A DNA stretch of 43,019 nt from assembly GCF_002007215.1 (NCBI RefSeq), contig NZ_MUHX01000022.1, positions 1-43,019 on the forward strand, given 5' to 3'. This document shows, one piece after another, positions 1 to 43,019 of the stretch. The translations under genes were made by a program, and so were the position numbers. Every line of letters starts with the position of its first letter. Positions within the stretch are counted from its first letter, which is position 1. The DNA is from Pyramidobacter sp. C12-8 (GTDB lineage: Bacteria; Synergistota; Synergistia; Synergistales; Dethiosulfovibrionaceae). The notes under the pieces were generated by a model, which was not told the origin of the DNA, ran no database searches, and saw only the letters and a program-made list of their open reading frames with translations.

Positions 1-921
1 GCAAAACCTCGTTGGCCGCCGTGATATCCGAGACGCCAAGCAGCCTCAGCTCCCCGGCAGCCTGTCCTGCATCGTGTTCCAAAGACGTTCGACACGCCCC
101 TTCGCCTCCGGCGTCAAGGCAAAGATCTGCCCGATCCCAAGATCCTTCAGCCCCCGTCCGAAACAACTTAACGGCTCCCCCTTCCCCGCCTCATTCCCTT
201 CATTTCCTTTATTCCTTTCATTCCCTTCATTTCTTTCATTCCCTTCGATCCGATCCTCATCATCCTGCGCCCGTGCCTTTGGAGAGCGGAAAATCGTATG
301 CCGGTCGCTGTAAATCGCCATCGGCAGCCCATACCCCTCGATCCCCATCCCCAGCGCGGCGACATAGCCCGCCATACATTCGTTCTCAGTGAAACAGGCG
401 CCAGTCACGATCCCCGTCGCATCGTCAATATAAGCGTGCAGCGTCGCGCGCCCGTTCCCCCTGCCAAACCATTCAAACGACGTGGCGTCAGTCTGCCACA
501 ACATCCCCGCGGCCACCTTCCGCGGTCGGGAACGGTGAAGCTTCGGCCGCCGCCGCACACTCTTCTTGCTCCTGATCCCCTCGTCCTTCAGAATGCGGAC
601 GACACTCGAACGGCTGATCCCGATCCCCTCCCGTTCGTTCAGGCATTCCGCAAAGTGAGAGAAGTTGAAATCGTAATAGACCTCCTCATACGCCTTCAGC
701 ACCGACTCCCTAACCTCATCTCCGATCCTGCGCCGAGACGTTCTGCCGCGGTTGCCGTGAACAAGCCCCGCCGCCCCTTGAGCGACGAACCTCTTCTTGA
801 TCCTGATGATTTGCCGTTGACAGAGCCCCAGCTTTTCCGCCGCCTCCCTGTTCGTCATGCGTCCGTCGACAAGCGCTCCGATAATCCTGATACGATCCAG
901 TTCCTTTTGTGACAATGTCAT
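1..921 (-). pseudogene. Frameshifted DDE transposase (rve integrase core)
   Basis: The protein starts with a helix-turn-helix region (MTNREAAEKLG, then RQIIRIKKRF) and continues into a DDE core: first Asp in WQTDATSFEWFG, second in YSDRHTIF, and Glu in AKGRVERLW. I chose ATG at 919-921 because AGGAG precedes it, although an in-frame ATG at 934-936 is also possible. The reading frame stops at TGA (complement of 46-48) right after QDRLPGS. One extra G in the G4 run (complement of 52-55) would restore the frame to LPGELRLLGVSDITAANEVL, which continues open to the window edge and fits the usual family continuation. This suggests a one-base loss; a sequencing error or ribosomal frameshift cannot be excluded. 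A 9-bp repeat array is inserted between the second Asp and the Glu. Confidence 0.75.
193..246 (-). repeat. 9-bp minisatellite, six units, inside transposase
   Basis: On the minus strand six 9-nt units follow the pattern GAA-RGR-AAT (one begins AAA), encoding Glu/Lys-Gly/Arg-Asn repeats. Because the unit is a multiple of three, the array keeps the transposase frame. It sits in a linker between the second catalytic Asp and the catalytic Glu. Confidence 0.85.
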
Positions 922-956
922 TCGCTCCTGTTTCATGAACGGTATTATCTCAGAGT

Positions 957-1000
957 GACATTTTCTTGGAACAGTTATGGGGGACTTTATCACTGAACAA
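957..1000. repeat. Subterminal direct repeats of the IS end
   Basis: Two copies lie 26 bp apart, start to start: GACATTTTCTTGGAACA (957-973) and GACTTTATCACTGAACAA (983-1000). They match at about 12 of 17 positions. Tandem copies of this type at an IS end are plausible transposase binding sites; function is inferred. Confidence 0.4.
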
Positions 1001-1021
1001 CGACACAACGGCCATGAAAGA

Positions 1022-1049
1022 TTGTAATCCAGGCGGACTGTGCTAGAAT
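1022..1049 (+). promoter_or_regulatory. Sigma70-type promoter for the fmdE-like operon
   Basis: -35 TTGTAA (1022-1027), 16-bp spacer, -10 TAGAAT (1044-1049) preceded by TG as in an extended -10. It lies between the IS end and the fmdE-like gene, about 65 bp before its start. Confidence 0.6.
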
Positions 1050-1060
1050 GATCGTGCTAC

Positions 1061-1090
1061 GTAAAAAATAGAAAGTAGCGTTATTTTTAC
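1061..1090. promoter_or_regulatory. Interrupted palindrome, candidate operator
   Basis: Perfect 7-bp arms GTAAAAA (1061-1067) and TTTTTAC (1084-1090) are separated by 16 bp. A second short inverted pair, GCTAC (1056-1060) and GTAGC (1075-1079), interlocks with it. The site lies just downstream of the predicted start of transcription, a usual place for a repressor or a leader structure. No regulator is identifiable. Confidence 0.35.
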
Positions 1091-1113
1091 TCTTTGAATC
1101 GGAGGTTATGGAT

Positions 1114-1656
1114 ATGGCATCGTTGAAAATTCCACCGGAACTAACGCCCGTCGTCGCTTTTCACGGACATCTGTGTCCCGGCCTGTTGATCGGCTGGCGC
1201 GCTTCTCGAATGGCCATGAAGCTGCTGAATCTGTCCCGCGACGTGGATGAAGAGATTGTGGCGGTTGTGGAAAATGACGCCTGCGGCGTGGATGCGATCC
1301 AAGCAGTTCTTGGCTGCACGTTCGGAAAGGGAAATTTCATTTTCCGCGATTACGGCAAGCACGCTTTCACCGTTTTCCGCCATTCTGACGGACGCGGCGT
1401 GAGGCTGGTCTATCGCTCGCCTGAAAACGCACTTTCGCGCGACGAACACATGGGCCGTCTTTTGACGGAACCTGATGAAGCTCTGTTCGACGTGAAGAAA
1501 CCCGAAGAGGCGATCCCGCAGAAAGCGCGTATTCACGATTCGGAAAACTGTTCCGTGTGCGGCGAGAAAGTCATGGTCACTCGCCTCGAGACGTGCGCGG
1601 ACGGACGAAAAGTCTGTGTGCCCTGCGCGGAAAAGATCAGGAGGATGACAAAATGA
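1114..1656 (+). CDS. FmdE-family protein with C-terminal zinc ribbon
   Basis: The N-terminal half has the FmdE signature FHGHLCPGLLIGWRASRMA near residues 15-33, with the His and Cys that coordinate metal in this family (named for subunit E of formylmethanofuran dehydrogenase). The C-terminus carries a zinc ribbon with CxxC pairs (CSVCGEK and CVPCAEK) plus an extra Cys between them. No methanofuran pathway is visible, so this is one of the stand-alone bacterial members whose role is not settled. ATG at 1114 lies 8 nt after GGAGG (1101-1105); ATG at 1108 is only 2 nt away, so I prefer 1114 (180 aa). The stop overlaps the next start by ATGA, implying translational coupling to the substrate-binding protein and hence a role linked to import of a metal or oxyanion. 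The link is inferred from gene order. Confidence 0.85.
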   Translation: MASLKIPPELTPVVAFHGHLCPGLLIGWRASRMAMKLLNLSRDVDEEIVAVVENDACGVDAIQAVLGCTFGKGNFIFRDYGKHAFTVFRHSDGRGVRLVYRSPENALSRDEHMGRLLTEPDEALFDVKKPEEAIPQKARIHDSENCSVCGEKVMVTRLETCADGRKVCVPCAEKIRRMTK

Positions 1657-2768
1657 AGAGTTCGATGAAATTTCTTGCGTCCCTTGTGTTAGCGATGCTG
1701 TGTGCGTCTGCGGCATGCGGCGCGGAGATGACGGTCACGGACTGCCTCGGGCGTTCCGTGACCGTGCCCGTCGCGCCGCAGCGGATCCTTGGCTCGGGAT
1801 CCGGAGCCTTGAGGCTGCTGACCTACCTTCAGGCGAATGATCGCGTGATCGCGGTGGATTCCATCGAAAAGCGCAACGATCCTCCGCAGAGCAAAGCATC
1901 GCGTCCTTATGCCTTCGCTCATCCTGAGTTTGCCGCTCTGCCTCTTTTCGGCGAGTTTCGCGGCAAAGACAATCCCGAACTGATTGCCGGGCTTTCTCCG
2001 CAGCCGCAGGTGATCTTCAAAGTGTCGCCTCTTTCCGGTCCTCATCCCGACCAGCTGACGGCCAAAACGGGGATTCCCGTGATCGGCCTGGAATACGGAA
2101 ATCTGAGCGACGAAAAGGAACAGTTCTACGCGACGCTGCGTCTGATGGGGAAAGTCCTTGACAAGGAACAGAGGGCGGAAGAAGTGGCGGCTTTCTTCGA
2201 AAAGCACCTCGCCGAACTGCGCCGGAGGACTGCCGGCGTTCCCGAAGAAGAGCGCAGAAGCTGCTATATCGGCGGCGTATCCATGCGCGGCACGCATGGT
2301 TTCACCTCGACGGAAACGGGATATCCGCCGTTCCTTTACACCGGCGCGAAAAACGTGGCCTCCGACGGTTCCGGCAGATCGGAAACGGTCAACGTCGCCA
2401 AGGAAAAGATCTTGCAGTGGGATCCCCAAGTCGTCTTCATGGACATCAACACCCTGCGGGCGAAAGGCGAGGCCAGCGGCCTCTGGCAGCTCAGTTTCGA
2501 TCCCGTCTACGCCGAACTGTCGGCCGTCGAAAACGGCGAGATCTGGAGCGTGCTTCCCTACAATTCGTACACGATCAATTACGGTTCCGTGCTGGTCAAC
2601 AGCTATTTCGTGGGGAAAACTCTCTATCCCGACCGTTTCGCCGACGTCGAGATCGCGTCCGTCGCCGACGAGATCTATTCTTTCCTTGTCGGAAAACCGC
2701 TCTACGCTCAGATCAGCGAAGCCCTTTCCGGCAAAATTTTCCGACGTCTGAACCTTGAAGGGAAATAA
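1653..2768 (+). CDS. FecB-type ABC transporter substrate-binding protein
   Basis: This 371-residue exported protein begins with MKSSMKFLASLVLAMLCASA, a basic n-region and hydrophobic core. The following AC could be a poor lipobox (SAAC, Cys22), so lipoprotein or soluble periplasmic forms are both possible. The mature start MTVTDCLGRSVTVPVAPQRI is the classic opening of the iron-siderophore/cobalamin binding-protein fold (Peripla_BP_2), and the rest has the length of that family. ATG at 1653 follows AGGAGG at 1639-1644 and overlaps the fmdE-like stop. It would deliver substrate to the permease encoded 3 nt downstream. The substrate is not readable: Fe-siderophore and cobalamin are typical, while MolBCA-type members carry molybdate or tungstate. 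Confidence 0.9.
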   Translation: MKSSMKFLASLVLAMLCASAACGAEMTVTDCLGRSVTVPVAPQRILGSGSGALRLLTYLQANDRVIAVDSIEKRNDPPQSKASRPYAFAHPEFAALPLFGEFRGKDNPELIAGLSPQPQVIFKVSPLSGPHPDQLTAKTGIPVIGLEYGNLSDEKEQFYATLRLMGKVLDKEQRAEEVAAFFEKHLAELRRRTAGVPEEERRSCYIGGVSMRGTHGFTSTETGYPPFLYTGAKNVASDGSGRSETVNVAKEKILQWDPQVVFMDINTLRAKGEASGLWQLSFDPVYAELSAVENGEIWSVLPYNSYTINYGSVLVNSYFVGKTLYPDRFADVEIASVADEIYSFLVGKPLYAQISEALSGKIFRRLNLEGK

Positions 2769-2771
2769 GCC

Positions 2772-3842
2772 GTGCTTCGGCAGGAGCATCTCCTTTCGTT
2801 GGAGTACGAAGCCTACGTCGGCCGTAAAAAGCTTTTTCTCCTTGGACTGGGAGGGCTGTGTTTGCTCCTCGGCCTGCTGTCCGTGGCCTGGGGAGCCGTC
2901 AGGATCCCTGTCTCCGAGGTGATCGAGGTTCTTCTCGGCGGCGGGGAAGGGCGGGCCAAGGTGATCGTCGTGAATATCCGCCTGCCCCAGACTCTGGCCG
3001 CTATGCTGGCGGGAGGCGGGCTGTCGCTCGCGGGGCTGGTCATGCAGGCAGTGCTGCGCAATCCATTGGGGTCTCCCTTCACGTTGGGGATCTCCAACGC
3101 GGCCGCTTTCGGCGCGGCCTTCTCGATCATCGTCCTCGGCTCGGGAACGATGCAGAGCACTGCGGCGGACGCGGTGACGATCATGGACCACTGGCTCACG
3201 ACGGGGGCGGCCTTCGCAGCCGCTCTGGCCTGCATGGGCATCGTGCTTTTCATCGTCTCGGCAACCGGCGGCGCGGGCGAAGTCATGGTGCTGGCTGGCG
3301 TCGCGCTGAGTTCGCTGTTTACCGCCGGGACCATGTTTCTTCAGTATTTCGCCGACGACGCCCAGCTGGCGGCTACTGTCTTCTGGACTTTCGGCGACGT
3401 CTCGCGCGCGTCGTGGCGCGAGATCCCCATGATGTCGGCTCTGTTGGCCCTTTCTTCGGCGTTGTTCTTTTACAGGCGCTTCGATCTGAACGCTTTGTGC
3501 TGCGGCGATGAGACCGCTGTGTCGCTGGGCGTCTCGGCTTCGTGGATCCGTCTCGAAGCCATGGTCGTGACGTCGCTGCTTGCCGCCGTCATGGTGGCGT
3601 TTCTCGGCGTGATCGGTTTTGTCGGACTTGTCTGTCCCCATATGCTGCGCCGTTTCCTCGGGGGCGATCATCGTTTCCTGATCCCCGGCTCGGTTCTCTT
3701 GGGAGCGGCCCTTCTGACGGGCGCCGACATGGGGGCGCGGCTCCTGCTCGCGCCGCGTCTTCTTCCCGTCTCCGTCTTTACGGCGTTCATGGGCGCGCCG
3801 GTGTTCGTGGCGCTCCTGATGAAAAGGAGAAGCCGAAAATGA
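2772..3842 (+). CDS. FecCD-family ABC transporter permease
   Basis: A 356-residue polytopic membrane protein with about ten hydrophobic segments. The family landmarks are visible: RIPVSEV early, RLPQTLAAMLAGGGLSLAG, MQAVLRNPLGSPFTLGISNAAA, and GVIGFVGLVCPHMLRRFLGGDHR near the C-terminus, which forms the coupling region to the ATPase. The start is GTG at 2772, with AAGGGA about 9 nt upstream. It forms the inner-membrane channel of the importer, probably as a homodimer since only one permease gene is present. Its stop overlaps the ATPase start (ATGA). Confidence 0.93.
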   Translation: MLRQEHLLSLEYEAYVGRKKLFLLGLGGLCLLLGLLSVAWGAVRIPVSEVIEVLLGGGEGRAKVIVVNIRLPQTLAAMLAGGGLSLAGLVMQAVLRNPLGSPFTLGISNAAAFGAAFSIIVLGSGTMQSTAADAVTIMDHWLTTGAAFAAALACMGIVLFIVSATGGAGEVMVLAGVALSSLFTAGTMFLQYFADDAQLAATVFWTFGDVSRASWREIPMMSALLALSSALFFYRRFDLNALCCGDETAVSLGVSASWIRLEAMVVTSLLAAVMVAFLGVIGFVGLVCPHMLRRFLGGDHRFLIPGSVLLGAALLTGADMGARLLLAPRLLPVSVFTAFMGAPVFVALLMKRRSRK

Positions 3843-4618
3843 CGCTGTCGGTATCGGGACTTTCCTTCGCCTACGGGCGCAACGACGTTTTGAAGGACGT
3901 GAGTTTTTCTCTGGAACAGGGGGAGATCGTCGTGCTGCTCGGTCCCAACGGCACGGGAAAGACCACGCTGCTGCGAGCCATTAACGGGATCCTGCGCCCT
4001 GCGATGGGGACGGTCTTTCTTGATGGGCGTACGCTCGCCTTGTGTCCGCGGCGCGACCGGGCCAAGATTTTCGGTTACGTCCCCCAGAGGGACGAACCGC
4101 AGCATCTGACCGTTTTCGACGCGGTCCTGCTTGGCCGCCGCCCGCACATCGCATGGACGATAAAGGACGAAGACGTTGAAAAAGTGGAAGCGGCGCTAAA
4201 AGCTCTGTCTCTCGAAAAATTTTCCCTGCGGTTCCTCGACGAGCTGAGCGGCGGCGAGTTCCAAAAGGTCGCTCTTGCCCGCGCTCTCGTGCAGGAACCC
4301 AAAGTCCTGCTGTTGGACGAACCGACGAGCAGCCTTGATCTCAAAAATCAGATCGACATGCTGCGGACGCTGCGGCAGATCGTTCAAGGACGGAACGTGG
4401 CGATTCTGATGTCGATCCACGATCTAAACACGTCTTTGCGCGTCGCCGACCGTTTGATCTTTCTGCGCGACGGCGCCGTTTGCGCGGCCTGCCGGCCGGC
4501 GGAGGCGACCGCCGATCTGATCGGCGACGTTTACGGGATTCCCGTAGACGTGATCGCGCACGACGGCGCGCCTTTGGTGATTCCGCGCCTGCGGAGCGAT
4601 TCCGCTTTTCGCGCGTGA
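3839..4618 (+). CDS. FecE-type ABC transporter ATP-binding protein
   Basis: A 259-residue ABC ATPase with Walker A GPNGTGKTT at residues 35-43, Q-loop region GYVPQRDEPQH, signature LSGGEFQKVALARAL, Walker B VLLLDEPTSSLD and switch His in MSIHDLN. It energises the FecCD-type permease. ATG at 3839 overlaps the permease stop by 4 nt. It is the last gene of the fmdE-like operon; a strong hairpin terminator follows about 40 nt later. Confidence 0.95.
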   Translation: MTLSVSGLSFAYGRNDVLKDVSFSLEQGEIVVLLGPNGTGKTTLLRAINGILRPAMGTVFLDGRTLALCPRRDRAKIFGYVPQRDEPQHLTVFDAVLLGRRPHIAWTIKDEDVEKVEAALKALSLEKFSLRFLDELSGGEFQKVALARALVQEPKVLLLDEPTSSLDLKNQIDMLRTLRQIVQGRNVAILMSIHDLNTSLRVADRLIFLRDGAVCAACRPAEATADLIGDVYGIPVDVIAHDGAPLVIPRLRSDSAFRA

Positions 4619-4657
4619 TGCAAATTTTTGCTTTATGAAAAAACAATGACGCGGAAC

Positions 4658-4701
4658 AAAAAAATGACGTTGGAAGTTCGTCCTTCCAACGTCATTTTTT
4701 T
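4658..4701. terminator. Bidirectional terminator between fecE-like and grdD
   Basis: Perfect 12-bp stem TGACGTTGGAAG (4665-4676) with CTTCCAACGTCA (4683-4694), 6-nt loop, flanked by A7 and T7. It can end transcription from both converging genes. Confidence 0.9.
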
Positions 4702-4745
4702 GTTCTTCACGCGCTTTTCCCTTGCGCGCGCCGTGTTTCAAGGTT

Positions 4746-5900
4746 CTAAATGTAGCTGGCGGCGGCGAGGATCTTGCGGGCTTCTTCTTCTTTACTCTTG
4801 TTCAGCTTGACGACGGGGCCGGTGCAGCCCATCGAGCTTTCGGCGTAAATGCCGTGCTTCCACAGCTCGCGCACGGCGTCCTCGATGGCGAGCACGTCGA
4901 CGCCGTGGATTTCCTCGTCGGTCGGCTCGGCCGCCGGGGCTTTGATTTCCTCTTCGGCCGCGGCCGGTTTGGGCATGAAGCTGGCGATGATTTCCTCGAG
5001 GCCGCAGCCCTTGGCCGCTTCGACTTCCTTGGCGACCAGTTCGGGAAGTTTGCCTGCCGCCGCGGCGCCGCAATAGGCGACGGCGTTGGCGATCACGGGA
5101 GCGCCGGAAGCGCGCGAGATGATGTTGACGACGTGCTTCCAGCCTTCGCCGGCGGAGGGGCCGTAGCCCCAGCCCAGCGCTTCGTACGAACCGCCGGTGC
5201 TGAACGAGGAGAACATCTTCATCAGCACGTTGCCGGTCAGCGTGTCGCAGACGCACACGTCGACGACGCCCTGGAGGATGTCGTTGCCGCGCAGGACGGA
5301 ACCGCCGTCGGCGCGTTTGCTTTCGCCGAAAGTGATGTCGTAGTCGTTTTCCTGGAGCTTGCGCAGCGCCTTGAAGACCACCTGCGCGCCTTCGACGTTG
5401 AGGATCCCAACGGTGGGGTTCTGTTTGCCGATGGACTTGGCGACGGCGATGCCGTAGACGGCGTTGCGGATCATGGCTTCGACGCGGTTGATGGCGCTGG
5501 TGCCGGTCGTGGAGGCGACGATCATGTCGCGGCCGCAGGCGGGCGTAAAGACGCGGCCGATCGTGGTCACGCCCATGGGGAACGGATGGTGCATGGCGAC
5601 GATGCCGGCGACTTTGCCGCTGTCCATGGCTTCGTCCATGGCTTTCTCGAGGTCGATCTCGCAGTCGGGGGTCTCGATCCACTCGAGGTCGTCGAAACCT
5701 TCGACTTTTTTAGGGCCGATCATCACGACCTGGATGTTGGGGTTCTGGCGCTGGGCGAGGCGTGCGGCGTTGGCGATTTCTTCGGAGCCGTGCTCGCTGC
5801 CATTCGCCTGCAGGCCGACGCGGACGCGGGGGCCGCCGTGAGCGGCAGAATCGATGATCTCGGAGAGAGCCTCACCGATGAGCTTGCGAACGTCAGACAT
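4746..5900 (-). CDS. grdD: Glycine/sarcosine/betaine reductase component C, alpha subunit
   Basis: GrdD works with GrdC in protein C, which accepts the carboxymethyl group from selenoprotein A as an acetyl thioester and phosphorolyses it to acetyl phosphate, giving ATP by substrate-level phosphorylation. The 384 residues show the PlsX/phosphotransacetylase-like fold features, such as RVRVGLQANGSEHGSEEIANA and GKVAGIVAMHHPFP. The Cys in SSMGCTGPVVKL is residue 359 by my count, the position reported as the active-site thiol of GrdD in Eubacterium acidaminophilum. It starts 12 nt after the grdC stop and clearly forms one transcript with it. A poly-acidic, Ala-rich linker (KPAAAEEEIKAPAAEPTDEE) precedes the C-terminal catalytic segment. 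Confidence 0.96.
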   Translation of the reverse strand: MSDVRKLIGEALSEIIDSAAHGGPRVRVGLQANGSEHGSEEIANAARLAQRQNPNIQVVMIGPKKVEGFDDLEWIETPDCEIDLEKAMDEAMDSGKVAGIVAMHHPFPMGVTTIGRVFTPACGRDMIVASTTGTSAINRVEAMIRNAVYGIAVAKSIGKQNPTVGILNVEGAQVVFKALRKLQENDYDITFGESKRADGGSVLRGNDILQGVVDVCVCDTLTGNVLMKMFSSFSTGGSYEALGWGYGPSAGEGWKHVVNIISRASGAPVIANAVAYCGAAAAGKLPELVAKEVEAAKGCGLEEIIASFMPKPAAAEEEIKAPAAEPTDEEIHGVDVLAIEDAVRELWKHGIYAESSMGCTGPVVKLNKSKEEEARKILAAASYI

Positions 5901-5912
5901 ACAAAAGCCTCC

Positions 5913-7442
5913 TTACTTCTTGAGGTCTGCTGCGATTTCGGAAAGAGACTCCAACAGCAGGCTCTTGATGTCGTCCTTGCTCACTGCCGCGGCTACGGGC
6001 GCGGGCTTCTCGAGCAGGAACGAAGCGCCGTCGGCGAGATTGGTCAGGCGGGCGAGGAACAGGCTGCCCTTGCCGATGATCATGGCGCGGTTGATCTTGC
6101 CCTCCTTGATCCAGTCGGCGGCGGGGCCGATGAAGGGCGCGCCGGCGGGGATGTGTCCCTGAGTGTGGGCGAAGCCGTGCAGTCCCTTTTCCTTGACGAA
6201 GGTCATCATGTCCTTCTTTTCGATGCTCTTCTTCATGACGGCCAGAGCGGCGATCATTTTGATGTTGGCGAGCGGCACGTTGCCGGCGCCGGCGGGTTCG
6301 GTGATCTCGGGGATATGAAGTTCGGCGCCGAACTTGTCGACGTCGGCGAAGGTCAGGCCGGCCTTCTGGAGCGGCTCCCAGGTGAGGGCCTGCGTGACGG
6401 CCTGAGGCGAGGCGCCCGCGCCGACGGAGTGTTTGCCGAGGACGTCCAGACGCATTTCGGCGCTGACGCCGTCGCAGGGAGTGATCAGGATCGCGAACGA
6501 GCCAAGGCAGTCCTCGAGAGCGGGCATGTCCTTCTTGACGTGGTCGCGGCTGTTCATGTAAAGCTTGGGGATGGCGCCGCCGGCCAGGACGACGACGTTC
6601 TTGCGGGCGCCCGCGGCGACCTGGGAAGCGCCGTTGATCATGGCGTTGACGGGGCCGGCGCAGAAACCGCGCACGTCGCAGCCGCTGGCGTTCACGCAGC
6701 CGGCGATCTCGGCGATGGCCTTGGCGAAGTTGCCGCCGGCGCGCTGGCAGGCGTCGCCTGCGCCTTCCTCGGAACACTCGATCACGAAATCGACCTCTTC
6801 GGGTTTCAGGCCGGTGTTGCGGAGCAGATGGAGCAGGGCGAGCACGGAGCCGGCCTTGCTGGCAAGATTCTCGAGCAGAACGTGGGCAAACAGATTGTCG
6901 TCCACGGCGTGCGCCGCGCGCGCCATGCCGACGACCTTGCCGTCGAAATAGAGCGGCAAAACCTGAGTATGATCGCTGCTCTTGAGGTATTCTTCGATCT
7001 CGGCGCGATCGTGTCCAGCTTCGAGGCGGGCGAGAATGGACTCGGTGATCAGTTCGTGCTTGGAAAGCTTTTCGCGGACGGAGGCGGCAAAGTCCTTTTC
7101 GAGCCAGATCAGGTCGAAAACGTCGCAGATGTCGAGCAGGCCGAGGAATTCGTCTTCGGGCATGATCTCGCCGTATGTGCCGAAACGGGGCGCCTCGAGA
7201 TTGTAGTTCTGGTACATGGGCGTCGGCTGCGCGTCAAGATCCTCAAGGGGCAGAGCTCCGATGTACGTCATGTTGGGAGCATATCCCTTCGCCTGTTCGT
7301 AGGTCTGAAGATGCTTGGGAAGAGCCTGAAGATACTCTTTCTCGCCTTCGCCGGCCGTATAGGGCGTGTTGCCGTAGTGAAGCCCCAGCTGGGGAACATG
7401 CTCAAGGCAGTAAGCGGAACCTTTGATTGCAACTCTGGACAT
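5913..7442 (-). CDS. grdC: Glycine/sarcosine/betaine reductase component C, beta subunit
   Basis: This is the larger subunit of protein C, 509 residues, about the usual length. It opens with MSRVAIKGSAYCLEHVPQLG and contains a ketoacyl-synthase-III-like central region (CVNASGCDVRGFCAGPVNAM) that suits the handling of acyl thioesters. ATG at 7442 is chosen because GAGGAGGT lies about 9-10 nt upstream; the frame stays open further up without a supported start. With grdD it makes acetyl phosphate from the GrdA-bound carboxymethyl group. The genes for GrdA, GrdB/GrdE, thioredoxin and its reductase are not here, so this grdCD pair is separated from the rest of the pathway. The selenium-associated genes next door fit with the selenoprotein partners. 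Confidence 0.96.
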   Translation of the reverse strand: MSRVAIKGSAYCLEHVPQLGLHYGNTPYTAGEGEKEYLQALPKHLQTYEQAKGYAPNMTYIGALPLEDLDAQPTPMYQNYNLEAPRFGTYGEIMPEDEFLGLLDICDVFDLIWLEKDFAASVREKLSKHELITESILARLEAGHDRAEIEEYLKSSDHTQVLPLYFDGKVVGMARAAHAVDDNLFAHVLLENLASKAGSVLALLHLLRNTGLKPEEVDFVIECSEEGAGDACQRAGGNFAKAIAEIAGCVNASGCDVRGFCAGPVNAMINGASQVAAGARKNVVVLAGGAIPKLYMNSRDHVKKDMPALEDCLGSFAILITPCDGVSAEMRLDVLGKHSVGAGASPQAVTQALTWEPLQKAGLTFADVDKFGAELHIPEITEPAGAGNVPLANIKMIAALAVMKKSIEKKDMMTFVKEKGLHGFAHTQGHIPAGAPFIGPAADWIKEGKINRAMIIGKGSLFLARLTNLADGASFLLEKPAPVAAAVSKDDIKSLLLESLSEIAADLKK

Positions 7443-7518
7443 TACTGAAAATACCTCCTCAGGGATTTTGTGGAGCGAAAATTTATCGCAAGGACTTTGC
7501 CTTGTAACCGACGCTATT

Positions 7519-7547
7519 ATAATACAAGATGTCGCAATAAAAACCAA
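7519..7547 (-). promoter_or_regulatory. Promoter of grdCD
   Basis: On the minus strand: -35 TTGGTT (7542-7547), 17-bp spacer, -10 TATTAT (7519-7524) within TATTATAATA. It gives a leader of about 70 nt. An alternative -10, TATAAT (7516-7521), would need a 20-bp spacer. Confidence 0.55.
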
Positions 7548-7565
7548 GATCCTTGATTTCTCAAG
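7545..7565. promoter_or_regulatory. CAAG/CTTG half-site cluster upstream of grdC
   Basis: CAAG (7545-7548), CTTGA (7552-7556) and TCAAG (7561-7565) form two overlapping palindromes, CAAG-N3-CTTG and CTTGA-N4-TCAAG. They touch and extend upstream of the -35 box, a possible activator or repressor site. No known family is claimed. Confidence 0.3.
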
Positions 7566-7729
7566 TGATGATGAAAGTTTTTATGTTTTTTGCTGAAATT
7601 GTCTTTTCCCCTTTCGCGACGAACATTCGCAGTTTTTATAATTGCAGTGATATTTCAATGAGAAGAGATTTTTTTACCGTGAAATGAGGCCTGTAGAAAT
7701 ACGATGGGCGACAAAATCAAGCAAATATG

Positions 7730-7756
7730 AAAAAGAGGCGGTGTCGAGCCGCCTCT
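7730..7756 (-). terminator. Terminator of the yedE-tusA-like transcript
   Basis: Stem AGAGGCGG (7734-7741) with CCGCCTCT (7749-7756) and a 7-nt loop. Read on the minus strand it is followed by a T5 run (complement of 7730-7734), about 20 nt after the tusA-like stop. Confidence 0.8.
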
Positions 7757-7777
7757 CCTTATGATCATCGCCGCTGA

Positions 7778-7987
7778 TTATTTGACGAAGACAAGTTTGT
7801 TCGATTGATCAGGCTGAATATCGTTTGTCTTGAGCTGATAGCCCTGGTTTGTCATGAAGCGGGTAACGTTCGTGATCGACGTCGGGTTATCGAGAAAAAT
7901 CTCGATCTCCTTTTCTCCCGTCGCCGCCGCTTTTTTGGCCTCGACGACAGGCTGAGGACAGGAAAGTCCGCGTGCATCAACAACCAT
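7778..7987 (-). CDS. TusA/SirA-like sulfur (selenium) carrier protein
   Basis: A 69-residue protein of the TusA fold with the catalytic motif LSCPQPV (Cys10). TusA-like proteins accept persulfide sulfur on this Cys; relatives beside YedE and DUF3343 genes are thought to act in selenium rather than tRNA thiolation metabolism. A GGAGGAG box lies a few nt upstream of ATG 7987. It sits 12 nt downstream of yedE in the same transcript and ends at a hairpin terminator. It matches the TusA-like part of YedF, but the second YedF-type domain is not fused here: a DUF3343 protein is encoded separately across the divergent promoter. The selenium role is inferred from context. Confidence 0.9.
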   Translation of the reverse strand: MVVDARGLSCPQPVVEAKKAAATGEKEIEIFLDNPTSITNVTRFMTNQGYQLKTNDIQPDQSNKLVFVK

Positions 7988-7999
7988 TTTTTCTCCTCC

Positions 8000-9097
8000 T
8001 TAAGCCTTCCTGCGCATCACGAAACCGACGCAGAGACAGAAAATCATGCCGATGACGAAAGCGGTCGGGGCGTGAGCGCCGATCCCGGCGCCGCTGCTGG
8101 CAAGACCGAAGTTATGGGCCACCGCCGCGCCCGCGATCATGCCGAAGACGAAAACAGCCGCATCGCCGTCGCCCTCGCCGGCCATGACCAGCTGACGGCC
8201 GGGACATCCTCCGGCGAGCGTGAAGCACAGGCCGGACAGGACCATGCCGAGGAAATTCCAGAGCGAGTCGGTATGAGCCACGGGCTGCCCCGCGAATCCG
8301 GACTTGAAGCTCCCCAGCACGAAGTTCATGCCGAACGCGGCCACCAGCAGGGCGACGATCCCCCAGAACAGATAGCCGTCGTGGGCGAGAACGAGATCCC
8401 TGAGCGCTCCGATCGTGCAGAAGCGGCTGCGCTGCGCAAGCCAGCCGACCAAAAGCATCACGGCCAGACTGACATACCACGGCGCGTGCATCGAGCCGGG
8501 ACCCTTTTCGGAGAAGAAAATCGGTCCCGTCCCCTCGGCTCCCAACTTGGGCGCGATCAGCAGCAGCGCCAGCAGCCCAAGCGCGAACAGCGGCATCATC
8601 AAACCGGATAATTTCGCTTCGGCCGGAGCGGGATAGGCTCTACCCAAATTGTAGTTGGAACTGATAAAATAAATGCCGATCAAGATCCCCACAAAGAGTC
8701 CGGCGATGCCGTAAAGGGCGTTGAAATCGCCGCCCGCCAGACGGAGATACGCTCTCCAGGGGCAGCCGAGGAAGATCAGCGCGCCGATGGAAGCGAAAAT
8801 GCCGAGCAGAAAGCGCACGGCGGGGGCCGATCCCGCGCGCGGCTTGAATTCCTTGAACGCCAGCGCGGAACCGAAAGCGCCGAGGATCAGGCCGATGATC
8901 TCCGGACGGATATACTGGACCGCCGCCGCCCTGTGAAAGCCCAGCGCCCCGGCGATATCGCGCTCGAAACAGGCAACGCAGATCCCCATATTGCCCGGGT
9001 TCCCCAGAAGCACGAGAACCGGCGCAAGTATGCCCACGGCAAGACCTGCGATAACGGGGCCCAACCGCGACACCATGAGAGAATCAAAATTTTTCAA
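8000..9097 (-). CDS. yedE: YeeE/YedE-family transporter, putative selenium transporter
   Basis: A polytopic membrane protein of 365 residues with many hydrophobic segments and the conserved Cys-containing patches of the YeeE/YedE family: GNMGICVACFERDIAGALG, FLGCPWRAYLRLAGGD, QRSRFCTIGALRDL and LAGGCPGRQLVMAGEGDGDA. Family members import thiosulfate (YeeE) or are proposed to move a selenium compound (YedE type, which co-occurs with selenoproteins). The long form with CVACFERD and GDFNALYG blocks, together with the adjacent TusA-like and DUF3343 genes and grdCD, favours the selenium type. I chose TTG at 9097 because AGGAGG lies 9 nt upstream; an in-frame TTG at 9103 is only 3 nt from it. Confidence 0.88.
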   Translation of the reverse strand: MKNFDSLMVSRLGPVIAGLAVGILAPVLVLLGNPGNMGICVACFERDIAGALGFHRAAAVQYIRPEIIGLILGAFGSALAFKEFKPRAGSAPAVRFLLGIFASIGALIFLGCPWRAYLRLAGGDFNALYGIAGLFVGILIGIYFISSNYNLGRAYPAPAEAKLSGLMMPLFALGLLALLLIAPKLGAEGTGPIFFSEKGPGSMHAPWYVSLAVMLLVGWLAQRSRFCTIGALRDLVLAHDGYLFWGIVALLVAAFGMNFVLGSFKSGFAGQPVAHTDSLWNFLGMVLSGLCFTLAGGCPGRQLVMAGEGDGDAAVFVFGMIAGAAVAHNFGLASSGAGIGAHAPTAFVIGMIFCLCVGFVMRRKA

Positions 9098-9157
9098 TGA
9101 CAACCGCCTCCTGCGATGAAATGAAGTTTGAACAAGGCATAGTATAAATAACTATCA

Positions 9158-9186
9158 TTGACCTTATTCTTGTTCTTTAGTATATT
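9158..9186 (+). promoter_or_regulatory. Promoter of the DUF3343 gene
   Basis: -35 TTGACC (9158-9163), 17-bp spacer, -10 TATATT (9181-9186). It overlaps the yedE promoter face to face and would give a leader of about 75 nt. Confidence 0.7.
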
Positions 9187-9206
9187 CGAAAAAAGCCGGA
9201 AGTCAA
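9179..9206 (-). promoter_or_regulatory. Promoter of yedE-tusA-like operon
   Basis: Minus strand: -35 TTGACT (9201-9206), 16-bp spacer, -10 TATACT (9179-9184). The -10 overlaps that of the divergent promoter, so only one polymerase can occupy the site at a time. Confidence 0.7.
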
Positions 9207-9268
9207 ATTATCAAAACGCATGAATAAAACCCTTGCATAAATTCATAATCTATAAGGAGTTCTGTATA

Positions 9269-9490
9269 ATGAAATGTCTTGCGACCTTTGACGTCACCAG
9301 TATGGCCCTGATGTTCGAGAAACAATGCCGCCGCGCCGGTTTCGACGTGAGGATCATCCCCGTGCCCCGGCAGATCTCGGCAAGCTGCGGGCTGGCCTGC
9401 TCCTATCCCTGCGACCGCGAAAACGAGATCATACGGCTTTGTGAAAAGGGCGGGATCGAGATCTCCGAGACGCATCACATGACAGACTGA
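9269..9490 (+). CDS. DUF3343 protein, putative Se/S carrier-like
   Basis: A 73-residue protein typical of DUF3343: an N-terminal strand-helix unit (MKCLATFDVTSMALMFEKQC), then a strand and the motif SASCGLACSYPC holding three Cys, which suits binding of sulfur or selenium. Members occur next to YedE and YedF-type genes and are described as putative Se/S carriers. AAGGAG (9254-9259) lies 9 nt before ATG 9269, which decides the start over an upstream in-frame ATG at 9233. It is divergent from yedE, sharing an overlapping promoter, so co-regulation is likely. Biochemical role unproven. Confidence 0.88.
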   Translation: MKCLATFDVTSMALMFEKQCRRAGFDVRIIPVPRQISASCGLACSYPCDRENEIIRLCEKGGIEISETHHMTD

Positions 9491-9511
9491 CGGTTTCACG
9501 GAAATTCCGCC

Positions 9512-9540
9512 TTGAGAGAAAATGTGCGATGCATTATACT
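9512..9540 (+). promoter_or_regulatory. Promoter of the 63-aa ORF / SUI1-like pair
   Basis: -35 TTGAGA (9512-9517), 17-bp spacer, -10 TATACT (9535-9540), about 60 bp before the first start codon. Confidence 0.65.
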
Positions 9541-9598
9541 GCAACCGTGTGAGACGCGTTCCCGCGTTTTCATATGGATAAAGTTTGGAGAAGAGAGA

Positions 9599-9790
9599 AT
9601 GCTTGACAGGAAGTTGATCGAGATGATGTACGAAACGGCGGCCAAGAGCGAGCTGCAGGGCGCTCGTTCGGCGGCGGCGGTTTATCGGCAGATGCTGGAG
9701 ATGCCGCTGGATTCGCAGATGACGGTCCGTTTTCGGGAAGGCGAAGATTTTATCGTCACCTGCCGCGAAGAAGGGTATGAGCTTGCGTAG
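9599..9790 (+). CDS. Hypothetical protein, 63 aa
   Basis: I do not recognise this protein. It is small and charged, begins MLDRKLIEMMYETAAKSE, is mostly predicted helix up to about residue 40, then has a strand-like end FIVTCREEGYEL. There is no signal peptide, membrane segment or Cys pair. A GGAG/AGAG purine run just upstream supports ATG 9599, and a consensus promoter precedes it. Its last 14 nt overlap the start of the SUI1-like gene in another frame, so the two are probably translationally coupled and may act together. Confidence 0.7.
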   Translation: MLDRKLIEMMYETAAKSELQGARSAAAVYRQMLEMPLDSQMTVRFREGEDFIVTCREEGYELA

Positions 9791-10172
9791 TTCCAAAAAG
9801 AAGATCGATCTGCAGAGCCTGGACGCCGAATCCTTCACGATTGCCGACGCCATGGGGCTGTCGCGGGAACCGGCCCGCCTGTCTGCGAAGGAGCCGTCTC
9901 GCGCCGACGCCGAACCGGCGCGAGACCACGCGCTTGAGACGGCGCCGTTGAGGCTTTTCCTGGAGCGCAAGGGCAGAAGCGGAAAAAACGTCACGCGGCT
10001 TGCCGGTCTGCCGTCGGGAGAACGGAGCAGCCGTCTTGTGAAGGAGCTGAAGCAGAATTTGGGCTGCGGCGCCGCAATCGAAGAGGAGGATGTTTTCTTT
10101 CAGGGAGATCAGCGCGCGCGGTTGTCGAAACTTCTGAAGGATCTCGGCGCGCGGAATGTGAAGATCGTTTGA
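9777..10172 (+). CDS. SUI1/eIF1-like translation factor family protein (YciH type)
   Basis: Residues about 65-131 match the SUI1 fold: the GKNVTRLAGLP strand, a helix carrying RLVKELKQNLGCGAAI, then EDVFFQGDQRARLSKLLKDL and a final NVKIV strand. The central GCGA... and QGD motifs are hallmarks shared by eIF1 and bacterial YciH. eIF1 proofs start-codon choice; YciH-type proteins have been linked to initiation fidelity or translation repression under stress, with no firm general role. About 60 residues of charged, probably disordered sequence precede the domain, a longer tail than in compact YciH proteins. GAAGAAGG lies just before ATG 9777. The gene overlaps the 63-aa ORF by 14 nt. Confidence 0.85.
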   Translation: MSLRSSKKKIDLQSLDAESFTIADAMGLSREPARLSAKEPSRADAEPARDHALETAPLRLFLERKGRSGKNVTRLAGLPSGERSSRLVKELKQNLGCGAAIEEEDVFFQGDQRARLSKLLKDLGARNVKIV

Positions 10173-10198
10173 GGCAACGGGGATTTTTGTCTTATAAT
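10169..10198 (+). promoter_or_regulatory. Promoter of transketolase gene
   Basis: -35 TTGAGG (10169-10174, overlapping the preceding stop codon), 18-bp spacer, -10 TATAAT (10193-10198), 50 bp before the transketolase start. Confidence 0.6.
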
Positions 10199-10247
10199 GA
10201 TTTTATAAAACGGTGATCGAAAAATTTCATGCGGAGGCGTAAAAACG

Positions 10248-12185
10248 ATGATGTTCGATAAGGCTGTCAAAATAAATTCTTTTCAATGGGAAGAACTGCC
10301 GCCGGCCGAAGAGCGGCAGCTGGACAAAGCCGCGCAAGTCTGCAAGGGCCTCGCGGTGGCGATGGTCGCCCGCGCCAACAGCGGGCACCCCGCGGGGGCG
10401 CTCTCCAGCATGAAAATGTACATGGCCGCCTACGGCGCTGCGAACGTGTCGCCACAAAACTGCGACTCGCTCGACCGCGATTTCGTCGTGATCAGCCACG
10501 GGCACACCTCGGCCGCGGCGTATGCGACCCTGGCGTATTACGGATTTGTGGACGCGTTCGACGCCGTGAACGAGTTTCGACGAACGGGCAGCCGCTTTCA
10601 GGGACACGTCGAGCGCATGGTCCCCGGCATCGACTGGGGTTCCGGCTGTCTCGGCCAGGGGCTGTCCGCGGGAGCGGGGTTTGCCCTGGCGCAGAAGGCG
10701 CGCGGCTACGACGGCCGCGTCTACGTTCTGATGGGGGACGGCGAGCAGCCGAAAGGGCAGATCGCCGAAGCGCGCCGCTTGATCGCGGCTCGAAAACTGA
10801 CCAGCATGACGGCGCTGATCGACGTCAACGACATCCAGATCTCCGGGCGCTGCGGCGACGTCATGCCCGCGCATATCAAGGAGCTCTGGGAAGCCGACGG
10901 CTGGCAGACGCTCCTGTGCGACGGCGATTCGTTCGCGGAGCTGTACGCCGCTTTGAAGGCGGCGCGCGCCGCCGGGCGCCCGACGGCGATCCTCTGCCGG
11001 ACGACTATGGGCAAGGGCGTTTCCTTTATGGAAGACAAGCCGGACTATCACGGCAAGGCCGCTTCGGGCGACCTCTACCGGCAAGCGATGAAAGAGCTGG
11101 GACAGCCGGATCTCGTCGTGTTGGCCGCGGAGCACAAAAAAGCGAAGTTCAGCGCCGCGCGCGCCGTCGAACCGCTTGAAGCGGTCCTCGATCTGGGCGC
11201 AGCGAAGGTCTACGGCCCCGCCGACACGACGGACAACCGCTCCGCCTTCGGCTCGGCGTTGGCGGAAGTGGGGCAGCTCAACTACAAAAAGACCGGGCGC
11301 GCCCCCGTGCTCGTTTTCGACTGCGACCTCGCCGGTTCGGTCAAGACCGGCGAATTTGCGAAAAAATGCCCGGACAACTTCATCCAGTGCGGCATTCAGG
11401 AGAACACCACGGCCACGGCCGCCGGAGCGGCGTCTGCCGGCGGCGTCGTGTCAGTCTGGGCGGACTTCGGCGTTTTCGGCCTGGCGGAAGCCTACAACCA
11501 GCAGCGCATGAACGACGTCAACCACGCGAACGAAAAGCTCGTCCTCACTCACGTGGGGCTCGACGTCGGCGAAGACGGCATGACGCATCAGTGCATCGAC
11601 TACGTTGCGCTGATGTCGAACTTCTTCAACTGGAAGCTGGTCGTTCCCGCCGACCCGAATCAGACGGACCGCGCGACGCGCTGGGCGCTGAAAACGGCGG
11701 GCAACGTCTGCCTGGCGATGGGGCGCAGCAAACTGCCGGCGCTCTGCGCGAACGGCAAGCCGCTGTTGGCGCGCGATTTCACGTACGGCGAAGCCGTCAA
11801 AGTCCGCGAGGGCAAGGACGCCGCCATCTTGGCGCTGGGAGCGATGGCGGGGCGCGCCGTGCAGGCGGCGGAGCTGCTTGCCGAAAAAGGCGTCGAAACG
11901 GCGGTCTACGCCGTCTCGTGCCCGCTGGAGATCGACGAGAGCGCGTTGACGGAAGCGTTTCAGACCGGTACGGTGTTGACCGTCGAAGATCACAATGTCG
12001 TCAGCGGCATGGGCAGCCTCTGGCTGGCCCGCGCCGAAGAACTGGGACTGCATTCCGTCGCGCGCCGTTTAGGCGTGCATCGTTACGGCGATTCCGGCCC
12101 GAGCGAAGAAGTGTACGCCGCCATGGGGCTTTCCGCGGACAAAATCGCAGAATCTCTCGAGGAACTGAAAAAAGTCGCGCGCTAA
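10248..12185 (+). CDS. tkt: Transketolase
   Basis: Thiamine-diphosphate enzyme moving two-carbon ketol units in the non-oxidative pentose phosphate pathway. The 645-residue protein has both halves in one chain. The N-terminal TPP domain shows ANSGHPAGALSSMKM and the cofactor motif GDGEQPKGQIAEARR (from about residue 163) ending with the Asn in LIDVNDIQISG; the pyrimidine domain shows FIQCGIQENTTATAAGAAS with its conserved Glu, and the C-terminal domain follows. ATG 10248 has GGAGG about 10 nt upstream. It has its own promoter and is closely followed by queH and an M24 peptidase gene, probably by read-through rather than shared function. Confidence 0.95.
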   Translation: MMFDKAVKINSFQWEELPPAEERQLDKAAQVCKGLAVAMVARANSGHPAGALSSMKMYMAAYGAANVSPQNCDSLDRDFVVISHGHTSAAAYATLAYYGFVDAFDAVNEFRRTGSRFQGHVERMVPGIDWGSGCLGQGLSAGAGFALAQKARGYDGRVYVLMGDGEQPKGQIAEARRLIAARKLTSMTALIDVNDIQISGRCGDVMPAHIKELWEADGWQTLLCDGDSFAELYAALKAARAAGRPTAILCRTTMGKGVSFMEDKPDYHGKAASGDLYRQAMKELGQPDLVVLAAEHKKAKFSAARAVEPLEAVLDLGAAKVYGPADTTDNRSAFGSALAEVGQLNYKKTGRAPVLVFDCDLAGSVKTGEFAKKCPDNFIQCGIQENTTATAAGAASAGGVVSVWADFGVFGLAEAYNQQRMNDVNHANEKLVLTHVGLDVGEDGMTHQCIDYVALMSNFFNWKLVVPADPNQTDRATRWALKTAGNVCLAMGRSKLPALCANGKPLLARDFTYGEAVKVREGKDAAILALGAMAGRAVQAAELLAEKGVETAVYAVSCPLEIDESALTEAFQTGTVLTVEDHNVVSGMGSLWLARAEELGLHSVARRLGVHRYGDSGPSEEVYAAMGLSADKIAESLEELKKVAR

Positions 12186-12194
12186 GAGCTGTCG

Positions 12195-12746
12195 ATGGAA
12201 GAAAAATTACTGTTCCACGCCTGCTGCGGTCCCTGCGCGACGACCGGCGTCCACGCTCTGACCGAGGAGAAACGGGAAGTGACGCTTTATTTTTACGGCG
12301 GCAACATCCATCCCTACGATGAATGGCAGCGGCGGCTGGAAGCTTTGCAAAAACTGGCGGCGGCGTATTGCCTCCCGCTGATCGTCCGCCCTTACGACAC
12401 GTCCGAATGGGACCGCCGCACGGCGGGATTGGAAAACGAACGGGAAGGCGGCCGCCGTTGCGAGCGCTGCATGCGCCTGCAGCTGGAAAGCGCCGCGGAA
12501 AAAGCGGCCGAGCTTTCCGTGTCGACGCTTTGCACCAGCCTGACGCTCAGCCCGCAGAAACACCCCGACCTGATCAACCTCTGGGGGAGGGGGCTTGCCG
12601 GCCGTTACGCGCTGAACTGGGAAGAACGAATCTGGAGAAAAAAGAACGGGCAGCTCTTCTCCGTTCAGGAGTGCAAGCGGCTGGGGCTTTACCGGCAGAA
12701 TTACTGCGGGTGCCGTTACAGCATGGAGCGCCCTCACCATTTTTAG
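12195..12746 (+). CDS. queH: Epoxyqueuosine reductase QueH
   Basis: QueH (formerly DUF208) reduces epoxyqueuosine to queuosine in the anticodon loop of GUN-decoding tRNAs, the last step of queuosine synthesis, replacing the unrelated QueG. The 183-residue protein has the family's Cys motifs: HACCGPC (Cys10, 11, 14) at the N-terminus, CERC (Cys88, 91), and NYCGCRYS near the end. Those motifs bind an iron-sulfur cluster and an adjacent metal. The start at 12195 is 9 nt after the transketolase stop with only a weak ribosome site, suggesting coupling to the upstream gene. No other queuosine genes are in the window. Confidence 0.92.
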   Translation: MEEKLLFHACCGPCATTGVHALTEEKREVTLYFYGGNIHPYDEWQRRLEALQKLAAAYCLPLIVRPYDTSEWDRRTAGLENEREGGRRCERCMRLQLESAAEKAAELSVSTLCTSLTLSPQKHPDLINLWGRGLAGRYALNWEERIWRKKNGQLFSVQECKRLGLYRQNYCGCRYSMERPHHF

Positions 12747-12761
12747 GAGCGTGAAGATCGT

Positions 12762-13877
12762 ATGCCTCATGAGAATTACATGGAGAACCGTCTGGTCGGT
12801 CTGAGAAAAAAACTGCTGGAAGAAAAACTCGACGCCCTGCTTTTGATCGATTCCGAGTCGAGCGGCTGGGAGAATCTGTTTTATTACAGCGGATTTCACG
12901 GTTCGTCCGCCGTCGTCGCGGTGACGCAGGAGCGGGCGATCCTTGCCACGGATTCGCGTTATCTGACCCAAGCCGCGCAGCAGTCGCCTTTCGAGATCCG
13001 CGCGGTGAAGACGGGGGAGAGCCAGGTCGCGACGGCCGGACGTCTTCTCGGCGAGCTGAAAATCCGCCGCTGCGGCTACGACGGCGCCATGCTCAGCGCG
13101 CAGACTTATCTGGCGCTGAGCGAGTTTTCCGTCGAATGGCGCAACTTTTCCTCAGCCATGGCTGAACAGCGCCGCCGCAAAGACGCTCATGAAATCGAAT
13201 CGATCATCAAAGCGGCCGACATCGCTTCCGCCGCGTATCTGGAAACGCTGCCGCTGGTCAGGCCCGGCATGAAGGAAAAAGAATTCGCCAAGTTGCTCGA
13301 ATTGAACATCGCCCGCCACGACGGCGAAGGCGTGTGGCACAAAAACGAGATGATCGTCGCTTCCGGCGTTCGCAGCGCCATGCCGCACGGCGTGGCCAGT
13401 GCGAAAAAAATGGAAGCGGGCGACCAGGTCACCGTCGATTACGGCGCGATCTTCGGCGCCTACATGTCCGACCTGACGCGGAACTTTTCTCTGGGCGCGC
13501 CCAAAGACGCCGAGTTTCTGGAGATCCACGAAGTTCTCCTGAAAGCCCACCGGGATTCCGCGGCGCTGCTGAAGCCGGGGGCACGCGGCTGCGATGTGCA
13601 TGCGGTCGCCGCCCAGGTTATCGCCGACGCCGGTTACGGCGCGTATTTCGGTCACGGACTCGGGCACAGCTTCGGCCTGGAGATCCACGAAACGCCGCGC
13701 CTTTCGCCTCTGTACCAGGGACCTCTCCAGTGCGGCGACGTGATCACGATCGAGCCGGGCATTTACATTCCCGATCGCGGCGGCCTGCGCATCGAAGACG
13801 ATTATCTGATCACGGAAGACGGAGCGCGCCGCCTTTCCGCCAATTTACCGCAGGAGTTCGTTCACCTGCCGCTGTGA
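12762..13877 (+). CDS. M24B family metallopeptidase (Xaa-Pro aminopeptidase type)
   Basis: A 371-residue protein with an N-terminal creatinase-like domain (residues about 1-135) and a C-terminal pita-bread domain. The five dinuclear metal ligands are all present: Asp226 (VTVDYG), Asp237 (MSDLTR), His302 (GHGLGHSFG), Glu331 (TIEPGIY) and Glu345 (RIEDDYL). It should remove an N-terminal residue preceding proline from peptides in the cytoplasm, fitting a peptide-fermenting lifestyle. AGGAG overlapping the queH stop lies 12 nt before ATG 12762; a second ATG at 12780 is possible. Confidence 0.92.
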   Translation: MPHENYMENRLVGLRKKLLEEKLDALLLIDSESSGWENLFYYSGFHGSSAVVAVTQERAILATDSRYLTQAAQQSPFEIRAVKTGESQVATAGRLLGELKIRRCGYDGAMLSAQTYLALSEFSVEWRNFSSAMAEQRRRKDAHEIESIIKAADIASAAYLETLPLVRPGMKEKEFAKLLELNIARHDGEGVWHKNEMIVASGVRSAMPHGVASAKKMEAGDQVTVDYGAIFGAYMSDLTRNFSLGAPKDAEFLEIHEVLLKAHRDSAALLKPGARGCDVHAVAAQVIADAGYGAYFGHGLGHSFGLEIHETPRLSPLYQGPLQCGDVITIEPGIYIPDRGGLRIEDDYLITEDGARRLSANLPQEFVHLPL

Positions 13878-13977
13878 TTGATAAACTTGAATCATCGTCG
13901 TCGCGGTGGCGGCCGGGGGATTTATATGATAGAATTTCGGTAATGTTTCACAGATACGATATGGGGGAGGAAAAAAC

Positions 13978-14139
13978 ATGAAAAAGTATGTGTGTTCTGT
14001 GTGTGGGTGGGAATACGATCCGGCGGTGGGCGATCCCGATAACGGCATCGCGCCCGGCACGGCCTTCGAAGATCTTCCCGAGGACTTTGTCTGCCCCGTC
14101 TGCGGCGTGGGCAAGGATCAGTTCGAAGCGGTCGAATGA
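13978..14139 (+). CDS. Rubredoxin
   Basis: A 53-residue one-iron electron carrier. The four iron ligands are Cys6 and Cys9 (CSVCGW) and Cys39 and Cys42 (CPVCGV), with the usual [14 protein letters not shown] and [11 protein letters not shown] blocks between them. GGGGGAGG lies 7-8 nt upstream of ATG 13978. It probably serves as an electron donor in oxygen or peroxide defence in this anaerobe, but no partner such as rubrerythrin or desulfoferrodoxin is adjacent. It stands alone, ended by a strong terminator. Confidence 0.97.
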
Positions 14140-14160
14140 GTTCAGGTTCGTAAGATAAAA

Positions 14161-14200
14161 AGAGACTCTCGAGTTCATCTTTCTCGAGAGTCTCTTTTTT
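14161..14200 (+). terminator. Rho-independent terminator after rubredoxin
   Basis: Perfect 13-bp stem AGAGACTCTCGAG (14161-14173) with CTCGAGAGTCTCT (14183-14195), 9-nt loop, followed by a T run and preceded by AAAA. Confidence 0.92.
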
Positions 14201-14264
14201 GTGCCGTTCCGTTCGCCGAGCGGACGAGGCGCGGTGGAAAAGCGGGGTTCTTTTCGAAGAATGC

Positions 14265-14292
14265 TTTATTTCGCCGCCCGTTCGGGTATAAT
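14265..14292 (+). promoter_or_regulatory. Possible promoter of the miaB operon
   Basis: A consensus -10 TATAAT (14287-14292) is preceded by a weak -35 TTTATT (14265-14270) at 16 bp. It lies downstream of the rubredoxin terminator and about 44 bp before the miaB start. Confidence 0.4.
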
Positions 14293-14335
14293 TGACGGGA
14301 AGCTATTCTGGAATGTACTCGTGGAGGTTTTTTCA

Positions 14336-15643
14336 GTGTACGGTTTTGCGATGAAAGTTTACGGGTGTCAAATGAATCAGTACGACGCCGACAAGATCAG
14401 GACGGCGCTCGTCGCGCGCGGGGCTTACGAAACCGCGGAAGAAAGCGCCGACGCGATCGTCTTTATCGGCTGCAGCATCCGAGACAAGGCCGAGCATAAA
14501 GTCTGGAGCGAATTGGGGCATTACGAAGAACGCTGGCGCAAAGAAGGGCGTCCCGTCGTCGCCATGACGGGCTGCATCGCTCAAAACGTGGGCGTCGACA
14601 TGTCCAGACGTTATCCGTGGATCCGCGTCGTTTCCGGCCCCCGGCATATCGGTCTGGTGCCCGACGCTTTGGAAACGGCCTTGTCGGGCAGCGAGAAAGT
14701 CGTCCTGCTCGACGACGATCCCCGCGAACTGCACGAACTGCGCTTTGCCCCGCTGGAACGCCAATTTCCCTGGAAAGCTTCGGTAATGATCTCGCACGGA
14801 TGCGACAATTTCTGCACCTACTGCATCGTCCCTTACGTGCGCGGTCGATTCGCTTCCCGCAGCTCCCGGGAGATCATGGACGAGGTGGAACAGCTTGTCG
14901 AAGGAGGGGTCAAAGAGATCTGTCTGCTCGGGCAGAACGTCGACACCTACGGAAAAGATCTCGACCGTTACAGCTTCGCCGATCTGCTGAACGACGTCGC
15001 CCATATCGCGGGGCTGGAACGTCTGCGCTTCATGACTTCTTATCCGACGGATTTCACGAAAGACGTGGTCGAAGCGATCGCCGAAAACGCCAACATCTGT
15101 CCCGCAATCAACCTGCCGATCCAGGCGGGCAGCGACCGGATCCTGAAAGCGATGAACCGCCGCTACACGGTGGAGGAGTATGCCAAGGTCGTCGACGGCA
15201 TCCGCCGCGGCCTGCCCGAAGTCGGCCTGACCTCCGACCTCATTGTCGGTTTCCCGGGCGAGACGGACGAAGATTTCGCCTGTTCGATGGCGGCGCTGGA
15301 ACGGTTCCGCTTCGATCAGGTCCACACGGCGGCCTATTCGCGCCGGCAGGGGACGCCGGCCGCCGCGATGAAGGAGCAGGTCCCCGAAAACGTAAAGAGT
15401 CGGCGCTTGAACGAGGTCAATCGACTGCAGACGGAAATCGCCAAAGAGATCAACGAAAAACTGATCGGGCGGCGCTATCGCGTGCTGGTCGACGGCAAGG
15501 CGCTGAAAGGGGATTTGCTGCAGGGGAGAAATCCGGCCGATAAAGTGATCCTTTTCGAAGGCGGCGAAAGCTTGATCGGAACGTTCACCGACGTGGAGGT
15601 GACCGCCGCCGACAGCTGGTCGCTGAAGGGGAGAATCCTTTAA
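14336..15643 (+). CDS. miaB: tRNA-2-methylthio-N6-dimethylallyladenosine synthase
   Basis: Radical-SAM methylthiotransferase that adds the 2-methylthio group to i6A37 of tRNAs. In the 435-residue protein the three N-terminal cluster Cys are Cys11 (YGCQMN), Cys46 (GCSIRD) and Cys80 (TGCIAQ). The radical SAM cluster is Cys156, Cys160 and Cys163 (HGCDNFCTYCIVPYVRG), and a TRAM domain ends the protein. GTG 14336 is chosen because GGAGG (14323-14327) lies 8 nt upstream; MKVYGC at 14351 is an alternative. MiaB rather than MtaB or RimO is favoured by GCQMNQYDA and by CIVPYVRGR. It is the first gene of a run continuing into comEA. Confidence 0.93.
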   Translation: MYGFAMKVYGCQMNQYDADKIRTALVARGAYETAEESADAIVFIGCSIRDKAEHKVWSELGHYEERWRKEGRPVVAMTGCIAQNVGVDMSRRYPWIRVVSGPRHIGLVPDALETALSGSEKVVLLDDDPRELHELRFAPLERQFPWKASVMISHGCDNFCTYCIVPYVRGRFASRSSREIMDEVEQLVEGGVKEICLLGQNVDTYGKDLDRYSFADLLNDVAHIAGLERLRFMTSYPTDFTKDVVEAIAENANICPAINLPIQAGSDRILKAMNRRYTVEEYAKVVDGIRRGLPEVGLTSDLIVGFPGETDEDFACSMAALERFRFDQVHTAAYSRRQGTPAAAMKEQVPENVKSRRLNEVNRLQTEIAKEINEKLIGRRYRVLVDGKALKGDLLQGRNPADKVILFEGGESLIGTFTDVEVTAADSWSLKGRIL

Positions 15644-15662
15644 TAAGGGAGGGGAGCCGCCG

Positions 15663-16280
15663 GTGGAGAATCGGACGAAAATTTCTTTGTGCGTCGCCGG
15701 GGCCATATTCTGCATAGGCTGCGCCGGCGCCGCGGTGCGGATTTTCAGGGGGAGCTGGCAGGACGAAGCGCCGACGGCGGTCGCGGGGCCCGCCCTGTGG
15801 CTTCAGTCGCCGTCTTACAAGCTGCCCGCTTCGTCTTCGCCCGAACACTACGCTTATATCACCGGCGCCGTTTCCCGTCCGGGCGTTTATCCCATCTCGG
15901 CGGACGCGCGGGTCTTTCAGCTCGTGGAAGCCGCCGGCGGTTTCCGCTTCGACGCGGATCAGTCGCAGGTCAACCTCGCCGCGCCGATACGCGACGGCGC
16001 GCATGTCCACGTCAAAGCCGCCGCGCTTACGCCCCGGACTTCCGCCAAGAGCGCATCCTCTCAGGACAGGAAGCGGGAGAACAAAACGCAGTACGTCTAC
16101 GTCAACACGGCAACGGAAGAAGATCTGTGCACGCTTCCCGGCGTCGGCCCGGCTACGGCCCGGAAGATCATAGAGTACCGCCAGACCCACGGGCCTTTCC
16201 ATTCCGCCGAGGCGCTGCTGGAAATTCCCGGCATCGGCAAAGGCAAACTGAGCCAGATGCAGACGCTGCTTCGGTTTTGA
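15663..16280 (+). CDS. comEA: ComEA-like DNA-binding protein (SLBB + helix-hairpin-helix)
   Basis: A 205-residue membrane-anchored protein: an N-terminal hydrophobic segment (residues about 8-25), an SLBB domain (YITGAVSRPGVYPIS through VNLAAPIRDGAHVHV), a charged linker, then two helix-hairpin-helix motifs (CTLPGVGPATARKIIEYR and LLEIPGIGKGKLSQM). This is the standard ComEA layout; it binds incoming double-stranded DNA outside the inner membrane and passes it to ComEC, whose gene follows 6 nt later. GTG 15663 is supported by the GGGAGGGGAG run just upstream. Confidence 0.93.
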   Translation: MENRTKISLCVAGAIFCIGCAGAAVRIFRGSWQDEAPTAVAGPALWLQSPSYKLPASSSPEHYAYITGAVSRPGVYPISADARVFQLVEAAGGFRFDADQSQVNLAAPIRDGAHVHVKAAALTPRTSAKSASSQDRKRENKTQYVYVNTATEEDLCTLPGVGPATARKIIEYRQTHGPFHSAEALLEIPGIGKGKLSQMQTLLRF

Positions 16281-16286
16281 CGCCGC

Positions 16287-17699
16287 ATGGATTCTCTGTT
16301 GAACAGGATCCCTGCGCTCCTGCTGCTGCAAGGCGGCGTGCTCTCGCTGGCGGCAGTGGAAAGCGGGCTCCCTTTATGGCTGGCGATTCCCCTTTCCGTC
16401 TGCGCGCTCAGCGCGGAAATGCTGCTTTCGGAAGAGCGCTGGTATGCGTGCAAGTTTTGTTTCGCGCTGGCGCTCGTGGTGCTTTCAGGCGTTTTCTCCG
16501 TGTTCCTGCAGTCGCGGCTCGAAGAGGGGCCGACGTCCGTAAAAGCCGTTTCCGGCCGTTTCCTTGTGGCGGAGCGGCGGCAGTGGGGAGAGCGCGAAGT
16601 GCTTCGATTGACCGACGCGCGCGGCGCCGGCTGGCTTCTCGCCGTCGGCAAAGGACTGCAGGACGTCGAAGAAGGGGACGAGCTCTCGTTGGAAGCTTCC
16701 GTCGTTCCGCTCCGGAACGGTTCTCTGAGAAGTTCCTTTTCCCCGCGTCGGTACTGGCGGGCGCGCGGCGTGCAGGGCGAACTGCGCCGGGCCGCGCGCA
16801 TCGAAAAACGGGGCAAAAGCTTTTCGCGCCACAGCTTCCGCCAGTATTTAAGGATGCGGCTCGAAACGTTGCCGTGCAACACGCACGCTCTGGCGGCCGC
16901 CGTCCTTCTCGGCGACCGGGACGCCAACCTCCGCGAGGATTACAGGAGATGGGGGATCAGCCACATCTTGGCCGTCTCGGGGTGGCACGTCGGGCTGGCG
17001 CTGATGCTCGGCTGCCTGATCTTCGGCGGCGGACGGCGCGGCCTTCTCTGGTGCTCGCTGCTCCTGTGGGGATACTGTCTCACCAGCGGGGCGTCGATGA
17101 GCGCCGTACGCGCCTCTTTGATGGTCCAGATCGGCATGCTCGGGCTTTACTGGGGGCATCCCGGACGCGCCCTGAACGCGATCGGCGTCGCCGGGATCGC
17201 GATGCTTCTGTGGAATCCGTGGTGTTTTTTCGATCTTGGCTGGCAGTTGTCGGTGATCGCCGCGATCGCCGTGACGGCTTTGGAAAAATGCAAGTCGGCG
17301 CTGCTCGTCGTCTTTTCTCCCCTTGTCATGTGGATCTTGACGTCGCCGCTGATCGCGCCGCTGGCCGGAGGCGTTTATCTGTCCTCCCTGCCGATCAACG
17401 CCATGGCTTCCGCGTTGTTTGCCGTGATCCTTTTTGCCGTGCTTGCCGCGGCGCTTCCTTGGATCTTGGGGATCCGGCTTTTCTGGCTGGCTTGGCCGGC
17501 GGAAAAGCTGATGCAGATCTGGGCGCTGGCGGCCGATCAATGGGTGGAATGGCTGCCGCAGGCGCTCCCGGTCCATTTCTTCCCCGCCTGGCTGTGCGCC
17601 GGCATTTTGTTCTTTCTCGTCGCCCTGGCGGAAAAAGTTTCCCTCGGGCGGGCCGTCCTGCTGGGAGGCTGCGGCGCGTTCATCGCCGTCATCTTTTAG
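16287..17699 (+). CDS. comEC: ComEC/Rec2 competence channel protein, short form
   Basis: The 470-residue polytopic membrane protein has the ComEC core: an N-terminal membrane pair and OB-like soluble segment (GRFLVAERRQWGERE), then the competence domain with LAAAVLLGDR, HILAVSGWHVGL and LTSGASMSAVRASLM, and several further membrane helices. ComEC forms the pore for single-stranded DNA. Long forms have a C-terminal metallo-beta-lactamase-like nuclease domain of about 250 residues; here the protein ends after the last membrane helix, so that domain is missing and is not encoded just downstream. Another nuclease would have to degrade the second strand. Confidence 0.92.
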   Translation: MDSLLNRIPALLLLQGGVLSLAAVESGLPLWLAIPLSVCALSAEMLLSEERWYACKFCFALALVVLSGVFSVFLQSRLEEGPTSVKAVSGRFLVAERRQWGEREVLRLTDARGAGWLLAVGKGLQDVEEGDELSLEASVVPLRNGSLRSSFSPRRYWRARGVQGELRRAARIEKRGKSFSRHSFRQYLRMRLETLPCNTHALAAAVLLGDRDANLREDYRRWGISHILAVSGWHVGLALMLGCLIFGGGRRGLLWCSLLLWGYCLTSGASMSAVRASLMVQIGMLGLYWGHPGRALNAIGVAGIAMLLWNPWCFFDLGWQLSVIAAIAVTALEKCKSALLVVFSPLVMWILTSPLIAPLAGGVYLSSLPINAMASALFAVILFAVLAAALPWILGIRLFWLAWPAEKLMQIWALAADQWVEWLPQALPVHFFPAWLCAGILFFLVALAEKVSLGRAVLLGGCGAFIAVIF

Positions 17700-17721
17700 A
17701 GAGAATGTCTGAGAGGATTTT

Positions 17722-18723
17722 ATGGAAACGAAACTCGTGATCGGCGGGGTGGAAGTCGAGAACCCCGTGTTTTTTGCGCCTTTGGCCGGCGTCAGCATCG
17801 CGGCGGTGCGGCGGCTTTTCCGCCGCCTGGGGGCCGCTTTGACCCATACGGAGATGATCAGCAGCGCGGGGCTTCTTTACGCCGGGACGAAGACCTGGCG
17901 GATGACGGAATGTACCGACGGGGAAAGACCGCTCGTCCTGCAGCTTTTCACGGGCGACGCGGACAGTCTGTGCCGCTCGGCGGAGCGGTGTCTGCAAAGC
18001 CGTTCGTACGCCGCGTTCAGCATCAACATGGCCTGTCCGATGCCGAAGGTCCACAAAAAAGGCGCCGGCAGCCGCCTGCTGCAGGATCCCGACGTCGCTT
18101 TCGCGATGGTGCGCGAGCTGAAAAAATTCGGCCTGCCCGTCTGGCCCAAGATCCGCAAGATCGTTCCGGACGGCCGCGAATATCGCCTGGATACGCTGCA
18201 GTTCGCCGAGGGATTGCTCGCGGCCGGGGCCGACAACGTGACAATCCATGGACGCACGCCCCAGCAGCGGTACGAGGGGAAAGCCGATAAAAGCGAAGTC
18301 GTCCGCGCGGCGCGGCGCTTCGAAGGCAGAATCACCGCTTCGGGGGACGTTTACGCTCCCCGCGACGTCGCGTTCTATCTCGACAACGGCTGCGCGGCAG
18401 TGCTCTGTGCCCGCGGCGCGATCGCCGATCCGTTCATGGTCGTGCAATCTTTGCGGGTTTTGGGTTATAATACTCGAATGTCAGATGGCGAGCCCTCGCT
18501 TGAAGAACGCGCGGAAATCCTTATCGGCTTTGCGGACGATCTCTATCGGCTCCATGGCGAACGCGCGGCTCTTGTGCTCTTGAGGCGTTTCCTTGCCGGA
18601 TTTTTCAGGGGCAAGGCGGGGACCGCGGAATTCAAACGCACGCTGGCCAGCGCGAAAGACTGGGATTCTGCGTACAGGATCCTGTGCGACTGGCGCTCAT
18701 ATTTTGAAAGGGGATTCATGTAA
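17722..18723 (+). CDS. dus: tRNA-dihydrouridine synthase
   Basis: Flavoenzyme reducing uridines in tRNA D-loops. The 333-residue protein opens its TIM barrel with NPVFFAPLAGVS and carries the catalytic Cys105 in NMACPMPKVHKKGAGSRLL. The flavin phosphate-binding part is TIHGRTPQQRYEG and ITASGDVYAP. The family usually has GCPxxK; here Ala precedes the Cys, a mild change. A C-terminal helical tRNA-binding domain follows. A GAGAGGA box precedes ATG 17722. The stop is one base before the lysS start, a conserved dus-lysS arrangement in several bacteria. Confidence 0.92.
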   Translation: METKLVIGGVEVENPVFFAPLAGVSIAAVRRLFRRLGAALTHTEMISSAGLLYAGTKTWRMTECTDGERPLVLQLFTGDADSLCRSAERCLQSRSYAAFSINMACPMPKVHKKGAGSRLLQDPDVAFAMVRELKKFGLPVWPKIRKIVPDGREYRLDTLQFAEGLLAAGADNVTIHGRTPQQRYEGKADKSEVVRAARRFEGRITASGDVYAPRDVAFYLDNGCAAVLCARGAIADPFMVVQSLRVLGYNTRMSDGEPSLEERAEILIGFADDLYRLHGERAALVLLRRFLAGFFRGKAGTAEFKRTLASAKDWDSAYRILCDWRSYFERGFM

Positions 18724-18724
18724 A

Positions 18725-20257
18725 ATGGCGGAAATTGCAGCCGGCACTCAGGAAACGGAAATTCTCAGACAGCGCATCGACAAACTGAGACGACTTCGCG
18801 AAGAGGAAGGCTATAATCCTTTCGAAAACGAAAAGTGGAACGTCGATCACACCGTCGCGCAGGTGCGGAAAGATTTCGATTATCTCAAGGCGGAAGAAGC
18901 CGTCCCCGAGACGAAATTTTCCATGGCCGGACGCCTGATGACGCTGCGCCGCCAGGGCAAAGCGGCGTTTGTCAACATGCAGGACGAGACGGGAACGATC
19001 CAGCTCTATTTCCGTTACGACACTCTGGGCGAGAAAGACTACACCTTCTTCAAGAAGTGGCTCGACTCCGGCGACATCGTCGGCATCGTCGGCCATCCGT
19101 TCCGCACGCAGCGCGGCGAGCTGACGGTCGCCGTCGAGCGGTTCCGCCTGCTGACCAAGGCGCTCCGCCCCCTGCCCGAGAAGTGGCACGGCCTGACGGA
19201 CCTTGAGATCCGTTACCGCAAGCGCTATCTCGATCTGATCGTCAATCCCGAAGCGCGCGAAGTCTTCAGGAAAAGGGCCAAGATCATCTCCACCTTCCGC
19301 GCCGTGCTCGAGAAACACGGCACGCTGGAAGTCGAGACGCCGGTGCTTTCCTATCTCGCCGGCGGCGCCAACGCGCGTCCTTTCATCACCTATCACAACG
19401 CGCTGGGCGCCAACATGTACCTGCGTATCGCCACGGAGCTCTATCTGAAGCGGCTCGTCGTCGGCATGATGGGGCGCGTGTACGAGATCAGCAAGGATTT
19501 CCGCAACGAGGGCATGGACCTGACGCACAATCCCGAATTCACGATGATGGAAGTTTACTGGCCCTATGCGGATTACGTCGACATGATGGATCTGACCGAA
19601 GAACTGATCCGCGAGTCCTGCATCGCCGCCAACGGCGCGCCGTTCATCGAGCGCAACGGCGTGACGCTGGATTTTGCCAAGCCGTTCCGCCGCGCCACGA
19701 TGGTGGAACTGGTGAAAGAGACCTGCGACGTCGATTTCGCCGCCATCACCGACGAAGAAGCGCGCGACGCCGCCCGCAAGAACAAGATCGAGATCACGGG
19801 GCACGAGTCGCGCTTCAAGATCCTCACCATGTTCATGGAGGAGTTCGTCGAAGAGAAACTCGTGCAGCCGACGTTCGTGATGGGACATCCCGTCGAGATC
19901 TCGCCGCTGTCGAAGAAGGACCCCGAGCACCCCGACTACACCCACCGCTTCGAGCTTTTCTGCTGCGGCAAGGAACTCAGCAACGGCTACAGCGAGCTGA
20001 ACGACCCCATCGACCAGAAAAAACGCTTTCTCGATCAGGCGCAGAAAAAGACCGAAGGCGAGGACGAAACGCATCCTTTCGACGAGGACTTTGTCGAAGC
20101 CCTGGAGCAGGGGCTGCCGCCGACCGGCGGGCTGGGGATCGGCATGGACCGCGTCGTCATGTTCCTGACCAACTGCCGCTCGATCCGCGACGTCATCTTC
20201 TTCCCGACGATGAAACCCATCGAGAACCGAGAACCGTCCGCCAAGCCGGAAGATTAA
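18725..20257 (+). CDS. lysS: Lysyl-tRNA synthetase, class II
   Basis: Charges tRNA-Lys. The 510-residue protein has an N-terminal OB-fold anticodon-binding domain (FSMAGRLMTLRRQGKAAF and DETGTIQLYFR) and a class II core: motif 1 near FRAVLEKHGTLEVETPVLS, motif 2 with FRNEGMDLTHNPEFTMMEVY, and motif 3 GLPPTGGLGIGMDRVVMFL. ATG 18725 is chosen because it begins the family's typical N-terminus and a AAAGGGG box lies about 10 nt upstream; the frame is open earlier inside dus but without support. It is the last gene of the miaB-comEA-comEC-dus-lysS run. Confidence 0.97.
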   Translation: MAEIAAGTQETEILRQRIDKLRRLREEEGYNPFENEKWNVDHTVAQVRKDFDYLKAEEAVPETKFSMAGRLMTLRRQGKAAFVNMQDETGTIQLYFRYDTLGEKDYTFFKKWLDSGDIVGIVGHPFRTQRGELTVAVERFRLLTKALRPLPEKWHGLTDLEIRYRKRYLDLIVNPEAREVFRKRAKIISTFRAVLEKHGTLEVETPVLSYLAGGANARPFITYHNALGANMYLRIATELYLKRLVVGMMGRVYEISKDFRNEGMDLTHNPEFTMMEVYWPYADYVDMMDLTEELIRESCIAANGAPFIERNGVTLDFAKPFRRATMVELVKETCDVDFAAITDEEARDAARKNKIEITGHESRFKILTMFMEEFVEEKLVQPTFVMGHPVEISPLSKKDPEHPDYTHRFELFCCGKELSNGYSELNDPIDQKKRFLDQAQKKTEGEDETHPFDEDFVEALEQGLPPTGGLGIGMDRVVMFLTNCRSIRDVIFFPTMKPIENREPSAKPED

Positions 20258-20274
20258 AGAGGCGATCATCCGAC

Positions 20275-20324
20275 AGATATACAAGGGAGCGGGCGGCGTA
20301 TGCTGCCGGTTCTCTTGTATATCT
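20275..20324. other. Large imperfect hairpin downstream of lysS
   Basis: An 11-bp perfect outer stem AGATATACAAG (20275-20285) with CTTGTATATCT (20314-20324) continues through wobble pairs and one G-G mismatch to an inner GC-rich stem and a GTAT loop, about 21 pairs in all. No T run follows, so it is not a standard terminator. It marks the left side of the AT-richer CDF patch and could be an RNA-end stabiliser, a factor-dependent terminator or a mobile-element remnant. Confidence 0.55.
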
Positions 20325-20401
20325 ATAGCGCACACGCAAAAAGGCAAGGATCCGAGCGGGAAAAAGAACGCAGGAGCGGAAACAGGGGGGGGAGAAACAT
20401 C

Positions 20402-21577
20402 GTGTTGGCTGCGAAAATAAAAGAAGCAGAACGCGCCGGCATGTCGTCGGAGGAGTTTGAAAAAACGACGTTGAGGAATCGCATTATCGTGCGTACCAGT
20501 ATCATCGGAATTCTCGCGAATGTCATGTTGGCCGCATTCAAGGCGGTGATCGGTGTGATGACTGGCTCGATTGCCATCACGATGGATGCCGTCAATAATA
20601 TCAGCGACGCAGCCTCTTCGCTGATTACGATCATCGGCACAAAATTGGCGACAAAGCCGGCAGACCGGAAGCATCCGTTTGGATACGGCCGGATCGAATA
20701 TCTGAGCGCAATGATCATTTCTATTATCGTCTTCTATGCCGGCATTACCTCTTTTGCGGAATCAGTCAAGAAAATCGTACACCCGGAAACACCAGAATAT
20801 TCTATGACATCTTTGGTGATTGTCGCGATAGGCGTTCTCGTCAAAATCGTGCTTGGACATTTTGTCAAGAAAACCGGCCAGAAGGTAAACTCAGATTCGC
20901 TTGTCAATTCCGGCGAGGATGCCAAGCTGGATTCCGTTATTTCCGCTTCGACGCTAGCGGCAGCAGTCGTTTTTATGATCTTTCACGTGTCGTTGGAATC
21001 TTGGCTTGGAGCAATCATTTCTATTGTCATTATCAAGTCTGGCCTGGAAATGTTGAGGAACACAGTGTCCGAAATTCTTGGCGAGCGAGGGGATGCCGAA
21101 CTTGCAAAGGGAGTCAAAGAGACGGTCTCGTCTTTTCCGGAAGTTCGTGGAGCTTATGATCTGGTCCTGAATAATTACGGACCAAATGCATATAGCGGCT
21201 CTCTCCATATCGAAGTCCCAGATACGATGACTGCTGATAAGCTGGACGTTTTGACGCGGCAAATCACAGCGGAAGTCTCCATGAAAAATCATGTATACCT
21301 TACGGCAATCGGCGTCTATTCCTACAACACAAAAGATCTGGAAGCTGCCACAATGCGGGACAGGATTAGAAAGAAAGTCATGGAGCATGAAAATGTTATG
21401 CAGATGCATGCATTTTACGCAGACAGGGAACGGAAGGTGATCCGTTTCGATATGATTGTAAGTTTTGACGCAAAAGACAGAACGGCGCTTTATCATGAGG
21501 TTACCGAGGAGATTCAAGAAATGTATCCGGAATATACAGTCATTACCGCTCTCGACACAGATTTTTCGGAGAGTTAA
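20402..21577 (+). CDS. Cation diffusion facilitator family transporter, Mn-type site
   Basis: A 391-residue inner-membrane divalent-cation/proton exchanger with six membrane helices and two C-terminal cytoplasmic ferredoxin-like regions. The transport site residues are Asn65xxxAsp69 in helix 2 (MDAVNNISDAASS) and Asp173xxxAsp177 in helix 5 (NSGEDAKLDSVIS). Zinc exporters usually have a His in helix 5; the Asn-Asp-Asp-Asp set resembles Mn(II) exporters such as pneumococcal MntE, so manganese export is my inference. GTG 20402 follows a run of G with GAG (20384-20393). GC content is about 38-50 % in lines I counted, against about 57 % in lysS, and AT-ending codons are common, which suggests transfer. 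A terminator follows at 21706. Confidence 0.92.
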   Translation: MLAAKIKEAERAGMSSEEFEKTTLRNRIIVRTSIIGILANVMLAAFKAVIGVMTGSIAITMDAVNNISDAASSLITIIGTKLATKPADRKHPFGYGRIEYLSAMIISIIVFYAGITSFAESVKKIVHPETPEYSMTSLVIVAIGVLVKIVLGHFVKKTGQKVNSDSLVNSGEDAKLDSVISASTLAAAVVFMIFHVSLESWLGAIISIVIIKSGLEMLRNTVSEILGERGDAELAKGVKETVSSFPEVRGAYDLVLNNYGPNAYSGSLHIEVPDTMTADKLDVLTRQITAEVSMKNHVYLTAIGVYSYNTKDLEAATMRDRIRKKVMEHENVMQMHAFYADRERKVIRFDMIVSFDAKDRTALYHEVTEEIQEMYPEYTVITALDTDFSES

Positions 21578-21647
21578 ATTGAAGGGGCATCTCTTTGTTC
21601 ATTATGATGCAGAGATCAGCAACGGAGAAACGAGATTCCTATTAGAA

Positions 21648-21673
21648 TTTGTGCCGATGATCGTGATCAGCAA
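21648..21673 (-). repeat. Inverted relic of a CDF gene (helix 2 segment)
   Basis: Read on the minus strand this segment matches CDF coding sequence 20618-20643 at 24 of 26 positions. Translated in the corresponding frame it gives LLITIIGTN against SLITIIGTK in the intact gene. One of the two differences is a synonymous third-position T/C change, as expected of a relic of a related gene rather than of a random repeat. Confidence 0.6.
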
Positions 21674-21705
21674 GGAATCGGCGCATAAAATCCCAGGGAC
21701 AACGC

Positions 21706-21741
21706 AAACCGTCGGAGCACGCAGCTCCGGCGGTTTCTTTT
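21706..21741 (+). terminator. Terminator after the CDF gene
   Basis: 13-bp stem AAACCGTCGGAGC (21706-21718) with GCTCCGGCGGTTT (21724-21736), one T-G wobble, 5-nt loop, followed by CTTTT. Confidence 0.8.
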
Positions 21742-21964
21742 ATATCCATCTGCCGGCGAATGGCGCCGAAGCCCGCGTGATTTATCGTCTTCCGCATTCG
21801 AACGGCGGGAATCTCTTGCTGGAAAAGCATTTTGGGGTTAGAATTTATCAATGTTCTGCATACATAATGAGCATCTGTCCCGCTTCGCTTCATAAAATCG
21901 GGAAGATCGCTCGGGCAGCGGCTTTTTCCCCGCCGCTGGCAATGTGACAGGGGTGGTGTTCTGC

Positions 21965-24001
21965 GTGGAACAGGAAAAACTGGACCGCTATCATTGGCTC
22001 GTCGACGAGCTGAATCGTCATGGGCGCCTCTATTACGTTCTGGACGCCCCGGAAATCGAGGACGACGAATACGATGCGCTGATGCGCGAGATGCTTCAGT
22101 TCGAAAGGGAACATCCCGACCTGATCCGCGACGACTCTCCGTCGAAGCGCGTCGGCGGTACGGTGCTGGAGGCGTTTGAAAAAGTTGCGCACGCCAAACC
22201 GATGCTCAGCCTCGAAGACGTTTTCTCGAAGGGAGAGCTTCACGACTGGCTGCAGCGGGCGGCAGAAGGCGTCGGGCAACCGTGGATCCCCTGGTGCTGC
22301 GAATTGAAGATCGACGGCTTGGCGGTGTCTTTGATCTTCGAGGACGGCAAATTCGTTCAGGCTTCGACCCGCGGCGACGGTATCGTCGGCGAGGACGTCA
22401 CGGAAAATCTGAAAACGGTCAAAGACCTGCCGCTTCGCCTCCTCGGCGATGTCCCGGGGCATCTGGAGCTGCGCGGCGAAGTGTACATGAGCAAAGAGGG
22501 ATTCGCTCGACTGAACGCCGCAAGGGAAGAAGCGGGGCTGCCGCTTTTCGCCAATCCCCGCAACGCGGCGGCGGGCAGTTTGCGACAGCTTGACACGGCG
22601 GTCGCCGCCAAACGGAATCTGCGCCTTTTCACCTACTATGTGCAGGATGCGGAATCCTACGGCCTGCACAGCCAATCGGAAGTCCTCGGATGGCTGAAAG
22701 CCCGCGGGCTTCCCGTGCAGAGAGCCTGGCGCCGGGCCGGGACGGAAGCCGAGGTTCTCGATTTCCTGGAGCGATGGAGCGGCGAACGTTTCAGTCTGCC
22801 CTACGCGACGGACGGCGCCGTGTTCAAGGCCGATCCGACGGAATACTGGAAGATCCTGGGAAACAACGTCAAAACGCCCCGCTGGGCCGTGGCCTATAAA
22901 TATCCGCCGGAAGAGCGAAAAACGAAACTCGAGAGCATAGAGATTTCCCTCGGCCGCACGGGCGTGCTCACGCCGGTGGCGATTCTGACCCCTGTCTTGA
23001 TCTCGGGAACGGTGGTGAAACGCGCCAGCCTCCACAACGACGAGGAGATCCAGCGCAAGGACATCCGCGTCGGCGACCAGGTCTGGGTCCGCAAAGCCGG
23101 CGAGATCATCCCCGAGATCGTCCGCGTCGACACCGCCAGCCGTACGGGCACAGAGGAATCTTTCACGATGCCCGCAACGTGTCCCGTGTGCGGAGCGGCC
23201 GTGGCCAAGCTTCCCGGCGAAGTGGCGCTGCGCTGTCCCAACAGATCCTGTCCGGCGCAGCTGACCCAAGGGTTGATCCATTTTGCCTCCCGCCAGGGCA
23301 TGGACATTCGGGGCATCGGCGACCGTCTGGCGGAACAGCTCGTCCAGAGCGGGCTGGTCAAGAGTTTCGGCGATCTGTACGCCTTGCGCGTCGAGCCGCT
23401 TATCCGTCTGGACCGCATGGGAGAAAAGTCCGCGGGGAAACTGATCCAGGCCATCGCAAAATCCAAAGAGCGCCCGCTGAAATTTTTGATCACGGCGCTG
23501 GGGATCCGGGAAGTCGGCGCGGGAGTCGCGGCGGAGCTGGCGAAACGCTTTTCGTCGCTCGATGAGATCGCCGCCGCCGACGAAGAACGGCTCGCCGCCG
23601 TCGAGGGCGTGGGACCGGTGATCGCCGGGTCGATCAAAGCGTTTTTCGGCGAAGAGCATAACCGGCGGCTCATCGACGAACTGCGCGAAGCCGGCGTATC
23701 CATGCGGAGCGAAACGGCGCCGGAAGCCCCGATAGGGCCGCTGGCCGGCAAGACGTTCGTCTTTACCGGGGAGCTTTCGCGTATGTCCAGGGCGCAGGCG
23801 CAGGAACTCGTGGCGCAGCGCGGGGGAAAAAACGTCGCTTCCGTGAGCAAAAAGACGTCCTATGTCGTCGTCGGCGAGGCGCCGGGCAGCAAGGCCGAAA
23901 AAGCGCTCAGCCTGAACGTGCCGACGCTGAACGAAGAGGAATTTTTCGCCATGATCGATAAATTACCGCAGCACATGTCTGGAGGAACGAACGATGCCTA
24001 G
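21965..24001 (+). CDS. ligA: NAD-dependent DNA ligase
   Basis: Seals nicks in replication and repair using NAD+. The 678-residue protein is of standard LigA layout: domain Ia with the NAD-binding YYVLDAPEIEDDEYD, adenylated Lys115 in CELKIDG, OB fold, Cys4 zinc finger (CPVCGAAVAKLPGEVALRC then CPAQL), helix-hairpin-helix repeats, and a C-terminal BRCT domain beginning GPLAGKTFVFTGELS. I prefer GTG 21965 (after AGGGGTGG) over GTG 21944, which lacks a ribosome site. It overlaps gatC by 8 nt, placing ligA and gatCAB in one transcript. Confidence 0.97.
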   Translation: MEQEKLDRYHWLVDELNRHGRLYYVLDAPEIEDDEYDALMREMLQFEREHPDLIRDDSPSKRVGGTVLEAFEKVAHAKPMLSLEDVFSKGELHDWLQRAAEGVGQPWIPWCCELKIDGLAVSLIFEDGKFVQASTRGDGIVGEDVTENLKTVKDLPLRLLGDVPGHLELRGEVYMSKEGFARLNAAREEAGLPLFANPRNAAAGSLRQLDTAVAAKRNLRLFTYYVQDAESYGLHSQSEVLGWLKARGLPVQRAWRRAGTEAEVLDFLERWSGERFSLPYATDGAVFKADPTEYWKILGNNVKTPRWAVAYKYPPEERKTKLESIEISLGRTGVLTPVAILTPVLISGTVVKRASLHNDEEIQRKDIRVGDQVWVRKAGEIIPEIVRVDTASRTGTEESFTMPATCPVCGAAVAKLPGEVALRCPNRSCPAQLTQGLIHFASRQGMDIRGIGDRLAEQLVQSGLVKSFGDLYALRVEPLIRLDRMGEKSAGKLIQAIAKSKERPLKFLITALGIREVGAGVAAELAKRFSSLDEIAAADEERLAAVEGVGPVIAGSIKAFFGEEHNRRLIDELREAGVSMRSETAPEAPIGPLAGKTFVFTGELSRMSRAQAQELVAQRGGKNVASVSKKTSYVVVGEAPGSKAEKALSLNVPTLNEEEFFAMIDKLPQHMSGGTNDA

Positions 24002-24290
24002 ATTGTCCAAGGAAGAAGTCCTGAAGATCGGCAAGCTTGCCCGTCTGGAGATCGCCCCTGAAGAGCTCGATTCTTTGTCGGAGCACTTCAACGGCATTCT
24101 CGATTATTTTTCCAAACTCGAGGAGCTCGATCTCAGCGCCGTCGATCCGTTCACGATGGAAGATACCCGGCCGGTCCGCCTCCGCGACGACGAAGTGGAG
24201 GAGAACGACCGGAGGGAAGCGATCCTGAACCAGTCGCCCTCGCGCGAAGGCGACTTCATCAGAGTCCCCCGCATCGGAGGCGACAAGTGA
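23994..24290 (+). CDS. gatC: Asp/Glu-tRNA(Gln) amidotransferase subunit C
   Basis: The small scaffold subunit of GatCAB, 98 residues, wrapping around GatA and GatB. It has the family start LSKEEVLKIGKLARLEIAPEE, the helix with FNGILDYFSKLEELD and the extended C-terminal part (DTRPVRLRDDEVEE). A GGAGG box inside the end of ligA precedes ATG 23994. Its stop overlaps the gatA start. Confidence 0.96.
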   Translation: MPRLSKEEVLKIGKLARLEIAPEELDSLSEHFNGILDYFSKLEELDLSAVDPFTMEDTRPVRLRDDEVEENDRREAILNQSPSREGDFIRVPRIGGDK

Positions 24291-25750
24291 TGGAGCTGTA
24301 CAGACTGAGCGCCGCGGAAATCGTCGCGGGACTGAAGGCGCGCCGTTTCAAGTGCGCCGACGTCGTGCGGTCGTGCCTTGAGCGCATGCGGGAAATGGAA
24401 TCCCACCTTCACGCCATGCTTCATATCGCGGCGGATTCCGCGCTTAAAACCGCCGCCGCCGTCGACGCCGCCGTCGCGGAAGGCCGCGATCCGGGGCGCC
24501 TGATGGGCGTGCCCGTCATCCTCAAAGACAACATCTGCACCGGCGACATGCCGACCACCTGCGCCAGCAAAATCCTCGCCGGCTGGGTGCCTCCCTACGA
24601 CGCGACCGTCGTGAAGATGTTGAGGGCCGAGGGCGCCGTCATTCTCGGCAAAGCGAACTGCGACGAGTTCGCCATGGGAGGCTCCACGGAAAACTCCGCT
24701 TTCGGCCCGACGATGAACCCCTGGGACGTCGGCCGCGTGCCGGGCGGCAGTTCCGGCGGCAGCGCCGCCGCCGTCGCCGCCGGTTATGCGCCGATCTCCC
24801 TGGGCAGCGACACCGGCGGTTCGATCCGCCAGCCCGCTTCGTTCTGCGGGCTCTACGGCATGAAACCGACCTACGGGCAGGTGAGCCGTTACGGGCTGGT
24901 CGCCTTCGCCTCGTCGCTCGACCAGATCGGCCCCTTTGCGCGCACCGCCGAAGACCTCAAACTAATCCTCTCGGCGATCTGCGCGTTCGACCCTCACGAC
25001 TCGACCAGCGAAGACCGTCCCGCGCCCCGTTTCGATCTCAGCGACGCGCCGTTGTGCGGGAAGAAGATCGGCGTGCTGACGAAGCTCGTCGACGGCAAGC
25101 TGACGGCCGACCTGCAGGCGGCGATGGACGGACAAATCGAAGAATGCCGCCGCCTGGGGGCGGAGATCGTTGAAGTCGCTCTGCCGAAAGCGCTTGAGTA
25201 CGGACTGGCCTGCTATTATATCCTCGCGCCCGCGGAGGCAAGCTCCAATCTCGCCCGTTACGACGGCGTGCGCTACGGAGCCGCTTACGGGGATGCCAAG
25301 TCGCTGCTCGAGCTTTACGTCAAGACGCGTGGGGAAAACTTCGGCCCGGAAGTGAAGCGCCGTATCCTGACCGGCACCTACGTGCTCAGCTCGGGATTTT
25401 ACGACGCCTATTATCTGACGGCGCAAAAGGTCCGCAAAGTCATCAAGCAGGAATTCGCCGCAGCCTTCGAACAGGTGGACGCCATCCTGCTGCCGACCTC
25501 GCCGACGCCCGCCTTCAAACTGGGGGAGATGAGCGCGCCGCTGACGATGTATATGGCGGACGTTTTCACGATCCCCGTCAATCTGGCCGGTCTGCCCGGC
25601 ATTTCCTTCAACGCCGGCTTTTCGTCCGCAGGACTGCCGCTGGGGATGCAGTTGATCGGCCCGCGCTGGTCCGATGCGGCGATTCTCGACATGGCCGCCG
25701 CTCTTGGCAAAAAGGCGGAAGGCCGCATCGCCGAGGGAGGTGTCCGTTAA
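24290..25750 (+). CDS. gatA: Asp/Glu-tRNA(Gln) amidotransferase subunit A
   Basis: Amidase-signature subunit of 486 residues that releases ammonia from glutamine and channels it to GatB. The Ser-cisSer-Lys triad is visible: Lys in VPVILKDNICT, the glycine-serine stretch PGGSSGGSAAA with the cis-Ser, and the nucleophile Ser in GSDTGGSIRQPASFCG. ATG 24290 overlaps the gatC stop and lies 9 nt after GGAGG; GTG 24287 is an alternative start 3 nt earlier. Transamidation of Glu-tRNA(Gln) and possibly Asp-tRNA(Asn) is expected; no GlnRS or AsnRS gene is in view to decide. Confidence 0.97.
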   Translation: MELYRLSAAEIVAGLKARRFKCADVVRSCLERMREMESHLHAMLHIAADSALKTAAAVDAAVAEGRDPGRLMGVPVILKDNICTGDMPTTCASKILAGWVPPYDATVVKMLRAEGAVILGKANCDEFAMGGSTENSAFGPTMNPWDVGRVPGGSSGGSAAAVAAGYAPISLGSDTGGSIRQPASFCGLYGMKPTYGQVSRYGLVAFASSLDQIGPFARTAEDLKLILSAICAFDPHDSTSEDRPAPRFDLSDAPLCGKKIGVLTKLVDGKLTADLQAAMDGQIEECRRLGAEIVEVALPKALEYGLACYYILAPAEASSNLARYDGVRYGAAYGDAKSLLELYVKTRGENFGPEVKRRILTGTYVLSSGFYDAYYLTAQKVRKVIKQEFAAAFEQVDAILLPTSPTPAFKLGEMSAPLTMYMADVFTIPVNLAGLPGISFNAGFSSAGLPLGMQLIGPRWSDAAILDMAAALGKKAEGRIAEGGVR

Positions 25751-27222
25751 TGGCTCTTGAATTCACGACCGTCATCGGGCTGGAAATCCACATCCAGCTC
25801 AACACGAAAACGAAGATCTTCTGCAGTTGCTCGACCGACTACATCGGCGCAACGCCGAACTCCCATGTCTGTCCGGTCTGCACCGGACAGCCGGGCGCTC
25901 TGCCGGTCCTGAACGGGAAAGTCGTCGAGTTCGGCGTGCGCGGCGGTCTGGCGCTGCACTGCAAGATCAACAAACTGACGCGCTTCGACCGCAAGAACTA
26001 TTTCTACGCCGACCTTCCCAAGGCGTATCAGATCACCGAATACTACGTGCCGCTCGCCGAGAACGGCTATCTGACCATCACCGGCGACGACGGGCAGCCC
26101 CGCCGCATCGGCATCACGCGGCTCCATCTCGAAGAAGACGCCGGCAAACTCGTTCACGTCGCATCCGACGGACGGATCGTCGGCTCCAGCCAGTCTTTCG
26201 TCGATTACAACCGCGGCGGCGTGCCGCTCGCCGAAGTGGTGTCCGAGCCCGACATCGCTTCGCCGCGCGAGGCCCGCGAGTACGTGTCGGCCATGCGCCA
26301 GCTGGTGCGCTATCTGGGCATTTCCGACGGCGACATGGAAAAGGGATCTATGCGCGTCGACGCGAACATTTCGCAGAAAGTTTCCGACGGCCGCTGGGGC
26401 AACCGCGTCGAAGTCAAAAACATGAACTCGCTCAAGGCGCTGGAACGCGCGCTCGAGTACGAGACGCTGCGCCAGCGCGACCTGCTCGCCCGCGGCGAAC
26501 GGATCGCTCAGGAAACGCGCAACTGGGACGACGCCGACGGCATCACAACGCCGTCGCGCAGCAAAGAAGAGTCCAACGACTACCGTTATTTCCCCGAGCC
26601 CGATCTGCCGCCGCTGCTGCTCGACGACGAGTACATCGAAGGCATCAAAGCCGCCATGCCGGAGCTCCCCGACGCCAAGCGCGAACGGTTCCTCGCGCAG
26701 TACAAGCTGCCTGTGGAAGACGTGCTGGTGCTGACGGAGACGCCCGAAGTCGCCGCGTATTACGAGAACGTCGTGAAAGCCGGCGGCGAGCCGGTCAGAT
26801 CTTCGAACTGGGTGCGGACCGACCTGATGAGAGCGCTGAAAGAGCGGGGCCGGGAGATCGCCGACGCCCCGGTGAGCGCCGAAACTTTGGCCGGGCTGAT
26901 CAAGCTCGTCGACGGCAAAAAAATCTCCACGACGGCCGCGAAAGACGTTTTCGAGAAACTCGCCGGCAGCGAGATGACGCTCGAACAGGCCATTCAGGCC
27001 TGCGGCATCCAGACCGGCGCGGTGGGCGGCGACAGACTGCGGGAAATCATCGCCGCGGTCGCCGGCGCCAACGCCGACGTCGTCGAGGTGATCCGTTCCG
27101 GCCAGGACAAGAAAGACAAGAAGCTCAAGTTCCTCATGGGGCTGGTCATGAAGGAGAGCCGCGGACAGGCGAAACCGGACGAAGTTTTGAAAGCTTTGAA
27201 CGAGTTTCTTGCGAAGGAGTAG
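25750..27222 (+). CDS. gatB: Asp/Glu-tRNA(Gln) amidotransferase subunit B
   Basis: The 490-residue catalytic subunit that activates the tRNA-bound Glu (or Asp) with ATP and amidates it. It opens with TVIGLEIHIQLNTKTKIFC, has the metal-binding Cys set CSCS and CPVCTGQPGALP, and KNYFYADLPKAYQITEY and PLAEVVSEPDI further on. The C-terminal YqeY-like tail domain (residues about 340-490) binds the tRNA. ATG 25750 shares its A with the gatA stop TAA. It ends the ligA-gatCAB run. Confidence 0.97.
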   Translation: MALEFTTVIGLEIHIQLNTKTKIFCSCSTDYIGATPNSHVCPVCTGQPGALPVLNGKVVEFGVRGGLALHCKINKLTRFDRKNYFYADLPKAYQITEYYVPLAENGYLTITGDDGQPRRIGITRLHLEEDAGKLVHVASDGRIVGSSQSFVDYNRGGVPLAEVVSEPDIASPREAREYVSAMRQLVRYLGISDGDMEKGSMRVDANISQKVSDGRWGNRVEVKNMNSLKALERALEYETLRQRDLLARGERIAQETRNWDDADGITTPSRSKEESNDYRYFPEPDLPPLLLDDEYIEGIKAAMPELPDAKRERFLAQYKLPVEDVLVLTETPEVAAYYENVVKAGGEPVRSSNWVRTDLMRALKERGREIADAPVSAETLAGLIKLVDGKKISTTAAKDVFEKLAGSEMTLEQAIQACGIQTGAVGGDRLREIIAAVAGANADVVEVIRSGQDKKDKKLKFLMGLVMKESRGQAKPDEVLKALNEFLAKE

Positions 27223-27321
27223 TGTTATGTTTGAATAAATCTGTTAAAATACGGGAGTATAGAAAAACTTAAACAAGGAACTGTGTCATCGCCGAAATCA
27301 TCGAGGAGGTTGGCAAGAGAT

Positions 27322-29406
27322 ATGGGAATGAAAACGGAAGACATCAGAAGTATCGCGATTGTTGCTCACGGAAGCGCAGGCAAAACTTCGCTTGCGGAAG
27401 CGTTGCTCTTTGACGCCGGCGTCACGACCCGCCGGGGCAGCGTGGAAAACGGGAACACCGTTTCCGACTACACTGCCGAAGAACAAAAACGCCAGATCTC
27501 TATCAGCACCTCCCTCCTGAATTACGACTACAAGGGCAAAAAAGTCTTTGTCCTTGACGTTCCCGGCTATGCCGACTTCATTGGCGACCTGCGCAGCTCG
27601 CTGCGCGTCGCCGGTTCCGCCGTGATGCTCGTGAGCGCGGTCGACGGCGTTGAAGTGCAGACGGAAAAAGCCTGGGAGTTCGCACGGGAGTTCGAGACGT
27701 CTACCATTTTCTTCGTCAACAAGATGGACCGCGAAAACGCCGATTACAACGGGGTTTACGAACAGATCCGCGCCAATCTGAGCAAGGGCGCCTACCGTTT
27801 CATGCTCCCGATCGGCAGCGAAGCCTCCTTTAAGGGCGTCGTCGATGTCCTCAAGGACATCGCTTACGTTTACAACGACGATTCGGGGAAATTCGAAGAG
27901 CAGGGGATCCCCGAAGAGATGATCAGCGACGCGCACCGCGCCCGCGGCTATCTCGTCGAAGCCATCGTCGAAGAAGACGAAGAGATGATGATGCGTTATC
28001 TCGACGGCGAAGACATCCCCATCGACGAACTGCTTCCCGTTTTGCAGCGCTGCATTTACAAGTGCAAGATCTTCCCGGTCATGCCCGGTTCCGCGCTGAA
28101 AAACATCGGCGTCCGCCAGCTCATGGACCTGATCGTCGATTATCTTCCCAGCCCGCTGGAGATGCGCGAACGCCCCGCGGTCAAGGGAGGGGAGAAAGAG
28201 ATCACGATCAAGCCGGACGACGACGCCACGTTCAGCGGCCTGTGCTTCAAGGTGCTGGTCGATCCTTACGTGGGCAAACTTTCCTATGTCCGCGTCAATT
28301 CCGGCAAACTGACCACCGACGAACCGATCTTCAACGTCAGCACCGGGCAGGAGGAGCGCGTCAGCACCTTCAAGATTATGCAGGGCAAGGAGAGCGTCGA
28401 CGTCAAGGAAGTCACGACCGGCATGATCGTCGCCATTCCCAAGCTGCAGAGCACGCGGGCCGGCGATACGATGGGCAAGGCCGGCAGCACCGTGCTCTAT
28501 CCGGCCATCAAGTTCCCGCGCCCGGTGTATTCGGTCGCCGTCGATCCCGAGAGCCGCGCCGACGAGGACAAGCTGGGGACGGCGGTCCGCCGTATCACCG
28601 AAGAAGATCCCACGGTCAGCTTCGAGAAAAACGCGGAAACGAACGACAACATCCTTTCCGGCATGGGCAATCTCCATCTCGACATCGTTCTCGCCAAGCT
28701 GAAAGACCGCTTCGGCGTCAACCTGAAGACCCGCGTGCCACAGGTCGCGTATCGCGAAACGATCCGCAAGTCGGCCAAGGCGCAGGGCAAGCACAAAAAG
28801 CAGACCGGCGGCCACGGCCAGTACGGCGACGTTTATATCGAGTTCAGCCCCCTCGAGCGGGGAGAGGGCTTCGTCTTCGAAGACAAGATCACCGGCGGCA
28901 CCGTGCCGAGACAATATATCCCCGCCGTCGAAAAAGGGCTGCGCGAGTGCCTGAACAAGGGCGTGCTGGCGGCGTTCCCGACGGTGGACTTCAAAGCGTC
29001 GCTGTATTTCGGTTCGTATCACGACGTCGATTCCTCGGAAATGGCCTTCAAGACGGCGGCGCACCTGGCCTTCAAGAAGGGGATGGCCGAAGCTTCGCCG
29101 ATCCTGCTCGAGCCGATCATGGACGTGAAAGTCATCGTCCCCGATCAGTATCTCGGCGAGATCATGGGGGATTTCAACACCCGCCGCGGCCGCATCATGG
29201 GCGTCGACACGCTGGGGCATCTCCAGGTCGTCAACGCGCAGGTGCCTCAGGCGGAGATGTTCCAGTACGCCATCAACTTGCGTTCGATGACTTCCGGACG
29301 CGGAACTTACGAAATGGCCTTTTCGCACTATGATCCCGTCCCCGAAGAGATCACGAAAAAGATCGTCTCCGAACGCCAGGGGTTGCTGACCGAGGAAGAA
29401 GAGTAG
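27322..29406 (+). CDS. EF-G-like translational GTPase (EF-G-2 type)
   Basis: A 694-residue protein with all five EF-G domains, but it differs from canonical FusA in its GTPase motifs. G1 is AHGSAGKTS (not HIDAGKTT), switch I reads EEQKRQISI (not EEQERGITI), and G3 is DVPGYADFIG, where Tyr83 replaces the catalytic His of DTPGH. G4 NKMD is intact. Domain IV retains TGGHGQYGDVYIEF. These are traits of the EF-G-2 lineage seen in Thermus and others, so it is probably a second factor of uncertain duty, and a canonical fusA should exist elsewhere. ATG 27322 follows GAGGAGGT (27303-27310); ATG 27328 is an alternative. The upstream -10-like TAAAAT (27245-27250) lacks a good -35. Confidence 0.9.
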   Translation: MGMKTEDIRSIAIVAHGSAGKTSLAEALLFDAGVTTRRGSVENGNTVSDYTAEEQKRQISISTSLLNYDYKGKKVFVLDVPGYADFIGDLRSSLRVAGSAVMLVSAVDGVEVQTEKAWEFAREFETSTIFFVNKMDRENADYNGVYEQIRANLSKGAYRFMLPIGSEASFKGVVDVLKDIAYVYNDDSGKFEEQGIPEEMISDAHRARGYLVEAIVEEDEEMMMRYLDGEDIPIDELLPVLQRCIYKCKIFPVMPGSALKNIGVRQLMDLIVDYLPSPLEMRERPAVKGGEKEITIKPDDDATFSGLCFKVLVDPYVGKLSYVRVNSGKLTTDEPIFNVSTGQEERVSTFKIMQGKESVDVKEVTTGMIVAIPKLQSTRAGDTMGKAGSTVLYPAIKFPRPVYSVAVDPESRADEDKLGTAVRRITEEDPTVSFEKNAETNDNILSGMGNLHLDIVLAKLKDRFGVNLKTRVPQVAYRETIRKSAKAQGKHKKQTGGHGQYGDVYIEFSPLERGEGFVFEDKITGGTVPRQYIPAVEKGLRECLNKGVLAAFPTVDFKASLYFGSYHDVDSSEMAFKTAAHLAFKKGMAEASPILLEPIMDVKVIVPDQYLGEIMGDFNTRRGRIMGVDTLGHLQVVNAQVPQAEMFQYAINLRSMTSGRGTYEMAFSHYDPVPEEITKKIVSERQGLLTEEEE

Positions 29407-29421
29407 TTTTTGATGCGACGG

Positions 29422-29466
29422 AAGCCTGCTTTTCGAGTGAATGCCATGCCGGGAAGCAGGCTTTTT
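29422..29466 (+). terminator. Terminator between EF-G-like gene and tpiA
   Basis: 10-bp stem AAGCCTGCTT (29422-29431) with AAGCAGGCTT (29454-29463), 22-nt loop, followed by more T. The long loop makes it weaker than the others here; it may only attenuate. Confidence 0.7.
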
Positions 29467-29499
29467 GACAACCAACGGTGCAGAAAAGCGAGGTCAGGC

Positions 29500-30243
29500 A
29501 TGAAAAGAATTTTCCTGTTCGGCAATTGGAAAATGAACCAGAGCCTTCACGCCATAAATGATTTTGCCGCCGAGAGCGCCGCCTTCTTTTCGGAGCGGCC
29601 GGGCTTGAACGCCGAAACGGAGATTTGCGTTTTTCCTCCTTTCGTCCTCATTCCCGAAGCGGTGAAAAACTTCACGAACCTCGGCATCAACGTGGGGGCG
29701 CAAAACGCCAGCGACCACGGCGAAGGCGCTTATACCGGCGAGGTCGCGCCGTCGATGCTGAAGGAAGCCGGCTGTCGGTACGTGATCGTCGGGCACAGCG
29801 AGCGCCGTCATATCTATGGCGAATCTTCGGAGCTGGTCAACAAAAAAGCGCTGAATTGCCTGGCGTCCGCTTTGATCCCGGTGCTGTGCGTCGGCGAAAC
29901 GCTCGAACAGCGCGACGCCGGGCGAACGGCCGCCGTCATTTCCGATCAGCTTCAAAAAGGCGTGAAAGACTTTCCCGCCGGCGCGGCGTATATCGTCGCT
30001 TACGAACCGGTCTGGGCCATCGGCACCGGCCGCGCGGCCAGCGCCGAAGACGCGGAAAAAGTCTGCCGCCTCATCAAAGATTCGGTTCGCGTTCCGGTCC
30101 TGTACGGCGGCTCGGTCAAACCGTCGAACGCGGCGGAACTCTTCAGCCGGCCGTCGATCGACGGCGGCCTGATCGGCGGCGCTTCATTGAAAGCGCGCGA
30201 TTTTTTCGCGATCCTGAAAAATTTCCGCGCCGCCGAGCTCTGA
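29500..30243 (+). CDS. tpiA: Triose-phosphate isomerase
   Basis: Interconverts dihydroxyacetone phosphate and glyceraldehyde 3-phosphate. The 247-residue TIM barrel carries Lys11 in GNWKMN, the catalytic His in VIVGHSERR, the catalytic Glu in AYEPVWAIGTG with flexible loop 6, and the phosphate-binding LYGGSVKPSN and GLIGGASL. ATG 29500 begins the typical MKRIFLFGNWKMN start; upstream in-frame codons cross the terminator. No other glycolytic gene is adjacent. The ribosome site is only GAGG/AGG. Confidence 0.97.
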   Translation: MKRIFLFGNWKMNQSLHAINDFAAESAAFFSERPGLNAETEICVFPPFVLIPEAVKNFTNLGINVGAQNASDHGEGAYTGEVAPSMLKEAGCRYVIVGHSERRHIYGESSELVNKKALNCLASALIPVLCVGETLEQRDAGRTAAVISDQLQKGVKDFPAGAAYIVAYEPVWAIGTGRAASAEDAEKVCRLIKDSVRVPVLYGGSVKPSNAAELFSRPSIDGGLIGGASLKARDFFAILKNFRAAEL

Positions 30244-30350
30244 TTTGTATCCAGCCAAAATCGGCAAGAATTCCCCTGCGCGTAACATAAGATACATTAT
30301 AGGACACCATGAAAAACGATCGGGACAAAATCTCAAGGAGGCATATAAAC

Positions 30351-30704
30351 ATGTTGGAAGAAAAAACGAAGATCGCTGAATACGTCAAAGGTCTGGGGGT
30401 AAAGAAGATCGTTCTGATCGTTCTCGGCGTCGTTCTGCTCCTGAATATTTTGGCTACGGTGACGAACAGCCGTTTCGACTCTTTGAAGGCCGAGCTGGAT
30501 CAGATCAAGACGTCCGCCGTCGGTCAGATGCCGAATGACGAGATCGCCCAGGTCAAAAAAGACCTGGCTTCGATGCAGAAATCCGTCGACGAGCTTACGG
30601 CTTTCACCCAGAATCTTGCCCGCGCCGAATACGACGCCTTTAAAGCGCAGCTCGAGCAGATGAGCAAGCATCTTGACGAAATGGGCAAAATGATCGGCAA
30701 ATAA
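30351..30704 (+). CDS. Membrane-anchored coiled-coil protein, unknown function
   Basis: I do not recognise this 117-residue protein. It has a short charged N-terminus, one membrane helix (about residues 20-38, KKIVLIVLGVVLLLNILAT), then a heptad-rich helix to the end (FDSLKAELDQIKT, IAQVKKDLASMQKSVDELT, FKAQLEQMSKHLDEMGKM). It probably sits in the inner membrane with a periplasmic or cytoplasmic oligomeric coiled coil. There is no Cys. AAGGAGG about 10 nt before ATG 30351 decides the start over the upstream ATG at 30309. It stands alone, ended by a large hairpin. Confidence 0.82.
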   Translation: MLEEKTKIAEYVKGLGVKKIVLIVLGVVLLLNILATVTNSRFDSLKAELDQIKTSAVGQMPNDEIAQVKKDLASMQKSVDELTAFTQNLARAEYDAFKAQLEQMSKHLDEMGKMIGK

Positions 30705-30720
30705 GGTATTTGACTCGATG

Positions 30721-30762
30721 GCGAATCCCCGGAAAAGAGACGTTTCTCTTCTGGGGATTCGC
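30721..30762 (+). terminator. Two-part hairpin terminator
   Basis: Outer perfect 10-bp stem GCGAATCCCC (30721-30730) with GGGGATTCGC (30753-30762), and an inner AAGAGA/TCTCTT stem. It follows the coiled-coil gene by 16 nt and is followed by CTTTAT, a short T stretch. Confidence 0.7.
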
Positions 30763-30792
30763 TTTATGCGTAGGCGAAAGGATTTTTCGAAC

Positions 30793-31776
30793 ATGAAACC
30801 ATGTGTGACAGTCATCGAACCGGAAGGACCGGAAGCATGGTTCGCCGCGCTGCGCGAGATCGCCGCGGTCGAATTTGTCAATCCCGACGGTCCCGTGCGG
30901 CCCGAGGAGATCGACGAGATCCTTGCCCGTTCCGCGGCGGTCGTGATTACCTCCGCGACGGCGATATCCAACGATCAGCTGCTGGCGGCGACCGGACTCA
31001 AGCTCATCGCCAAGTGCGGCGGCCCGCCTTCCAATATCGACGTCGGATATGCCGCCCGCTGCGGCGTCGCCGTCTCATGCGTCCCCGGCGCCAACACGAC
31101 GACGATCGCCGAATATACCGTCATGCTGATCATCGCCGCGCTGCGGCGCTTCGACCTGCAGCTGCCGGTCATCCGCCGGGGCGGCTGGCGCAGCTCCGAC
31201 TCTTTGCTGGGACATGACCTGCGCGGTGCCACGGTCGGGATCGTCGGGCTGGGGGCGATCGGCCGCGAAGTCCTCGACCGGCTCGTCCCCTTCGGCTGCC
31301 GTCTGCTCGTCTACTCCCCTCATGCCCGGGACGGGCGCCCGGACGACGGCCGGTTCTCTTTCGTCGAGACTTTGGAAGAGATGCTGCCTCAGTGCGACGC
31401 CGTGACCCTTCACTGCCGGGTGAACGAAGCCACGCGGGGATTTTTCGACGAGCGACTCTTCGAAATGATGAAGCCCGGCTCCGTCTTCGTCAACACGGCC
31501 CGCGGCGCGCTCGTCGACGAAGCGGCGCTCGCCCGGGCGCTCGAAAACGGCCCCTTGTCCGCCGCGGCCGTCGACGTCTTTCAGGTCGAACCGCCGCAGT
31601 CCGGAAATCCGCTTCTTCGCTGCGGCAGCGCCCTGCTCACGCCCCACTCCGCCGGCTGGACTGCCGAAGCTCTGCGGCGCGAGTGCCGCGGCGCCGTCGA
31701 TTCCGTCCTGGCGTTCTTCGCCAACAGGACGATCCCCGGCCTGTTGAACGAAGACTATATTCGGCATCTCCGTTAA
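30793..31776 (+). CDS. D-isomer-specific 2-hydroxyacid dehydrogenase
   Basis: A 327-residue NAD(P)-dependent dehydrogenase. The Rossmann fingerprint is TVGIVGLGAIGREV and the catalytic set is Arg (NTARGALVDE), Glu (VDVFQVEPP) and His (LLTPHSAGW). The substrate-side loop CGGPPSNIDVGYAARCGVAV replaces the more usual GxGxDNID, so the substrate cannot be named; phosphoglycerate, glyoxylate/hydroxypyruvate and lactate-type enzymes are all possible. ATG 30793 follows AAAGGA by about 10 nt. An in-frame ATG at 30718 lies before the upstream hairpin and is unlikely. The gene ends at a bidirectional terminator. Confidence 0.9.
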   Translation: MKPCVTVIEPEGPEAWFAALREIAAVEFVNPDGPVRPEEIDEILARSAAVVITSATAISNDQLLAATGLKLIAKCGGPPSNIDVGYAARCGVAVSCVPGANTTTIAEYTVMLIIAALRRFDLQLPVIRRGGWRSSDSLLGHDLRGATVGIVGLGAIGREVLDRLVPFGCRLLVYSPHARDGRPDDGRFSFVETLEEMLPQCDAVTLHCRVNEATRGFFDERLFEMMKPGSVFVNTARGALVDEAALARALENGPLSAAAVDVFQVEPPQSGNPLLRCGSALLTPHSAGWTAEALRRECRGAVDSVLAFFANRTIPGLLNEDYIRHLR

Positions 31777-31821
31777 AAAATCGACACGCCAGTCTTTATG
31801 AAGTCTGGCGTGTCGATTTTT
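31776..31821. terminator. Bidirectional terminator, dehydrogenase / radical SAM gene
   Basis: Perfect 12-bp stem TCGACACGCCAG (31781-31792) with CTGGCGTGTCGA (31805-31816), 12-nt loop, flanked by an A run and a T run that pair to extend the stem. It serves both converging genes. Confidence 0.9.
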
Positions 31822-31861
31822 AATATTGTCTTATAATAGTTTTATAGCCATCCCGCCGGGA

Positions 31862-32779
31862 TCATCGGACGGAGTTCTGACGAGGCGGCATGAAAATGAA
31901 ACGCGCGGCGATCTGCCGTTCCAACGATTCTTTGTCCAAGATCCACTGCGGCGCGACCAGCTGCGCCGGTCTCACGCCCGCCGTCAGCCTTTGCAGGACG
32001 ATCCCGTCGGGCAATTTCCAAAGAGCTTCGACGAGACGCCCGACGTATCCTTTCCGGCTCAGCGGCTCGAATCGCCCCGCCGCGTACAGAGTTTCAAGCG
32101 GCGTCCCGCGCAGCACATACAGCGGGTGGAATTTGAGCGCCTGCACTCCCCTTTCCGCAAGCCACAGAGCCGACCGCGTCAGCTGATCTTCCCGTTCACC
32201 CGGGATGCCCGCGATCAGGTGCGCGCAAGTTTGCACGCGCGTTTTGCTCAGCCGGGCAAGAGCCTGCTCCACGACGTCCAATCCATGCCCGCGGCGCAGC
32301 CACCGCAATCCCTGCGGGTCCGTGGTCTGCACGCCGAGCTCCAGCCAGATCTGGCAGTTTTCCGCCAGCTCCTGCAGATAATTGAGGACCGGCTCGGGGA
32401 GCAGGTCGGGGCGCGTGCTCACGGAAATGGCGCGCACGTTCGCTCCCAAAGCGGCCGCGGCGTCGCGAGCTTCGTTGAGCGCCGACGCGAACCGTTCCAG
32501 CGGCAGATTGGTCGCCGAATAGCTCTGAAAGTACAGGATGATGGAACGAGTGCCGTAATGTTTCCAGGCTCCGGCGATCCCTCTTCTGACCTGTTCCCGC
32601 AGGGATATGCCCTGAATGAAGGCGCCGCTGCCGCCTCCCCTTTCGTCGCAGAAAATGCAGCCGCCGCCGCGCAGTCCCTGGCGATGCGGGCAGCCGGCGC
32701 CGATATCCAGGGAAACTTTCTGGACCCGTTCGCCGAATTGCCGCCGCAGGACGGCCGACCATCGTAACAGGTGCTTCAT
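31862..32779 (-). CDS. Radical SAM protein, TIGR01212/YhcC type
   Basis: A 305-residue radical SAM enzyme. The cluster Cys are spaced as in the TIGR01212 (YhcC-like) group: Cys in GAGCPH, then CIFC after an insert (RQGLRGGG). Further family marks are ILYFQSYSATNLPLERF, SVSTRPDLLPEPVLNYL, IWLELGVQT and HLIAGIPGE. The group is related to Elp3-type radical SAM proteins but lacks the acetyltransferase domain; its reaction is not established. ATG 32779 has GAGGAG about 11 nt upstream. It stands alone, divergent from the RND pump operon. Confidence 0.9.
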   Translation of the reverse strand: MKHLLRWSAVLRRQFGERVQKVSLDIGAGCPHRQGLRGGGCIFCDERGGGSGAFIQGISLREQVRRGIAGAWKHYGTRSIILYFQSYSATNLPLERFASALNEARDAAAALGANVRAISVSTRPDLLPEPVLNYLQELAENCQIWLELGVQTTDPQGLRWLRRGHGLDVVEQALARLSKTRVQTCAHLIAGIPGEREDQLTRSALWLAERGVQALKFHPLYVLRGTPLETLYAAGRFEPLSRKGYVGRLVEALWKLPDGIVLQRLTAGVRPAQLVAPQWILDKESLERQIAARFIFMPPRQNSVR

Positions 32780-32891
32780 GAATCTCGCGCTCCTCTGTGA
32801 TTGGGCGGTTTCGGACCGCTCCGCCGCGATCGCATGGATTTATTTTTTTTGAATTTCTCCGAAGTTAACGCTTCGATTGTCATAATCTACA

Positions 32892-32919
32892 TTGCGCGCG
32901 TTCAAAATAGAGATATAAT
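32892..32919 (+). promoter_or_regulatory. Promoter of the RND efflux operon
   Basis: -35 TTGCGC (32892-32897), 16-bp spacer, -10 TATAAT (32914-32919), about 90 bp before the first gene. An imperfect palindrome, GAGATATAA (about 32910-32918) and TTATAACTC, spans the -10 and start region and might be a repressor site; no regulator gene is adjacent. Confidence 0.55.
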
Positions 32920-33008
32920 TCAAAATCAGAGCTATTATAACTCAAGCACGGTGAAATTGGCGCGTCTTCTCTCAGGGCGCCGTTCGATGGCGGGAAAGGA
33001 CGGATAAG

Positions 33009-36000
33009 ATGAAAATTGTCGAAAGTTCGATGCGCAGGCCTGTCGGCGTGATTATCGGCACTCTGGCGCTGATCGTCTTTGGACTGTACGGCCTGTATCA
33101 GATCGGCATCGAGCGGATGCCGAACGTCGATATCCCCGTCGTCATGGTTCGCACGACGCTCGAGGGCGCCAGTCCCGCCATCGTCGACAACGACGTGACC
33201 GACGTCCTGGAAGCGCGCATCAACACCATCGAGGGCATCAAAAACATCTCGTCGAGCAGTTACGAGGGACGCTCCTTCATCATCGTCGAGTTCGTCCTCG
33301 AGCGCGATATCGACAACGCCGCCGCCGACGTCCGCGGCAAGGCCAGCATGGTGCAGAGCAGTCTTCCCGACGACGCCAAAAGCCCGCAGACCGACAAGTT
33401 CAACATGGACGACCGTCCCGTCATGTTCATTGCCGTCGAAAGCACCGGTCAAACCAGCAGACGCGACCTTTCCCGGTTCGTCGACAAAGTCGCCCTCGAA
33501 CGTCTGCAGACGGTCCAGGGCGTCGGCGGCGCCGAAAGCGGCGGCTTTCAGGAACGCCAGATCCGCGTCTGGGTCGATCCGTACAAACTGGAGTCGCGCA
33601 ATCTGACGGCCCTTGAAGTGAAGAACGCCATTCAAAACAAGCACGTAGAGCTTCCCGCCGGACGGGTCGAGACCGGCGCGCAGGAGTACGGGATCCGCCT
33701 CAACGGAGAATATGCCAGCGTCGAAGAGCTGGCCAACCTGCCGATCAAAAACGTCAACGGCGCCGTGATCCGCCTCCGCGACATCGCCCGCATCGAAGAC
33801 GGCTTTGAAGACGTCAGGAACGTCGCCCTCTACAACGGCAAGGATTCCATCTTGATTTTCATCCGCAAGCAGCGAGGCGCCAACGAGGTCGATCTTGCCG
33901 CAGGCGTGAAAAAACGCCTCGAAGAGCTGAACGGCATCGCGCCTCCCGGCGTGACGCTGAAAGTCGTTCAGGACAACTCCGTCTACATTCTCAACTCCAT
34001 GCACGGCGTGCGCGACGACATCATTATGGGGATCCTGCTGACCTCTCTGATCATGTTCCTGTTCCTGCGCACTTTCAGGGCGACCATCGTCACGGTCATC
34101 ACGATCCCCGTCTGCCTTCTGGGAAGTATCATCGTCCTCTGGGGCATGGGATTCACCCTGAACAACATGAGCGCCATGGGACTGTCGCTGGCCGTCGGCA
34201 TGGTCGTCGACGCGACCACCGTCGTGATCGAGAACGTGCAGCGCCACCGCGAGATGGGCAAGACGGCCATGCGGGCGGCGCTCGACGGCACGAGCGAAGT
34301 GGGCGCTTCGGTCATTGCCGGCGCCGCGACGACGATCGCCGTGTTCCTGCCCGTCGCGCTGATGCCCGGCATGATCGGACGTTTCTTCAGTTCCTTCGGC
34401 ACCACGGTGACGGTGACGATCGCCATCTCCCTGCTCCTTTCGGTGACGCTGACGCCGTTTCTGTGCGCCAACCTGCTCGGACGCATGAAAAAGCCGGTCC
34501 GCTGGCAGAACTGGATGGAGAAACCGCTGATCTGGCTCGAGCGCGGTTACAGCCGCGTCCTGAAAGCCGCGGTCCGCCACCGTCTCTCGACGCTGGCGAT
34601 CGCCGTCGGCGCTTTCACCGCAGGCATTTTCATCGCCGGGAAGCTGGGCAGCGAATTCTTCCCCAACGAAGACCAGGGGCGCTTCAACATCAGCGTGGAA
34701 ATGGCGGCCGACGCTTCGATCGAGAGCACGCTCGCCTTCATGAAGGAGCTTTCCGAAACGGTCCAGCAGGATCCGCGGGTTTTGTATACCTACGGCAACG
34801 CCGGCGGCGGCGCCGGTTCGGCCGTGTACAAGGGGACGCTACACGTCCATCTCGTCGACCGCAAGCTCAGGCCCTCGTCCGGCGCGATCATGCGCGAATG
34901 GCGCGAGAAGCTCGCCGCGTACAAGGACGTCGACATCAAGCTCGGCAACTGGGGCGGCAGCGATCTGACGCTGGTCATCCAGGGGCCGACCACCGAAGAG
35001 CTGGCCAAGCTCGGCGACGAGATCAAGGCCGACCTGCAGCGCGAAAAGCGCGGCCTCGCCGACATCGTCACCGACCTGCAGATGAACAAGCCGCGCATCA
35101 ACCTCGAGCTCAACCGCGCCCTGGCGGACGACCTCGGCGTCAACGTGAGGACGCTTTCGTCCGAGCTCGACGCCTGGTTCGGCGGCACGACTGCCGGCAC
35201 GTTCAACGACGAAGGATACCGCTACGACATCCGCATCCGCGCCGACGAACCCGGACGCAACACGCCGGATAAAGTGCTCAACACGCTCGTGCGCACGAAC
35301 GGCGGCGACCTGATCCGCGCCGACGGTCTGGTCACGCCCGTCATGGATATGGCCCCGAACGTCATCAAGCGCTACAACCGGCAGCGCTCCATCCAGATCC
35401 AGGCCAATACCGAAGGGATCTCGCCCGGCGAAGGCATTCAGATCATGGAAGAGGTCTTCCGCCGCCACGCCCCGCAGAACGGGCTCTTCACGATGACGCC
35501 GGCCGGGGATTCCGAGAACATGCGGGAGAGCTTCGGTTATATCGTCACGGGCATCGTTTTCGCCGTCGTGCTCGTGTACATGGTCATGGCCGTGCAGTTC
35601 GAATCGTTCCTGCACCCGCTGACGGTGATGTTCTCCCTGCCGCTCATGACCAGCGGCGCGTTCGGCTTCCTCTACCTGATGGGGCTGCGGCTGAGCGTCA
35701 TGAGCCTGATGGGGATCATCCTTCTGATCGGCATCGTCGTCAACAACGCCATCATGCTCGTCGATTTCGCCAACAAGGAACGCGCCAAGGGCCTGGACAA
35801 GGTCACGGCGATGCTGAACGCCGGACCGCTGCGCCTGCGGGCCATCCTGATGACGACGACCTCGACGATGATCGGCACGCTGCCGATCGCCCTTGGCCTC
35901 AGCCTTGGCGGCGAAGTGCGCCAGCCCATGTCCGCGGCCGTGATCGGCGGCCTTTTCACCTCCACGCTGCTGACATTGCTCGTCATCCCCGTCGTGTATC

Positions 36001-36113
36001 TGTCGATGGACGATTTCGCCGATTTCGTCAAGGGCAAACTCCATCGCGCCAAGGCCGTGCGCCGCGGACGCCGGATGAAAAAGGCGGCGTTCTCGCAGAC
36101 GAAAGGAGCGTAA
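33009..36113 (+). CDS. RND efflux permease (AcrB/MexF-like HAE1 family)
   Basis: The 1034-residue inner-membrane pump of a tripartite exporter driven by protons. The twelve-helix plan with two large periplasmic loops is visible, from RRPVGVIIGTLALIVFGLYG to the repeat half near SFGYIVTGIVFAVVLVYMVM. The helix 4 relay reads GMVVDATTVVIENV: Asp401 is kept while the second Asp of the AcrB pair is Ala402. ATG 33009 follows GGAAAGGA. It heads an operon RND-TolC-MFP, with 1 nt to the TolC gene. Hydrophobic drugs, bile acids or lipids are typical substrates; the actual one cannot be told. Confidence 0.93.
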   Translation: MKIVESSMRRPVGVIIGTLALIVFGLYGLYQIGIERMPNVDIPVVMVRTTLEGASPAIVDNDVTDVLEARINTIEGIKNISSSSYEGRSFIIVEFVLERDIDNAAADVRGKASMVQSSLPDDAKSPQTDKFNMDDRPVMFIAVESTGQTSRRDLSRFVDKVALERLQTVQGVGGAESGGFQERQIRVWVDPYKLESRNLTALEVKNAIQNKHVELPAGRVETGAQEYGIRLNGEYASVEELANLPIKNVNGAVIRLRDIARIEDGFEDVRNVALYNGKDSILIFIRKQRGANEVDLAAGVKKRLEELNGIAPPGVTLKVVQDNSVYILNSMHGVRDDIIMGILLTSLIMFLFLRTFRATIVTVITIPVCLLGSIIVLWGMGFTLNNMSAMGLSLAVGMVVDATTVVIENVQRHREMGKTAMRAALDGTSEVGASVIAGAATTIAVFLPVALMPGMIGRFFSSFGTTVTVTIAISLLLSVTLTPFLCANLLGRMKKPVRWQNWMEKPLIWLERGYSRVLKAAVRHRLSTLAIAVGAFTAGIFIAGKLGSEFFPNEDQGRFNISVEMAADASIESTLAFMKELSETVQQDPRVLYTYGNAGGGAGSAVYKGTLHVHLVDRKLRPSSGAIMREWREKLAAYKDVDIKLGNWGGSDLTLVIQGPTTEELAKLGDEIKADLQREKRGLADIVTDLQMNKPRINLELNRALADDLGVNVRTLSSELDAWFGGTTAGTFNDEGYRYDIRIRADEPGRNTPDKVLNTLVRTNGGDLIRADGLVTPVMDMAPNVIKRYNRQRSIQIQANTEGISPGEGIQIMEEVFRRHAPQNGLFTMTPAGDSENMRESFGYIVTGIVFAVVLVYMVMAVQFESFLHPLTVMFSLPLMTSGAFGFLYLMGLRLSVMSLMGIILLIGIVVNNAIMLVDFANKERAKGLDKVTAMLNAGPLRLRAILMTTTSTMIGTLPIALGLSLGGEVRQPMSAAVIGGLFTSTLLTLLVIPVVYLSMDDFADFVKGKLHRAKAVRRGRRMKKAAFSQTKGA

Positions 36114-36114
36114 C

Positions 36115-37407
36115 ATGAAACGGATCATGCGGGCGGTTCTTCTTGCGGGCGCTCTCCTCTGCCCCGCCGGGCTGCGCGCTCAGGACCTCTCGATCGGCGA
36201 AGCGATCGTCACGGCCTTGGAACAGAGCCCGACTCTCAACTCCCGGCGGCAGGAGCTCAACAAAGCCAAAGGCGGCGTCGTGCAGGCCCGGGGAAATTTT
36301 TTGCCGCGATTGAGCCTGACCGGCCAATACAGCGACAACCGTTCCCCCACCGTCATCGGCACTTCGCGGACCGACAGCGTCAGCGCCGGCATCGCGTTGA
36401 CGCAGAACCTTTACGCCGGCGGCAGGCACGCGGCCCAGCGGCGTCAGGCGCAGGCGACGCTGTCGCAGGCGGAACTCGGCGTGCGGGAAGCGGAAGAGGC
36501 GTTGGCCGTGAACGTTTACGACGCCTTTTACGGCGTCATCCTCGCGCGCGAGAAAGTGGCCGCGGCGCAGGACGCCGTGGAGACTTCCCGCACGCACGTG
36601 CGGGAAGTCCGGCAAATGCTCGGGGTCGGCCTGGCCAATCAGCTCGAAGTCATCCGCGCCGAACAGAAGCTCAGCGCCAACGAGGCGGCGCTGGCTTCCA
36701 GCCGCGGCGCCTTCGACGCTGAGCGCATCACGTTGCTGAACCTGATGGGGCTGGCGCCTTCCAGCGCGCTGCTCCCCAAGGGGACCCTCGAACTCGCCGA
36801 TCCCCGGGGCACGGCGCAGCAGTCCGTCGCGCTGGCTCAAAAGCAGCGCGCCGACGTCGCCATGCTGGAAAAACAGATCGCGATCCAGTCGGAACAGATC
36901 AAGATCGTCCGCGGCGCCATGAAGCCAAGTTTCGATCTGAGCGCGGCCGCCGACTACTCCGATCCATATCGTAACCAGGACGCCGGCGACGACTCATGGA
37001 AAGCGACGCTCACCCTCGAGATCCCGCTCTACGACCGCGGGCAGACCCGCGGCGAAGTCATGAAGGCGAAGGCCGTTCAGGAGCAGAACAAACAGGCACT
37101 GCGGCAGAAAGAACTGGACGTCCTCTCGGAGATCGAGCTGGCCTGGGTCGAGATCGGCGACAGCGCCGTTCAAGTCGAAGCGCATCGCAAGTCGCTGGCA
37201 TTGGCCCGGGAGACGCTGCGCCTCTCCCAGGTCGGTTACCGCGAAGGCGTGACGCCGCAGCTCGACCTGCTGGAAGCCCAATCCAACCTGACGGCGGCGC
37301 GCAAGGATTACAGCCAGTCGCTCTTCGACCATTTGATGAAAGTCGTCGCGTTGAAACGTGCCGAGGGAGCCTTGATTCCCTGGACGCTGGAAGGGAAAAA
37401 ACGATGA
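36115..37407 (+). CDS. TolC-family outer membrane efflux protein
   Basis: A 430-residue outer-membrane channel subunit with signal peptide MKRIMRAVLLAGALLCPAGLRA cleaved before QDLS. It shows the internal two-fold repeat of long helices and strands typical of TolC (LSIGEAIVTALEQSPTLNSRR and, in the second half, QSVALAQKQRADVAMLEKQI). A trimer would span the outer membrane and dock on the pump, so the organism has two membranes. AAAGGAG precedes ATG 36115. It overlaps the MFP gene by 4 nt. Confidence 0.93.
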   Translation: MKRIMRAVLLAGALLCPAGLRAQDLSIGEAIVTALEQSPTLNSRRQELNKAKGGVVQARGNFLPRLSLTGQYSDNRSPTVIGTSRTDSVSAGIALTQNLYAGGRHAAQRRQAQATLSQAELGVREAEEALAVNVYDAFYGVILAREKVAAAQDAVETSRTHVREVRQMLGVGLANQLEVIRAEQKLSANEAALASSRGAFDAERITLLNLMGLAPSSALLPKGTLELADPRGTAQQSVALAQKQRADVAMLEKQIAIQSEQIKIVRGAMKPSFDLSAAADYSDPYRNQDAGDDSWKATLTLEIPLYDRGQTRGEVMKAKAVQEQNKQALRQKELDVLSEIELAWVEIGDSAVQVEAHRKSLALARETLRLSQVGYREGVTPQLDLLEAQSNLTAARKDYSQSLFDHLMKVVALKRAEGALIPWTLEGKKR

Positions 37408-38492
37408 AAAAACGTTTCTGCCTGATACCGCTGCTGGCGCTGACACTGTCGCCTCTTCGGCCGGCCCCGATCGCGGCGGCCCCCGCCGGGCCGGCCTATG
37501 TGCGGATCAAAGTGCTGCGCGCCGACGCGACGATCCGCGAAGGCTTCACGCAAAACACCTCGCTCGAGGCGCTGCAGCGCGTCGTCCTCTATCCGCGCGT
37601 CACGGGACGGCTGGAAAGACTGACCGTCGCCAAAGGCGCCGTCGTCAAAAAAGGACAGCAGATCGCCGTCCTCGCCCACGCCGAACAGGACGCCCAGATC
37701 GCCGCGGCCCGGGCCGCCGTCGCCCGCACCCGCGCCGAATGGGCCAACGCGCAGATCGAGCTGCAGCGGTACCAGCGTTTGAAAAAAGAGGGTTTCAGCA
37801 CGCAGCAGCTGCTCGACAGCAAAGACACGGCCTATCGAAGCGCCCGCGCGCAATACGACGCCGCCAGATCCGATCTGGACCGCCTCACGGTCACCCGCGA
37901 CGAATACATCATCACCGCTTCGATCGACGGCACCGTGCTGAACGACTATGCCCTCGCTCCCGGCGCCATGCTCTCCCCCAACACGCCCGTGGCGGAGCTG
38001 GCAGACCTGAGCGTTATCAAGGCGACCTTCCGCGTGCCGGAAAAGCGCTTTTACTCCGTCCATCCGGGCATGTCGGTGCTTCTCTCTCTCGACGCGCTCC
38101 CCAGGGAAGAGTTCAGGGCGCAGATCGTCGCAGTGGACGATTACATCGATCCGCAATCCCGCACCGCTTCCGTGGAAGCGCAGCTGGAGAACGCCGCGGC
38201 GGGCGACAAACTTCGCCCCGGCATGTTCGGGCGCGCCTTCGTCGTGGAACGGGAAGCCGTCGGCGCGTTCGTCGTGCCGACAAGCGCGCTGCGCCTCGAC
38301 CGCACCGCCGATCCGGAAAACAATGAACTGGTGCTGCACGAGCATGGAACGGCGAAAGTCGTCAAGGTCAAAACCGGCATCTCGCAAGGAGTCGACGTGC
38401 AAATCCTGGCGGGCCTGAAAGACGGCGACGAAGTGATCGTCTTCGGCGGCAACGCCCTCAAAGACGGCGATCCCGTCAGGCTGATGCAATAG
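37404..38492 (+). CDS. RND periplasmic adaptor (membrane fusion protein)
   Basis: A 362-residue exported adaptor linking pump and TolC channel. Signal peptide MKKRFCLIPLLALTLSPLRP is followed by a lipoyl half (YPRVTGRLERLTVAKGAVVKKG), a helical hairpin (AAVARTRAEWANAQIELQRYQRLKKE), the second lipoyl half (YIITASIDGTVLNDYALAPG), then beta-barrel and membrane-proximal domains. No lipobox Cys follows the signal, so it is likely soluble or retained by its signal. ATG 37404 overlaps the TolC stop (ATGA). In most RND operons the adaptor gene comes first; here it is last. Confidence 0.93.
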   Translation: MKKRFCLIPLLALTLSPLRPAPIAAAPAGPAYVRIKVLRADATIREGFTQNTSLEALQRVVLYPRVTGRLERLTVAKGAVVKKGQQIAVLAHAEQDAQIAAARAAVARTRAEWANAQIELQRYQRLKKEGFSTQQLLDSKDTAYRSARAQYDAARSDLDRLTVTRDEYIITASIDGTVLNDYALAPGAMLSPNTPVAELADLSVIKATFRVPEKRFYSVHPGMSVLLSLDALPREEFRAQIVAVDDYIDPQSRTASVEAQLENAAAGDKLRPGMFGRAFVVEREAVGAFVVPTSALRLDRTADPENNELVLHEHGTAKVVKVKTGISQGVDVQILAGLKDGDEVIVFGGNALKDGDPVRLMQ

Positions 38493-38538
38493 AAAAAGAG
38501 GAAGGAACCAGAGCGCGGTTCCTTCCTCTTTTTCTATT
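38488..38538. terminator. Bidirectional terminator, adaptor / M18 peptidase
   Basis: A 22-bp perfect stem (38488-38509 with 38517-38538), 7-nt loop AGAGCGC; each arm contains an A5 or T5 tract. The adaptor stop codon lies inside the left arm, and the M18 gene ends 14 nt to the right. Confidence 0.93.
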
Positions 38539-38551
38539 GTCGCAACATGGT

Positions 38552-39868
38552 TCATTCCAGCGCGATCCGCCCGTCCGCGCCGTGGCGGAAGCTTTTGCCG
38601 TAGAACGCGCGCGCAGCGGCGATCAGGTATTCGGCGTCCTTGACGCCGGCGATTTCATAGCAGCTGTGCATGGCCAGCTGCGGCAGGCCGATGTCGACCG
38701 TCGGCACCGACAGGTGCGAGCCGCTGATGTTGCCCAGCGTCGAGCCGCCCGGCAGGTCGGCGCGGTTGCTGTAGCGCTGCACCGGCACGCCGGCCAGTTC
38801 GCACAGCCGCGTGAAGACCGCGCCGGAAAGGCCGTCGGTCGTGTACTTCTGCGCGGCGTTGTATTTGATGACGACGCCGCCGTTCAACACCGGGAACTCG
38901 TTGCCGTCGGCGTATTCGGAATGCGCGGGATGGATCGCGTGGGCGTTGTCGGCGGAAATCATAAAGCTGTCGGCGACGGCCGCGCCGCGCTCGTCGGCGC
39001 TCATGCCCAGGCTTCCGCAGATGCGGCCGACGGTGTCTTCCAAAAATGTGGAATTGGCGCCCTGGCGGCTGCCGCTGCCCACCTCTTCGTTGTTGAAGAC
39101 GCAGAACAGCGGCGCCGAGGCGGACGGTTCGCTTTCGCTCTCGACAAAACCGTTATAGCAGCAGAACACGCATTCGAGGTCGTCGAGCCGCGGCGAGGCG
39201 ATGAACTCTTCGTTCAAACCTACCAGCGTGCCGGGCGTGCGCGGATAAAGGAACAGCTCCGTCGAAACGATCTCGTCCGCGCCGACGCCCGCGGCTTCGG
39301 CGACCAGACGGCGGAACGCGCCCTCCTCGCCCGCCGCGGAAAACAGCGGCAGCATGTCGACGTTGGCCTTGAGCTCGACGCCCTTGTTCATCTCCCGGTT
39401 CATGTGGATGGCCAGGCTGGGGATGACGAGCAGGTCGCGGTCGATGTCGATCAGTTTGGAGGCAAGCCCCGCGCCCTCCTTGACGAAGACGCGTCCGGCC
39501 ACGGACAGCGGTTTGTCGAGCCACGAGCGCATGATGGCCCCGCCGTACCCCTCGACGCTGAGGCGCACCGTATTGCCCGCGGAAGGGACTTCGGCGTTCT
39601 GGCGCAGCTTGAACGTCGGCGAGTCGCTGTGCGAGGCCGTCAGCATGAAGCCGCGCAGCTCGCCCGCGGGGAGCCGGAACGCGATCAGCGACGATTCGCC
39701 CCGCGTTACGAAATATTTGCCGCCGCGCGCGAGCGCCCAGCGTTCGGACTCGCGAAGCGGCGCGTAGCCCTTTTCCCGCAGTCGGGAAGAAAGATTTTCG
39801 ATCGCCTGGTAGCACGTGGGACTGCCGTCGAGAAAGTCGATCAGCCGCCGCGAAACGTCGTTTTTCAT
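38552..39868 (-). CDS. M18 family aminopeptidase
   Basis: A 438-residue zinc aminopeptidase of the aspartyl aminopeptidase/ApeB family. Metal and catalytic residues visible are His80 and Asp82 (ASHSDSP), Asp in RLDDLECV, the Glu pair in NNEEVGSGS, Asp in SADNAHAIHP, and His in LPQLAMHSCYEIAG near the end. It trims N-terminal residues, often acidic ones, from cytosolic peptides, in line with peptide fermentation. The GGAGGG box is 7 nt before ATG 39868, with a good promoter at 39932-39960. Confidence 0.95.
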   Translation of the reverse strand: MKNDVSRRLIDFLDGSPTCYQAIENLSSRLREKGYAPLRESERWALARGGKYFVTRGESSLIAFRLPAGELRGFMLTASHSDSPTFKLRQNAEVPSAGNTVRLSVEGYGGAIMRSWLDKPLSVAGRVFVKEGAGLASKLIDIDRDLLVIPSLAIHMNREMNKGVELKANVDMLPLFSAAGEEGAFRRLVAEAAGVGADEIVSTELFLYPRTPGTLVGLNEEFIASPRLDDLECVFCCYNGFVESESEPSASAPLFCVFNNEEVGSGSRQGANSTFLEDTVGRICGSLGMSADERGAAVADSFMISADNAHAIHPAHSEYADGNEFPVLNGGVVIKYNAAQKYTTDGLSGAVFTRLCELAGVPVQRYSNRADLPGGSTLGNISGSHLSVPTVDIGLPQLAMHSCYEIAGVKDAEYLIAAARAFYGKSFRHGADGRIALE

Positions 39869-39931
39869 GAGGATCCCTCCGCTGTCATCGCAAAATTTTT
39901 ACGGCCGCGCAAGGTCGTTGCCGCCGCACGC

Positions 39932-39960
39932 ATCATAGCACGATCCCCTGGAATTGCCAA
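39932..39960 (-). promoter_or_regulatory. Promoter of the M18 aminopeptidase gene
   Basis: Minus strand: -35 TTGGCA (39955-39960), 17-bp spacer, -10 TATGAT (39932-39937) preceded by TGC (extended -10). Confidence 0.7.
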
Positions 39961-40006
39961 ATCGCCGCGAAAGGTCGATAAAAAGCAAAAATTTCTCCGG
40001 AACCTC

Positions 40007-40035
40007 TTGACTGACCAATATTGACCATATATAAT
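40007..40035 (+). promoter_or_regulatory. Sigma70-type promoter of clpB
   Basis: -35 TTGACT (40007-40012), 17-bp spacer, -10 TATAAT (40030-40035), near-consensus, 42 bp before the clpB start. Confidence 0.85.
40010..40026 (-). promoter_or_regulatory. CtsR-like heptamer direct repeat in the clpB promoter
   Basis: On the minus strand the site reads GGTCAAT-ATT-GGTCAGT, two heptamers 3 nt apart. This resembles the CtsR operator (GGTCAAA repeated with a 3-nt spacer) that represses clp genes in Firmicutes. It covers the end of the -35 box and the spacer. I see no CIRCE element (the HrcA site). Whether this organism has CtsR is unknown. Confidence 0.5.
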
Positions 40036-40077
40036 GCAGCTGTGAAAAAGAAGCGCACCCCGAAAGGAGGGTTCTCC

Positions 40078-42687
<2,610 letters not shown>

Positions 42688-42693
42688 CGATAT

Positions 42694-42740
42694 CAAAAAC
42701 GAAAAGGTCACGGCAAAATGCCGTGACCTTTTCGTTTTTG
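42694..42740. terminator. Bidirectional terminator, clpB / coiled-coil gene
   Basis: A 22-bp perfect stem (42694-42715 with 42719-42740) with a 3-nt AAA loop; each arm has a run of A or T at its outer part (CAAAAACGAAAAGG, CCTTTTCGTTTTTG). Confidence 0.93.
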
Positions 42741-42813
42741 CGGTGCGAAACGAGCGCCGGAGCGCGGGGCGATACGTTTTTTCCCGTATCCGCGAGTCCT
42801 GGCTGCGTCTGTG

Positions 42814-43019
42814 CTAGCGCCGCGAAGCGCGAAGCAGACGCCTCATTTCCTCCATGTTCGCCTTCAATTCCGCCTGCATCGCCTTCAGTTCGGCGATCTC
42901 CTGGCTCTGTAGCGCGTTCGTTTCGGCCTGCTGGGCGTTCGTGCGTTTCAGCGAGGTTACCTCGGCCTGCAGCTGAGCGTTCTCCTTCTGCATCACGTAG
43001 ACGCTGTTCATGGGGCCCT
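42814..43019 (-). CDS. C-terminal coiled coil of a partial protein
   Basis: The frame is open to the window edge (Gly-Pro before the Met complement of 43009-43011), so this is probably the end of a larger gene rather than a 65-residue protein. The visible part, [18 protein letters not shown] then [18 protein letters not shown], is a heptad-rich helix ending in a basic RRLLRASRR tail. Similar helical tails close S74-type tail-fibre or trimeric surface proteins, where they follow a chaperone domain. That idea rests only on the tail's look; the domain is not visible here. A 73-nt gap (42741-42813) separates the stop from the terminator. Confidence 0.55.

Follow-up and report, generated by a model that had tools for sequence, protein, structure and literature searches.

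The clpB promoter of Pyramidobacter sp. C12-8 raises the question of whether the Synergistota, a Gram-negative phylum, use CtsR, a heat-shock repressor known from Gram-positive bacteria. Within the window (the whole stretch of DNA analysed, 43,019 nucleotides of one contig), a tandem repeat resembling a CtsR operator lies over this promoter. The features concerned are the following.

40007..40012, + strand: -35 box TTGACT of the clpB promoter (sequence inspection, promoter comparison)
40010..40016, - strand: second CtsR-type heptamer, GGTCAGT, overlapping the 3'-terminal 3 nt of the -35 box
40017..40019, - strand: 3-nt spacer ATT between the heptamers (pattern search)
40020..40026, - strand: first CtsR-type heptamer, GGTCAAT (pattern search)
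40030..40035, + strand: -10 box TATAAT of the clpB promoter (sequence inspection, promoter comparison)
40078..42687, + strand: clpB, encoding an 869-aa disaggregase (NCBIfam TIGR03346, 1342.7 bits, cut-off 1232.1)

The promoter, TTGACT-17-TATAAT (40007-40035), has a 17-bp spacer and agrees with 11 of 12 consensus bases, confirming the near-consensus promoter of the original prediction. It lies 43 bp 5' of the clpB ATG (40078), which is closely preceded by the Shine-Dalgarno sequence AAAGGAGG. The repeat reads GGTCAAT-ATT-GGTCAGT on the minus strand (40026-40010), with the CtsR heptamer and 3-nt spacing predicted for it. It had been placed between the -35 and -10 boxes; it does lie over the promoter, but it overlaps the last three -35 bases and is thus not wholly between the boxes. 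The published CtsR operator is A/GGTCAAA-NAN-A/GGTCAAA, positioned over the promoter (PMC12634643). The clpB site has this form of tandem heptamers with a 3-nt spacer over a promoter, and departs from the strict consensus at the seventh base (T in both heptamers), the sixth base of the second heptamer (G) and the middle spacer base (T). The degenerate operator pattern RGTCARNNNNRGTCAR matches once in the window, where shuffled sequence gives a mean of 0.05, and its three matches in the genome all lie at proteostasis promoters; the clpB repeat is therefore more than chance.

These three exact matches in the 2.67-Mb genome fall in the promoters of ctsR-clpC, clpB and smpB-ssrA, and the same three are found in a second assembly of the species. 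From base composition, about 4.2 genome matches would be expected, at random places. The count is thus unremarkable but the places are remarkable, because two of the three genes had been named beforehand by the CtsR hypothesis. The ctsR promoter site, GGTCAAA-TAT-AGTCAAG, lies 31-46 bp 5' of the ctsR ATG, and in the window's family the ctsR, clpB and smpB promoters have a 17-bp spacer and an operator that overlaps the -35 box. A sequence model of 21 positions, trained on 19 different operator sites from the family, picked out the ctsR, clpB and smpB sites alone at E<=5 in the window's genome; since these belong to its training set, the new information is that nothing else scored. Just 5' of the ctsR operator, the ctsR promoter (L001/L022) also carries an inverted pair, GGTCAGA-N6-TCTGACC.

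The original prediction proposed a search for the same repeat before clpC, clpP and dnaK. For clpC there is the exact site in the ctsR-clpC promoter, and for dnaK a weaker variant stands in the hrcA(-grpE-dnaK) promoter, whereas clpP of the window's genome has no CtsR site (<=2 mismatches, about 330 bp upstream). CtsR sites at clpP and groES occur in several Firmicutes; in the window's genome groES has no CtsR site either, and both genes were rejected as further targets. Relatives (L105, L108, L109, L111 and others) have further exact matches, of which several, situated inside reading frames or next to unrelated genes, were excluded as targets.

The regulator itself is present. The genome (182 contigs) holds a single copy of ctsR (C29:7143-7661) with a clpC-like gene directly after it, so that, in place of the negative outcome envisaged at the outset (no ctsR, and no other copies of the motif at heat-shock promoters), the gene and further copies were both found. 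Profile searches identified the two Pfam domains of CtsR, the N-terminal helix-turn-helix domain PF05848 (3.7e-31, 107.3 bits, cut-off 23.1) and the C-terminal dimerization domain PF17727 (3e-12). NCBIfam gave no match for CtsR and did not name the ClpC-like protein above its cut-off; gene order and N-terminal repeats suggest that the latter is ClpC. Compared with the solved Geobacillus CtsR (3h0d; E 1.9e-24), the helix-turn-helix and wing are almost identical, and the alignment shows that the recognition helix CVPSQINYV..RFT and the wing ESQRGG.GYIRI are retained. The protein of the window's genome (L022:7143-7661) also has a 6-residue insertion before the helix-turn-helix, which is complete in none of the 29 other aligned phylum proteins.

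CtsR is widespread in the phylum. PF05848 matched in 173 of 185 Synergistota genomes, and in 112 of 115 when the count is restricted to genomes with completeness of 90% or more and contamination of 5% or less; of the 12 among the 185 without a match, 11 are in at least 200 contigs. A public collection of named genomes holds four relatives of the Pyramidobacter CtsR, each from Synergistaceae or Fretibacterium, which places the host in the Synergistota, a possibility that the original prediction had raised. Bacillus subtilis is known for both ctsR and mcsB. Our control genome of this species gave no match with PF05848 or PF00217 and matched for SmpB, HrcA and ClpP; it may be a copy without the CtsR/McsB region, or that region may be masked. 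Both genes are reported for the species (PMC8957991).

Conservation of the repeat was examined by a spacing test, in which about 210-235 bp upstream of ctsR, clpB and smpB were scanned for tandem RGTCAR at spacings 0 to 15 with at most one mismatch. The samples covered 50 of 173 genomes for ctsR (L031 dropped at a contig end), 67 of 144 for clpB (L071, L075 and L085 dropped, having no upstream DNA), 43 of 150 for smpB (8 of the 30 loci returned were left out) and 31 of 61 for hrcA. Genomes were picked by best match and by hand for spread, so the samples are non-random, and related genomes make the counts non-independent. With at most one mismatch, the tandem stood at the CtsR spacing in 47 of 50 genomes for ctsR, 43 of 67 for clpB (not found in 24) and 27 of 43 for smpB (not found in 16). 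Other spacings gave 0-5 for these genes, the exception being 19 clpB tandems at four bases more, where the -35 box and the second heptamer share bases (TTGACTGACC). When RGTCAR was arranged as inverted or everted pairs, the same upstream sets likewise gave 0-5. For hrcA promoters, a tandem with the CtsR spacing was seen in 25 of 31 genomes, and one with any other spacing in 0-3. Almost all of the 25 deviate by one mismatch and have TGTCAA as one half; in the window's genome this half is the -35 box TTGACA read in reverse, and we therefore rate the hrcA target lower. Over the pooled 577,587 bases, there were 38 exact tandems with the CtsR spacing, 10 with the overlap spacing and 0-3 with each of the others.

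The clpB operator is best kept in the window's family, where 10 of 11 genomes have it exactly and the remaining one with one mismatch; at the same threshold it was not found in the samples from f2 and f10, of three genomes each. In f11, a family outside the window's order, three of four sampled genomes have an exact smpB operator. The clpB upstream regions of G106, G109, G030, G031, G032 and others hold another CtsR-like repeat, on the opposite strand and immediately 3' of the -10 box; a double operator at clpB is therefore possible. In the closely related genomes G107 and G109, the clpB matches (L063, L065) contain one in-frame TAG.

Taken from sequence, the gene, the operators and the phylum-wide spacing support the CtsR-type reading of the clpB site. 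We put at about 90% the probability that it is a CtsR operator, with heat-released repression of clpB, ctsR-clpC, smpB-ssrA and probably hrcA-grpE-dnaK; CtsR binding, repression and heat release at these sites are what we infer. At normal temperature, a CtsR dimer would sit on the GGTCARN tandem, across the -35/-10 spacer, and so block RNA polymerase at clpB. Under heat or protein-folding stress CtsR would let go, and clpB would be transcribed. The same repressor would control its own operon, ctsR-clpC, an autoregulation judged from the predicted operator in the ctsR promoter, as well as smpB with the adjoining tmRNA gene, and it probably acts on hrcA-grpE-dnaK together with HrcA.

A strong sigma-70 promoter (TTGACT -35) joined by an extra TTGACC could produce such a repeat as a chance by-product, and in every repeat one half does fall on the -35 box, wholly or in part. 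Part of each tandem match is the -35 box itself, for which the spacing control allows: its contribution would be equal at every spacing, yet the second half is confined to a single spacing, and this in four gene families and in different families of the phylum. The spacing test largely refutes this origin, which we regard as extremely improbable. Equally slight is the chance that the site is real and serves a different regulator, for example the CodY-like protein that has been proposed in Synergistetes, with clpB, clpX and clpP among the loci listed for its motif (PMC9318921). The motif given there for Pyramidobacter, ATTTTY-N14-AAAAAT, matches the window at 10200 and 29509 and, with at most one mismatch, nowhere near clpB; we rejected a CodY-like site at clpB for want of this AT-rich palindrome. 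The heptamer repeat, moreover, is the CtsR consensus and lies before ctsR itself.

Control by CtsR leaves the signal to be considered. The original prediction had suggested a search for mcsB, the arginine kinase gene, but PF00217 matched in none of the 14 genomes of the window's family, the window's own included, yet in 55 of 185 genomes of the phylum. These 55 matches show that the search works, and a miss in a single genome proves nothing by itself, as the unmatched Bacillus subtilis control illustrates. With no McsB in the family, release would have to come from CtsR itself, through its glycine-rich wing loop, or from the Clp ATPases, and not from arginine phosphorylation. The absence of mcsB would suit a CtsR that binds as proposed and answers to a signal different from heat, such as growth phase or an oxidative or disulfide stress. 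So would the wing loop, which reads GGHG in Pyramidobacter sp. C12-8, with histidine for one glycine of GGGG, a change through which thermosensing could differ. However, the altered loop is also present in genomes that keep mcsB; among 30 aligned phylum proteins, GGGG occurs only in four from f11. Furthermore, in Bacillus subtilis the glycine-rich loop of CtsR senses heat, and McsB phosphorylates the freed CtsR later (PMC12634643). By analogy, this order of events makes a McsB-free CtsR switch mechanistically plausible, and we consider a signal other than heat unlikely.

Within the phylum, mcsB follows ctsR in 15 of 30 ctsR loci and clpC follows directly in the other 15. Inspection by eye of the frame that separates ctsR from mcsB in one mcsB genome showed CxxC motifs in pairs and a coiled, UvrB-like end, which would be expected of McsA, and in all six mcsB loci examined clpC comes after mcsB. 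A complete Firmicutes-type operon, ctsR-mcsA-mcsB-clpC, thus exists in Synergistota, and the simplest history is that mcsAB was lost from the lineage of the window and from others. A parallel loss of the ClpC phospho-arginine pocket was considered but not adopted: the GTEH motifs, which we take to be the pocket residues, are kept in the window's genome and most sampled genomes, with or without mcsB. In two mcsB-less genomes the first motif is EPEH and the second DTEH, and we draw no conclusion on pocket loss.

The third exact site lies within the smpB promoter of the window's genome, TTGACT-17-TAAAAT, and the tmRNA gene begins 34 bp after the smpB stop. Both are on contig C111.

L012:751-768: smpB operator
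L012:1314-1631: tmRNA gene behind smpB

A tRNA-Pro gene precedes this locus, and many relatives have a similar layout. The tmRNA gene stands directly behind smpB on the same strand in 23 of 23 smpB loci examined (ARAGORN), which makes read-through from the predicted CtsR-controlled smpB promoter into ssrA likely. We consider it fairly probable that CtsR of Synergistota directly ties ribosome rescue to the Clp regulon, in an old arrangement that operates without McsB in a large part of the phylum; its age is suggested by its presence in the most distant families sampled. The accessible open-licence literature on CtsR with SmpB, tmRNA or trans-translation yielded no description of CtsR control of smpB-ssrA. 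If smpB-ssrA is directly repressed, the tagging of stalled proteins would rise together with the unfoldases that handle damaged proteins.

Lactobacillales are not known to possess McsAB, which resembles the absence of mcsB from the window's family. A comparative reconstruction of their CtsR regulons reports joint HrcA and CtsR control of hrcA-grpE-dnaK, resembling our prediction; unlike it, smpB and ssrA are unmentioned in the main text there, and the phylum is different (PMC3616900). The Firmicutes-type system (PMC8957991) shares the regulator family, the tandem heptamer with 3-nt spacer over the promoter, a clpC operon with its own predicted operator and, in other Synergistota families, the order ctsR-mcsA-mcsB-clpC. 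It differs in that the window's genome has neither mcsB nor a clpP site and in that the predicted targets include clpB and smpB-ssrA. The Clostridium acetobutylicum regulon likewise includes a ctsR-clpC operon, hsp18 and, with weaker CtsR sites, hrcA-grpE-dnaK, but no smpB-ssrA or clpB target was found in its accessible text (PMC3828012).

The kind of system is known, and what is new is its phylum-wide extent, the predicted smpB-ssrA target and the McsB-free branch. The original prediction, that CtsR control extends beyond its usual range, holds for the operator and the regulon, but CtsR-family genes in Synergistetes were already reported, with HrcA regulators, as targets of the CodY-like protein (PMC9318921). 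The accessible text of that paper does not describe CtsR operators in Synergistetes, and we found no report of them for Synergistetes/Synergistota or Gram-negative (diderm) phyla in the literature available. If true, a CtsR regulon that is both conserved and autoregulated throughout a Gram-negative phylum would show that such control is not tied to a Gram-positive envelope or lifestyle. With the same operators, and McsB kept in some families and absent in others, the phylum would offer a natural comparison of McsB-dependent and McsB-free control.

HrcA appears to serve a separate set of genes. The CIRCE element (TTAGCACTC-N9-GAGTGCTAA, <=3 mismatches) occurs three times in the genome, at hrcA, hsp20 and groESL (the latter two named by eye from their sequences), and was not found at clpB in this search. 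Together with a clpP lacking a CtsR site, this points to a division of labour in which HrcA would govern chaperones, and CtsR the Clp unfoldases and ribosome rescue. The hrcA gene is possibly under both regulators, judging from its promoter; such joint control is reported for some lactobacilli and Staphylococcus aureus (PMC3616900). The hsp20 promoter of the window's genome (L233, C19, about 53132-53230) also holds a weak, one-mismatch copy of the repeat, GGTCATG-AAA-GGTCAAA, about 60 bp upstream of CIRCE. In a small-genome relative, an exact CtsR-type repeat (L250, G113:C1:556264-556281) precedes an hsp20-looking gene, and the site in its ctsR promoter is degenerate.
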